The position numbers were made by a program, and so were the translations under genes. From positions 1 to 45,161 of the IMG/VR virus record IMGVR_UViG_3300008117_000083: 45,161 nt of DNA. One strand, 5' to 3'. The stretch is from a virus. The notes under the pieces were generated by a model. The model was not told the DNA's origin. It did not search any database and was given only the letters and a program-made list of their open reading frames with translations. Positions 1-45,161 of the stretch are shown here, one piece after another (position 1 is the stretch's first letter; every line of letters starts with the position of its first letter).

Positions 1-114
1 AACATCACCACCAAGAGTAACATTACCACTAGTAGCATACGCCAAAGCATCAGTCACATACTTCGCATCAGGCACACGACCAACAGTACCCGTAGAACCC
101 CCAGAATACGTAGG
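1..114. repeat. Terminal direct repeat, left copy
   Basis: These 114 bases are identical to 45048-45161 at the other end. The repeat lies inside a fibre gene that stays in frame when the ends are joined, so it is best read as the overlap of a circular assembly. It could also be real terminal redundancy of a packaged genome. The unique length is then 45047 bases. Confidence 0.95.
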
Positions 115-501
115 AGGAGTCTCAACAGTAGCCGCACCACGCAACGCAGTATTATTAGCCAAACGAACCGTAGCAGCAGCACCCTCACCCGTACCAGTAA
201 CACTAACCTCATTAGTACCAGCAGCCGTAATACTAGCAACATAATCACCAGTAGTCTTAGTACCAAGTTCAACACTATTATTAGCAAAAGCAGCAGCATC
301 AAGCGTCCCCGGAACCCAACGAGAATTAGCCGCATCCCACTTAATAGTTTGACCAGCCACCGCACTCCAACCACTCATATAAATAAGCCTATTGGAAGTA
401 TTCAATTGTGTATCAATATTCGTAATGAGGCTATTGATACTATTCCAACCAGCGGTTTCAGTGCCGGTTAGGGTTGTAAATGTAAAGTTTGCTGTAGCCA
501 T
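1..501 (-). CDS. Collar-domain tail fibre, N-terminal part (continues at 45047 down to 44283)
   Basis: The gene starts with ATG at 501 (MATANFTFTTL) behind a strong AAAGGAGG site at about 509-516 and is open to base 1. Across the terminal repeat it continues in frame to the stop at 44283, giving about 421 residues. This N-terminal 167-residue part has a small-residue and Asn/Thr-rich, beta-type composition (for example a W-D-x-A-x-S-R-W-V-P-G-T segment near residues 60-70), as in virion-attachment regions of phage fibres. The receptor-facing collar module lies in the other part. It is the last of four consecutive collar fibres in the leftward late operon. I infer a structural role in host recognition. 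The receptor is unknown. Confidence 0.85.
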   Translation of the reverse strand, partial: MATANFTFTTLTGTETAGWNSINSLITNIDTQLNTSNRLIYMSGWSAVAGQTIKWDAANSRWVPGTLDAAAFANNSVELGTKTTGDYVASITAAGTNEVSVTGTGEGAAATVRLANNTALRGAATVETPPTYSGGSTGTVGRVPDAKYVTDALAYATSGNVTLGGDV

Positions 502-513
502 TAAACACCTCCT

Positions 514-1194
514 TTAGAATTTGATAATGTAGTTTAGAATAATAGTAGGTTGAGTATTCTGATGTGCGCTACCGCCACCCTGTGCACTAATAGGATGTGT
601 GTGCGGCTCTACTTGAAGATTTGATGTCCCCGGAGCCGTACCAAACGTACCCGTACCCGCAGCAGCATTTGTATAGATTAGATTACGCCCATCGGTAAGT
701 TCCAAAGGCCCAGTTCCAAGACCCGTAGCGCCGCCATGATTATGGCTTGGCATTTCTGTTGTAGTAAGCGTATGAGTTTCTGTTCCGCCAGCAGCACCAA
801 GAGTACTACCACTTAAAAGAAGCGAAAGCCTATTAGCCGCTGTGCCATTCATATTATCTCTACCAGCAACAGTACGACCACGAAGATCAGGAATAATAAA
901 ACTAGAAGCCCCAGTACCACCATACGTAGTACCAATAACACTAAACAACGGTGCATACTCTGGACTAGTAATACTATTAAGCGTCTGACCAGCACACAAT
1001 AACCATCCTGTAGGAGCAGTGCTACCACTATACGGTTGTACTGTTCCTTCAGGAATCAAACCAAGCCATGTGGACCCATTATACCAACGATACGATAATG
1101 TGTCTGTTTCATAAATTAAAGAACCAGCAGTAATACCAATTGTAGGACGGGTTGTACTAGTACAGATTTCTACTCCGTGTCCGATTACTGTCAT
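514..1194 (-). CDS. Short tail fibre with phage collar domain (226 aa)
   Basis: This is a small fibre protein likely to sit at the tail tip and contact the host surface. After an N-terminal stretch of about 50 residues, a phage tail-collar motif is plain: PEGTVQPYSGSTAPTGWLLC at about 50-69, then Y-A-P-L-F-x-V-I-G-T-T-Y-G-G and F-I-I-P-D-L-R-G-R-T at about 80-107. The C-terminal part is rich in Gly, Thr and His (PSHNHGG, EPHTHPI) and ends NYIIKF, as in Tail_Collar (PF07484) proteins with metal-binding His knots. The end motif recurs in the neighbouring 683-aa and 421-aa fibres. The gene lies 12 bases upstream of the 421-aa fibre start, and its stop overlaps that gene's ribosome site. Family assignment is firm. 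The receptor is unknown. Confidence 0.88.
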   Translation of the reverse strand: MTVIGHGVEICTSTTRPTIGITAGSLIYETDTLSYRWYNGSTWLGLIPEGTVQPYSGSTAPTGWLLCAGQTLNSITSPEYAPLFSVIGTTYGGTGASSFIIPDLRGRTVAGRDNMNGTAANRLSLLLSGSTLGAAGGTETHTLTTTEMPSHNHGGATGLGTGPLELTDGRNLIYTNAAAGTGTFGTAPGTSNLQVEPHTHPISAQGGGSAHQNTQPTIILNYIIKF

Positions 1195-1205
1195 ACTACA
1201 CCTCC

Positions 1206-2972
1206 TTAAAGTTCCGCATTAGCCTGTAAAGCAAAAAACAAAATAGCATTAGCAATCGCCGTAGAACGAACCGTAACACCCGTCGGGCTTTTCCTATCCA
1301 ATGTAGCAGTATAATTCCCTACACCCGGACGATGCGTCCAAAAAGAACCAGCATCAGCAACATTAAGATTCGTTGTATCCCAAGCAGCAAAATCAACTGT
1401 AGGTATTGCCCGCATTTCAACAGGAAACATAACACGCATTCCACCAACCGGAGCAGCATTAGTATTAAAATAAAACTCGCCTTGTTCCCTATTTGCGTCT
1501 ACGTTTCTAGCCCCAAAATATACGTTCTGAGGATAAGACTTATAAAAATACCTTTGACACTTACGAAGTGTAGTTTCAAAAGGCTCAAACTCAAAAGGAG
1601 TAGCAACACTACCCTGCTCTAACTGAACACCAGCAAGATAAAAAGTAGAATTAGAATTAGTCGCCCACTGAGTCTGTGTAGTGCGCTGCCATCCAATAGA
1701 CGACCAGTTAGCCCAATTAGAATTATACGTATCCGTACGCCTATCACTATGAGAACCAAGACCCCACTCAATATGCAAACCAACACCATTAGTAGTATTC
1801 CACGTACCAGAAACAGTAGCGGTTGCCAAACTAGTAGTAATAGTCTTAAACTCCCACGTATTCGCCGCATTAATCGTATAAGCAGCAACATAAACCCTAT
1901 CAGGAGTAGTAACCCCTAAATCCTTATTAGCAAAAGCAACACTATAAGTACCAGTAACACTTGATCGAACCCAAAAAGATAATGTAATCGACTTATTATA
2001 CAAGTCCGCAACATTATAGCCCTCAATTTTATGAGCAATACCAAGCCAGCCACCAGAATTAAACGTTAATCCAGCAACGCCAGTAACAACCCTAATACTA
2101 TTACTAAAACCACTTGGAACAATCGAAGTCTCGCGGCCTACAGTAAGAGAAGCCCCACTCCATGTATAATCCTTTACGTAAAAACGATCTACAGGATAAT
2201 AATTATTTCCTCCGCCAGAATTAAAAATAAAAGTGTTGCCTCTTTGCGCTACGCGAGCATCACCATTAATTATACGACTACGATTAGACTGATAATTAGC
2301 AATCTGATTACCCGTAACCGTAATAACATCACTACCACCCTCAGTATGACTAGCCGCATGAGCAACAGTACTAGGCTCAATCAAACCACTCGTAGTAGCC
2401 TTAATAATATACACAGGACTACCAGTCCCCGCAGCACTAATATTAGGAAGCGTAAACGTCGTAGAATTATCCCCCGTACCATACGTCGTACCAATAAGCG
2501 CAAACAAATCAGCAAATGAAGTACGACTAATATTAGAACCATCACAACGCAACCAACCAGTCGGATACGACGAAGTAACAGGCCATTGAACCATACTCCC
2601 CACAGGAGCACTAAGAAGACTAAGCGTACTCGTCACACCAACAGCAGTAGTAAACCGAATATAATAAGCACCAGTAGTAGCACTAATATTCGGAACCATA
2701 AAGTTTGTTCCCGGAGTGCCACCAAACGTAGTACCAATAACTGCTACAAGATTAGGATATGTACTATTAGTATAGGTTGCTCCGTTGCAGAGCACCCAAC
2801 CTGTAGGAGCAGTAGTTCCTGCGAACCACATGATACTACCAACGGGCATACTATCGTTAGAAGTCGTGGTAGTTGTTTTAAGATCCCATGCGGTACCATT
2901 GTACGCCCATGTGGTTGCGCCTGAGGTGAATTCTTGCCCATTTATAGGACTATTTGGAAAATCAATAGGCAT
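1206..2972 (-). CDS. Tail fibre with two collar modules and a C-terminal sugar-binding-type domain (588 aa)
   Basis: Domains in order: an N-terminal P-N-S-P-x-N-G-Q-E-F segment with a W-A-Y-N-G-T-A-W motif, a form common at fibre N-termini; a first collar module (PVGSIMWFAGTTAPTGWVLC, about 43-62); a second (PVGSMVQWPVTSSYPTGWLRC, about 123-143); an H-A-A-S-H-x-x-G-G-S-D motif near 210; then a long C-terminal domain starting R-I-I-N-G-D-A-R-V-A-Q-R-G near 234. That domain has S-F-W-V-R-S-S and ends with GVQLEQGSVATPFEFEPF and C-Q-R-Y-F-Y-K. This layout is known from phage fibre/tailspike proteins with jelly-roll carbohydrate-binding folds. The same C-terminal signature recurs in the 347-aa protein at 17154-18197. 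It probably binds a surface glycan. The ligand is not predictable. Confidence 0.85.
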   Translation of the reverse strand: MPIDFPNSPINGQEFTSGATTWAYNGTAWDLKTTTTTSNDSMPVGSIMWFAGTTAPTGWVLCNGATYTNSTYPNLVAVIGTTFGGTPGTNFMVPNISATTGAYYIRFTTAVGVTSTLSLLSAPVGSMVQWPVTSSYPTGWLRCDGSNISRTSFADLFALIGTTYGTGDNSTTFTLPNISAAGTGSPVYIIKATTSGLIEPSTVAHAASHTEGGSDVITVTGNQIANYQSNRSRIINGDARVAQRGNTFIFNSGGGNNYYPVDRFYVKDYTWSGASLTVGRETSIVPSGFSNSIRVVTGVAGLTFNSGGWLGIAHKIEGYNVADLYNKSITLSFWVRSSVTGTYSVAFANKDLGVTTPDRVYVAAYTINAANTWEFKTITTSLATATVSGTWNTTNGVGLHIEWGLGSHSDRRTDTYNSNWANWSSIGWQRTTQTQWATNSNSTFYLAGVQLEQGSVATPFEFEPFETTLRKCQRYFYKSYPQNVYFGARNVDANREQGEFYFNTNAAPVGGMRVMFPVEMRAIPTVDFAAWDTTNLNVADAGSFWTHRPGVGNYTATLDRKSPTGVTVRSTAIANAILFFALQANAEL

Positions 2973-2983
2973 AAATCACCTCC

Positions 2984-5035
2984 TCAAAGTTTAATAATAT
3001 AATTCGTAATAATTGTTGGTTGAATATTTCTATGCGCCCCGCTTCCGCCTGTAGCGCCAATAAAACTTGTATCAAGACCATAGTCATTTCCCCAACCATT
3101 TACATCCATATTCTGCGTCGTACCACGAGAACCGCCGTACTTTGGAATCCATTGGTGACTATGGCTCGGCATTTCTGCTACAGTTAGCGTATGTGTTTCT
3201 GCGCCTCCAGCAGCACCAAGACTTGTACCAGTAATACCAGAACCGCCAGAAGTAATACGATTTACAGCACTACCGCCCATGTTATCCCTGCCAGCAGGAA
3301 TACGTCCGCGCATATCAGGAATAATAAAACTAGAAGCGCCCGTGCCACCATAGGTAGTACCAATAGCCGTAAACAAACGCGCATAAGTAGTATCAGCCAC
3401 ACTATTAACCGTCTGTCCATAACAAAAAACCCAGCCAGTAGGCTCAGTAGTACCCGCATAAGGCATAAGAATGCCTGCAGGTAAGATCATATCAATTCCC
3501 GCTAAATGGGCAGTAAGATCAGTAACACTGCCAGCCCCACTAGCCGCACTATTCCGAGTATAATTAGTCGGAACGTAATCAACGGTCAAACGATCACCAT
3601 CAATAATATCACTACCACCACGAATATGCGTACCAGCATGACCCGGAATAGTAACCTGAGCATTCTCCCCAATCTCTACCCACTGATTAGAAGAACCATC
3701 AGCATAATAAATATACGTCTTACCATTAGAAGAATTATACCACAACGCGCCCGCCTGAGGACTAGCAGGAGCAGTATCACTCACCGTAGTACTAGCAGAA
3801 CCAAGTTGCTCCCAAGCAGAGCCAGTGCTACGATACAACAAGTAAGGCGCACTAGAACCAAACGCAAACAATGTACCAGCAGGATACAAGGTAAACGATG
3901 TAGGAAGCGTAGCGCCCTTAGCAATAATCTTAGTAAAATCAAGAGTATCGGTACCACCCGGAATATGCGTACTAGCATGAGCAGTAGGCGTACGAGCATC
4001 AGTTAAACGAGAATCACTAGTAATAACAGCCGTCCCAGTAACCTGACTAGGAGCAATCGTAATAGGATCGCTACCAGCACTACCATGCGTACTAGCATGA
4101 GCCGGAATATCATCCGCAGCAACATTCTCCCACACCTGAGTAGAAGAATTATACTTAATAATATCACCATTAGCAAGAGTACCAACATTAATACTCACAT
4201 TATGCAACTCTTGCAACTCAAACCCATTCACAACACTAATATACAAAACACCAAGACTAGCATGAGAACGAACACAAAACCCGACAAGCACCATATGATT
4301 AGGAGCACTAGGCTTAGTAGAAGTCAAATCACCCGCAGTAGTAGGCGACACATACACAGCCGCGCCCTCCGTAAGGGCTAGAGTATTAATATTAGACACA
4401 ATACCCTGAGTACAAACAAACCCCTTACTACCACCAGTAGCATCCTCAGCCATAACACCAAACGTCTTAGACGAAGTAGCCTCACTATTAGCCTGAGCAT
4501 ACCGCACCGTCTTATTCGTACCATCAGACCCAGCAACATACACAACCTTACCCTTAGTAAGACCAGTATTATCTGCGTGTTTAACAAGCGCAACATTCTC
4601 CTGACCAATATCAAGAGGAACATTACCGCCCTTAAGGATAAACTCTAACGTACCATTAGTATCATTCCACGCTAACTGGCCAACACCACTAGCGCCCGGA
4701 GTAACCGTATCAAAATCAAGATACGGAGTATTCTGATACACAAGATTAGCCGTATCCGTAATACCATGCACATTCGTCGTATCAGACGTATGATTATCCA
4801 ACTCTGCCTGCGTAGCCATATCCACCGCAAACGACGGATTAGGATAATTACCCGACAAAACACCACCCGCCGGACCAGTAGGAGTACCACCCCCACCAGA
4901 CGCGCCCTCCAAACCAAGATTAAGAACCTGACGAGCATAAGAGTTAATCTCATTCTTAATACTAAACGTAATCCACTTTTGAAAATCCTGTTTCCCACGC
5001 TCAGTAGTAAGATCAAACGTAGGCATACCAAGCAT
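2984..5035 (-). CDS. Long tail fibre with H-A-x-T-H repeats and C-terminal collar domain (683 aa)
   Basis: This is probably the main fibre shaft. The N-terminus (MPTFDLTTERGKQDFQKWI) has an amphipathic alpha segment ending in Gly-rich S-G-G-G-G-T-P-T-G-P-A-G-G, then a beta-rich part with an I-G-Q-E-N-V-A-L-V-K-H-A-D-N-T-G module at about 140-260. Three repeats of the form H-A-(S/G)-T-H-x-x-G-(S/G)-(S/T)-D lie near residues 312, 353 and 466. The collar module PAGILMPYAGTTEPTGWVFC is at about 519-538, followed by F-I-I-P-D-M-R-G-R-I-P-A-G-R and a final QPTIITNYIIKL. Its ATG at 5035 overlaps the stop of the upstream 1014-aa gene (TAATG), so the two are probably translationally coupled. A second ATG three codons in is also possible. 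Confidence 0.85.
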   Translation of the reverse strand: MLGMPTFDLTTERGKQDFQKWITFSIKNEINSYARQVLNLGLEGASGGGGTPTGPAGGVLSGNYPNPSFAVDMATQAELDNHTSDTTNVHGITDTANLVYQNTPYLDFDTVTPGASGVGQLAWNDTNGTLEFILKGGNVPLDIGQENVALVKHADNTGLTKGKVVYVAGSDGTNKTVRYAQANSEATSSKTFGVMAEDATGGSKGFVCTQGIVSNINTLALTEGAAVYVSPTTAGDLTSTKPSAPNHMVLVGFCVRSHASLGVLYISVVNGFELQELHNVSINVGTLANGDIIKYNSSTQVWENVAADDIPAHASTHGSAGSDPITIAPSQVTGTAVITSDSRLTDARTPTAHASTHIPGGTDTLDFTKIIAKGATLPTSFTLYPAGTLFAFGSSAPYLLYRSTGSAWEQLGSASTTVSDTAPASPQAGALWYNSSNGKTYIYYADGSSNQWVEIGENAQVTIPGHAGTHIRGGSDIIDGDRLTVDYVPTNYTRNSAASGAGSVTDLTAHLAGIDMILPAGILMPYAGTTEPTGWVFCYGQTVNSVADTTYARLFTAIGTTYGGTGASSFIIPDMRGRIPAGRDNMGGSAVNRITSGGSGITGTSLGAAGGAETHTLTVAEMPSHSHQWIPKYGGSRGTTQNMDVNGWGNDYGLDTSFIGATGGSGAHRNIQPTIITNYIIKL

Positions 5036-8000
5036 TATTGCCTCCCCGGTCGCATAGGCTTAAAGCCAATACTCCAAGCATCCGCCTCAATACGCTTAGG
5101 CTTAAGCACAGCAGCACTCGCAGTATTATTCGGCTTCCACCGATTCAACTGATAAAACTGGTACCCAAGAGCCTGAGCACGAAGACTAAACTTTTTCATA
5201 CGCCGCTCAAACGCGGGAAACAACAAATCCTCCCACGTAAGATTACTATTCGCAACCGTATACGCCTCAACCTGACCCCACGTAACCGGATTAGACTGAC
5301 CAGTAATAAGAGCAAACTGGCTAGACTCAACCTGATTCCACGTATACAACACCTCAGGCAAGAGCGCCCAATTACGCTGCTTAACTTGCGTCGTAATAAA
5401 ATCATTATTCTCATAATCAAGCATATCAAGACGAACAGCGCCGCCCTTAATAAGCATACTAATAAGGATACGTTGGAACCACTTCTTAAGAACAGGATCA
5501 CCAATAGTGTAAATCTTCGTTTGAAAATACATATCGGGTCCGGGCCAGCGTTGAGCAAGCGTAATAAAATCATCATAATCATTCGTCTCAACATCAAGCA
5601 TATTATCAAGCCCAACAAAATAACCACGATTAGCCGTAACATACTCTGGCTTAACAACCCCCACAACACCAGTAGGAGCACTAGCAGCCGCATACGTAAA
5701 CGTCCTAGAAGTAGCCGGGTCTGGAGGAGGAATAGGTGCTGGAGTTAAATTACTAATAGCAACACTAGACACAACCGGATCATCATTACGATCAACCAAA
5801 TCAACCAGATCACCATTAGCAAACGTATCCGTCGCAGTAGTCGTAAACGTAACCGTAACATTACCGCCACCATAAGAAACATTAGTAACAGCATTAACAG
5901 GCTTATTTGGAATATGATTACCCGTATTAGCCTTCTTACGCGCATTAATAGCCACCCACGACTTATCATAATCAAGATCAGCAGCATTAGCCGCATTCAC
6001 ACTATCAACAAACGCGGCACCAACAAACTCCATATTACTAACACTTGTAATAGCACCAGTAGGCAAATACACAGCAAACGTAACAAACGGAAGCGTATTC
6101 TTAATCTGCTCGTACGTCAAGGCCGCCTCACGATTAACCATCTGGCTCCACGTATAACCATACGTCGTATACGTAGACGGCGGATATATCACGCCATTAA
6201 CCGTAATGTTCTGTCCCTCCTGATCACCCGCAGCAGGATTCACATATACCGGCTCATAACGACTAAACGAGTAAGAAGACTGCCACTTAGAAATATGCAC
6301 AAACAAATAATTCTTATACACAAAAGCATAAATACGATCAGCCTCAGCATCAAAGAAACGCACACCATCATAATAATACGTACCAAGAGCCTCTTGCGTA
6401 AGGTTACGCACACTAGCACCATCAAAGTAGAGAATACCACTCGTAGAGGCCCACATAACACCGCCACCAATCTCCACAATGCTCGTAGCGCCAAGACACC
6501 CCTCAGGATACAACACCTCAAGACTAAAGTTAGTCCGATCATTACCACGCAGAATATACGTATTATCAGACATAAATACGACAAGACCAGCCGCACTAGT
6601 CGCCAAACCACGCATAATATTCGTACCCGGAATAATAATCGTATCCGCAGCATCAGGAGACAAATCAACCGCCTCAGGATTATGATACGACGAGAATGCA
6701 ATCTGATTCTCATACCCAGCCTGACCAAGCGAACCATACCACTGATAACCAGCATACGTCGCCGTAAGATACCCCGGAACATCCTTAAACGTACGCGCAC
6801 TAGCATCATACACCGTGCCAGCACTAGCATCATCAATCTTACCACTAACACGCGGCTGATAATACGGACTAGGCTCCAACGCATCCGTAGTATTCACATT
6901 ATCAGAACTAAGCGTAGTCATAAGACGCAAAGCAACATACTCGTCACTATTCATCTTAACCTTAGCCCCACTATGCGCTAACTCAAACTGCGTATTACTA
7001 ATCGCACCAGCCTGATTAACCTTACCAATAATAGAATGATCACTAGACCGATACACATACCACTCAGAACCAGTCTCAGCCATCTTAGCAGACGCAAAAT
7101 GCCCCTCAGCATCCGTACCCTCAAGACCACCAGTAACAACACTACCACTCGTATGCGTAATAAGACCACGCCCATGATGATGCTGATAACCACGCACATT
7201 ACGAAAATGCAACGTCAAACCAGACAATTGAGCCAACTGGCCATTAGCAGGATTAAAACCACCACTACGATGCGCAACAAGCGGACGCTTCTCAAGAACA
7301 ATAGTGCCCGTACCACCACTAAGATTAACCTCACGAACAACACCAAGGCACTGATAAGGACGGCCACTACTAGCCGGATCAGCATCAAACACAAACATAC
7401 CCGGCGTGATCAGAGCACCATTACTCGAAAACAACTCGTCAATAGGACTAGAAATCGTAATAGTCCGCGAAAACTGCGAATACAAATCACCACTACCCTC
7501 AACATTAGAATCCACAGCAATCGTAGCACTAGACGTATAACAATCCTTACCATGCCCACCACGCCAATAATACAAGGATTGAAACGACGGATAACCGCCC
7601 TCCTCATAGAATGGAATACCATAACGAGTAAACACACTAATAAACGCGCCATTACCAAGCGCCTGACGACCAACCATCATCGTCATAGGATTATCAACAC
7701 GAACATCCTTATTCTGAACATCAGTATTCTCAAACAAGTAAGACCCATTAGGATGCTTAAACGGCAACCACGACCAGCCCGTACGCTCACCACTAGCATC
7801 ATAAAAAACAAAACGAGACGAATTAGAATCCGACACAAGAGAACACAAACGCCAATTACCCTGAGGATCCGTCGTACTCGTAACACCCGCCATCATCTCA
7901 CCCGCAGCAACCTCAGTCGCGCCACGAGAATTAAGCGGACCACGCCGACGAATAAACCCCGGACGATCAAACAACACATCCTGCGCCCACACCAAATGAG

Positions 8001-8079
8001 CCTCACTAATACCCGTATTCGGAGCAGACTGCATAATCCCCGCATCCGCACCAATCTGATTAACATACGTTAGCGCCAC
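5035..8079 (-). CDS. Putative tail nozzle (tail tubular protein B-like) structural protein, 1014 aa
   Basis: GTG start at 8079 (ALTYVNQIGADAG...) with GGGGGTGA about 8 bases upstream. This large beta-rich protein has no signal peptide or membrane segment. Its place directly after the 216-aa adaptor-like protein and before the fibres matches the nozzle gene of podoviruses (T7 gp12-like or P22 gp10-like position). The N-terminal W-A-Q-D-V-L-F-D-R-P-G-F-I-R-R-R-G segment fits nozzle-type proteins that begin with a list of beta-propeller-like strands. I assign it from position, size and general character, not from a signature motif. A tail hub or another virion component remains possible. Confidence 0.55.
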   Translation of the reverse strand: MALTYVNQIGADAGIMQSAPNTGISEAHLVWAQDVLFDRPGFIRRRGPLNSRGATEVAAGEMMAGVTSTTDPQGNWRLCSLVSDSNSSRFVFYDASGERTGWSWLPFKHPNGSYLFENTDVQNKDVRVDNPMTMMVGRQALGNGAFISVFTRYGIPFYEEGGYPSFQSLYYWRGGHGKDCYTSSATIAVDSNVEGSGDLYSQFSRTITISSPIDELFSSNGALITPGMFVFDADPASSGRPYQCLGVVREVNLSGGTGTIVLEKRPLVAHRSGGFNPANGQLAQLSGLTLHFRNVRGYQHHHGRGLITHTSGSVVTGGLEGTDAEGHFASAKMAETGSEWYVYRSSDHSIIGKVNQAGAISNTQFELAHSGAKVKMNSDEYVALRLMTTLSSDNVNTTDALEPSPYYQPRVSGKIDDASAGTVYDASARTFKDVPGYLTATYAGYQWYGSLGQAGYENQIAFSSYHNPEAVDLSPDAADTIIIPGTNIMRGLATSAAGLVVFMSDNTYILRGNDRTNFSLEVLYPEGCLGATSIVEIGGGVMWASTSGILYFDGASVRNLTQEALGTYYYDGVRFFDAEADRIYAFVYKNYLFVHISKWQSSYSFSRYEPVYVNPAAGDQEGQNITVNGVIYPPSTYTTYGYTWSQMVNREAALTYEQIKNTLPFVTFAVYLPTGAITSVSNMEFVGAAFVDSVNAANAADLDYDKSWVAINARKKANTGNHIPNKPVNAVTNVSYGGGNVTVTFTTTATDTFANGDLVDLVDRNDDPVVSSVAISNLTPAPIPPPDPATSRTFTYAAASAPTGVVGVVKPEYVTANRGYFVGLDNMLDVETNDYDDFITLAQRWPGPDMYFQTKIYTIGDPVLKKWFQRILISMLIKGGAVRLDMLDYENNDFITTQVKQRNWALLPEVLYTWNQVESSQFALITGQSNPVTWGQVEAYTVANSNLTWEDLLFPAFERRMKKFSLRAQALGYQFYQLNRWKPNNTASAAVLKPKRIEADAWSIGFKPMRPGRQ

Positions 8080-8098
8080 TCCGAATCACCCCCTAAAA

Positions 8099-8749
8099 CT
8101 AGTAAGACCAATCATACGAATCCGTAAGAACATGAATCCTATCAGTACGATCATACTGTTGCATCCACAAATCATTACGCATCTGCTGATAACGAGACTC
8201 AAAAAGATTCTGATACACCGCAGCCTGCGGATCATCATTAACAAGAAACGCCTTCACAAGCGCACCATACACAATAATACTATGATGACGCGAAGGAATA
8301 AGGAACGTATCACTCGTAGAAGTCGCCGCAACAGGCGTACGAGTATAATACAAACGATACGTGCCCCCCGTCGAAACAGGATACACATACAAATCCTCAC
8401 CAATAAAATAATAGTATTGCGGATCGCTCGTATCCTCACCCAAACGATGCGTCTTCTCAATCACATCCCCACGCTCAGGAGTCAAAACAATATCATTCGT
8501 AGTATCAATAAACGACAACACACTATTCAAATCCGTAATCTGAGCAGCACTAACAGTCACATTAGCATTATTCGTAACCTTACTCTCACCACTAGGAATA
8601 GTAACAGTTACAACCTTCTCCAAAAACGGCCAAGGCTCACGAGTAACAATATCAAAATACGCCTCGTTAAGCAGAGTCAACTTCTGACTCGTCTCAAAAT
8701 CATCAAACCCATACAAATCCATCTCAGCATACATCTCATCCAACGTCAT
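8099..8749 (-). CDS. Putative head-to-tail adaptor (216 aa)
   Basis: Begins MTLDEMYAEMDLYGFDDF with N-L-L-N-E-A-Y-F-D-I-V-T-R-E-P-W-P-F-L near residues 27-45. A helical N-terminus with an A-Y-x-D-I-x-x-R-E-P-W-P-F-L motif is typical of podovirus adaptor proteins (tail tubular A / P22 gp4-like). The middle is beta-rich, with E-D-L-Y-V-Y-P-V and Y-R-L-Y-Y-T-R-T-P. The end is helical, with H-H-S-I-I-V-Y-G-A-L-V-K-A-F-L-V-N-D-D-P-Q-A-A and Y-Q-N-L-F-E-S-R-Y-Q-Q-M-R-N-D-L, the usual C-terminal form. It should bind below the portal and seat the tail. The ATG at 8749 lies 14 bases inside the preceding gene. Confidence 0.72.
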   Translation of the reverse strand: MTLDEMYAEMDLYGFDDFETSQKLTLLNEAYFDIVTREPWPFLEKVVTVTIPSGESKVTNNANVTVSAAQITDLNSVLSFIDTTNDIVLTPERGDVIEKTHRLGEDTSDPQYYYFIGEDLYVYPVSTGGTYRLYYTRTPVAATSTSDTFLIPSRHHSIIVYGALVKAFLVNDDPQAAVYQNLFESRYQQMRNDLWMQQYDRTDRIHVLTDSYDWSY

Positions 8750-9170
8750 TGTTACTCACCCCCTTACCCGACTTAGGCAAACTCTTAATAACAGGAGACT
8801 TACCATGTTTACGTAATAACCATTCAGTAGGCTCAGCAGCCTCACTACTAGCCTCACTAGCAGCATCCTCCAACCGCTTACGATACGCCTCCTGCGACTT
8901 CACAATATCATCATAAATCTGATTACCCGCCCGCATACTATCAGCCGCACGAACACGATCCATAATATGCTCCATAGGCGGCAAATTATACCCAAAACCA
9001 ATCACAGGATACGCAGGCTCAGGACTAGGCATACGAACAAACACGCACCAATCCCAAGTATCCGCATTACGCGCAAAAAACAAACGCTCATCATACTCCT
9101 TCAAAGCACGATCAATACGAATCTCATCCCAACTCTTCTCACCATGCCCCGGAATATAAATACCACTCAT
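8736..9170 (-). CDS. Unknown late protein (144 aa)
   Basis: Starts MSGIYIPGHGEKSWDE with ATG at 9170 overlapping the TGA of the 90-aa gene (TGATG). The N-terminal 80 residues carry aromatic-rich W-D-W-C-V-F-V-R-M-P-S-P-E-P and V-I-G-F-G-Y-N-L-P-P segments. The C-terminal half is helical, charged and Ala/Glu-rich, ending in a basic S-L-P-K-S-G-K-G tail. I do not recognise the family. Its place between small basic virion proteins and the tail adaptor suggests a minor capsid or head-completion part, by context only. It overlaps the adaptor gene by 14 bases. Confidence 0.75.
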   Translation of the reverse strand: MSGIYIPGHGEKSWDEIRIDRALKEYDERLFFARNADTWDWCVFVRMPSPEPAYPVIGFGYNLPPMEHIMDRVRAADSMRAGNQIYDDIVKSQEAYRKRLEDAASEASSEAAEPTEWLLRKHGKSPVIKSLPKSGKGVSNNDVG

Positions 9171-9442
9171 CAGCAATCCCACGCCCTTAAACTCTTATTA
9201 ATACGACTATTCGGATCATTCGCCGTCTTAGCCGAAGTCAACTTCCGCTTCATACCCATCATACGCTTACAAAACGAGCGGCGACGAGCAGCAGCCTTAG
9301 GCGACCGCTTAGCCTGCGCCATTTTAACCGGCGGCTTCAAACCCGGCTTACCCGGATTAGCCCGATTATACGACGCACGACCCTTAGCGTTCAACCCGCC
9401 CTCAGGATTCTTACCCTCTTTACGAGTCCAAGCCTCACTCAT
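9170..9442 (-). CDS. DUF6321-like small basic virion-associated protein (90 aa)
   Basis: The N-terminal A-W-T-R-K-E-G-K-N-P-E-G-G-L-N-A-K-G-R and the later R-R-R-S-F-C-K-R-M-M-G-M-K match the pattern I know for DUF6321, small basic proteins common in phages of aquatic bacteria. No biochemical role is established. High Lys/Arg content suggests nucleic-acid contact inside the capsid. The ATG at 9442 directly follows the TAG of the 38-aa gene, and its own stop overlaps the next start. I am fairly sure of the family and have no firm function. Confidence 0.75.
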   Translation of the reverse strand: MSEAWTRKEGKNPEGGLNAKGRASYNRANPGKPGLKPPVKMAQAKRSPKAAARRRSFCKRMMGMKRKLTSAKTANDPNSRINKSLRAWDC

Positions 9443-9559
9443 CTACTCACCACCCTTCTTCTTATACGTTGACCAAGCAATAGCATAAATCTTAGACATA
9501 GGCCAATCAGGATTCTCCTCCTTCAAAGCCTTAACAATCTTATCAACACCGGCAGGCAT
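9443..9559 (-). CDS. Small conserved-looking protein (38 aa)
   Basis: A short gene with ATG at 9559 and GGAGG seven bases upstream. The product starts MPAGVDKIVKALKEENPDWP and continues M-S-K-I-Y-A-I-A-W-S-T-Y-K-K-K-G-G-E. This is an amphipathic helix, then a P-D-W-P turn and an A-Y-A-I-A-W-like helix with a basic end. The K-x-Y-A-I-A-W pattern is one I associate with tiny proteins next to DUF6321/DUF5872 genes in phages, from memory only. It is back-to-back with the 90-aa gene, which supports joint expression. Function unknown. Confidence 0.7.
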   Translation of the reverse strand: MPAGVDKIVKALKEENPDWPMSKIYAIAWSTYKKKGGE

Positions 9560-9622
9560 CCTAACCCCTCCGACGAAAATAAAACCGGCGAAGCCGATAC
9601 TTCCAATGTGCAAAACCACTCA

Positions 9623-10018
9623 TCAAGATCCCCTCGCCCTCTTACCAGCAGCCTTAGCCGCCTTAGTATTAGCAACAAACTGCCTACCAGCACGACTACC
9701 CTGACGCTTCTTACGATTCGTAGCCGCCTTCTCAGCAGGAGACAAACTCTTCCAAGCCTTATCCGGCAAGTATCGCGTAGTACCACCCTTACGCTCAGCA
9801 GGCTTACCATCACTAGTACGCCACTTCTCCTTAGTCCACTTAGACAGACTCTTCTGAGCCTTAGTCTTACGACCAGAATACTTACCACCAGCCTTCTTAT
9901 ACATCAACGTAGCCAATTGAGCCTTACGCGCACTCCACTGACCCGGCTTACCGCCCTTGCTACCAGCCTTAACCCTAGCAACAATACTTTTCCATAATGT
10001 TTCATTAGTACGCGACAT
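9623..10018 (-). CDS. DUF5872-like basic protein (131 aa)
   Basis: Key segments are L-W-K-S-I-V-A-R-V-K-A-G-S-K-G-G-K-P-G-Q-W-S-A-R-K-A-Q-L-A near 8-37 and S-K-W-T-K-E-K-W-R-T-S-D-G-K-P-A with Y-L-P-D-K-A-W at about 58-90, which match my recollection of DUF5872. The protein is strongly basic and ends in an A-K-A-A-K-A-A-G-K-R-A-R tail, suggesting DNA or RNA binding in the virion or soon after entry. It is the first gene after the capsid gene and is separated from it by a hairpin. The domain is of unknown function, so no activity is claimed. Confidence 0.75.
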   Translation of the reverse strand: MSRTNETLWKSIVARVKAGSKGGKPGQWSARKAQLATLMYKKAGGKYSGRKTKAQKSLSKWTKEKWRTSDGKPAERKGGTTRYLPDKAWKSLSPAEKAATNRKKRQGSRAGRQFVANTKAAKAAGKRARGS

Positions 10019-10040
10019 AAAGCCCCCTTACACTAGTATA

Positions 10041-10066
10041 GGGGAGGAAGCCGAAGCCTCCTCCCC
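10041..10066 (-). terminator. Hairpin with UUCG tetraloop after the capsid gene
   Basis: On the minus strand an 11-bp stem (one G-U pair) closes a C(UUCG)G tetraloop just below the capsid stop at 10075. There is no U-run, so it is more likely a transcript-stabilising or partial-stop element that keeps capsid mRNA high than a full terminator. Confidence 0.6.
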
Positions 10067-10074
10067 CACACCAA

Positions 10075-11370
10075 TTACACGCCGGTATCCGCCACCGTGT
10101 CAACCTTGATGCCCGTCACAACCATCTGGTTGTTACGACGAGTAACACCAATGTTCATGTACCGAGCCATAACCGCCTCAAAGACGTCATAACCCTGCAC
10201 CTGACGCAGCGTCGAACCATCCATATCAAGGAAATGCCAATCCTGATCCGAGAACACCTTCATGGTGGACTCGTCAATCATGTAGATGCGCCCATAAGGA
10301 GCATCAATGTCCGCAATCAGCGGCATCCCATTGTACGTCAGCGTCTTGAAGCCAGCGCCGAGGTTCAGCCCCGAATCCGGCTCAATGTAACGCACGTCAT
10401 CCTCAAGCAGCATATAAAACTCGCGCTGCACACCCAGCGACGTAATCATCGCCGTCGGAGCAACACCCTCAAGCCGCACGAGGTTAATCGCCTTCTGCAA
10501 GTCCTCCTTGGAGAGAACGCCGTTACCGGCAGCGTCAGCAATCGCCATACGCTTGTTATCCCACCACGAATTACCAGCATCATACGGATCAATACCACCA
10601 AATGTATTAGAACCATTGCTCGGCGTATCAGCATCAACAATGCGCTGAAGACCGTCAATCTCGTTCGACTTGGAAGTCTCCGAAGAAGCACCACCATTCG
10701 TAGCCGAACCAGCACGACTCACGTAATGCGAAGAAGACGTGGTAACAGCAGCACCAGAAATGGTGATCGTAGCATTGTCATAATCAACGCCATTGATCTC
10801 CCGACCAGCCGCAACAACATCAACATCAGCCGTAGTACCAATATCAATCAGCATACCAACATAAAGCCAACCCTTACGGATCGCCTCCTTGCCAGCAGCC
10901 GAATTCAGGCTAACAGTGGTGGAAGCGGTCGTCGTACCACACTGAGCGATAAGAGCCGTACCATCACCATACACCTGACGAGCAAGATCACGACGAAGAT
11001 CATTACGAAGACCGTCCAACTCAGACTTAAGAACCTGCAAGAACGAACCAGCCTCATTCTTCGTCTTAGCAACCGACGGACCAGTAACCTGAACAGCACC
11101 ATACAGGTACTTCAGATCATACGTCGCCTTATCGTAACCCTGCTTACCAGCAACCGGCAGGGCCGCCTGCTCAGCACGCGCACCAATACCACCAGAACGA
11201 GTCTTATGCAGCGGAATATACGCATACTTACCAACCAAATCCTCCGAACGCGACTCAAGCCGCGAAAGGAGAAGAACCTCATTGTTCAACTGCTCCGCAA
11301 CAGGCCCAAGGTAGTACTCCTTGAGAATGTTAGAGAGCGTGGAAAGAGTAGCACCATCAGTAGCAGCCAT
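10075..11370 (-). CDS. Major capsid protein (431 aa)
   Basis: Length, position directly after the scaffold, and fold-typical segments support a HK97-type major capsid protein. These include the N-terminal L-S-N-I-L-K-E-Y-Y-L-G-P-V helix, K-Y-A-Y-I-P-L-H, a D-G-L-R-N-D-L-R-R-D-L-A-R-Q-V-Y-G-D-G spine helix near 120, M-I-T-S-L-G-V-Q-R-E-F-Y and the L-T-Y-N-G-M-P-L-I-A-D P-loop-like strand near 330-355. ATG at 11370 follows a strong AGGAGG. Codons ending in C (gac, aac, atc, ctc) are visibly more frequent than in neighbouring T-ending genes, fitting high expression. It is followed by a stable hairpin. No cleavage site or protease gene is obvious. Confidence 0.88.
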   Translation of the reverse strand: MAATDGATLSTLSNILKEYYLGPVAEQLNNEVLLLSRLESRSEDLVGKYAYIPLHKTRSGGIGARAEQAALPVAGKQGYDKATYDLKYLYGAVQVTGPSVAKTKNEAGSFLQVLKSELDGLRNDLRRDLARQVYGDGTALIAQCGTTTASTTVSLNSAAGKEAIRKGWLYVGMLIDIGTTADVDVVAAGREINGVDYDNATITISGAAVTTSSSHYVSRAGSATNGGASSETSKSNEIDGLQRIVDADTPSNGSNTFGGIDPYDAGNSWWDNKRMAIADAAGNGVLSKEDLQKAINLVRLEGVAPTAMITSLGVQREFYMLLEDDVRYIEPDSGLNLGAGFKTLTYNGMPLIADIDAPYGRIYMIDESTMKVFSDQDWHFLDMDGSTLRQVQGYDVFEAVMARYMNIGVTRRNNQMVVTGIKVDTVADTGV

Positions 11371-11396
11371 TCTTTCACCTCCTATAATAGATAAAC

Positions 11397-12209
11397 CTAG
11401 GAGATATTACGAAGCGCCTCCATAGCCGCCTTATGCGCATCATCCAAAGAGTTAAACTCCTTAGCGGGAACATTAGACGGCCCACCCGGAGCCGGAGTAG
11501 CACCATGCGGCACAGTCTTCGCCTGCAAATAATTACCAAGCAAACGCTGCTGAATAGCATGATACTGCTCCGCAGCAGCAATCAAATCACCACCAGTAGA
11601 ATGCGCAAGAGCATACACAGCATCCATATCATCATCCGAAAAATTCGGATTCGTCGTACGAATCGTCTGCTCCTGCTGTTCCAACTCCTGCTCAAGAATC
11701 TGAAGTTCGCGCTGCTCAAGCATCTCCTGCCTAAACATCCGCATCTCCTCCAACTCTTGCACAAGAGACTCTGGAAGCCCCTCATAACTAGTCTCCTCAA
11801 CAACAGGCTCATCCATAACAGGCGCTTGGTTGTGGCCAGCCATACCCAACTGATTAGAAACATGATGCACAAACTTTTCTGCAAAAGCCGGATCAGTATC
11901 TAACTGTTGAACAAACTGCACCATCCGTACAGCCTCCTCCGGATCAACCTCCATCTCGCCAAGAGCACCAAACTTATTGCGCATCTCAGCAAGTTCCTGA
12001 GTCTTACGAGTGTAATCAGCCTGCATAGACTTATACACCAACTGCATATCCTCAGGAAGAGCATTCGGATCAAAACCAGTAAAGGGTTCCGGCTCAACCG
12101 AATTATCCTCAACCACAATGTCCGAATCAACCGGAGCCGCCTCCCCATACGAATCAGGCAACTCCGCCGACAGCGCATCCAAAGCGCCATCCATATCAAT
12201 CTCACTCAT
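11397..12209 (-). CDS. Scaffolding protein (270 aa)
   Basis: Acidic at the N-terminus (D-M-D-G-A-L-D-A-L-S-A-E-L), with a long coiled-coil region rich in Glu/Gln at about 145-200 (L-V-Q-E-L-E-E-M-R-M-F-R-Q-E-M-L-E-Q-R-E-L), and located between the portal block and the capsid gene. These are the hallmarks of a podovirus scaffold that guides capsid assembly and is then released. The C-terminal helix (D-D-A-H-K-A-A-M-E-A-L-R-N) is a plausible capsid-binding end. The start is taken as ATG 12209, seven bases after AAGGAG, in preference to a TTG one codon upstream. Confidence 0.8.
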   Translation of the reverse strand: MSEIDMDGALDALSAELPDSYGEAAPVDSDIVVEDNSVEPEPFTGFDPNALPEDMQLVYKSMQADYTRKTQELAEMRNKFGALGEMEVDPEEAVRMVQFVQQLDTDPAFAEKFVHHVSNQLGMAGHNQAPVMDEPVVEETSYEGLPESLVQELEEMRMFRQEMLEQRELQILEQELEQQEQTIRTTNPNFSDDDMDAVYALAHSTGGDLIAAAEQYHAIQQRLLGNYLQAKTVPHGATPAPGGPSNVPAKEFNSLDDAHKAAMEALRNIS

Positions 12210-12213
12210 CAAC

Positions 12214-12741
12214 CTACTCCTTGTTTTCTAAGAGTCCCACGGATTTGGGTTGCTCTTCTACAATCACCTCACCATCAATAATCTCACTCGCACGAGACTC
12301 AGCCGCACCAATAAGACCATCAACAAAACCCCCCATAAGTTCCTTCATATCCTCACGCGAAGGAAGCGTATGAACAGTCTCAGTCCGCTTAGTCGCCAAA
12401 CCCGACGCCAAACGAATCTTATCATCCATAATACCAACAACAGTAGCAACCGCAGACAACTGCTTCACCTCAGCCTGAGGAATCAACTCCTCCAACTTAA
12501 GAATAGCCTGCTCACGCACACGACTAGCGTGCTGAACAAACCCCTCCGCAGCCTTCTCCACAAGCCCACTACTACCCTCAGGAGGCCCATCCGCCTCCCA
12601 CTCACGAATCCAATAACGCAAAGTACCATGCGGAACACCCGTCTCACGACTCGTCTTACGCACATTACGATCATTCAACACCCACTGCACATAAGCGTCC
12701 GCCTTATCCTGCGTAGACCACTCAGTCTTAGCCAATGTCAC
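12214..12741 (-). CDS. Helix-turn-helix protein, putative small terminase subunit (about 175 aa)
   Basis: The N-terminal part W-S-T-Q-D-K-A-D-A-Y-V-Q-W-V-L-N-D-R-N followed by T-S-R-E-T-G-V-P-H-G-T-L-R-Y-W-I-R-E-W is a clear helix-turn-helix. The helical centre holds E-V-K-Q-L-S-A-V-A-T-V-V-G-I-M-D-D-K with L-A-S-G-L-A-T-K-R, a form seen in phage TerS-like proteins. This gives a DNA-binding, oligomerising small terminase as the best guess, although it sits after the portal and not beside TerL. The start is GTG 12741 (or TTG 12735), inside the 3' end of the portal gene, so coupling is likely. A transcription factor is the main alternative. Confidence 0.65.
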   Translation of the reverse strand: MTLAKTEWSTQDKADAYVQWVLNDRNVRKTSRETGVPHGTLRYWIREWEADGPPEGSSGLVEKAAEGFVQHASRVREQAILKLEELIPQAEVKQLSAVATVVGIMDDKIRLASGLATKRTETVHTLPSREDMKELMGGFVDGLIGAAESRASEIIDGEVIVEEQPKSVGLLENKE

Positions 12742-15064
12742 TCGCCTTCTCCATATAACGCTGCTGCAACTTCTGCTGCTCCAACGCCTGATTACCAATC
12801 AACTTATCAATAACACCCTGCTGATAATCCTGAACACCCGCAAACTGCGTCTCAGGAGCATTCGGCTTATCCTTATTATCAATAACCACAGTATCCAACG
12901 CAGGCTCCAACAACTCCTGCGGAGTAACATTCTGCACACCAGCCTGATTAAGAATCTTAGAACCAGTAGTAGGCCCAACCGCACCACGCAACTGCATCGT
13001 AACCTTAGGCGGATCACTCTTCGGAACACCCTCAGACTCAACCTTCTTCTGCGTCAACTCAAAATGCTTATAAAACCGCGCCTGAACACTCATAGGCAAC
13101 GAATCAAACTCTGCACTCTTCATAAACGCCGAATGAACCTCCAAATGCACCGCAGAATTCTCAAACGGCAACGGCGACAAACCAGCATCAATACTCTGCT
13201 CCAACACCTCAGGCGACAACGAAGACGCCTGCCCCGTCTCAGGATCAACCTGCGGATTCTGCATCATCATCATAATCTGACTAGCAGCCTGATTAGCAGC
13301 ATTCATATTAACCGCAACACCATCCATCAACTTATCATGCTCACGCATAGCCTGCTCCTCATCCGCCTCAAACTGCATCTGAAGCGTCTTAAAATCAGCC
13401 ATATCAAGATACTTATACGCCTTCGTAGGCGACAAAATACCCAACTGCAACAACTGCAACACGCGAGCCTGACGCCCAGCACGAGTACGCGGAAGACCAG
13501 AACCAGCCTCAACCCTAACCTGCACACCCTTAATAAGATCCGCATCCTCAAACCGCTCAACCTTAGGCTTAGAGCCCGAACCATTAATAATAAGCATACG
13601 CGGCTCCTGATAATACTTCTGCGCCAACTGCAACAACTGATTACCACACCGCTCCAACGACTTCTCCATAAGCATAATCTGCGGAGCCAAACGATCAACA
13701 GCAGCCTCCTGCAACAAATCAATCGCCACACCAGCCTCAACATTCGGCGGCACATCCCCCTGCAACACCTCAGTCAAACCAAAAATATCCTTCAACCGCG
13801 CACCAAGATCCTGCAAATGCTCAAACACATAAGAAGGAAGCGACGGAATCGGAATACTCTCAGGCACCTTACCCGCAACCGGATTATACTCAAAAATAGC
13901 CCCCGGCTCATCCGTAATACGCTGACGCAAAGAACCCACCGGAGCCAACATCTGCGGCTTCAACGTAAGATTCTTATACTCAATAATCTGCGACAACGAC
14001 CGATTCAACTCCTTCTGAAGCGGAATCGCGTGCTCAACCACACTCTGATCCCACAATTGTCCCGGCACACGCATACCCGGAAACTTCACCAACGGCAACT
14101 CCTCAAACGGGTACGGCCACGGAGCATCATACAACACAATCGAAGGATCCTTCGTAAACACCACAAAACGCCCCTCAGGATACTTACCACCCGGCAAAAA
14201 ATACCCATAAAACACTTCACGAACATTCTCCTCAGACTTCGACTCCAACGAGCCAAACACACCCGGAAGCGTCTCATCAGGATACTTATTAACCGCATTC
14301 GCCTTCAAACGAACATTATACCGCTCAAAAATCTCATCAGGACTCATAGGATGCACACAAAACGCATACTGACAATCCTCAAACACCTGAGCAGAATCAT
14401 CCAACAACACATCAAACGGCGACAACACATCAACACGAATCTCGCCCTGATAAATACGCCGCTCAAACTCTGACGAATCAATACCCTCAGCCTCAAGATT
14501 CTTCTCAAAAAAATGCTGAACAAGCGGATCAACAATAGGCCGCCCCATAGGATCAAGCATAACCCGCATACCCGGACCAGACTTATCATCCCACGTAACC
14601 TTCCAAAACCCATTACCACAAATAATACTCCACATCATCGCCTCTTCCCGCTTCTCAGTCAAATGCAAAGCATCCCACCAATAATCAAGAAGATTCTCAG
14701 CCACCTCAGTAGCCTTCTGCGCCTCAAACGACGCCTGACCCGGAGTCGCAAAAAACTGCGGCTTCGACTTCACAAGACGCGCCAACAACCCATGCGTATT
14801 CGGAGCAATCTGATTCGACACAAGCCGAACACGATAACGCGGCTTATCACCCTCATCCGTAGGAAGCGACTCAATCCGCCGCGACTTACGATTATAAAAC
14901 ACATACTGCTTACCCTTATAAAACGCCAAATTCAACTTCCACTGGCGCTCAAGCGTCTCACGCTGACGCCGCAAATCCTCAACCTTCTTAACTAACTTAT
15001 CGGCAGGGGCAAAACCCGCAGGCCGATTCTCATCAGAATATGTCTGCGAATCCTCCACCCACAA
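12728..15064 (-). CDS. Portal protein (778 aa)
   Basis: A long portal, as in podoviruses with large C-terminal barrels. The N-terminus has L-V-K-K-V-E-D-L-R-R-Q-R-E-T-L-E-R-Q-W, then F-Y-K-G-K-Q-Y-V-F-Y and Q-I-A-P-N-T-H-G-L-L-A-R-L-V-K-S-K-P typical of the wing. Further on come I-C-G-N-G-F-W-K-V-T-W-D near 150, a crown/stem region with Q-K-E-L-N-R-S-L-S-Q-I-I-E-Y-K-N, and D-I-F-G-L-T-E-V-L-Q-G-D near 435. The C-terminal part is a Gln/Met-rich helical barrel. It should form the dodecameric DNA channel and bind TerL and the adaptor. Its 3' end overlaps the HTH gene by 14 bases. Confidence 0.88.
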   Translation of the reverse strand: MWVEDSQTYSDENRPAGFAPADKLVKKVEDLRRQRETLERQWKLNLAFYKGKQYVFYNRKSRRIESLPTDEGDKPRYRVRLVSNQIAPNTHGLLARLVKSKPQFFATPGQASFEAQKATEVAENLLDYWWDALHLTEKREEAMMWSIICGNGFWKVTWDDKSGPGMRVMLDPMGRPIVDPLVQHFFEKNLEAEGIDSSEFERRIYQGEIRVDVLSPFDVLLDDSAQVFEDCQYAFCVHPMSPDEIFERYNVRLKANAVNKYPDETLPGVFGSLESKSEENVREVFYGYFLPGGKYPEGRFVVFTKDPSIVLYDAPWPYPFEELPLVKFPGMRVPGQLWDQSVVEHAIPLQKELNRSLSQIIEYKNLTLKPQMLAPVGSLRQRITDEPGAIFEYNPVAGKVPESIPIPSLPSYVFEHLQDLGARLKDIFGLTEVLQGDVPPNVEAGVAIDLLQEAAVDRLAPQIMLMEKSLERCGNQLLQLAQKYYQEPRMLIINGSGSKPKVERFEDADLIKGVQVRVEAGSGLPRTRAGRQARVLQLLQLGILSPTKAYKYLDMADFKTLQMQFEADEEQAMREHDKLMDGVAVNMNAANQAASQIMMMMQNPQVDPETGQASSLSPEVLEQSIDAGLSPLPFENSAVHLEVHSAFMKSAEFDSLPMSVQARFYKHFELTQKKVESEGVPKSDPPKVTMQLRGAVGPTTGSKILNQAGVQNVTPQELLEPALDTVVIDNKDKPNAPETQFAGVQDYQQGVIDKLIGNQALEQQKLQQRYMEKASDIG

Positions 15065-15069
15065 CCTCC

Positions 15070-15189
15070 TTAATCAAAAACAATATCAGTCGGAGTCAAA
15101 CCAGTCTGCTCCAACAAACCACGATACTCACTAGGACTAATAAGATTCTGCTTCAAAGCCCAATCAAGATCCTGCTCGTCCTCACTCAC
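15070..15189 (-). CDS. Small protein upstream of portal (39 aa; longer frame to 15369 possible)
   Basis: The frame that ends at 15070 encodes E-D-E-Q-D-L-D-W-A-L-K-Q-N-L-I-S-P-S-E-Y and a T-G-L-T-P-T-D-I-V-F-D tail, with codons typical of this phage. I place the start at GTG 15189, which overlaps the stop of the 112-aa gene by 8 bases in the coupled style used elsewhere here. The frame stays open to a TTG at 15369 behind an AAGGAGG, giving 99 aa. In that added part, codons such as AGG, CGG and TTA are unlike the rest of the phage, so it may be a chance or overprinted frame. Function unknown. Confidence 0.5.
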   Translation of the reverse strand: MSEDEQDLDWALKQNLISPSEYRGLLEQTGLTPTDIVFD

Positions 15190-15520
15190 CCTTAACTGGC
15201 CCAGAGGCACGTCGCTTAACGGTTTGCTTCCCTCCAGCCTTAGCCTTTCCAGCCTTAACCGCTCCGTCTCCAGATTCAGCATCTCCTGCGTCCACGCCCT
15301 TTGCGTCTCCAGAATTTCCTGCATCACGCTTAACAAGAGTGTATCCCGCTTGTTCAGCCAACCAAACAATCGTTTCCTCCTTAACCAACTTCATACGAGA
15401 ATTGCCCATAGGCACCTTACGATTCTTATACGGCGTAACAACAACCTTATCACCCAAAGCAATACGATCCCCCGTAATAAAATCACGATTATACGAACTA
15501 ATATTCTCAATAAGACCCAT
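15182..15520 (-). CDS. Unknown protein with beta-rich N-terminus and Ala/Gly/Lys tail (112 aa)
   Basis: Starts MGLIENISSYNRDFITGDR just after the TerL stop (ATG 15520). Residues 18-60 look like a small beta-barrel (A-L-G-D-K-V-V-V-T-P-Y-K-N-R-K-V-P). The last 50 residues are a low-complexity D-A-G-x-S-G-D and K-A-G-K-A-K-A-G-G-K tail ending basic. Codons (gct, gtt, ggt, cgt, gat) match the phage average. It lies between TerL and the portal, where head-packaging accessory genes are usual, but I do not recognise a family. Confidence 0.7.
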   Translation of the reverse strand: MGLIENISSYNRDFITGDRIALGDKVVVTPYKNRKVPMGNSRMKLVKEETIVWLAEQAGYTLVKRDAGNSGDAKGVDAGDAESGDGAVKAGKAKAGGKQTVKRRASGPVKGE

Positions 15521-15521
15521 A

Positions 15522-16994
15522 TTACCACATACTCCCCATATACTCGTCAACAAAACGATCCTCCCGAATAATCTCAGAAGGCCTATCCTTCACAACCCAA
15601 TCAGGCAAACCATTCAACGTCTTCTCAGGCTCATTCAAAAACGATTCACCCAACAAAGCACCAGCAGTACGCAACGCAATCTCCACCGAATCCAAACAGT
15701 CATCCTTCGGATTACTAATACTCGCATCATAATTAATCCACTCATCAATAAAATCACGATGCTCCGCCCGAATCTGAACCTTACCAATCCTAAACAACGG
15801 ACTCATAGCCATAATACGCTCATACTTCTTACCCTTAGCAAAAATAGGAACAATAGGCGGCATACTAGGCAAACGCTCAGCCTGCTGCACAAGAGCAGCC
15901 TGATACGCATTCGACTCAATCCCAATAATATCCGGATTAAACCGCAAATGATACTCCTGAATCTTCTCCAACTGATCAGCAAACGGAATCTTCGCAGCAT
16001 ACTGCTCCAACAAAAACACCTGATTACGCTTCGACACACCAACAACACTAATCACAAAACGATCACCACGACCACTCATACTAACAGCCGGATCAACCCC
16101 AATATACGTCCGCAACTTCTCCAACGAACCATCCTCACTACGCGGCAAATCCTCATCCGAATAATAATGCAACCAATCACCCGCCAAATCCCGACCAGCC
16201 ATACTATCAAACGCCGCCATATACTCCTGCGCAAACAACAACGGATGATACCGCTGCTTCGTATACTCCCACTCACGCTTAGGAAAATACGGATTATCAA
16301 TACTACGATACTCCACACGACCCTGCTGCTTATCCGCAATCGCCTGCTTCGACCAGAACTCATCATAAAACCAATTCTTACCATCAGGCGTAGTAGTAGT
16401 AATAAGAAGCCCCTGCTTATCAGACAACGCAGGCCGCATAACCTGCCAAGGCTCCTCCGACCGAATAAACGCCGCCTCATCCATCCACAAAATATCCAAA
16501 CCCGCACCACGAAGACTCTGCGGATCATCAGACGACTTAAACTCAATAAGACTACCATTAGGAAACTCAAAAGTCATAGCGCCACGATTCTCTTTCACAT
16601 CCTTACCAATTTCCAAACCGGAACTCGTAATAACCTTACGCAAAGTCAAAAGAGCCGGACGCAAGACTTTATAATCCTTACTCGTAGCCCAAATCCACAA
16701 AGGACTCTTATCACCACTACCATGCGCATCCCGATGAAACTGCTCAGGATACAACGCATAAAACAACACCTCCCAAGCCGCCGAAAGCGTCTTACCACCA
16801 CGACGACCCGCCACAAGATGCCTAAACCGAGTCAACACCTCACCATCACTATTCGCATGAAACAACGATTGATAATAATGAGGCAAATACCCCTTACTCA
16901 TAAACCAACCAAACTTCTCAGGAAACCGAAGAAGAACCTCCTCCAACTCCCTAGGCTTCAGCGCAACACCTTCCTTAAAACTATAATTAGGCAT
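15522..16994 (-). CDS. terL: Large terminase subunit (490 aa)
   Basis: The packaging motor ATPase/nuclease. Walker A is G-R-R-G-G-K-T at 63-69, Walker B L-D-I-L-W-M-D-E at 166-173, and a T-T-T-T-P coupling motif sits near 199-203. The RNase H-like nuclease begins Y-I-G-V-D-P-A at 297-303, with further acidic positions in I-G-I-E-S-N (357-362) and K-D-D-C-L-D-S (430-436). Size and motif order are as expected for a complete TerL. I chose ATG 16994 (MPNYSFKEG) because AAGGAG lies seven bases upstream. A longer frame to 17030 lacks such a site and would overlap the zinc-ribbon gene. Confidence 0.93.
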   Translation of the reverse strand: MPNYSFKEGVALKPRELEEVLLRFPEKFGWFMSKGYLPHYYQSLFHANSDGEVLTRFRHLVAGRRGGKTLSAAWEVLFYALYPEQFHRDAHGSGDKSPLWIWATSKDYKVLRPALLTLRKVITSSGLEIGKDVKENRGAMTFEFPNGSLIEFKSSDDPQSLRGAGLDILWMDEAAFIRSEEPWQVMRPALSDKQGLLITTTTPDGKNWFYDEFWSKQAIADKQQGRVEYRSIDNPYFPKREWEYTKQRYHPLLFAQEYMAAFDSMAGRDLAGDWLHYYSDEDLPRSEDGSLEKLRTYIGVDPAVSMSGRGDRFVISVVGVSKRNQVFLLEQYAAKIPFADQLEKIQEYHLRFNPDIIGIESNAYQAALVQQAERLPSMPPIVPIFAKGKKYERIMAMSPLFRIGKVQIRAEHRDFIDEWINYDASISNPKDDCLDSVEIALRTAGALLGESFLNEPEKTLNGLPDWVVKDRPSEIIREDRFVDEYMGSMW

Positions 16995-17005
16995 ACGCCA
17001 ACTCC

Positions 17006-17143
17006 TTAATGAGGCCGATGATCCCCACACTTAGGACACTTAGAATAATAATGCGGATTATCCAAATCACAAGTATGACAATACCAAGGCTCCTTACGCT
17101 GCTCCTTGATAATCCGTTTTGGCTGAACATTAGACCCAAACAT
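17006..17143 (-). CDS. Small zinc-ribbon protein (45 aa)
   Basis: ATG at 17143 follows AAGGAG by six bases. The product begins MFGSNVQPKRIIKEQRKEP and then has W-Y-C-H-T-C and K-C-P-K-C-G-D-H, i.e. two C-x-x-C pairs 14 residues apart, a rubredoxin-like zinc knuckle. Its stop lies 11 bases above the TerL start, and the TerL ribosome site overlaps its end, so the two are surely co-expressed. It may be a DNA-contacting helper or a transcription-related protein. Zinc ribbons are too general for a firm role. Confidence 0.78.
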   Translation of the reverse strand: MFGSNVQPKRIIKEQRKEPWYCHTCDLDNPHYYSKCPKCGDHRPH

Positions 17144-17153
17144 TACCTACTCC

Positions 17154-18197
17154 TTATAACTCTGCGCTAATTTCAACGGTATAACCATACATATAGTATG
17201 TTCCCGCCGCTACCGGGTTTGACTGTAGACCCATAGCATACACAGTATTAAAAACAGGCCCAAGAGTAAGCCCACTACTATTACCTGTACTTACTACCGC
17301 CCAACTATAACTACCAGTTCGTTTTTCAACTTTAAAAGGAAAATTAATACCCCAATAACCATCACTAGTATAATGCCTACTAGAAGCAGAAACCCGCTCA
17401 TAATACCGCATACACGACATCAACTCTCGCTCATACGGCAAAAACTCAAACTCACTAGGCGCAGTACCAACCTCCAACTGCACACCAGTAACCTCATAAA
17501 AATCATTCTGAACAAACGAAGGCTTAGGCAACCCAACCCGCAAAACATTAGCATTCGTAGGAACAACAACACTAGACGTAAACACAACCTTCTGCCACGA
17601 CGTAGTAATATTCACCGTCTGATTAACAAGCGTAACACCACCAGTAAAACCATTACCATTACCCGGATTCTGATCCACCGTAGTACCCGTATCCACATAA
17701 CACGGCCCAGAAAACGCTTTAGAACCACGAATCCAAAAACTCAAAGTAACATACTTACCCCTAGCAAACAACATATTCCGCTGCTCAACAAACTGTTCCC
17801 AACCATTCAAACCATTAGCAACAGCATTAGTCGCAGTAATACGCCCAGAATACAAAAAACGAGAAGAAGGCACATTAGTAACCCTACTCATATTAAAAAC
17901 CCAACCACCATTATTACCAAAACACCAACGATCCTGAGCATACGTCGAAGCACCGCCACCGCCCGCATTAATACTATTACCACGCTGCCACACACCCATA
18001 CTACCATTAATCAACAAATTCCTCGCAGGACGCAACTCAGCCTGCATCCAACGAGAAACACCATCATCATCAACACAAAACTTCAAAAACTCATCAGTAT
18101 CAGACTGATAAAACAACAAACCAACAGAAGGAGAAACCATAGCCAAACGCTCAGCCCACGAACCAGCCGTAACACCCAACCCAAAAAAATTCGGCAC
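17154..18197 (-). CDS. Tail fibre-like protein at the head of the late operon (347 aa)
   Basis: GTG start at 18197 (VPNFFGLGVTAG) behind an exceptionally strong GGGGAGGAGGGG site. Residues about 61-71 read L-L-I-N-G-S-M-G-V-W-Q-R-G-N-S, then Y-A-Q-D-R-W, L-S-F-W-I-R-G-S and, near 265, GVQLEVGTAPSEFEFLPY with M-R-Y-Y-E-R. These are the signatures of the C-terminal domain of the 588-aa fibre at 1206-2972, so the two are related carbohydrate-binding-type domains. It has no collar. It lies away from the other fibres, first in the leftward operon and just below a candidate promoter. It could be an additional or exchangeable receptor protein, or a capsid decoration. Confidence 0.78.
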   Translation of the reverse strand: MPNFFGLGVTAGSWAERLAMVSPSVGLLFYQSDTDEFLKFCVDDDGVSRWMQAELRPARNLLINGSMGVWQRGNSINAGGGGASTYAQDRWCFGNNGGWVFNMSRVTNVPSSRFLYSGRITATNAVANGLNGWEQFVEQRNMLFARGKYVTLSFWIRGSKAFSGPCYVDTGTTVDQNPGNGNGFTGGVTLVNQTVNITTSWQKVVFTSSVVVPTNANVLRVGLPKPSFVQNDFYEVTGVQLEVGTAPSEFEFLPYERELMSCMRYYERVSASSRHYTSDGYWGINFPFKVEKRTGSYSWAVVSTGNSSGLTLGPVFNTVYAMGLQSNPVAAGTYYMYGYTVEISAEL

Positions 18198-18270
18198 AAC
18201 CCCTCCTCCCCCCAGTAAAGAATAAAAAGAATAACAAAAACATAAGAATAAAAAAGAAAAGAACAAAAAG

Positions 18271-18300
18271 AATATAACCCCTACCATTAATAACGAACAA
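18271..18300 (-). promoter_or_regulatory. Candidate leftward late promoter
   Basis: On the minus strand, TTGTTC (18300-18295) and TATATT (18276-18271) are separated by 18 bases, about 75 bases upstream of the first leftward start. This is a housekeeping-sigma type site. Late phage promoters may differ, so confidence is moderate. Confidence 0.4.
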
Positions 18301-18378
18301 AACCCAAAAAAAGTGACATCAAAACCAAAACCTTAACAAACCCTTAACACAAAAATATCCTGTGCCAAAACCATATAG

Positions 18379-18395
18379 TGTATATTTCATATACA
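18379..18395. promoter_or_regulatory. Inverted repeat in the divergent region
   Basis: A perfect 7-bp inverted repeat, TGTATAT and ATATACA, around a 3-base centre. It lies between the two arms and could be an operator for a regulator, or a hairpin in a leader transcript. AT-rich sequence makes chance occurrence possible. Confidence 0.4.
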
Positions 18396-18652
18396 TCAGG
18401 TAGACGGAACGGGGGACAGGGTAGTGCATTTTCAATTGTCTACTGTAGTGACCGTTACAAGCCACCCCCTACCAGTTAGGCGCCGTAATCTAACAAGACC
18501 ACGCAGACACACAAACAAGACTACATATAACCATACCAGTATATTATGTAGACTTCTCACACAATCAGCCATCAGCCCCTTTTAATGTGCCAATAACCGT
18601 TACATGATACTAACGTTTTTGTCTCTGTGTGTGGTTGTGTTTGGTTACGAGT

Positions 18653-18669
18653 AGCACACTTCGTGTGCT
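18653..18669 (+). promoter_or_regulatory. Leader hairpin before the first early gene
   Basis: AGCACAC and GTGTGCT form a perfect 7-bp stem with a 3-base loop. It ends 24 bases before the GAGGAGG ribosome site of the first early gene. It has only a two-base T-run, so it is an attenuator or 5' stabiliser more likely than a terminator. Confidence 0.45.
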
Positions 18670-18705
18670 TTAGGTGGGGTATCTTCTAGACCTGAGGAGG
18701 TCGTG

Positions 18706-18951
18706 ATGAACAGGTACATCGTGGTGCGGACAGAGTGGGACTTCGAGCGGAAGAACCCGGGCCAGATCGGGCTCGGACCGTACACGTACGGGGAGGCGCT
18801 CAGCGTGGTGCAGACGGAGATGTTCTTCGGGGTGTCGAAAGACGACCTGATGATCGTGGGGCCGCTGAGCCTGACGTCGCGGTCGTTGTGCGGCGGGTGC
18901 GGGCGCCGCCACATCCCGGACGAGTGCCCGTGCATGGACCAGTGGGTGTAG
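18706..18951 (+). CDS. GC-rich early protein A with CxxCx8CxC motif (81 aa)
   Basis: First rightward gene, ATG 18706, five bases after GAGGAGG. Of 81 codons, 78 end in G or C, unlike almost all other genes in the window. The product has R-Y-I-V-V-R-T-E-W-D, then E-M-F-F-G-V-S-K-D-D-L-M-I-V, and ends with C-G-G-C-G-R-R-H-I-P-D-E-C-P-C-M-D-Q-W, a C-x2-C-x8-C-x-C zinc-knuckle-like pattern. It is a clear paralogue of the 92-aa protein at 19180-19458. No family comes to mind. First place in the early arm and alien codon use suggest an acquired host-takeover or anti-defence gene, which is inference. Confidence 0.82.
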   Translation: MNRYIVVRTEWDFERKNPGQIGLGPYTYGEALSVVQTEMFFGVSKDDLMIVGPLSLTSRSLCGGCGRRHIPDECPCMDQWV

Positions 18952-18960
18952 GTGTTGGTT

Positions 18961-19015
18961 GTCCTGAGCATGACTCTAAACTGCTCACATTTACCTACTA
19001 CGTTAGGAGTTTGTG
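18961..19015 (+). promoter_or_regulatory. Start-associated leader element, copy 1
   Basis: TGAGCA (18965-18970) and TGCTCA (18982-18987) form an inverted repeat around an 11-base centre TGACTCTAAAC. Downstream, CCTA (18994-18997) can pair with TAGG (19004-19007), which is part of the TAGGAG ribosome site. The left arm starts exactly 51 bases before the ATG at 19016. Copies 2 and 3 keep this geometry. It may be an RNA switch, a phage-specific promoter or a protein site. Confidence 0.7.
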
Positions 19016-19180
19016 ATGATGCTGTTCGATGATTCGATGTATATCGCTGATGACTGGTTTTGGGCGCAGTCGCAGGACTGGGCCGCTGAGATCCGCGCCG
19101 ACTACGCGGCGCACCCGGAGATGTTCGTCGACCCGGCGGACCTCGTGTGGGACGACTTCGACTCGGAGGAGGTGGCGTGA
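19016..19180 (+). CDS. Small acidic early protein (54 aa)
   Basis: ATG 19016 lies six bases after TAGGAG of leader copy 1. The product begins MMLFDDSMYIADDWFWAQSQ and is acidic throughout (D-F-D-S-E-E near the end). The first 15 or so codons are of mixed composition. From there to the stop nearly all end in G or C, so the composition changes inside the gene. Its TGA overlaps the ATG of the next gene (TGATG). An acidic, aromatic small protein could mimic DNA, as many anti-restriction proteins do, but there is no family evidence. Confidence 0.72.
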   Translation: MMLFDDSMYIADDWFWAQSQDWAAEIRADYAAHPEMFVDPADLVWDDFDSEEVA

Positions 19181-19458
19181 TGCCGAAGATCAACGGAGAG
19201 AACGTGGTGGTGCAGAAGCCGCGCTACATCGTGGTGAAGACGGTGTGGGACTGGAACGGGCCGGGGCAGTTCGCGCTGGGCCCGTGGGACACGTTCGAGC
19301 AGGCGCTCAACGTGAAGAAGTGCGAGATGTTCTTCGGGGTGGCGGAGGAGGACCTGATGATCCTCCGGCTGAAGAACAGCGGTGGGCGGGCGCGCTGCGA
19401 GTCGTGCGGCGTGACGCAGCCGCCGCGGGAGTGCCCGTGCATGGACCCGTGGACGTAG
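19180..19458 (+). CDS. GC-rich early protein C, paralogue of protein A (92 aa)
   Basis: ATG 19180 overlaps the preceding stop. Shared with protein A are P-R-Y-I-V-V-K-T-V-W-D, L-G-P-W, E-M-F-F-G-V-A-E-E-D-L-M-I and the C-terminal C-E-S-C-G-V-T-Q-P-P-R-E-C-P-C-M-D-P-W, again C-x2-C-x8-C-x-C. It has about 11 extra N-terminal residues (PKINGENVVVQ). Codons are as GC-rich as in protein A. The duplicate around the 54-aa gene suggests a small acquired cassette (A, 54 aa, C). Zinc binding is likely by pattern. The target is unknown. Confidence 0.82.
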   Translation: MPKINGENVVVQKPRYIVVKTVWDWNGPGQFALGPWDTFEQALNVKKCEMFFGVAEEDLMILRLKNSGGRARCESCGVTQPPRECPCMDPWT

Positions 19459-19489
19459 TGTTGGCGGAGAATGCCTGATAATGTAAGGT

Positions 19490-19544
19490 GTCCTGAGCAT
19501 GACTCTAAACTGCTCACTGTTTACCTACTACGTTAGGAGTTATC
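19490..19544 (+). promoter_or_regulatory. Start-associated leader element, copy 2
   Basis: Nearly identical to copy 1 over about 50 bases with a one-base indel after the right arm. TGAGCA (19494-19499) and TGCTCA (19511-19516) flank the same 11-base centre, and CCTA can again pair with TAGG of the TAGGAG site. The left arm starts 51 bases before ATG 19545. Confidence 0.7.
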
Positions 19545-20096
19545 ATGAAGTGGTACGAGTTTCCTGATGTGCGTGTCAAGGTCACGTTTCAATATCGTCA
19601 GATGGAGCGTGATGATTATGAGGCGTGGGTGGTTGAAGAGGCTAATCTTCTCAAACTGTCTGAGGTTGGCGAGTTGTCGGATGGTGTTGCCAAGTATGGT
19701 TACGATTTGTTTAAGGTTGCTTGGCTGAATCTGGTTAAGGTTCGTGGTGCTAGTGCTCCGCTGGTGTATACTCGTGGTTATCTGGTGCGTACGGGTGAGC
19801 GTAGTATGGCTGTGCGGATGCGGGAGAAGAAGACGGAGGTGCGTCAGATGACGAGTGAGGATCGTGCTCGTCTTGATGCTGTGCGTGTTGAGCGTTCTCG
19901 TACGCCTGATCTTGCTCCTTGGGAGGTTGTGGAGCGTGATCGGATGGGTGTTGAGTGGCTTCGTTGTCATGCGGCTGATGAGGCGTATGAGGTTGATTTT
20001 GCGGAGCGTGAGGAGTTGGCTGCTTGGGCTGCGCATTCGTGGGTTGTGGCTCAAGATGCTGAGGATGATGGTGATACTATCGTAGTTTCTAACTAG
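19545..20096 (+). CDS. Unknown early protein (183 aa)
   Basis: ATG 19545 follows TAGGAG of leader copy 2. The product begins MKWYEFPDVRVKVTFQYRQM and has E-D-R-A-R-L-D-A-V-R-V-E-R-S-R-T-P near the middle. It ends in an acidic, Trp-containing helical region (E-E-L-A-A-W-A-A-H-S-W-V-V-A-Q-D-A-E-D-D-G-D). Codons are T-rich as in the rest of the early arm, so it is not part of the GC-rich cassette despite sharing the leader. I see no known fold. It is likely an early cytoplasmic regulator or inhibitor by position only. Confidence 0.78.
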   Translation: MKWYEFPDVRVKVTFQYRQMERDDYEAWVVEEANLLKLSEVGELSDGVAKYGYDLFKVAWLNLVKVRGASAPLVYTRGYLVRTGERSMAVRMREKKTEVRQMTSEDRARLDAVRVERSRTPDLAPWEVVERDRMGVEWLRCHAADEAYEVDFAEREELAAWAAHSWVVAQDAEDDGDTIVVSN

Positions 20097-20102
20097 TTCT
20101 GC

Positions 20103-20157
20103 GTCCTAGGCATGACGTTAAACTGCCTTTGTTTATTTTTTTTGTAGGGTTTTTCTT
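20103..20157 (+). promoter_or_regulatory. Start-associated leader element, copy 3 (diverged, compensating arms)
   Basis: AGGCA (20108-20112) and TGCCT (20124-20128) flank an 11-base centre TGACGTTAAAC. Compared with copies 1 and 2, two base pairs of the stem have changed on both sides so that pairing is kept. The downstream CCTA/TAGG part is replaced by a T-run and TAGGG. Counted as in the other copies, the arm lies 51 bases before a GTG at 20158. Confidence 0.6.
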
Positions 20158-20226
20158 GTGTCGTGTTGTGATTTGTGTACTTTCCAATTGTGGAGGGTTG
20201 GTTGTGTTTATGTATCGTGTGTGTGA
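20158..20226 (+). CDS. Possible 22-residue Cys-rich leader peptide
   Basis: The GTG at 20158 stands at exactly the spacing from leader copy 3 at which copies 1 and 2 place their start codons, with TAGGG about 8 bases before it. It opens a frame V-S-C-C-D-L-C-T-F-Q-L-W-R-V-G-C-V-Y-V-S-C-V with five Cys, ending in TGA at 20226 inside the next gene. It could be a leader peptide that couples translation of the 57-aa gene. A frame this short can arise by chance. Confidence 0.3.
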   Translation: MSCCDLCTFQLWRVGCVYVSCV

Positions 20227-20377
20227 AATTGCGGCTGATTGTCATGCGTTGTTTACTTCGTGTGATGGTGGTCGTGATTGGGAGTTTGTGGCTTTTTATT
20301 TTGATGCGTATCGTGCTGAGTCTGATGCGGCTTGGTGGGTTAATCAGCAGATTATGGAGGCTTGTTGTGGCGCTTGA
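20204..20377 (+). CDS. Unknown small early protein (about 57 aa)
   Basis: The start is GTG 20204 (GGAGG six bases upstream) or ATG 20210. The product contains M-Y-R-V-C-E-I-A-A-D-C-H-A-L-F-T-S-C-D-G-G and F-Y-F-D-A-Y-R-A-E-S-D-A-A-W-W-V-N-Q-Q-I, ending A-C-C-G-A. A short beta-hairpin followed by an amphipathic helix is likely. It ends inside the start of the ArdC gene, whose GGAGG site lies in its last codons, so both should be co-translated. No family recognised. Confidence 0.65.
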   Translation: MFMYRVCEIAADCHALFTSCDGGRDWEFVAFYFDAYRAESDAAWWVNQQIMEACCGA

Positions 20378-21266
20378 TCGTAAGGCTATGTATGCTCAGG
20401 TTGCTGAGGGTATTATCAACCTGATGGAGCAGGGTGTTGCACCATGGTCTAGGCCATGGCTTATTCGTGGTAATGCTGATCCTTGGGCTCCTCGTAATGG
20501 GTTTTATGATCGTCCGTATAATGGGTTTAATAGTTTGTATCTTGGTGCTGTGATGCAGGCTAATGGTTGGTCTGATCCCCGGTTTTTTACGTATAATAAT
20601 GCTAAGAAGTTAGGTGCTCAGGTTGTTAAGGGTTCTGAATCTACGCTTGTGGTGTATAATAAGCGTGTGACTAAGAAAGATGATGATTCTGATGGTGTTT
20701 CGTCGTTTTATGTGATGAAGTATTATCGTGTGTTTAATGCGGCTCAGGTTGATGGGCTTGATGAGTATGAGCCTGTTGTTGATGGCGTTGAACCGTATTG
20801 GCATGGTGATGAGTCGTTTCCTGAGGCTGAGCGTGTGGTTAATGCGTATTCGGATGATCAGCGTGTGTTTGTTGATTATGGTGGTGATCGTGCGTTTTAT
20901 TCGCCTGTGTCTGATCGTATTGGTATGCCTTATGAGGATCAGTTTGTTTCTCTTGGTGCGTTTTATCATACGTTGTTTCATGAGGTTGTGCATTCTACTG
21001 GTCATGAGAGCCGTCAGGATCGTTTGGTGAAGGGTGGTTTTGGTTCTGGTGAGTATGCTAAGGAGGAGTTAGTTGCGGAGTTTGGTGCTGCGTTTCTTGC
21101 TATGAATTGTGGTGTTCCTCTTCGTGATAATGAGGCTGCTTCGTATCTTGCTGGTTGGGCTGCTAAGTGTAAGGATGATCCGGGTTTGCTGGTGACTGCT
21201 GTTAATGCTGCTCAGCGTGCGTGTGATTTTGTTTTGGAGTCTGCTAATATTGTGGAGGTTGTGTGA
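20367..21266 (+). CDS. ArdC-like antirestriction protein with zincin domain (299 aa)
   Basis: The N-terminal part (A-M-Y-A-Q-V-A-E-G-I-I-N-L-M-E-Q-G-V-A-P-W-S-R-P-W, then N-G-F-N-S-L-Y-L-G) matches the ArdC N-terminal single-strand DNA-binding domain (DUF1738). The C-terminal part is a zincin: H-E-V-V-H at 205-209 with a further H at 213 and E in A-K-E-E-L-V-A-E-F-G near 234 as third ligand. Plasmid ArdC proteins block type I restriction and protect incoming single-strand DNA. Early expression here would guard the phage genome. GTG 20367 was chosen because GGAGG is six bases upstream. An upstream ATG extension lacks a site. Confidence 0.88.
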   Translation: MALDRKAMYAQVAEGIINLMEQGVAPWSRPWLIRGNADPWAPRNGFYDRPYNGFNSLYLGAVMQANGWSDPRFFTYNNAKKLGAQVVKGSESTLVVYNKRVTKKDDDSDGVSSFYVMKYYRVFNAAQVDGLDEYEPVVDGVEPYWHGDESFPEAERVVNAYSDDQRVFVDYGGDRAFYSPVSDRIGMPYEDQFVSLGAFYHTLFHEVVHSTGHESRQDRLVKGGFGSGEYAKEELVAEFGAAFLAMNCGVPLRDNEAASYLAGWAAKCKDDPGLLVTAVNAAQRACDFVLESANIVEVV

Positions 21267-21538
21267 TGGGTTGGGATGAGGTTCTTGGTGTTCGTGTTAG
21301 TATGGAGGAGGATTGGCGTGTGCGTACTGATGAGGCGTATGGTTGTCTTGTTGATGCGTATGATGCTGTGAGTGATGTACTTAAGTGGTCGCAGGGTGTT
21401 CTTGAGTATTCTCCGTGGCCTCCTCCGCCTGATAGTGTGTTTGCTCAGATGCAGGATTATGTTGATGCTGCTGAGCAGTGTATGCTTGTTCTTGGTAATC
21501 GTATGAATACGTGGAATGATGGTGATTTTGATGAGTAG
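21266..21538 (+). CDS. Unknown acidic early protein (90 aa)
   Basis: ATG 21266 overlaps the ArdC stop (TGATG). The product begins MGWDEVLGVRVSMEEDWRVR and has a helical middle (D-A-Y-D-A-V-S-D-V-L-K-W-S-Q-G-V-L-E-Y) and a P-W-P-P-P-P-D linker. It ends in a second helix and an acidic D-G-D-F-D-E tail. Strong negative charge and Trp content recall small phage inhibitors, but no family is visible. Coupling to ArdC suggests joint action or simply dense packing. Confidence 0.7.
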   Translation: MGWDEVLGVRVSMEEDWRVRTDEAYGCLVDAYDAVSDVLKWSQGVLEYSPWPPPPDSVFAQMQDYVDAAEQCMLVLGNRMNTWNDGDFDE

Positions 21539-21734
21539 TCTTATGTGTGATTGTGAGGATTTTCCTTGTTGTGATTGTGGTCAGGAGTGGATTGCTAATC
21601 AACGTGATATTACTGTTAATGGTTTTGATGCTTATGAGTATGATGATGGTCCGTGGCCTATGAGTATTGAGCGTAGATCGTGGTTGTATGATAATCCGTT
21701 TGATGAGTATGAGCCGGAGGTTGATGATGAGTAG
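21531..21734 (+). CDS. Small acidic Cys-rich early protein (67 aa)
   Basis: ATG 21531 (or 21543) overlaps the preceding gene. The N-terminus carries C-D-C-E-D-F-P-C-C-D-C-G, a C-x-C-x4-C-C-x-C cluster that could bind zinc or an iron-sulphur centre. The rest is highly acidic (A-Y-E-Y-D-D-G-P-W-P, D-E-Y-E-P-E-V-D-D-E). No family known to me. It belongs to a run of four short, acidic, overlapping genes after ArdC. Confidence 0.62.
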   Translation: MSSLMCDCEDFPCCDCGQEWIANQRDITVNGFDAYEYDDGPWPMSIERRSWLYDNPFDEYEPEVDDE

Positions 21735-21900
21735 TGTTGAGGATGCGTGGCTTGATGAGCAATATGAGGCTTATTGGGCTGATGAGGATGAGGCTTGGCG
21801 TGAGCAGCAGATGCGTGATGAGTATCTTGTGATGCATGAGGCTGATCTTGTTGAGTTTCGTAGTGGTTGGTTTGATTATCTTGATGAGGAGTGTGTGTGA
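21727..21900 (+). CDS. Small, very acidic early protein (57 aa)
   Basis: ATG 21727 lies six bases after CGGAGG. The product is S-S-V-E-D-A-W-L-D-E-Q-Y-E-A-Y-W-A-D-E-D-E-A-W with later M-H-E-A-D-L-V-E-F and D-Y-L-D-E-E-C-V. About a third of residues are Asp or Glu, with evenly spaced aromatics, so it is probably one long helix. This kind of composition occurs in DNA-mimic proteins such as Ocr. No sequence match is claimed. Confidence 0.65.
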   Translation: MSSVEDAWLDEQYEAYWADEDEAWREQQMRDEYLVMHEADLVEFRSGWFDYLDEECV

Positions 21901-22343
21901 TGTGTGATACGCCTGAAGTTGTGACTGATGAGATGCGCCGTGCGTTTTCTGATATGGAGCGTAAGGTTAAGTATCTTGAGCGTTATGAGACTATTCTTAG
22001 TCATGTTGTGGCTGCGCTTGATAACCGTATGGGTTTTGATGCGGAGACGTGGGAGGCTGTTGCTTGTGAGGTTCAGATGAATACTGAGTATTCGTTTGAT
22101 GATGTTGTGCAGACTCTTATTGGTTGTTGTGATGTTGATCCGGCTATGTTTAATAAGCCGTTTACTGTTAGTGTGACGATGCCTCTGTATTTTGCTGTTC
22201 AGATTGATGCGCCTGATGAGGATACGGCGGCTGATATGGTGTATGATAATCTGAATAATATGTGGCCGCGTGATATTTTTGACGGCTATGATGTTGATAT
22301 TGATACGTCGTCTATTGAAATTACTCATATTGAGGAGGGCTAG
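21900..22343 (+). CDS. Unknown acidic early protein (147 aa)
   Basis: ATG 21900 overlaps the preceding TGA, with GAGGAG eight bases upstream. It has a helical N-terminal half (M-R-R-A-F-S-D-M-E-R-K-V-K-Y-L-E-R-Y-E-T) and a C-terminal beta-type half (K-P-F-T-V-S-V-T-M-P-L-Y-F-A-V-Q-I-D-A-P-D-E-D-T). The second part resembles small ferredoxin-like domains seen in many actinophage proteins, a structural impression only. Acidic overall. Function unknown. Confidence 0.72.
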   Translation: MCDTPEVVTDEMRRAFSDMERKVKYLERYETILSHVVAALDNRMGFDAETWEAVACEVQMNTEYSFDDVVQTLIGCCDVDPAMFNKPFTVSVTMPLYFAVQIDAPDEDTAADMVYDNLNNMWPRDIFDGYDVDIDTSSIEITHIEEG

Positions 22344-22344
22344 T

Positions 22345-22893
22345 ATGATTACTGTTGCTAATAAGTATTATAAGCATCTTAGCGAGTTTGGTGTTGATGC
22401 TGCTATTGATGCTGGTAAGTCTTGGTATCCTGATGCGTGGCGTATTTGTCAGCGTATTGGTGCTGAGCATGGTCTTGCTGCGCGTCGTGTTGCTGCGGTG
22501 ATGGCTGTTACTAGTCCTCGTGCTCGTTGGTCTACGAATCTTGCGGCTACTGCTATGCTGTGTGCTGAGCATAAGGCTGGTACGTATTCGTATTCGTATA
22601 ATATTCTTGGTGCTAGTGCGACTAAGGGTGTGCGTGTGCTTGAGTCGCGTTATTATTCTAATGTTATTAGTGGGCCTAAGGTGTCTGCTTTTTATGATGC
22701 TATTTGTGGTGATACTGATAGTGTTACTGTGGATAGTATTATGAGTAAGGCTGCGGGTTATTCGTCTGATGTGTCTGATCGTATTCGTGAAGAGGTTGTT
22801 CAGGCGTGTTGGATGATTGGTGATGTGTTTGGTGTGTCGCCTCGTGATGCGCAGGCTGCTGTGTGGGTTGCGTATCGCGGGGGTGCTGCGTGA
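22345..22893 (+). CDS. HhH-GPD-like (DNA glycosylase fold) protein (182 aa)
   Basis: ATG 22345 follows GAGGAGG by six bases. The segments A-R-R-V-A-A-V-M-A-V-T-S-P-R-A-R-W-S-T-N-L, S-G-P-K-V-S-A-F-Y-D-A-I near 110-121, and V-T-V-D-S-I-M-S-K-A-A-G match a pattern I know from actinophage proteins related to HhH-GPD base-excision enzymes. In endonuclease III the sequence V-D-T-H-x-x-R-V holds the catalytic Asp. Here V-T-V-D-S gives the same Asp. It might remove or recognise modified bases, or have lost activity. Assignment is by motif memory and is moderate. Confidence 0.6.
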   Translation: MITVANKYYKHLSEFGVDAAIDAGKSWYPDAWRICQRIGAEHGLAARRVAAVMAVTSPRARWSTNLAATAMLCAEHKAGTYSYSYNILGASATKGVRVLESRYYSNVISGPKVSAFYDAICGDTDSVTVDSIMSKAAGYSSDVSDRIREEVVQACWMIGDVFGVSPRDAQAAVWVAYRGGAA

Positions 22894-22970
22894 GTGAGCA
22901 GGCTTGGATTGGTTTGGGTGTGTTTGTTGGTTATTTTGTCTTTCGTGTAGCAAAACTTTTTCTTAGGTGA
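22890..22970 (+). CDS. Tiny single-pass membrane protein (26 aa)
   Basis: GTG 22890 overlaps the preceding stop (GTGA). The product has a short polar start (SEQAW), about 15 hydrophobic residues (I-G-L-G-V-F-V-G-Y-F-V-F) and a basic end (R-V-A-K-L-F-L-R), so a single membrane helix with inside-positive C-terminus. It is the last frame before a terminator. It could be a membrane effector, but short frames are uncertain. Confidence 0.4.
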   Translation: MSEQAWIGLGVFVGYFVFRVAKLFLR

Positions 22971-22976
22971 TAGATT

Positions 22977-23005
22977 ATGAGTAGGCCTTTTGGTCTACTC
23001 ATTTT
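22977..23005 (+). terminator. Rho-independent terminator ending the first early operon
   Basis: ATGAGTAGGCC and GGTCTACTCAT form an 11-bp stem (one G-U pair) with a TTTT loop, followed by TTTCTATTTC. It closes the early unit that starts at 18706 and isolates the downstream tRNA unit. Confidence 0.85.
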
Positions 23006-23059
23006 CTATTTCGTAGTGTTTGGCTACTAGTGGTGTGTTATTTTGCTTTCTTCGTGACA

Positions 23060-23087
23060 GGGGGCCCGGGGGATCCGGGAGTGAGGG
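23060..23087 (+). other. Potential G-quadruplex motif
   Basis: Four G-runs (5, 5, 3 and 3 bases) are separated by loops of 3, 4 and 5 bases, meeting the usual G3N1-7 rule. Self-complementary CCCGGG and GGATCC inside could instead fold as hairpins. Confidence 0.5.
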
Positions 23088-23144
23088 TCGGATCGTTATG
23101 TAGGATGCGTTTTAAGGGCCTTTGCGGGCGTTCTGAGGCGTTTC

Positions 23145-23168
23145 TAGGGGTGTACTAGTACTACCCTA
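23145..23168. promoter_or_regulatory. 24-base imperfect palindrome, operator candidate
   Basis: TAGGG-GT-GTACTAGTAC-TA-CCCTA: ten of twelve symmetric pairs match around a perfect 10-base core (23152-23161). It lies 56 bases upstream of the -35 box of the tRNA promoter, a fitting place for a dimeric regulator. Confidence 0.5.
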
Positions 23169-23223
23169 CATGGAGGGGGGTCTAATCGCTTAGAATCAAA
23201 ATTCGATTTTACAATTTCTTTAC

Positions 23224-23252
23224 TTGTTTTTCATCAGCCAGTGTGATATAAT
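23224..23252 (+). promoter_or_regulatory. Housekeeping-type promoter for the tRNA/middle operon
   Basis: TTGTTT (23224-23229), 17-base spacer, TATAAT (23247-23252) with an extended -10 TG at 23244-23245. This is the best sigma-70-like promoter in the window. Transcription should start near 23259, just above the first tRNA (23266). Confidence 0.75.
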
Positions 23253-23265
23253 ACTTATTGGGCGA

Positions 23266-23347
23266 GGGGGTATGGCGGAACTGGTAGACGCGCCTGACTC
23301 AAAATCAGGTACCGCAAGGTGTGGGGGTTCGATTCCCTCTACCCCTA
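23266..23347 (+). tRNA. tRNA-Leu (anticodon CAA)
   Basis: A complete class II tRNA with acceptor GGGGGTA/TACCCCT, D-arm with GCGGAACTGG, anticodon stem CCTGA/TCAGG and loop CTCAAAA (anticodon CAA, reads UUG), a long variable arm, and T-arm GGGGG-TTCGATT-CCCTC. The discriminator is A, with no encoded CCA. Confidence 0.92.
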
Positions 23348-23348
23348 T

Positions 23349-23419
23349 TGGGGGATCGTCTAACGGCAGGACATGGGTTTTTGGTGCCCATTATCTAGGT
23401 TCGAATCCTAGTCCCCCAG
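23349..23419 (+). tRNA. tRNA-Gln (anticodon UUG)
   Basis: Acceptor TGGGGGA/TCCCCCA, discriminator G, anticodon stem TGGGT/GCCCA with loop TTTTGGT (anticodon TTG, reads CAA), T-arm CTAGG-TTCGAAT-CCTAG. One base separates it from the preceding tRNA, so both come from one transcript. Sequence is of the tRNA-Gln type. Confidence 0.9.
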
Positions 23420-23480
23420 TATGCAATTGTAAAGATTATGCTACGATTATGTAACGATCAGCCTTTGCTTGTAAGAAACC

Positions 23481-23489
23481 TGCTAGAAT
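23481..23489 (+). promoter_or_regulatory. Extended -10 promoter candidate
   Basis: TGCTAGAAT (TGN plus TAGAAT) 27 bases upstream of the 65-aa gene start. No good -35 box at 16-18 bases. It may supply extra transcription beyond the tRNA promoter. Confidence 0.35.
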
Positions 23490-23515
23490 TTACGACTATA
23501 CACTGAAAGGACATT

Positions 23516-23713
23516 ATGCATTACCTTACTATTATGGATATTTATAATAACCTTTATGTAAAGTATATGAGTGAGGATACTAATTACTCTACATCTGATA
23601 AGGTTATTATTCGTAGTATCCTTGCTGATATTCAGGATATGTACGTTACAGCGTTTGAAGAGCATGATGCTTACTGGGCTACTATCTACGAAAAGGAGTA
23701 TAATGAGTCCTAG
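23516..23713 (+). CDS. Unknown small protein (65 aa)
   Basis: ATG 23516 with GAAAGG upstream. The product begins M-H-Y-L-T-I-M-D-I-Y-N-N-L-Y-V-K-Y-M and has a helical body (K-V-I-I-R-S-I-L-A-D-I-Q-D-M-Y-V-T-A-F-E-E-H-D-A-Y-W), acidic and Tyr-rich. First protein gene of the middle operon after the tRNAs. No family recognised. Its end overlaps the next gene. Confidence 0.7.
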   Translation: MHYLTIMDIYNNLYVKYMSEDTNYSTSDKVIIRSILADIQDMYVTAFEEHDAYWATIYEKEYNES

Positions 23714-23876
23714 TGATGATCTTCCGTACTGGTCGTACGAAGAGTTGCGTGATGTCGAAAGGGATTATATTGATGTTTTGGAGCGTTTGGAGATTAAGTA
23801 CCGCCTTAATACTGACTGTTGGGATGCTGATGATACTGATTATCCGCCGCTTGTTTCGTGGGATCCTTGCGTATGA
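23703..23876 (+). CDS. Unknown small acidic protein (57 aa)
   Basis: ATG 23703 after AAAGGAG. Sequence S-P-S-D-D-L-P-Y-W-S-Y-E-E-L-R-D-V-E-R-D-Y-I then L-E-R-L-E-I-K-Y-R-L-N, ending D-D-T-D-Y-P-P-L-V-S-W-D-P-C-V. One or two helices and an aromatic tail. It overlaps the genes on both sides. No function can be given. Confidence 0.68.
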   Translation: MSPSDDLPYWSYEELRDVERDYIDVLERLEIKYRLNTDCWDADDTDYPPLVSWDPCV

Positions 23877-24085
23877 TTAAGACGTTTGAGGTTCTTATTA
23901 AGCGTAGTAAAAATAATCGTTGGAATATTAAGATTGATGATGAGTTGTTGGGTCAGGTTGATTCGTTGAATGAGGCTACGAATGTGTTGTGGGATGCTGG
24001 GTATAAGGCGCATACGTATCGTCGCGGGGTTACTACTACTGGTAAGCCTTTGTTTAAGGCTACTGTAATTAAGAAGGAGGCTTAG
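23873..24085 (+). CDS. Unknown small basic protein (70 aa)
   Basis: ATG 23873 overlaps the preceding stop. I-K-T-F-E-V-L-I-K-R-S-K-N-N-R-W-N-I-K-I-D-D and E-A-T-N-V-L-W-D-A-G-Y-K-A-H-T-Y suggest a beta-beta-alpha-beta fold. The C-terminal K-A-T-V-I-K-K-E-A is basic. It could be a small nucleic-acid-binding protein. No known family. The ribosome site is weak, so translation may depend on coupling. Confidence 0.66.
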   Translation: MIKTFEVLIKRSKNNRWNIKIDDELLGQVDSLNEATNVLWDAGYKAHTYRRGVTTTGKPLFKATVIKKEA

Positions 24086-24285
24086 TGTTTTACGTTCGTA
24101 AGCGGATGGAGCGGGACGGTATTGTTGTCAGCCTGTTTTATAATACTCAGGTGTTGGGCACTATGAGTGCGTATCTTGATCCAAATGATTCAGCGAGTGT
24201 TGATATTGAGGTGGTGGATGGTATGAGTATGCCTGCCGCTGAGTGGTCCGACCTGTTGGAGGATAAGATTAATGCTGCTGAGTAA
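24085..24285 (+). CDS. Unknown small protein (66 aa)
   Basis: GTG 24085 overlaps the preceding TAG and follows AAGGAGG. The product begins F-Y-V-R-K-R-M-E-R-D-G-I-V-V-S-L-F-Y-N-T-Q-V and ends in an acidic helix (A-E-W-S-D-L-L-E-D-K-I-N-A-A-E). Mixed beta and alpha character. No family recognised. It overlaps the nuclease gene by 14 bases and is probably expressed with it. Confidence 0.68.
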   Translation: MFYVRKRMERDGIVVSLFYNTQVLGTMSAYLDPNDSASVDIEVVDGMSMPAAEWSDLLEDKINAAE

Positions 24286-25111
24286 ACTTAAGGAGTCCTT
24301 GTCTGAGCCTCGTAATGATGGTTATTTGCATTTCTCTCAGCATTTGCAGCATGATAGGCATACGGCTATTTATATGAAGTATGGGTATCCTAAGACTACT
24401 CCGGCGTGGGGTAGAATGTTTCCACTTGTGCAGGGCACCGGCATCCATGATGTTATCCATACGCATATGGCTAAGATTGTTGATCATTATTTGCCTGAGC
24501 ATCCTATTGTGCTAGACGATCAGTATCATTATCCGTGGACAGGTACCGTGGATGCGTTTGCTAAGGTTGGTGACGAGTATTGGATCCTTGATTATAAGAC
24601 GATTAGTGGTGCTGGTATGTTCTTTCTTGGTGATGAGCCTAAGGAGGATCATAAGTGGCAGGTGTCAGCGTATCATGCGTTTATGCCTATGACTAGTGAT
24701 GATTGGCGTACTGCTGTTATCTACTTGCCGTCTAGTCCTGATTATAAGAAGAATTGGTCTGAGCCTGTGATGCTAGAGTTTGAGCCTTACTCTAAGCGTG
24801 AGGTTGAGGAGCGTATTAGTGATGTTGAGCGGGCTATCGGATTGTATCTTGAGGATAATATTCTGCCTGATATTCCTCCGCCTACGTTTGCGTGGAAGAA
24901 GCGTGGCAAGACGTACTTTTTGCAGCAGCGCCCACACTATACCACCCTATTTTGTCCGTGGTCTAGTCTGATTGATGATCCTTGTGGTTGTAGTGACGAG
25001 AAGTCGTCATTGTTGGCAACATATACCGAAGGAGACTTGAAAATTGAGGATGGGTATGATAAAATGGTAAAGCAAATCATCCAAGAGATTGGGTATCCTT
25101 ATGACTCTTAA
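24272..25111 (+). CDS. RecB/Cas4-family PD-(D/E)XK exonuclease (279 aa)
   Basis: Nuclease core: G-T-G-I-H-D-V-I-H at 55-63 (motif with His), G-T-V-D-A-F at 91-96 (first catalytic Asp), W-I-L-D-Y-K-T at 104-110 (D-x-K) and K-W-Q-V-S-A-Y at 128-134. This is the order of RecB/Cas4 nucleases. Cys residues at 228, 238 and 240 recall the C-terminal part of Cas4 iron-sulphur sites, but no matching N-terminal Cys is seen, so a cluster is doubtful. Next to a Rad52-like annealing protein it should resect DNA ends for phage recombination. Confidence 0.85.
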   Translation: MLLSKLKESLSEPRNDGYLHFSQHLQHDRHTAIYMKYGYPKTTPAWGRMFPLVQGTGIHDVIHTHMAKIVDHYLPEHPIVLDDQYHYPWTGTVDAFAKVGDEYWILDYKTISGAGMFFLGDEPKEDHKWQVSAYHAFMPMTSDDWRTAVIYLPSSPDYKKNWSEPVMLEFEPYSKREVEERISDVERAIGLYLEDNILPDIPPPTFAWKKRGKTYFLQQRPHYTTLFCPWSSLIDDPCGCSDEKSSLLATYTEGDLKIEDGYDKMVKQIIQEIGYPYDS

Positions 25112-25298
25112 GCGTTTGTGGGAGCGGTATAATCCTCGCCGTAAGTATATTGATCTTGATGATTATACAATTAGTCTTATGGCGCAACTAGGATATATTG
25201 AGTTATATCGTGGTGAGTACTTTTTTACTCCTGCTGGACAGGAGGCGTTAGAGGAAGGGATTAAGATTATGAAGGAGAATATGAATGATTCCCAGTGA
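25101..25298 (+). CDS. Small winged-helix-like protein (65 aa)
   Basis: ATG 25101 (MTLKRLWERYNPRRKY). The middle D-Y-T-I-S-L-M-A-Q-L-G-Y-I-E-L-Y-R-G-E-Y-F-F-T-P-A-G-Q-E-A-L-E-E-G has the helix plus beta-hairpin plus T-P-A-G-x-E-x-L form typical of winged-helix C-terminal parts. DNA contact is plausible. It sits between nuclease and annealing protein, overlapping both, so it may serve recombination. Moderate confidence only. Confidence 0.6.
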   Translation: MTLKRLWERYNPRRKYIDLDDYTISLMAQLGYIELYRGEYFFTPAGQEALEEGIKIMKENMNDSQ

Positions 25299-25869
25299 AC
25301 TTACTGAGCGGTTCCATCATTCGCAGGTTCGCAAAAACCAGTCTAATCAGGATTACGTCAGCATTGACGGTTATATTAATCGTCTGAATGATGTGCTTGG
25401 ATCTAACTGGCATTGGGAGGTTCGTAAGTGGGAGTTTCGTGATGGTCCTGCTACGAAGAATGGTAAGCCCCAGTATATTGCTATTGTCAGTGGGTGTTTG
25501 ACGCTAGCCTTGCGTGACAGTGATCATATGCGGATGATCAGTCGTGATGGTGTTGGCGCGGGCTTTAACTTTGATCCGGATACTGCTATTAAGACTGCTC
25601 AGGCTGAGGCTCTGAAGAAGGCTTGCCACCAGTATGGTATTGCTCTCTACCTTTGGAGTGAGGATGAGCGCGACTTTGTGCAGATGCAGCGTGACGCTAT
25701 GCATGATGATGTTGCGCTGAAGCGGCTCGTGATGGAGTATACGATTCGTGAGGCAGAGTTGGATCCCGCAGAGCAGCCTAGCCGCGAGGCTATTATGCAG
25801 GTGCTTGATACGGATGATCTGAGCGTGGAGAATATGCGGAGCATTCTTAATAAGAAGGGGGTTATCTAA
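25285..25869 (+). CDS. Rad52/Rad22-like single-strand annealing protein (194 aa)
   Basis: Core pattern Y-V-S-I-D-G-Y-I-N-R-L-N-D-V-L-G-S-N-W at 24-42, a beta-sheet with Y-I-A-I-V-S-G-C-L-T-L, and R-D-G-V-G-A-G-F ... T-A-I-K-T-A-Q-A-E-A-L-K-K-A-C at 100-114, then Y-G-I-A-L-Y-L-W. This matches the Rad52/22 domain (PF04098), which anneals complementary strands. ATG 25285 has AAGGAG seven bases upstream. With the adjacent exonuclease it forms the usual two-part phage recombination system, and the SSB at 31423 is a likely partner. Confidence 0.88.
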   Translation: MIPSELTERFHHSQVRKNQSNQDYVSIDGYINRLNDVLGSNWHWEVRKWEFRDGPATKNGKPQYIAIVSGCLTLALRDSDHMRMISRDGVGAGFNFDPDTAIKTAQAEALKKACHQYGIALYLWSEDERDFVQMQRDAMHDDVALKRLVMEYTIREAELDPAEQPSREAIMQVLDTDDLSVENMRSILNKKGVI

Positions 25870-26165
25870 TGTGGGTTGGTGAGTACGATAAGCAGACCAT
25901 TGCTTGTCATATGAGTGTCGTCTTTGAGAATCTTGGTACGGTTAATCGTGCTCTTGAAGAGTATGTTGATCGTGACAAGGATTATGCTATCCTTGATCGT
26001 CTGATGGAGCAGGCTTTTCACAGGTTGGAAGAGATTGAGGATATTCTTGATCTTTGGAAGAAGCCGGGGTTTACGTGGGCTAGCCTTGATCGTGGACAAT
26101 TCGATTCGCTGAAGCGTTGTGATTGTCCTGATTGTCGTGAAGATTCTAGTTATAGGATGGATTAG
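25869..26165 (+). CDS. Unknown helical protein with CxCxxC (98 aa)
   Basis: ATG 25869 overlaps the preceding stop (TAATG). Helical (T-V-N-R-A-L-E-E-Y-V-D-R-D-K-D-Y-A-I-L-D-R-L) with a C-terminal C-D-C-P-D-C-R that could hold metal. Between the annealing protein and dUTPase, so part of DNA metabolism by context. Its stop region overlaps the dUTPase GTG. No family recognised. Confidence 0.65.
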   Translation: MWVGEYDKQTIACHMSVVFENLGTVNRALEEYVDRDKDYAILDRLMEQAFHRLEEIEDILDLWKKPGFTWASLDRGQFDSLKRCDCPDCREDSSYRMD

Positions 26166-26581
26166 TGGAAGTAAAGTATGACACGATGAAGTTTCACCCC
26201 AAGCGTATGTATGGTAGTGATGCTGCTTGGGATCTTTACGCACTAGAGGATGCTATTATTCCTGCTAGTGGGTGGAAGATTGTTGATACTGGTCTTCGCA
26301 TTGATATCCCGCACGGGTATGCTGGACTAGTGCTCAGCCGCAGTGGACTTGCAAGTCGGGGGGTTTATGTGCTAAACTCTCCCGGACTGATTGATGCGGG
26401 GTACATTGGTTCGATCCGTATCATTCTGGCGAACATGATGGAATTCAACGATTATGAGGTTAAAGAGTCTGATCGTATTGCTCAACTGATGATCGTACGA
26501 GTGGAGGACATTACACTCGCCCCCGGTATTTTTGCTGGGGGTGCTCGCGGAGAGGGCGGCTTTGGGTCTACTGGCAATTGA
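26165..26581 (+). CDS. dut: dUTPase (138 aa)
   Basis: All five trimeric dUTPase motifs are visible: D-A-A-W-D-L-Y-A (19-26), S-R-S-G-L-A-S-R-G, G-L-I-D-A-G-Y-I-G with the catalytic Asp, D-R-I-A-Q-L-M-I, and R-G-E-G-G-F-G-S-T-G at the C-terminus that closes over the substrate. It converts dUTP to dUMP, keeping uracil out of phage DNA and feeding dTMP synthesis. GTG 26165 overlaps the preceding gene. Its 3' end overlaps the polymerase start. Complete and normal in length. Confidence 0.93.
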   Translation: MEVKYDTMKFHPKRMYGSDAAWDLYALEDAIIPASGWKIVDTGLRIDIPHGYAGLVLSRSGLASRGVYVLNSPGLIDAGYIGSIRIILANMMEFNDYEVKESDRIAQLMIVRVEDITLAPGIFAGGARGEGGFGSTGN

Positions 26582-27497
26582 TACTGAGACGACTGGTGTT
26601 GGCTGGCACGACCAAGCCTTTATGGTCAGTGTTGCAACAGACACAGAAACACTAGTGTTTGATAAGCGCAACACAAGTGGTACGCAATGGCAAGACGATC
26701 TGCTTCGTGTTAATCGTATGCTGCACGAGGCTACGCATATCATTATGCATAATGCTAAGTTTGATTTGCAGAAACTTATCAGCATTGGTTTTGACAGTTA
26801 CCTGTTCGCCACAAAGTTTGAGGACACGCAAGCCATTGCGCATCTTATTGATGAGAAGCAGAGCACTAGCCTAAAGTATCTTGCGCGGGTTGTGCTTGGA
26901 GAGGAGACGGATGAGGATGAGGTTCTGAAGGTTTGGCGGCGCAAGAATAAACTTAAGAAGGAGGATGGTTATGAGCCTATCCCCAATGAGATTCTTGCTC
27001 CTTACGCAGCCAAGGACGCGGAGTTTACTCTGCGACTATACAAGACGCTATGGCCTCGCCTGCCCAAGGACCTGCACGACCTGTACAATATGGAGAAGTC
27101 GCTTACATGGGCGCTACTCAACGTCGAAGCGCAAGGCATGAGCATTGATAAGGCGTATGTTACTGACAAGAGAAGGGAGTATGGTGATCGGATTTACAAA
27201 CTTAAGCAGCGTATTGGGGAACTGGTTGGCAAGGAATTCAACCCCCAATCACATCAACAGGTTCTACACGCACTCAGCGAAAGAGGATTCGTGGTATCCT
27301 CTACCTCCAAAGACGCGCTCAGGGAAGTGGACGACGAACTCGCACGACTAATTCTAGAACTCCGCGAGTGTAACAAAATCAAAGCAACGTACTTTGATGC
27401 CTTGCATGAGGAGGCTAGGGATGGTATACTCCACCCGAACTTTCGTCAGCATGGTACAAGGACTGGTCGTATGAGCAGTGGAGCCGCCGAAGCGTGA
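26562..27497 (+). CDS. Family-A DNA polymerase, N-terminal half (3'-5' exonuclease and thumb; about 311 aa)
   Basis: Exo I L-L-A-I-D-T-E-T (3-10), Exo II H-N-A-K-F-D (63-68) and Exo III Y-A-A-K-D-A-E-F (148-155) show a complete proofreading domain. The thumb follows (M-E-K-S-L-T-W-A-L-L-N-V-E-A-Q-G-M-S-I-D). The protein runs to the conserved G-T-R-T-G-R-M-S-S, then stops after five more residues (GAAEA), where an intact polymerase would read P-N-x-Q-N-I-P. The rest is encoded separately at 27664-28404. I favour a TTG start at 26562 behind GGAGAGGG. GTG 26541 and TTG 26532 are alternatives. The two halves must associate to give an active enzyme if this phage replicates with it. Confidence 0.85.
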   Translation: MGLLAIDTETTGVGWHDQAFMVSVATDTETLVFDKRNTSGTQWQDDLLRVNRMLHEATHIIMHNAKFDLQKLISIGFDSYLFATKFEDTQAIAHLIDEKQSTSLKYLARVVLGEETDEDEVLKVWRRKNKLKKEDGYEPIPNEILAPYAAKDAEFTLRLYKTLWPRLPKDLHDLYNMEKSLTWALLNVEAQGMSIDKAYVTDKRREYGDRIYKLKQRIGELVGKEFNPQSHQQVLHALSERGFVVSSTSKDALREVDDELARLILELRECNKIKATYFDALHEEARDGILHPNFRQHGTRTGRMSSGAAEA

Positions 27498-27667
27498 TGA
27501 GTTATCATCATTGGGATGAGGAGGAAGAGGAGGAATGGTCGTGGTATTACGTCTCCATGTATCATCCCGAATACTTGATTCCGATTGCGACTGACTGGCC
27601 AGTATGTGCCGCAGGATTTGAGCAAGCAATGGACGTATACACACTACTACTGAAACTATCTAAATGA
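27497..27667 (+). CDS. Small protein between the two polymerase halves (56 aa)
   Basis: ATG 27497 overlaps the TGA of the N-terminal polymerase half (TGATG). Its own TGA overlaps the ATG of the C-terminal half (ATGA). It begins M-S-Y-H-H-W-D and has E-E-E-E-E-E-W-S-W-Y-Y, then H-P-E-Y-L-I-P-I-A-T-D-W-P-V-C-A-A-G-F-E-Q-A-M-D and an L-L-L-K-L-S-K end. Codons look like those of the flanking polymerase parts. It is too short for an intein, intron-encoded endonuclease or self-splicing intron. It may be an assembly factor or a relic of an insertion. No family recognised. Confidence 0.7.
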   Translation: MSYHHWDEEEEEEWSWYYVSMYHPEYLIPIATDWPVCAAGFEQAMDVYTLLLKLSK

Positions 27668-28404
27668 ACGTACAGAATATTCCAAGAACACAAAAGGATG
27701 TGAAACGTGCATTTATCCCAAAGAATGATGCGTTCCTTTTTTTCGACTACAAGGCTATCGAAGTACGGCTACTCGCGTACTACCTCGCCATTGGCATCAA
27801 TGACACTAGTCTTGTCGAAGAGATTCGTAACGGACTGGACCCGCACTATGAGACTGCCAAAGGACTATTCAACAAGAGTGACATCACTGACGAGGAGCGG
27901 CAAGTAGGTAAGACGCTGAACTTTAGCATCATCTATGGTGGTGGGACGCCTACGATTATGCGACAGTTGGGCGTTGACTACAAGGAAGCAAAGCGATTGT
28001 TGGAGGCGTATCATGGAACTAGGCCGGGCATTGCTCTTCTTAGGAACAGCATTGATCGTATTCTGGATAGTAGAGGTTACATTATTAATAGTCACGGCAG
28101 GCATCTTCATGTGGAGGAATCGCACAAAGCCCTAAACGCTCTTATCCAAGGCAGTGCTGCGGATATTATGCGCGAGGCCGTGGTTCGTGTAGCCGCCAAG
28201 TTGGAGCACTACCAGACACACATTGTCAACATCATTCACGACGAGATTATGTTGGATGCTAACACGAGTGAAATGCCGATCATGGTGTACACTATTCCAA
28301 GCCTGATGAAGCCTAGCGAGATTGATAAGGTCATCCCGATTGAGGTTGACTGTGAAGTATCTTATACGAATTGGGCTGAGAAGGAGGAGTATCATGGCAA
28401 TTGA
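27664..28404 (+). CDS. Family-A DNA polymerase, C-terminal half (palm and fingers; 246 aa)
   Basis: Starts M-N-V-Q-N-I-P-R, exactly where the N-terminal half is lost. Motif A is D-Y-K-A-I-E-V-R (28-35), motif B R-Q-V-G-K-T-L-N-F-S-I-I-Y-G-G (79-93; Lys83, Phe87, Tyr91) and motif C I-I-H-D-E (190-194), so all catalytic residues for strand synthesis are present. Phe at the O-helix position fits the Phe762 type of phage polymerases. It is coupled to the 56-aa gene by ATGA and overlaps the next start by 11 bases. Full catalytic function probably needs the partner with thumb and exonuclease. Confidence 0.88.
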   Translation: MNVQNIPRTQKDVKRAFIPKNDAFLFFDYKAIEVRLLAYYLAIGINDTSLVEEIRNGLDPHYETAKGLFNKSDITDEERQVGKTLNFSIIYGGGTPTIMRQLGVDYKEAKRLLEAYHGTRPGIALLRNSIDRILDSRGYIINSHGRHLHVEESHKALNALIQGSAADIMREAVVRVAAKLEHYQTHIVNIIHDEIMLDANTSEMPIMVYTIPSLMKPSEIDKVIPIEVDCEVSYTNWAEKEEYHGN

Positions 28405-28633
28405 TGATCCAGTCAACAGTCCTAAGCATTACACACAAGGCAATATGGAAGTAATCACTGCCATTGAGGGCTTGGGACTAGACTATCATCAGGGTAACAT
28501 TCTAAAGTACGTAGCACGATACAAGTATAAGAATGGTTTGGAGGATCTACGTAAAGCAAAGTGGTACATTGATCGTTTGATTTACATTGAAGAGACGGCA
28601 AACTACAACGAGAGAAAGAGGAATTACGAGTGA
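28394..28633 (+). CDS. DUF3310 protein (79 aa)
   Basis: P-V-N-S-P-K-H-Y-T-Q-G-N-M-E-V-I at about 6-21 and G-N-I-L-K-Y-V-A-R-Y-K-Y-K-N-G-L-E-D-L-R-K-A-K-W-Y at 38-62 are the defining DUF3310 pattern. These small helical proteins sit in phage replication or nucleotide-metabolism regions and are often called nucleotide-kinase-like without proof. ATG 28394 has AAGGAGG upstream and overlaps the polymerase end. Confidence 0.85.
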   Translation: MAIDDPVNSPKHYTQGNMEVITAIEGLGLDYHQGNILKYVARYKYKNGLEDLRKAKWYIDRLIYIEETANYNERKRNYE

Positions 28634-28770
28634 GCGTTGCAGGAGCAATTAAGAAGCGCAAGTTGGAAGAGAATATGCGGAAGCGGCTTGAGCGTGGTGC
28701 TGAGAAGCAGAAGGCTAAGGAGATGCGTCAGGCCCGTAAGATGAAGGAGAAGCAGAATGAGAACGCTTAG
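28630..28770 (+). CDS. Small highly charged coiled-coil protein (46 aa)
   Basis: GTG 28630 overlaps the preceding TGA (GTGA). After S-V-A-G-A-I-K-K-R-K-L-E-E-N-M the whole chain is alternating Lys/Arg and Glu with Met/Ala (A-E-K-Q-K-A-K-E-M-R-Q-A-R-K-M-K-E), a single basic helix. It ends inside the endolysin start, whose AAGGAG lies in it. Possibly a nucleic-acid-binding or adaptor peptide. No family recognised. Confidence 0.62.
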   Translation: MSVAGAIKKRKLEENMRKRLERGAEKQKAKEMRQARKMKEKQNENA

Positions 28771-29497
28771 TCTTACCAGCCCTCCGATGAAGGGCAAGGA
28801 GGTGAAGGATGCTCAGCGAGCACTGAAGGAGTATGGTGCTTGGACTGGGAAGATTGATGGTGTGTATGGCGAGTTTACGGCTCGCGCTACTGCGCAGGCA
28901 AAGTACCGCCTTGGGTATGCTGACAAGCATTTGAATCGTGTGTACGGTCCCGACCTGCACAAGTTTCTCACTGGTCAGGCCAAGCCTACCCTGCTGATGC
29001 AGCGCCGCGCCAAGAAGCGGGCAGAGAAGAAGGATGTTGGTGAGGCGGCTCTTGGTATTGCCCTCCAGTATGAGGGCGTTAAGGAGGATCCTCCGAACAG
29101 TAACCGCGTCATGTTCTCAGAGTGGTATGGTATGATTGGTCCGTGGTGCGCAATGTACGTCACGTATTGTTTCACAAAGGCTGGTGCTAAGCATTTCAAT
29201 AAGAATGCTGCACGATGGGCTTATTGTCCGTATATGCTGAATGATGCTCGTGCTCAGCGGCACGGCCTGACGGTAGTGCCTGCGGATAAGACTCGCCCCG
29301 GAGACATTGTATTGTTTGACTGGGCGCGTGATGGTGTAGCAGATCATGTAGGTATCCTCATGAGCAGCATCAATAAGGCTGGCGGCTTCACCAGCATTGA
29401 GGGTAACACTGGAGCCAACAATAGTGATGGTGGTATGGTCATGATTCGTGGCCGTAACACCAAGCAGGTAATCGCATTCATCCGAGTTTGGGAGTAG
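28757..29497 (+). CDS. Endolysin: peptidoglycan-binding plus CHAP amidase/peptidase (246 aa)
   Basis: N-terminal part (G-K-E-V-K-D-A-Q-R-A-L-K-E-Y-G, D-G-V-Y-G-E-F-T-A-R-A-T) is a peptidoglycan-binding-1 domain at about 12-72. A basic linker follows. The C-terminal part is a CHAP domain with P-W-C-A-M-Y-V (Cys131), D-H-V-G-I (His197) and S-I-E-G-N-T (Glu215) as the catalytic set. It cuts the host wall peptide at lysis. No signal peptide, so release depends on a holin, which lies in the other arm (36353-36553). Unusually for lysis genes, it is in the replication block, as is the T7 lysozyme. Confidence 0.88.
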   Translation: MRTLSLTSPPMKGKEVKDAQRALKEYGAWTGKIDGVYGEFTARATAQAKYRLGYADKHLNRVYGPDLHKFLTGQAKPTLLMQRRAKKRAEKKDVGEAALGIALQYEGVKEDPPNSNRVMFSEWYGMIGPWCAMYVTYCFTKAGAKHFNKNAARWAYCPYMLNDARAQRHGLTVVPADKTRPGDIVLFDWARDGVADHVGILMSSINKAGGFTSIEGNTGANNSDGGMVMIRGRNTKQVIAFIRVWE

Positions 29498-29499
29498 CA

Positions 29500-30783
29500 T
29501 TGCTGACCGAAGCGCAGAAGAATTGGTTTGAGTACAACAAGGGCATCACCACTGAGACGCTGGAAGCGTTTGGTGTACGCTCTGATGATGATTACGAGTG
29601 GGTAGTTTTTCCCTACCAGAATGGTGACAAGAAGCGGTACATTGGTCCCGGCAAGCGCCAGTTTGCTAGCGAAAAGGGCCTGCACCTAGGCTTGTATCAT
29701 GGTCCCCTAGACGCGGAGGCTAACTATTGCTTCCTTGTAGAGGGCGAGACTGATACCATGCGCCTCTGGCAGGAGGGAATCCATAATGTGTATGGTATCC
29801 CCGGCGCTTACGGACTTAAAGAGCAGGACGCTGATGCGCTCCTGTCTTACGACACGATCTATGTCGTACTAGATAATGATGCTGATTATAATACTGGTGC
29901 TAAGATTGAGAAGGCTTGGAGTGGTATTCGTTCCAAGTTGGGTAGCAAGGCTAAGCGCGTAATTATCCCGGAAGATGTCAAGGACATTGTAGAGTTCTTT
30001 GAGTCGTACACTATTGATACGTTCAAGTCTCTGGTCCGCGAATGCAAGACGGGTAATTATCATTATGATGCGCTAGACCTCGCTGCCCCTCCGCCAGAGT
30101 ACCAGTGGCTCGTGGATGGTATCATCGCCAAGGGAGACACTACGCTCCTCGTAGGAGAGCCTAACGTAGGCAAGTCGTGGTTGTCTCTAAGCCTCGCCGT
30201 AGCCATCGCCAATGGTGAAGATAAGTGGATTGATTGGGACCTTAACGGGTTTGGTAAGGTACTCTACGTGGATGAGGAGAATCCTCACGACGTTGTGTAT
30301 CATCGTCTCCGACAACTAGGCCTCAAGAATTATGATAACCTGCGATACCTTCACCGTCAGGGTGTTCGCCTAGACCGGCGCTTTGACAAGTTTCTAGACG
30401 AGGCCGTAGCCTACCAGCCTAGCCTTATTATCCTTGACAGCCTTACCCGGCTGCACACGCAGGACGAGAATAATGCTGGTGCAATGGCTACACTCTTTAA
30501 TGATAGCATCAATGTCTTGACAAAGGAGACTGGGGCTGCTATCATTGTACTGCATCATACGAACAAGGGAGATTCCAACAGTTCGTATGTACGCACTCGT
30601 GGTTCCAGTGATATTGGGGCTGCTGTGGATTGTGGACTTGAGGCTCGCGCCGAAGCACCGGGAAGGTTCCGGCTCGTACACTTCAAGTCTCGCCGCAAGC
30701 AGGCCGGTACAGTGGCCCACGTAGAAATTCGGGACACGCCCGAAGGTAATGTAATCCTCGCCCCCGCAAGGGCCGCATTCTAA
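29500..30783 (+). CDS. Primase-helicase: TOPRIM plus RecA-like ATPase (about 427 aa)
   Basis: TOPRIM signature F-L-V-E-G-E-T-D (78-85, catalytic Glu) and V-V-L-D-N-D-A-D (122-129). Then a RepA/DnaB-like ATPase with G-E-P-N-V-G-K-S (219-226, Walker A), L-I-I-L-D-S-L-T-R (309-317, Walker B) and I-I-V-L-H-H-T-N-K-G. A zinc domain as in T7 gp4 is absent. This is a common compact arrangement in phages with a family-A polymerase. TTG 29500 was chosen because GGAG lies five bases upstream. It should unwind and prime the fork. Confidence 0.85.
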   Translation: MLTEAQKNWFEYNKGITTETLEAFGVRSDDDYEWVVFPYQNGDKKRYIGPGKRQFASEKGLHLGLYHGPLDAEANYCFLVEGETDTMRLWQEGIHNVYGIPGAYGLKEQDADALLSYDTIYVVLDNDADYNTGAKIEKAWSGIRSKLGSKAKRVIIPEDVKDIVEFFESYTIDTFKSLVRECKTGNYHYDALDLAAPPPEYQWLVDGIIAKGDTTLLVGEPNVGKSWLSLSLAVAIANGEDKWIDWDLNGFGKVLYVDEENPHDVVYHRLRQLGLKNYDNLRYLHRQGVRLDRRFDKFLDEAVAYQPSLIILDSLTRLHTQDENNAGAMATLFNDSINVLTKETGAAIIVLHHTNKGDSNSSYVRTRGSSDIGAAVDCGLEARAEAPGRFRLVHFKSRRKQAGTVAHVEIRDTPEGNVILAPARAAF

Positions 30784-30793
30784 GGAGGTGAAT

Positions 30794-31129
30794 ATGACTA
30801 CTGATACTGAGAATCCTACCACTCCGATGCAGAAGATGCTGATTGAGTGCAGTGATAATGAGGTGCTGCTTGGTGAGCGCATCGCTGGCGTTCTAGAGTT
30901 TCTTACGATGCGAGCCGTTATGGACGCGCCGTACGTTATTCGTACCGACACGGGTGACGCTATCGCTATCTTCGCTGCAAATGATTCTGCTAAGATCATT
31001 GAGGCGTCTCTAGCCAAAATGACTCTTAAGAATTGGGACGACCCTATCAACGATGATGCGTTTATCACTAACGCTGATCCGGGGGATGAGCAGGAGGAGA
31101 CGGATGAGTCTACCGCCGAACAGGAGTAA
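30794..31129 (+). CDS. Unknown acidic protein (111 aa)
   Basis: ATG 30794 behind AAGGAGGTG. The central part (V-L-L-G-E-R-I-A-G-V-L-E-F-L-T-M-R-A-V-M-D-A-P-Y-V-I-R) is a helix then strand. The C-terminus is an acidic tail (D-P-G-D-E-Q-E-E-T-D-E-S-T-A-E-Q-E). Placed between helicase and resolvase-like genes. The tail could contact SSB or polymerase, but this is guesswork. It overlaps the next gene by 26 bases. Confidence 0.7.
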   Translation: MTTDTENPTTPMQKMLIECSDNEVLLGERIAGVLEFLTMRAVMDAPYVIRTDTGDAIAIFAANDSAKIIEASLAKMTLKNWDDPINDDAFITNADPGDEQEETDESTAEQE

Positions 31130-31421
31130 GCAATGGAAAGCGTGGGAGCGTGAGGTTGCGGCTGATCTTGGCGGCAAGCGCACTGGGCCTCGTGGAGAAG
31201 ATGTACCCGACGTAGTAGACCTACCGGGTAACTTTGCTCCAGAGTGCAAATACCAGAAGCGTCTAGCCCTAAGAGACGCCGACCTCAAGCAAGCACACCA
31301 TAATGCCAGAGGCAACGAGTGGGCGTTGTTTCTACGAGAAGGCAAGACAGGCCGCAGGTTTGTCGTAGTACCCTACAAGACGTTTATTAAAATGTGGGAT
31401 TCGTATACAAAGGATATGTAA
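31104..31421 (+). CDS. PD-(D/E)XK nuclease, Holliday-junction-resolvase-like (105 aa)
   Basis: E-R-E-V-A-A-D-L-G-G-K-R-T-G-P-R-G-E-D-V-P-D-V-V at 13-36 followed by A-P-E-C-K-Y-Q-K-R is the E, P-D, E-x-K layout of small archaeal-type junction resolvases. The C-terminal F-V-V-V-P-Y-K-T-F strand fits the fold. It would resolve branched recombination intermediates or debranch DNA before packaging. ATG 31104 has GGAGGAG just upstream. Confidence 0.75.
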   Translation: MSLPPNRSKQWKAWEREVAADLGGKRTGPRGEDVPDVVDLPGNFAPECKYQKRLALRDADLKQAHHNARGNEWALFLREGKTGRRFVVVPYKTFIKMWDSYTKDM

Positions 31422-31422
31422 G

Positions 31423-31770
31423 ATGGACGAGTATATTACTGTTGCAGGTATCGTGCAGTTCCCTCCCCGCGAGCGCAAGGCTGGTGGGAAGGATGTTCGT
31501 GATGTTGCTATTCGCAGCATTGCCAACAATAAGATGATTAACATTACTCTCTGGCCTGAGAAGGGTAACATTACCGTCAACAAGGGTGACTTTGTTGTTG
31601 CTGATGGTAAGTACACGCAGAGCATGGGGCAGAACAAGAATGGTGAGCAGCAGACTTACCATAACTTGTCTGCAATCACGTTCCACAACCTCGCCTCGCT
31701 GGGTGATGTTGGGACGGTGAAGGCCGATCCGAAGGAGTCGGCGTCGTCTGCGGACGACTTCCCCTTCTAA
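31423..31770 (+). CDS. ssb: Single-stranded DNA-binding protein (115 aa)
   Basis: OB-fold pattern I-T-V-A-G-I-V-Q-F-P-P-R with D-V-R-D-V-A-I-R-S-I, I-N-I-T-L-W-P-E and K-G-D-F-V-V-A-D-G-K-Y, then an acidic disordered end with A-D-D-F-P-F, the SSB tip that recruits other replication proteins. Short for an SSB but complete in form. It overlaps the next gene by one base. Confidence 0.85.
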   Translation: MDEYITVAGIVQFPPRERKAGGKDVRDVAIRSIANNKMINITLWPEKGNITVNKGDFVVADGKYTQSMGQNKNGEQQTYHNLSAITFHNLASLGDVGTVKADPKESASSADDFPF

Positions 31771-32030
31771 TGCTTAGCCCTGACGATCAGCGCGTCAGGG
31801 AATACGAGCGCGTTGTGGCTGTTGCTGCTTATCGTTTTAGAAACGCAGCAGAGTATGATGATCTGTATCAGGAGGGCATGATTGCTGTTTGGAAGTGTCC
31901 TCCTGATGCAGACCCACAATTCGTCAGCAAGGCCGTATACAATCGTATGAAGGATTGGGTACGGTACGTAAAGCGGCTTAGGCACCACCAGAGCGTATCA
32001 TACGACGAGATGGTTGAACACAGTGTATGA
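31770..32030 (+). CDS. Sigma factor region-2-like protein (86 aa)
   Basis: A-E-Y-D-D-L-Y-Q-E-G-M-I-A-V-W-K at about 27-42 matches sigma-70 region 2.1-2.2 (D-L-x-Q-E-G-x-x-x-x-W), and A-V-Y-N-R-M-K-D-W-V-R-Y-V-K-R-L-R resembles region 2.3-2.4 for -10 recognition. It stops before any region 4. The next gene in the +1 frame supplies a region-4-like part. It probably directs host RNA polymerase to phage promoters. The pair could be one split sigma factor. Confidence 0.7.
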   Translation: MLSPDDQRVREYERVVAVAAYRFRNAAEYDDLYQEGMIAVWKCPPDADPQFVSKAVYNRMKDWVRYVKRLRHHQSVSYDEMVEHSV

Positions 32031-32319
32031 TAAGCAGGTTGTGGAAGAATGCTTAAGAAACTATACGATTCTAAACCAAGTTAGTATTGAGAAGGATGAC
32101 AAAGAATTATTAACCGTCAAAATGGACATAGACAAGGGGTTACGCAAACTACAAGGAATTAGTGTAAACTTGCATAACACCCTATTGGGAGTGTTTGTTT
32201 ATGGCAACCCAATTCAAGAACAAGCAAAACAAATGGGTGTAAGTAAGCGGCAGATCCTACGCCGCTTAGACGACGGATTACATATGTTGACAATGATTAT
32301 GAATGGTGAGGTTCTATGA
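32023..32319 (+). CDS. Sigma factor region-4-like protein (about 98 aa)
   Basis: C-terminal L-G-V-F-V-Y-G-N-P-I-Q-E-Q-A-K-Q-M-G-V-S-K-R-Q-I-L-R-R-L-D-D-G is a region-4-type helix-turn-helix for -35 contact. The N-terminal half is helical linker. It starts at GTG 32023 (TTG 32014 or GTG 32041 possible), overlapping the region-2-like gene by 8 bases in the +1 frame. The ribosome site is weak, so translational coupling or frameshifting may be needed. Confidence 0.65.
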   Translation: MYDKQVVEECLRNYTILNQVSIEKDDKELLTVKMDIDKGLRKLQGISVNLHNTLLGVFVYGNPIQEQAKQMGVSKRQILRRLDDGLHMLTMIMNGEVL

Positions 32320-33086
32320 TGCGGGTAGATACAAGTGATAATAATCGGTTTGAGTTTGGGCTAGAGAAGCCGCTCATGCTGCGAGGAGACTGGGCGGTTA
32401 CGGCTGACTGGCACGTACCGCTCTATGACGCTAAGTTGGTTAACAAGTTTCTTGACGAGGCAGCGGGCTACTCTAACCTCCTGATTGCTGGTGATTTCCT
32501 TAACGGGGACTCGCTTAGTCAGTATTATCCTAAGCAGAAGAGTGCTGGGATTGACAAGGAGATTAGTGAAGCGCGTAGCCTTATGGAGATTCTTGCACAG
32601 AATTTTAAGCAGATCGTATTCCTTAAGGGTAATCATGATTATAGGTACGTGAAGAGTGCAGAGTACCGGCAAGACTTTGTGTCGGCTATGCATGAAGTGT
32701 TTTTGGGAATTGACCTAGGGTCGTGCCGTCTCAAATTCACGAACTTGGATCATGTGTACATTAATAGTAATGGTGAAAAGTATTTTGTTGCTCACCCCAC
32801 GTCGTACTCTAAGAATCCTCTCGTTAATCCTAATAATATTGCCACTATTCAGAAGTGTCACGTTTTGACTGCGCATACGCATCATTGTGCTATGGGCTGG
32901 GACACTAGTGGAGAGTATATTATTGGAGAGTTGGGAGGCTTCTTTAACATTCAGCAGACAGAGTATCTACAGGACACGACAACGTATCCTAACTGGTGCA
33001 ATGGTTACTGGTTTATTACTCGTGGTGCTGCTCAGATGGTGACGTATGGGGCGCGTGGCAAGCGTATTAGTGGAGGGAGTAAGTAG
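32316..33086 (+). CDS. Calcineurin-like metallophosphoesterase (256 aa)
   Basis: Metal-binding motifs in order: T-A-D-W-H (29-33), A-G-D-F (58-61), K-G-N-H-D (104-108), then F-V-A-H-P and T-A-H-T-H-H near 193. These define a binuclear phosphoesterase such as Mre11/SbcD or phage phosphatases. Substrate may be DNA ends, nucleotides or tRNA/protein phosphates. It lies between the sigma-like pair and RNR. ATG 32316 overlaps the preceding stop. Confidence 0.85.
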   Translation: MMRVDTSDNNRFEFGLEKPLMLRGDWAVTADWHVPLYDAKLVNKFLDEAAGYSNLLIAGDFLNGDSLSQYYPKQKSAGIDKEISEARSLMEILAQNFKQIVFLKGNHDYRYVKSAEYRQDFVSAMHEVFLGIDLGSCRLKFTNLDHVYINSNGEKYFVAHPTSYSKNPLVNPNNIATIQKCHVLTAHTHHCAMGWDTSGEYIIGELGGFFNIQQTEYLQDTTTYPNWCNGYWFITRGAAQMVTYGARGKRISGGSK

Positions 33087-33250
33087 TGGACGAGAAGATT
33101 ATTCTAGACTTGTTTGAGGCGCTGGATGCTCGTGATGCTTTGCAGAATGATGCGGAGATTATGGAGCGTGAGGGCTTTGAGCACGTCGCAATTAGGTATC
33201 GTGCTCTGGCAGAAAAGTTTGACGAGTACGCAGACCAGTTGGATTTGTGA
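33086..33250 (+). CDS. Small acidic helical protein (54 aa)
   Basis: GTG 33086 overlaps the TAG of the phosphoesterase. D-E-K-I-I-L-D-L-F-E-A-L-D-A-R-D-A-L-Q-N and Y-R-A-L-A-E-K-F-D-E-Y-A-D-Q-L-D-L form two amphipathic helices. No family recognised. It ends six bases before the tRNA. Confidence 0.65.
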   Translation: MDEKIILDLFEALDARDALQNDAEIMEREGFEHVAIRYRALAEKFDEYADQLDL

Positions 33251-33256
33251 TATAAT

Positions 33257-33338
33257 GGGGCTGTGGCGGAATTGGTATACGCAGCAGACTTAAAATCTGT
33301 AGCCTACGGGCATGAGGGTTCGACTCCCTCCAGCCCTA
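33257..33338 (+). tRNA. tRNA-Leu (anticodon UAA)
   Basis: Class II tRNA with acceptor GGGGCTG/CAGCCCT, anticodon stem GCAGA/TCTGT and loop CTTAAAA (anticodon TAA, reads UUA), long variable arm, and T-arm GAGGG-TTCGACT-CCCTC. Discriminator A, no CCA encoded. It sits just before the reductase gene and is probably cut from the long transcript. Confidence 0.92.
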
Positions 33339-33356
33339 TCTATCGAAAGGAGAAGA

Positions 33357-35270
33357 ATGAGTCTACCAACTGATTATCAGACGTTTATTGCAACGTCTCG
33401 TTATGCTCGCTGGCTTGATGATGAGAAGCGGCGAGAGTACTGGCCTGAGACTGTCAGCCGGTACATTGAGTTTATGGATCAGAGTCTTCGTGAGAAGCAT
33501 AATTATAAGATGGATGCTGTACTGAAGGCAGAATTGCTAGACGCTATCATTAATCTAGAGGTTATGCCTAGTATGCGAGCATTGATGACTGCTGGTCCTG
33601 CTCTGGCTCGTGAGAACGTGGCTGGGTATAATTGTTCGTATACGCCTATCAATCATCCTCGCTGTTTTGATGAGGTACTTTACATTCTTATGAATGGTGT
33701 TGGTGTAGGGTTCAGCGTTGAGCGAGACGACATTAACCAGTTGCCTATCGTGAATGAGCATTTTGAGAAGAGCACTACCGTTATTCATGTGGCAGACTCT
33801 AAGGCTGGTTGGGCTAGGGCCTTGCGAGAGTTGATTAGCCTGCTCTATGCTGGTCAGATTCCATCGTGGGATATGAGTGCTGTTCGTCCCGCTGGTAGTC
33901 GCCTCAAGACTTTTGGTGGCAGGGCTAGTGGTCCTGCTCCGCTAGAGGACTTGTTTAAGTTTGTTGTCAATGTGTTCCAGAATGCTGCTGGACGTAAACT
34001 ATACGCGGTGGAGTGTCATGATCTTGTCTGTAAGATTGCGGAAGTGGTGGTTGTGGGTGGGGTTCGCCGTAGCGCCCTCATCAGTCTGTCTAACCTATCG
34101 GACGGAAGGATGCGTAACGCTAAGTCTGGAGAGTGGTGGACAGATAATCCTCAACGTGCGCTTGCAAATAATTCCGTCGCGTACTCTGAGACACCCGGTA
34201 TGGATGCGTTCATGGAGGAATGGTTGAGCCTCTACCAATCCAAGAGTGGTGAGCGGGGTATCTTTAATCGTGAGGCTGCCCAGAAGCAAGCCGCTAAGAA
34301 TGGACGAAGGGAGTACGACCATCCGTTTGGTACTAATCCATGCTCTGAGATTATTCTTCGCCCGCACCAGTTTTGTAATCTTACTGAGGTTGTGGTTCGT
34401 GCAGAGGATGACTTTGATTCACTTAAGCGTAAGGTACGGTTGGCTACGATCCTTGGGACGTTCCAATCTACTCTTACGGATTTCAAGTATCTGCGTAAGG
34501 TGTGGAAGCAGAACACGGAGGAGGAGCGTCTGCTCGGCGTGTCGCTTACGGGCATCTTCGATAACAAGATTATGGTAGGTAAGGGATCGTATCAGGTTGG
34601 TCCTAACTTGCGGGAAATGCGACAGGAAGCGGTGATGACTAATGCAAAGTATGCTAAGCAGATTGGTATTCCTCAGTCTACTGCCATCACTTGCGTCAAG
34701 CCTAGTGGTACTGTCTCTCAATTGGTGGACTCCGCTAGCGGCATTCATCCTCGTTATGCTGAGTATTATATCCGTCGTGTGCGCGGAGATATCAAGGATC
34801 CGTTGACGCAATTCCTTATGGATTCTGGTGTGCCTCACGAGCCTGACGTTATGAATCCTGATAATATGATGGTGTTCTCGTTCCCACAAAAGTCTCCTAG
34901 TAAGGTTACTAATCTTACGGCTATTGAGCATCTAGAGTTGTGGCTAGCCTATCAGGAGAATTGGTGTGAGCATAAGCCTAGTATTACTGTTAGTGTTGCT
35001 GAGGATGAGTGGATGAAGGTTGGTGCTTGGGTGTATGATCATTTTGATGAGGTGAGTGGTATCTCGTTCTTGCCTAAGAGTGATCATACGTATCGTCAGG
35101 CTCCTTATGAGACTATTACGAAGGATGAGTATGAGGCTCTTGTGAAGGAGTCTCCTAAGCAGATTGATTGGGCTAGGCTTAGCGAGTACGAGTTGGAGGA
35201 TAATACTGAGTCGTCTCAGACGTTTGCTTGTACGAGTGATGCTTGTGAGGTTGTCGATATTAAAGGCTAG
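33357..35270 (+). CDS. Class II (B12-dependent) ribonucleoside triphosphate reductase, monomeric type (637 aa)
   Basis: Active-site residues: Cys93 in G-Y-N-C-S-Y, T-N-P-C-S-E-I with radical Cys at 329, and Cys340 in Q-F-C-N-L, the second redox thiol. The C-terminal tail has C625-x4-C630 (F-A-C-T-S-D-A-C-E), the redox pair served by thioredoxin-like partners. This is the adenosylcobalamin-dependent RTPR type of Lactobacillus leichmannii. It makes dNTPs from host NTPs without oxygen or iron and needs cobalamin from the cell. ATG 33357 follows AAAGGAG; an upstream ATG falls inside the tRNA. Confidence 0.92.
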   Translation: MSLPTDYQTFIATSRYARWLDDEKRREYWPETVSRYIEFMDQSLREKHNYKMDAVLKAELLDAIINLEVMPSMRALMTAGPALARENVAGYNCSYTPINHPRCFDEVLYILMNGVGVGFSVERDDINQLPIVNEHFEKSTTVIHVADSKAGWARALRELISLLYAGQIPSWDMSAVRPAGSRLKTFGGRASGPAPLEDLFKFVVNVFQNAAGRKLYAVECHDLVCKIAEVVVVGGVRRSALISLSNLSDGRMRNAKSGEWWTDNPQRALANNSVAYSETPGMDAFMEEWLSLYQSKSGERGIFNREAAQKQAAKNGRREYDHPFGTNPCSEIILRPHQFCNLTEVVVRAEDDFDSLKRKVRLATILGTFQSTLTDFKYLRKVWKQNTEEERLLGVSLTGIFDNKIMVGKGSYQVGPNLREMRQEAVMTNAKYAKQIGIPQSTAITCVKPSGTVSQLVDSASGIHPRYAEYYIRRVRGDIKDPLTQFLMDSGVPHEPDVMNPDNMMVFSFPQKSPSKVTNLTAIEHLELWLAYQENWCEHKPSITVSVAEDEWMKVGAWVYDHFDEVSGISFLPKSDHTYRQAPYETITKDEYEALVKESPKQIDWARLSEYELEDNTESSQTFACTSDACEVVDIKG

Positions 35271-35292
35271 TGTTGAGATAATTTAGGCAATA

Positions 35293-35330
35293 AAAAAGGA
35301 CCGGAGCATTCGCTCCGGTCCTTTATTTTT
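35293..35330. terminator. Bidirectional terminator between converging arms
   Basis: An 11-bp perfect stem (AGGACCGGAGC and GCTCCGGTCCT), extended by A-T pairs, closes an ATTC loop. A-run on the left and T-run on the right give a terminator for both strands. It ends the reductase transcript and the leftward late transcript. Confidence 0.93.
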
Positions 35331-36351
35331 AGAATTTAATTCCTGTAATTGGCATTTTCTTAGCCGCAGACTTTAACAAATCCATACCTAAACCACTCTT
35401 ACTAGGCTTATAGTTTTCTCCAAATACCTGACGGCCAATAAATCCCTCTACAGGCCCAATAATCGCAGGATCAGCAAGCACACCCGCAAGACCACGCCCC
35501 TTAGGAATCCCCGGCTTACCACGCATAACGCGATCAAGTTTAGCCCGTTCAGCCGCCTTAGACCGTGCCTCACGCTCCTCAGTAGTAACAGCAGGAGTCT
35601 TAACGCCCGCTTTAAGTTGTCGCTGAGCCATCTTGGCCCGCGCAGCCTTAACGCGGGCAGCACCCTTACGCCCCGCCCGCTCCTTCTTCTCTAACTCACT
35701 AACAGCAGCACTCTGCTTAGCGCGAGCCTCCAAAACTCCAGCGCCCTTCTCAGCCCACGGCCCGCCAGTACGAGCCGCCAAAGAAAGCACACGAGACGGC
35801 GTATTACGCCCACCATACTTAGTCGGCCTAAGGCCAGCACGAAGCCTAGCAGCATCAGCACTACGCTCATAACGAATCTGAGCAGTCCTACCCCGCGACT
35901 CCTCAGCAGCCTCCTTAGGATGCTTAGGCTCAACCTCAGGATCCCCACCATGAATAATAGGACTCTTACCCTGCTGCTCCTTAGGAGTCAACTCCGGAAA
36001 AATATCATTCCGCAACCTCTCCGCCGTAGTACGCGCCTCACGCTCCTCAAAATTCATAGCAAAACCACCACGCTGCTTAAGCCTAGCAGCCCGCGTACCC
36101 TTAGGAACCGTAGGAGCAACCCTACGAGTCGTAACAGGCCCACTAACACCACCATACGTACGCGGCTTAGCCTTACCCTCAAGCGCCCTAGCAGCCTTCT
36201 CACGCATACGAGGAGTAAACTTCATCTTCGCGGGAGCAGCCTCACTAGCCCCCGCAAACGGGACAAAACCCGGACCACCAACACGACCAAACTTCTTCGC
36301 CAACTCGCCATACGACCTAGAACCACCACGACCACTAAACTCAGTAGCCAT
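35329..36351 (-). CDS. Basic late virion protein sharing a motif with the internal virion protein (340 aa)
   Basis: ATG 36351 (MATEFSGRGGSRSYGE) lies seven bases after GGGAGG. A longer frame to 36471 would overlap the holin with an unlikely hydrophobic start. Rich in Arg, Lys and Ala, with T-G-G-P-W-A-E-K-G-A-G-V-L-E-A-R near residues 193-208, nearly the same as a segment of the 1901-aa protein. The rest is long charged helices. Last gene of the late operon. By composition it may be packed in the capsid or ejected with DNA, or bind peptidoglycan. No family recognised. Confidence 0.68.
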   Translation of the reverse strand: MATEFSGRGGSRSYGELAKKFGRVGGPGFVPFAGASEAAPAKMKFTPRMREKAARALEGKAKPRTYGGVSGPVTTRRVAPTVPKGTRAARLKQRGGFAMNFEEREARTTAERLRNDIFPELTPKEQQGKSPIIHGGDPEVEPKHPKEAAEESRGRTAQIRYERSADAARLRAGLRPTKYGGRNTPSRVLSLAARTGGPWAEKGAGVLEARAKQSAAVSELEKKERAGRKGAARVKAARAKMAQRQLKAGVKTPAVTTEEREARSKAAERAKLDRVMRGKPGIPKGRGLAGVLADPAIIGPVEGFIGRQVFGENYKPSKSGLGMDLLKSAAKKMPITGIKF

Positions 36352-36352
36352 A

Positions 36353-36553
36353 CTAGTCCTCCCAACCCTTACTAGCCTGATACTCGCGCACCACACGATA
36401 CAACATAGAAAGAAGAGCAGCCACAGCAGCAATAACCGCAGGCTGAACAGCCTCCCAACTATCAATGCCATTCAGGCCATCCACAAGCAGGACAGCCAGA
36501 AAAGCCTGCACAAACGTAAGTAACGCTCGTGTACCAATCTCTCGCCAATTCAT
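36353..36553 (-). CDS. r1t-like holin (66 aa)
   Basis: Starts M-N-W-R-E-I-G-T-R-A-L-L-T-F-V-Q-A-F-L-A-V-L, then a second hydrophobic segment V-Q-P-A-V-I-A-A-V-A-A-L-L-S-M-L-Y and a charged end. Two membrane helices with R-x-x-x-T-F-x-Q-A-F-L-A are typical of the r1t holin family in phages of Gram-positive bacteria. It would open the membrane so the endolysin at 28757-29497 reaches the wall. ATG 36553 has GAGGAGG nearby. A longer hydrophobic frame to 36631 is less likely. Confidence 0.82.
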   Translation of the reverse strand: MNWREIGTRALLTFVQAFLAVLLVDGLNGIDSWEAVQPAVIAAVAALLSMLYRVVREYQASKGWED

Positions 36554-36563
36554 ATCTACCTCC

Positions 36564-36800
36564 TCAGATAGCCTGACTAACAAACCAAACAAGCCCAGCC
36601 AGAATACCACCACTAATAACACTAGTAGCAATCATCTTCTGAACACGCTTACCCTCAGCCTCGCCCTGCCAGCGAGCCTCCTGAATCTCCAACTCGGTCA
36701 CACGCCCATTCGTACGCTTAACCTCATCATGGATCTGACACAACCTAGCATCCAACTCGTCTAAACGATGCAGGATGACTTGAATATCCCCTTCACTCAT
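36564..36800 (-). CDS. Coiled-coil protein with C-terminal membrane helix, XhlA-like (78 aa)
   Basis: N-terminal coiled coil (I-Q-V-I-L-H-R-L-D-E-L-D-A-R-L-C-Q-I-H-D) followed by T-S-V-I-S-G-G-I-L-A-G-L-V-W-F-V as one membrane helix. This resembles haemolysin XhlA-type proteins that accompany holins in Gram-positive phages and may hold or trigger the pore. Next to the holin in the same transcript. A Rz-like or antiholin role is less likely for a Gram-positive host. Confidence 0.72.
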   Translation of the reverse strand: MSEGDIQVILHRLDELDARLCQIHDEVKRTNGRVTELEIQEARWQGEAEGKRVQKMIATSVISGGILAGLVWFVSQAI

Positions 36801-36806
36801 GGCATA

Positions 36807-39800
36807 CTAACCCTCCCGTTGTAATGGTGTAAGACCGCCGCCGTCAAGCCAATCATTACGACTAATTGTCCACGGCTCCAAATAATAATCACTAGGCACA
36901 TTACTACCCATACTACCGCCCGGATTATAGGCTTCCCAAAAAGCCTCCATAGCCCTAACATCATCATCAATAGGAATAGCAAGCCCCTGCTCATCAAAAA
37001 CTAGTTGGCCACGCTCATCCACAAGGAAACGCACACGCTTACCCTCAGGACTCACAGCAACACGACCATTAACCTGAACATACCCCGAACTATCAACCGT
37101 AACATCCTTCTCACGATTAACAGTACCAGCAGGCCTATCATACTCAGCATCAGGATTATGACTACCCATACGCCCCAACTCCACCGGATCCGGATTAACA
37201 ACCTCAACCCTAGGAGCCTGTGTAGCATTACGAGTAACATCCACCTGAACACGCTGAGTAGCCTCAGGAATAGTCAAACGCCCCTCAAGCACATCATTCA
37301 CCATACTCTGAGGAAACGTCTTAGGAATATCCGGAAACTCTGCCTGCATCTGCGCAAGAACACGACTCGTCAAAGCCGGATCCTGCGCACCAAACGTAGG
37401 CAACCAAACATTATTAACATAATCACGAGTACGCTTCCACTTAGACAAAGCACTAATCGTACGCCAAGCACCCTTACGACGATCAATCTCAGCCTTCTCA
37501 TACTCCATACCCCGCGCAGTAAACTCACGACTAATAGACTCGCCCAACTGATCAGGATCAAGACTATAAACACTAGTCGGAGAAAGCATATTCCACAAAC
37601 CAGCCGGACTAAACGTCGGAAACTTCGTACTCAACTTATTCTCAGGAATACGCAACTTAGACTCAGGATCATTAGGATCCCTAAAAATAGCCATAGGATC
37701 CTCACGACCACGCAACTCATTCAACTGGGACTGAGACTTATACGAATTTGTAATAAGCCTCGGCAAAGGAAGCCCACCAACAAGGCCTGCCGCTCCCGGC
37801 AATAACCCTTGATTAGCCGTTCCAGTCGGCGCACCCGTAAGAAGACTCTTACCGCTTTGCTGCTCAATAAACGCATTAATAAACGGGTTAGTAAACTCAA
37901 ACGCACTATTAGGCCCAGCCATACCACCACCAATAGCCACATCACCAATAGCAGTAATTGTCTTAGACATAGTACCAAACGGATTAATACTACCAAAGCC
38001 CACGCGATTATCCTTAGTCGGATCAAGCCCAAGCGTATTCTCCAACCAGTCCGGAAGAGGAATAGACTCCAACAACCAGTCCGGCATACCACCGCGCTCA
38101 AAGATTTGCTCATACCCATAATTACCCACATTATACACAGCGTTAGCCGTAAGCGGACGATCCTGAACAAGCCTCTTAGTATACAAAGCAGAGTGCCTAG
38201 TCCACGCATAAAACGGAATAAGCGTATTACGCACAAACCGCTCAACATTAGTAAAATCACGATAATTACCCGACACCATATCAGCACTATGGCGAATCTC
38301 ACGGAGAAACATAGGATTATAATACGGACTAGACCTATCACTAAGCATATCCACAGCAGCATTAAACTTACTAATCGTAGGATACCCCATATCAGGCATG
38401 CCTTGCTGAGCGCGAATAGCCACAGCATCAGAATCAAGGAAATCCTTAAAGCCGGGGAAATTCATAGCAGACTCCCGCATAATCGCCACACGCAAATTCT
38501 TCTCCAATGCGAACGATAGTGTATAACCAATATTAGCGGCTGAAGCCGCAGCATTTGAAACACGCCCACCATTCTCACCAAACCGCGTAAGAAACGACTC
38601 TTGCGCATCCTGCATATAAATATTATCCTCAAAATCACGAATAAACTTATTCATAAAAATATCATAATCATCGCCATGATTAATCATCGAATCATCAATA
38701 TCACGATTAAAACGACGCTTCATACTACGAGACATATTACGATGAGCATACTGCATAAACCTAGCCATAATATGCCCCGCCTGCATAGGATGCGCCATCA
38801 TAAGCATCACAGCCCCACCAAACACCTGCTGGGAAACAAAACGAGGATTCAACGACAAAGCAAACACCTTAAAAATATCCGTAGCCCCACTAAACACCTT
38901 ATTAGACAAAGCACGGCTACGCTCATACGACTTTGTAAGATCATCCTTAAGACGCTTAGGAACAACCATAATAATCGCATCCGGATCACTCGTATCAATA
39001 TTCTCATACTCTTCAAACAATGCGCGTTGCCAATCCTCAGAACGAGTCAACTCCTTCATACGAGTCTCCTGCATAGCCATCTTAGTAGCATCCACAAAAC
39101 GCATACGAGTCATATACCGCGTAACACCATTAACCTTAACAGGCACAACAATACCCGGCTCACTAAACCCACTCAAACTATACTGATCAGCATAATTCTT
39201 AGCACGAATCGGATCATCATGCAACTTCAACGTACGCACCGCAGCATACTCATTACGCGAAACAGCAAAATTAGCAACCGTCATAGGAATAGCCGCATTC
39301 TCAATCGTATCCGCAATATCCTTATTAAACCTACGATTAACAGCCGCACGATGCCCCTCAAACTGCGTCTTCAAATGATAATCTAAGAAACCACTAGAAG
39401 CAATTACACCCTCATTCCGCTTCTGATCAAACTTCTCCCTACCAGCAAAATTCTCAGCACCAACCTTATCCGTAAAATCACGCGCATCAGGAAACTGCTT
39501 CATCGCATAATTAACCGCAGCCCGCTGCAACTGGCCCTTAAACTCGTCATCAGGCATATACAAACCAGACTTCTTATCCTTCTTAGCCTGATAAAACTTA
39601 ACCTTATCCATACCAGTCTTAATCTTAGTCTTCTTACTAGCCTCAAAGATTTCTAACGGGAAAGACAAAACAGGCCCACCAAGAATCTCACTACGCGCAG
39701 CAGTAAACGGATCCAAATACTCACCCTTAATATCCACCACACGCCCATAAACAACCCAAGAACCAAACACAGGATGCTTAGCAACATTATCAACAACAAT

Positions 39801-42512
39801 AAACGGAGCGTTACCCTGACTACGAAACGTAGGCTCCGCCTCCAAAGCATCCCTAGCCCTAGCAAACTCCTTAATTAACAAATCGTACTCTTGCATCAAC
39901 TCTCCACGAGTAAGAGTACGAGTAACACCCTCATCCTCAATAAGTTTCTCAACCTCGTCAAACTCGCCACGACGAATACGATTCTTCAAAATAATACCCG
40001 CAGACGTAGACGGCAAATCAAGCACATCAAGCATCTCAAACAAACTAAGATTAGGATTCAATTTAGCCACACGCTTCGCAGCAGGACTCTTACCCCCAAG
40101 CCTATTCAACGCCGTAGCAATCGTCTCAGGCTCCAACGCTAACGCATTAATAACAGGAGCATAAATACGCGCCAAATCACTAACATTACTATCACTCAAC
40201 TCAATACCAGCCTCATGATGAATCAAATCCATCTTACGACGAAAATCATCACGCGCCTTAGCAAGACGCTTACCCCGCTCACTAGTCCCCTCCATCATTT
40301 CCTTCGTTGCATTAACATACGCATCAAGAAACTCTGGAGACTCTAACTCAGCCAACTTAGCCTCCAACAACTCACGGCCAGCCACACTCATATTACCCGG
40401 AGCAGCATCATCCAAAGCAATATTACGCAGCATAATACTACGAAGCATCTGAGGAGAATACAACTTACCACTAACTTGACTCATAATAGCCAACTGTTCC
40501 GGAGACGAAATAGCCCCCAAACCATGCTCACCATCAACATCAATCAATTGCTCAAACACACGATGCGTAAACAATTCGCGCTGAATAAGCGTACCAACAC
40601 TATTAACATCCGTCTTAAGTGCCTTACTATAACGATAATTAAACCCGATCAGGGGCAGCGAGGCCACAACATTAGCAGCCGTTTTAATTCCCTTACTAGT
40701 CCCCTCAGCAGCGCCCTTAGCCGCAATAGCCTTCTGAGACTTAAAAAACACCTTTTGAGCGCCACGCGCAAGCGGACTACCAGCATACCTAAGAGAAGCA
40801 AAGCCCTCAATCGTCTCACTACGCGCAGGATCCTTAGTCACACCCTCAGGAAGAATAGGCTCAATGCGCGGAGCATTAGGATCCTGAATATCCGCCTGAC
40901 TATAATACGTCCAACGAGGCTCAAAAAACGCGGCAGCACGATCCACAAACGTAGGAGCATAACCACTATTAATGCCCATATAACCGTTAGAACCCAACTC
41001 GCCCATAGCCAACTCTGCACGAATATCATTATTCAAAGCGGCCCGCTGAATACGCGCAAACTCTCGCGCACTCAAACCACCACGAGACGGCGCACCACCC
41101 GCCGCAACACGCGCCGCCTCTTCCGCCTGAAACTCTTCAGCACGACGAGCCATATTCTCAGCAGCATCAGTAACCGTCTTACGCGCCTCAAGAACACCAG
41201 CACCGCGCTCAGCCCAAGGACCACCAACACGCTCAGCCTCATCAATAATATTAATTGCTCGCTGCACAGCAGCAGTCTCATCAACACTAGCAATAGCGCG
41301 AGTACCACGAGTAGTCGTAGCAGCAATCTTACCGACCTGAGCCCCCTTAACACCAGCACCGACAATAGGTACAAGCCCAAGAATATCCATCAAAGGAGCA
41401 AGAGGATCCTCCAACGTAGACGCAATAAACTGCGAATCCTCATTACCCCAAATAGACCCGTAACGATACTCATAATCCTTAAGAATATTCTTCGTAGTCT
41501 CAATAGGATTAGCCACCATCTCAGCCACACCAAGCGGAAAACCAAGACCAGCGCGAGCAGCGCCCTTAATAAAGTTACCAACAAAACTAACCGGATTAAC
41601 CTGATCAGCAGGAGTAGGGGCAAGCGGCCCAGTAGGATTACTGACAATATTTCTAATAGTAGTGTTCTTAGCAAGCGCACCGAGAATCGGCGAAACACCA
41701 AAAATAGCCGCCTTCTCTCCAAAACTACGCTCAGGAGACTCAGCAGTACTAGTCGTCTTACCAGTACCACTAGGATCCCCAACAGGAAGCATATACTTCG
41801 ACCCAATATCAAACGGAATCGTCGTAGCGCCAAGACCTGTCAAACCAAAATCGCGCAGAACCTCGTCGGCCCTATTACGCTCACCCGCCGTAAATGCACC
41901 AAAAATAGGAAGCGTATTAGCCAGCGCACTAATATTAGGATCACTTGTAGCCTTAGCCAACTGAAGCAACTGATAACGCTTAGACTGATCACGATCCTTC
42001 TGATAAACCTCAAGCGCATCATCCCGCATATCCTCAAGCCCACTAGCAATACCCTCAGCAGGCTTATAAATCTGGTAATAAACACTATCCTCAGACGGAG
42101 CATGACCATACCGTTGAATATACTCAGCCAAATCAAAGTCTTCAGCGCGAGCATACCAAGCGCCAATCTCAGCCGGAGTAGGATTAGGGGTATTAACAAG
42201 ATCAACAATGTTAGACCCAAAATAGTTTTGTGGCAACGTAAACGGTTGAGGGGCACGATCATTACGCAGATCCTTCAACGCTCCCTTAACCAGATATGGC
42301 GGGGCCTTAAAGCCAAGCACACCATTACCAAACGAACCAACATACCCAGCCTTAGACAAGGCCTTAAACTCTTCAGGCGTATACTTATAACTAAGATACT
42401 TCTTATTAAACTCGTCAACACCTAATTTAAAGTTATAATTCTTAGGAGGACGTGCGCCACCAGACCCCTGCTGAACATACCGCTTAGTTTTAGGATCATA
42501 AACCATTGCCAT
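36807..42512 (-). CDS. Giant internal virion (ejection) protein, 1901 aa
   Basis: The longest gene. ATG 42512 (MAMVYDPKTKRY), with GGAGG about 12 bases upstream. Long alpha-helical regions, Ala/Arg-rich segments and a few weakly hydrophobic stretches (M-L-M-M-A-H-P-M) are as in podovirus internal core/ejectosome proteins such as T7 gp16. G-G-P-W-A-E-R-G-A-G-V-L-E-A-R occurs near 430-445. I see no clear lysozyme motif. It lies after two other small virion proteins. I expect it to be ejected into the cell to form a DNA channel. The exact sub-functions cannot be read from the sequence. Confidence 0.68.
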   Translation of the reverse strand: MAMVYDPKTKRYVQQGSGGARPPKNYNFKLGVDEFNKKYLSYKYTPEEFKALSKAGYVGSFGNGVLGFKAPPYLVKGALKDLRNDRAPQPFTLPQNYFGSNIVDLVNTPNPTPAEIGAWYARAEDFDLAEYIQRYGHAPSEDSVYYQIYKPAEGIASGLEDMRDDALEVYQKDRDQSKRYQLLQLAKATSDPNISALANTLPIFGAFTAGERNRADEVLRDFGLTGLGATTIPFDIGSKYMLPVGDPSGTGKTTSTAESPERSFGEKAAIFGVSPILGALAKNTTIRNIVSNPTGPLAPTPADQVNPVSFVGNFIKGAARAGLGFPLGVAEMVANPIETTKNILKDYEYRYGSIWGNEDSQFIASTLEDPLAPLMDILGLVPIVGAGVKGAQVGKIAATTTRGTRAIASVDETAAVQRAINIIDEAERVGGPWAERGAGVLEARKTVTDAAENMARRAEEFQAEEAARVAAGGAPSRGGLSAREFARIQRAALNNDIRAELAMGELGSNGYMGINSGYAPTFVDRAAAFFEPRWTYYSQADIQDPNAPRIEPILPEGVTKDPARSETIEGFASLRYAGSPLARGAQKVFFKSQKAIAAKGAAEGTSKGIKTAANVVASLPLIGFNYRYSKALKTDVNSVGTLIQRELFTHRVFEQLIDVDGEHGLGAISSPEQLAIMSQVSGKLYSPQMLRSIMLRNIALDDAAPGNMSVAGRELLEAKLAELESPEFLDAYVNATKEMMEGTSERGKRLAKARDDFRRKMDLIHHEAGIELSDSNVSDLARIYAPVINALALEPETIATALNRLGGKSPAAKRVAKLNPNLSLFEMLDVLDLPSTSAGIILKNRIRRGEFDEVEKLIEDEGVTRTLTRGELMQEYDLLIKEFARARDALEAEPTFRSQGNAPFIVVDNVAKHPVFGSWVVYGRVVDIKGEYLDPFTAARSEILGGPVLSFPLEIFEASKKTKIKTGMDKVKFYQAKKDKKSGLYMPDDEFKGQLQRAAVNYAMKQFPDARDFTDKVGAENFAGREKFDQKRNEGVIASSGFLDYHLKTQFEGHRAAVNRRFNKDIADTIENAAIPMTVANFAVSRNEYAAVRTLKLHDDPIRAKNYADQYSLSGFSEPGIVVPVKVNGVTRYMTRMRFVDATKMAMQETRMKELTRSEDWQRALFEEYENIDTSDPDAIIMVVPKRLKDDLTKSYERSRALSNKVFSGATDIFKVFALSLNPRFVSQQVFGGAVMLMMAHPMQAGHIMARFMQYAHRNMSRSMKRRFNRDIDDSMINHGDDYDIFMNKFIRDFEDNIYMQDAQESFLTRFGENGGRVSNAAASAANIGYTLSFALEKNLRVAIMRESAMNFPGFKDFLDSDAVAIRAQQGMPDMGYPTISKFNAAVDMLSDRSSPYYNPMFLREIRHSADMVSGNYRDFTNVERFVRNTLIPFYAWTRHSALYTKRLVQDRPLTANAVYNVGNYGYEQIFERGGMPDWLLESIPLPDWLENTLGLDPTKDNRVGFGSINPFGTMSKTITAIGDVAIGGGMAGPNSAFEFTNPFINAFIEQQSGKSLLTGAPTGTANQGLLPGAAGLVGGLPLPRLITNSYKSQSQLNELRGREDPMAIFRDPNDPESKLRIPENKLSTKFPTFSPAGLWNMLSPTSVYSLDPDQLGESISREFTARGMEYEKAEIDRRKGAWRTISALSKWKRTRDYVNNVWLPTFGAQDPALTSRVLAQMQAEFPDIPKTFPQSMVNDVLEGRLTIPEATQRVQVDVTRNATQAPRVEVVNPDPVELGRMGSHNPDAEYDRPAGTVNREKDVTVDSSGYVQVNGRVAVSPEGKRVRFLVDERGQLVFDEQGLAIPIDDDVRAMEAFWEAYNPGGSMGSNVPSDYYLEPWTISRNDWLDGGGLTPLQREG

Positions 42513-42517
42513 TAAAA

Positions 42518-43534
42518 CTATCTACCTCCGCTAGGAACCCCACGAATACCCGGAAAACCTTGTCCCGCAGACTTTTTCCGCCTATTCCAATCATTAAGGC
42601 TCATACCACTCTCTTCGTAGCCCTGCCACGAATTACCAGTATAAGTCGTGCCACCATAAACAGGCGCACCAACATTAGGCTGACTAGTCGAATACACCGA
42701 AGTAGGCTCCTCCTCATCATCACTAGACGTAGTAGTCGGAGTAGTCGTACTAATAAGCCCTTCCATGTTACGGCCAGATTGAAGAATAAACGGGTTAGCC
42801 TTAGTAGGATCAAACGTAAGGTTACCACCACCGCCACCACTCCTACGGCCACCACCGCTGCCACCATAACCACCACCAGACGACTCCTTCAAACCAAGAA
42901 GCGTAACAATATTCGACAAAATACCCGACTGAGAAGCCGCCTGAGCAGCAGCAAGCGCCTTCTTACGCTCACTCGTAGCCATACGCTTCTCCTTCAACAA
43001 CTCCTCACGCTTCTCATCGCGCCGAGCACGAGACTGAGCAGCATACAAATCAGCATTCGCAGCAATCAAATCACCAACACTAGCCGACACACCCTGAATA
43101 CCCTTACCAGCAGCCGTAATCTGATTAGCCGCAGAATCACCAGCACCCTCCATACCAACCAAAGCACGAGCATCACCACCACCAAACGCAGCAAGATCAC
43201 CCGCCAAACCACCAAGAGCACCAGTAAAACCACTCACAACACCCGGAACACTAATCGCCAAATCCTGAGCAATCTTCGCAGTACGACCAAACGCACCAGT
43301 CTGCTCAGCCATAATCTGCTCATCCGTCTTCAAACGCCCAACAGCATTCCCATAATAAATCTCCTCCTCACTAGGCTTACGGAGAAAATCAATCGTAGAC
43401 TGCGCACCAGTAAAATCAGAAGCAGCACGAATAATGTCAGGAGTGACATTTGTAATCCCAATAGCGTTCAACGCCTTAGCAAGATTACTCCTTGCATTGC
43501 CCCTCTTACCCTTACCATCCTTACCTTTAGCCAT
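42518..43534 (-). CDS. Internal virion protein with long helices and Gly-rich linker (338 aa)
   Basis: ATG 43534 behind AGGAGG. Basic start (A-K-G-K-D-G-K-G-K-R-G), helical Ala-rich centre (A-I-S-V-P-G-V-V-S-G-F-T-G-A-L-G-G-L-A and R-R-D-E-K-R-E-E-L-L-K-E-K-R), then a Gly/Ser-rich linker (Y-G-G-S-G-G-G-R-R-S-G-G-G-G-G) and a proline-rich disordered end. Its place directly before the giant internal protein matches T7 gp14/gp15-type ejection proteins. By position only; no family signature. Confidence 0.62.
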   Translation of the reverse strand: MAKGKDGKGKRGNARSNLAKALNAIGITNVTPDIIRAASDFTGAQSTIDFLRKPSEEEIYYGNAVGRLKTDEQIMAEQTGAFGRTAKIAQDLAISVPGVVSGFTGALGGLAGDLAAFGGGDARALVGMEGAGDSAANQITAAGKGIQGVSASVGDLIAANADLYAAQSRARRDEKREELLKEKRMATSERKKALAAAQAASQSGILSNIVTLLGLKESSGGGYGGSGGGRRSGGGGGNLTFDPTKANPFILQSGRNMEGLISTTTPTTTSSDDEEEPTSVYSTSQPNVGAPVYGGTTYTGNSWQGYEESGMSLNDWNRRKKSAGQGFPGIRGVPSGGR

Positions 43535-43542
43535 AATGCCTC

Positions 43543-44274
43543 CTAACCCTTCTTATACCAGCCGCGGCCCTGCGGACCATTAATACGATACTGCCACGTA
43601 ACACCACCCGGACCAGTATACAACTTACCGCCCGGAGGATTCTTAGGAGCACTACCACCCGGCGTACCCTTAACCGTATACCCACCAGACGAAGCCGCAC
43701 TAGGCGGACCCTCAGCACCATACGGATTAGACGCATTCGTCTCAGCAACCTGCTGACCCGAAGTACCCGCACCCTCAATACGACTAGTCATCCAATCACC
43801 AAACGCTTGCTGAGTACCACCATACACCTGACCAAGATCAGACAACAAGCCCGAAACAATACCAGCCTGCTCCTGAGCCTGCTGAGCCTCAGCCGCAGAC
43901 TCAACCTGCTGCGTCAAACCACCACCAGTAATACCGCGCCCACGTAGAGCCGCCTTAGCAGCCGCCTCACGCGCCGCAGAAGAACCCATAGCCTGACTCA
44001 TCTTATTATACCCAAACGCCGTAGAAAACTCTCCAGCCTGTGCCTGATCAAGCGCAGCCTGATTAATAGACGCAACACCAGTGCCCTGATCAAACGACAC
44101 AATATTACCCGGAGCAAACGCCTCGCCAGCAGCACTCGTAGACCATTGCCCCGTCTGAGGATTCTGCCTACTAAGACCATAAGAAGCAAAGAGGTCACGA
44201 GTAGTATACTTTGCTTGATCTAACGCTGTATTAAAAGCGTTTTGTGCTCGTACTTGATCTGTAATAAAAGCCAT
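43543..44274 (-). CDS. Small internal virion/tail protein (243 aa)
   Basis: M-A-F-I-T-D-Q-V-R-A-Q-N-A-F-N-T-A-L-D-Q-A-K-Y at the start, then helical Ala/Gln-rich segments (A-A-K-A-A-L-R-G-R-G-I-T-G-G-G-L-T-Q-Q-V-E-S-A) and a Gly/Pro-rich tail with W-Q-Y-R-I-N-G-P-Q-G-R-G-W. The small helical form fits a membrane-associated ejection protein (T7 gp14 position), expressed between fibres and the larger internal proteins. No catalytic motif. Function by context. Confidence 0.62.
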   Translation of the reverse strand: MAFITDQVRAQNAFNTALDQAKYTTRDLFASYGLSRQNPQTGQWSTSAAGEAFAPGNIVSFDQGTGVASINQAALDQAQAGEFSTAFGYNKMSQAMGSSAAREAAAKAALRGRGITGGGLTQQVESAAEAQQAQEQAGIVSGLLSDLGQVYGGTQQAFGDWMTSRIEGAGTSGQQVAETNASNPYGAEGPPSAASSGGYTVKGTPGGSAPKNPPGGKLYTGPGGVTWQYRINGPQGRGWYKKG

Positions 44275-44282
44275 AATATCAC

Positions 44283-45161
44283 CTAGTACTTAATAATGTA
44301 GTTAACCGCAACATATGGCGAAATAGTATTAAAGGCATTACCAGTACCCGTACCATTACCACCACCACTAACAGAAACACTGTGAGTATGGTTAGGAGAT
44401 GTTCCAAACGAACTAAGGCCTTCATATCCGCCAAGCCCACCAGCCTGACTCGTATTCACAATAGCGCGCTGACCAATACCGCTACCAGCAGCAAAGTTTG
44501 TATTATTTACAATACTAGCATATGCGGTACCACCAGTGCTCGTTTCGCTAACAGAATGTGTATGCGCCGGAAGATTATTAACCACAAGCGCGGCCGTAGC
44601 AGCACCACCAGTACTACCAATAGTATACGTACCGCTTCTACCAATAGGCATTCTTCCTTGCATATCGGGAAGTTTACCCGCACTACCATAAGTGGTAGAA
44701 AGTACCGCATACAAAGCCGCATAATTAGCCGTAACACTTTGAACAGTACCACTACCATTAGGTACAGTATCTCCATTACAAAGAAGCCAACCAGTAGGAG
44801 CAGTAGTACCCGCGTAGATTTGAATAGTACCAACTGGAACCAACCTCTCAGCCACCGCAGCGGCAAGATCCCCAACAGCAATAGTACCATCTACAATATC
44901 ACCAGAAACAATACTATTCGTCAAACTTAACTTAGAATACGCAATAGCAGCACTAGCATTAATGTCCGCATTAACAATAGTACCATCAAGAATCTTAGCC
45001 GAAGTAACCGCACCATTAGCAATAGTATTAGCAGAAGCATTACCCGTAACATCACCACCAAGAGTAACATTACCACTAGTAGCATACGCCAAAGCATCAG
45101 TCACATACTTCGCATCAGGCACACGACCAACAGTACCCGTAGAACCCCCAGAATACGTAGG
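44283..45161 (-). CDS. Collar-domain tail fibre, C-terminal part (continues from 1-501)
   Basis: Continuation of the 421-aa fibre whose start is at 501. The collar module P-V-G-T-I-Q-I-Y-A-G-T-T-A-P-T-G-W-L-L-C lies near residues 233-252 of the joined protein, followed by L-P-D-M-Q-G-R-M-P-I-G-R-S. Further H-T-H-S-V-S motifs come near the end and the usual S-P-Y-V-A-V-N-Y-I-I-K-Y closes it. The last 114 bases of the window repeat 1-114, so this entry and the first describe one gene. It is followed by the internal virion genes. Confidence 0.88.
   Translation of the reverse strand, partial: PTYSGGSTGTVGRVPDAKYVTDALAYATSGNVTLGGDVTGNASANTIANGAVTSAKILDGTIVNADINASAAIAYSKLSLTNSIVSGDIVDGTIAVGDLAAAVAERLVPVGTIQIYAGTTAPTGWLLCNGDTVPNGSGTVQSVTANYAALYAVLSTTYGSAGKLPDMQGRMPIGRSGTYTIGSTGGAATAALVVNNLPAHTHSVSETSTGGTAYASIVNNTNFAAGSGIGQRAIVNTSQAGGLGGYEGLSSFGTSPNHTHSVSVSGGGNGTGTGNAFNTISPYVAVNYIIKY
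45048..45161. repeat. Terminal direct repeat, right copy
   Basis: Identical to positions 1-114. See the left copy for interpretation. Confidence 0.95.

Follow-up and report, generated by a model that had tools for sequence, protein, structure and literature searches.

A family-A DNA polymerase encoded in two genes, with one break point in the palm across a clade of metagenomic phages and changing gene cassettes at the joint

The window, that is, the whole stretch of 45,161 nucleotides analyzed here (IMG/VR virus record IMGVR_UViG_3300008117_000083), bears two genes for one family-A DNA polymerase, an N-half at 26562–27497 and a C-half at 27664–28404, which enclose a small frame termed S in the following. 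The N frame ends with ...RTGRMSSGAAEA and the stop codon TGA at 27495–27497, S runs from ATG 27497 to TGA 27667 (56 aa, or 57 aa if the overlapping GTG at 27494 is the start), and the C frame extends from ATG 27664 (MNVQNIPR) to 28404. The arrangement of a family-A polymerase in two genes around a 56-codon frame, as proposed in a first-pass annotation, is borne out by frames, Pfam matches and relatives, and the TGATG and ATGA joints agree exactly with the earlier description. DNA_pol_A_exo1 (PF01612) and the start of DNA_pol_A (PF00476, profile positions 3–123 of 381) match the N-half and PF00476 positions 127–381 the C-half, both profiles being matched in order and covered jointly by the two genes, while the window's S frame gave no match in Pfam or PHROG. 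As to the N part, the split itself stood, whereas its start had been placed at 26532 and is probably TTG 26562, since the start is conserved in relatives 3–6 codons before AIDTETTG. The features of the locus are as follows.

26165–26581, + strand: dUTPase-like gene upstream, its 3' end overlapping the N-half start (sequence motif only)
26562–27497, + strand: N-half of the family-A polymerase (3'-5' exonuclease, thumb, first palm strand; ends TGRMSSGAAEA and stop; PF01612 and first third of PF00476), start probable
26580–26597, + strand: Exo I motif DTETTG, invariant in alignment A2
26748–26765, + strand: Exo II motif HNAKFD, invariant in A2
27003–27017, + strand: Exo III motif YAAKD (Y148 and D152 invariant)
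27462–27479, + strand: TGRMSS, last conserved element of the N-half, its Arg being the Klenow R668 equivalent (Klenow alignment to chain position 349)
27495–27499, + strand: TGATG stop/start overlap joining N-half and S (or GTGA at 27494–27497); from the sequence, ATGA-type joints also occurring in relatives
27497–27667, + strand: S gene for an acidic 56-aa protein, cargo in the split, conserved in relatives at the polymerase split only
27664–27667, + strand: ATGA overlap joining S and C-half, from the sequence
27664–28404, + strand: C-half of the family-A polymerase (fingers, catalytic palm; starts MNVQNIPR; PF00476 127–381)
27745–27762, + strand: motif A DYKAIE with the catalytic Asp (D28 and E33 invariant, including the deeper alignment A5)
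27898–27939, + strand: motif B / O-helix RQVGKTLNFSIIYG (R79, K83 and N86–G92 invariant in A5)
28237–28245, + strand: motif C HDE with the second catalytic Asp (H192 and D193 invariant in A5, E194 in A1)

Exonuclease and polymerase motifs had been described as intact, and all of them are indeed present and conserved across the alignments of relatives, with the catalytic Asp residues of motifs A and C, the Arg and Lys of the O-helix and the Exo I–III residues forming invariant columns (A1, A2, and A5). When aligned to intact PolA proteins, each half maps onto its own part of Klenow without overlap, the N-half covering chain positions 159–349 and the C-half 352–585 in sequence profiles. The break corresponds to Klenow chain positions 350–351, about residues 673–674 (numbering by adding 323), where the Klenow turn reads S-S-T-D-P-N. 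The AF2 model of the C-half (pLDDT 92) superimposes on residues 621–876 of Bst Pol I with a Z score of 26.4 and an rmsd of 1.6 over 234 residues. For the N-half model (pLDDT 89), alignments were obtained with Klenow and with phiVC8 DpoZ (Z 20.4), the high rmsd of 7.6 over 292 residues in the latter case being probably due to domain orientation. DpoZ (7pbk) and the Klenow/Bst DNA polymerases I have the same fold, domain order and conserved motifs, but are single uninterrupted chains at about 21–32% identity. The last 13 residues of the N-half, including TGRMSS, show pLDDT values below 50 and are predicted to be disordered in the chain alone; as the TGRMSS stretch sits in the palm of the intact polymerase, assembly would be expected to order this tail.

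The same split is found in related phages, all of them metagenomic. Querying IMG/VR with the C-half resulted in 34 loci, the patterns used sitting within the C-half and thus not selecting for a split, and a profile search added six close loci, five of them with the junction in view. All 37 loci showing the junction (60–79% identity; several are near-duplicates, with 26 different N-halves at a threshold of 97% codon identity) have an N-half stop a short way past TGRMSSG and a C-half starting with (M/V/I)NVQNIPR. Seven deeper relatives (about 37–48% identity), obtained by profile searches with the N-half and a broader C-half alignment, are cut at the same place. The same cut in every relative examined argues against a split due to chance. 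Close relatives with an intact polymerase, which the first-pass annotation had regarded as potential counterevidence, were not encountered, uninterrupted polymerases appearing only outside the split clade, with identities of about 36% or less (L182, L184, L127, and others). In a maximum-likelihood tree, a branch with 100/100 support separates the 19 split polymerases from 12 uninterrupted ones and from that of the OM43 phage MEP401, the internal order of this outgroup not being trustworthy because of its long branches. Both halves are under purifying selection, with median dN/dS values of 0.15 (N-half) and 0.11 (C-half) by a simple Nei-Gojobori estimate excluding saturated pairs. Moreover, five loci lack any insert, the N-half stop directly overlapping the C-half start as ATGA or GTGA (L018, L019, L026, and L027) or as TGATG (L179). 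By sequence comparison, the split is hence neither private to the window genome nor a decaying remnant, and the fission looks old, clade-wide and of single origin.

Among phage isolates, a DNA search gave no match, and protein searches returned only polymerases below 60% identity, with single-piece matches in a sample of 60 records. A search of GTDB genomes gave one distant match only and identified no host. Synonymous variation in the last two codons of the N-half is low (0.16–0.17 versus a mean of 0.46), which raised the possibility of a special conserved RNA signal at this 3' end; as some other positions vary as little, this idea was dropped, leaving the ATGA joint as the only feature put forward here. 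The nearly invariant TGRMSS reads KGRRFSA at the N-half end in the L122–L124 branch. Unusual C-half starts are apparent in L126 (ATT at 4909, after a TAG), L125 (ACG at about 5459, behind a strong AAAGGAGG) and L009 (ATT at the usual start point, 4001, with an in-frame ATG nine codons upstream). Apparent frame breaks, either sequencing errors or real decay, are located just past the C-half start in L180 (one base, about 2997–3003) and inside the C-half in L124 (5469–5566). Due to these odd starts and breaks, C-half translation may differ in some lineages.

The content of the gap between the halves varies by phage, comprising S, a GT2 glycosyltransferase (255–258 aa, PF00535), HNH-type endonucleases, SLOG/DprA-like proteins, a carbamoyltransferase or unknown small frames. 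The endonuclease cargo consists of HNH or Endonuclease VII genes, plus matches to PHROG 5046 ('HNH endonuclease'), and is present at the break in three lineages (L009, L124, and L180), one such gene lying directly before the C-half in each. A 310-aa gene resembling aspartate/ornithine carbamoyltransferases (PF02729, PF00185) is inserted in L126 at 3981–4913. In a distant branch, the break is occupied by SLOG/DprA-like genes of about 160 aa (L122 at 2805–3293, L123, L124, and L125). Cassette gain and loss can be followed between close relatives. The insert-free L018 and the glycosyltransferase-bearing L011 are one 764-bp cassette apart, with GCATGA repeats at its bounds and flanks of mostly 91–93% identity (falling to 84% in the 3' part of the N-half). 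L006 and L009 (94%) are two cassettes apart, of about 1.04 and 0.27 kb. Mapped onto the polymerase tree, the distributions of S and the glycosyltransferase each imply at least six changes. As judged from these comparisons, the gap is a cargo site with cassettes gained and lost between relatives 91–94% identical in flanking DNA.

A search for relatives of the 56-aa protein was successful at the same site of related loci, whereas Pfam, PHROG and phage isolates yielded none. The alignments indicate that S is a conserved protein family, acidic and of 54–65 aa, with the pattern W..Y.VSM...PWPVFA.SF..AM..Y..L. In the records searched, it is seen only at the polymerase split, directly preceding the C-half wherever present, with L009 as the one exception. 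It is missing from 11 of the 20 records searched whole, which may be incomplete but in several cases have near-genome lengths of 38–46 kb, and all 11 have the same split. With a median dN/dS of 0.33 (11 sequences including that of the window; 0.09–0.21 in the six closest pairs), S diverges faster than the polymerase halves and is under weaker constraint. Being one of several interchangeable cargoes, this conserved family lends no support to the frozen remnant of an insertion considered in the first-pass annotation, and an accessory role in the phages carrying it is possible. Comparison of S with solved structures gave no significant match. Two relatives of S score 14.2 and 15.0 bits against PF16857 (T7 Gp2-like RNA polymerase inhibitors), below the Pfam cut-off of 27, and the window copy gives no match to this profile. 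With hhalign, the probability is 57 over a 17-column strand-helix motif only, at a score of 25.1 versus a maximum of 15.7 in 100 column shuffles. The resemblance of S to T7 Gp2 is confined to this short motif and was taken as a lead only, not as homology.

These findings are very probably explained by a replicative phage polymerase of family A composed of two subunits, whose gene was split a single time, in the ancestor of the clade, and whose joint later became a cargo site. Of the readings offered initially, that of a functional split polymerase has good comparative support, given the clade-fixed break, constrained halves, complete motifs and insert-free genomes. Proofreading exonuclease, thumb and first palm strand, including the Arg that contacts the primer (equivalent to Klenow R668), would be provided by the N-subunit. 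The C-subunit would supply the fingers and the remaining palm, and with them both catalytic Asp residues. Following sequential translation by termination-reinitiation, as suggested by the anatomy of the ATGA/TGATG overlaps, the N-subunit tail would fold onto the palm of the C-subunit, and the assembled chains would form one polymerase presumably active in phage replication. As a dispensable stop/start joint, the junction may since have taken up and shed cassettes of passenger genes, the window's 56-codon S being one of these and presumably carried passively. A further-reaching idea, which we consider rather doubtful, is that the fixed joint in a replicative polymerase is now a dedicated slot for gene exchange, where passenger genes, carried along with essential subunits that are coupled in translation, might modulate the polymerase or the takeover of the host, S being a regulator of the polymerase or of host RNA polymerase.

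An obvious alternative is that S is a needed third, structural subunit bridging the break, in line with its constraint and its exclusive position directly before the C-half (except in L009). Yet its absence from more than half of the wholly searched records with the same split means that it is not obligatory, so the small third subunit formerly suggested finds no support as a general feature; considering also the six changes of S on the polymerase tree and its faster divergence, we regard such a bridging role as improbable. Restoration of a single polypeptide by intron splicing, by an intein or by translational bypassing has to be considered as well, because the conserved TGR...NxQNIP core is a typical target and endonuclease genes are found at the break in three lineages. 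In addition, group I introns occur in DNA polymerase genes of other phages (PMC10580990). However, each insert is a coding cassette that brings overlapping start and stop codons of its own, and five loci have no insert but just overlapping stop and start codons. To our knowledge, 56 codons are also fewer than in any known intein. Rfam introns were detected neither in the window nor in 16 close and seven deeper loci, and insertion of a group I or II intron was discarded for this reason and because of the insert-free members. Together with the clade-wide identical cut, the latter mean that splicing, inteins or sequencing errors cannot explain the clade, leaving restoration of one chain extremely improbable.

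Scarcely more credible is a programmed -1 frameshift fusing the N-half to the next frame, with the ATGA overlap as frameshift site. Where there is no insert, shifting by -1 behind GCA would indeed lead into the C-half frame, but inspection of the sequence revealed no slippery heptamer at the joint, the same shift would join the N-half to the glycosyltransferase or S in cargo loci, and the L179 joint is TGATG instead. A different matter is the origin of the break, which a homing endonuclease may have caused before being replaced by other cargo. This would be compatible with the two-subunit polymerase and is suggested by the HNH, Endonuclease VII or PHROG 'HNH endonuclease' genes directly before the C-half in L009, L124, and L180, by the position of the break in a highly conserved coding stretch and by the precedent proposed for Aeh1 nrdA (PMC2988022). 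As most split members have no endonuclease at the break, and an endonuclease could have entered an already split gene, as noted for Aeromonas phage 25 (PMC2988022), we hold this origin to be conceivable, though slightly the less probable course.

Split polymerases are already known from T4-like phages (PolB) and from the OM43 phages MEP401 and MEP402 (PolA), the family-A break described here being at another point. In MEP401/402 (OP830906, OP830907), a small ORF of unknown function lies between the halves of a split PolA (PMC10580990). Like in the window, one gene encodes the exonuclease and the N-terminal polymerase part and the other the C-terminal polymerase part. However, the cut is about 16–20 residues further downstream, after ...SPNLQNFDGEIKTLFLSRYGE and before motif A, with MEP401 gp13 continuing through PNLQNFDGEIKTLFLSRYGE where the window N-half stops after TGRMSSGAAEA, and the ORF between the halves (77 aa) is unrelated to S. 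In the tree, MEP401 is placed among uninterrupted polymerases outside the split clade, its exact place being unsure due to a long branch. A MEP401-type split at the same residue and of common origin was consequently rejected. In the accessible parts of PMC10580990, an intron is considered and left open by the authors, and insert-free relatives of MEP401/402 are not described. The T4-like Aeromonas phages 25 and 44RR also have their replicative polymerase in two genes, but gp43A/gp43B belong to family B, are broken elsewhere and are separated by a Seg endonuclease gene or untranslated sequence; gp43A and gp43B of phage 25 co-purify and show polymerase activity (reviewed in PMC2988022). Similarly, NrdA of phage Aeh1 is an essential enzyme whose critical region is interrupted and which still functions as separate chains, in this case a ribonucleotide reductase with the homing endonuclease MobE as insert (PMC2988022). 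An earlier report of the present break point or clade was not found in the literature searched, a limited search with few subscription journals.

Since the cut is precise, lies in the primer-binding palm and occurs naturally both with and without inserts, the clade allows a direct test of protein complementation at a polymerase active site, and it could also be a source of split polymerases for biotechnology. The locus also illustrates how a broken essential gene can turn into a landing site for passenger genes. For the small ORF between the OM43 polymerase halves, it provides a parallel in which a small ORF would be dispensable cargo and not an intron.

A tmRNA match (Rfam RF00023) is located upstream in a related phage contig (L029, 150–232). 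In the window, a tRNA-Leu gene (33256–33340) directly precedes a ribonucleotide reductase gene (33348–35270, PHROG 367), and since the program-assigned ORF start (33312) falls within this tRNA, the start of the reductase is probably further downstream.
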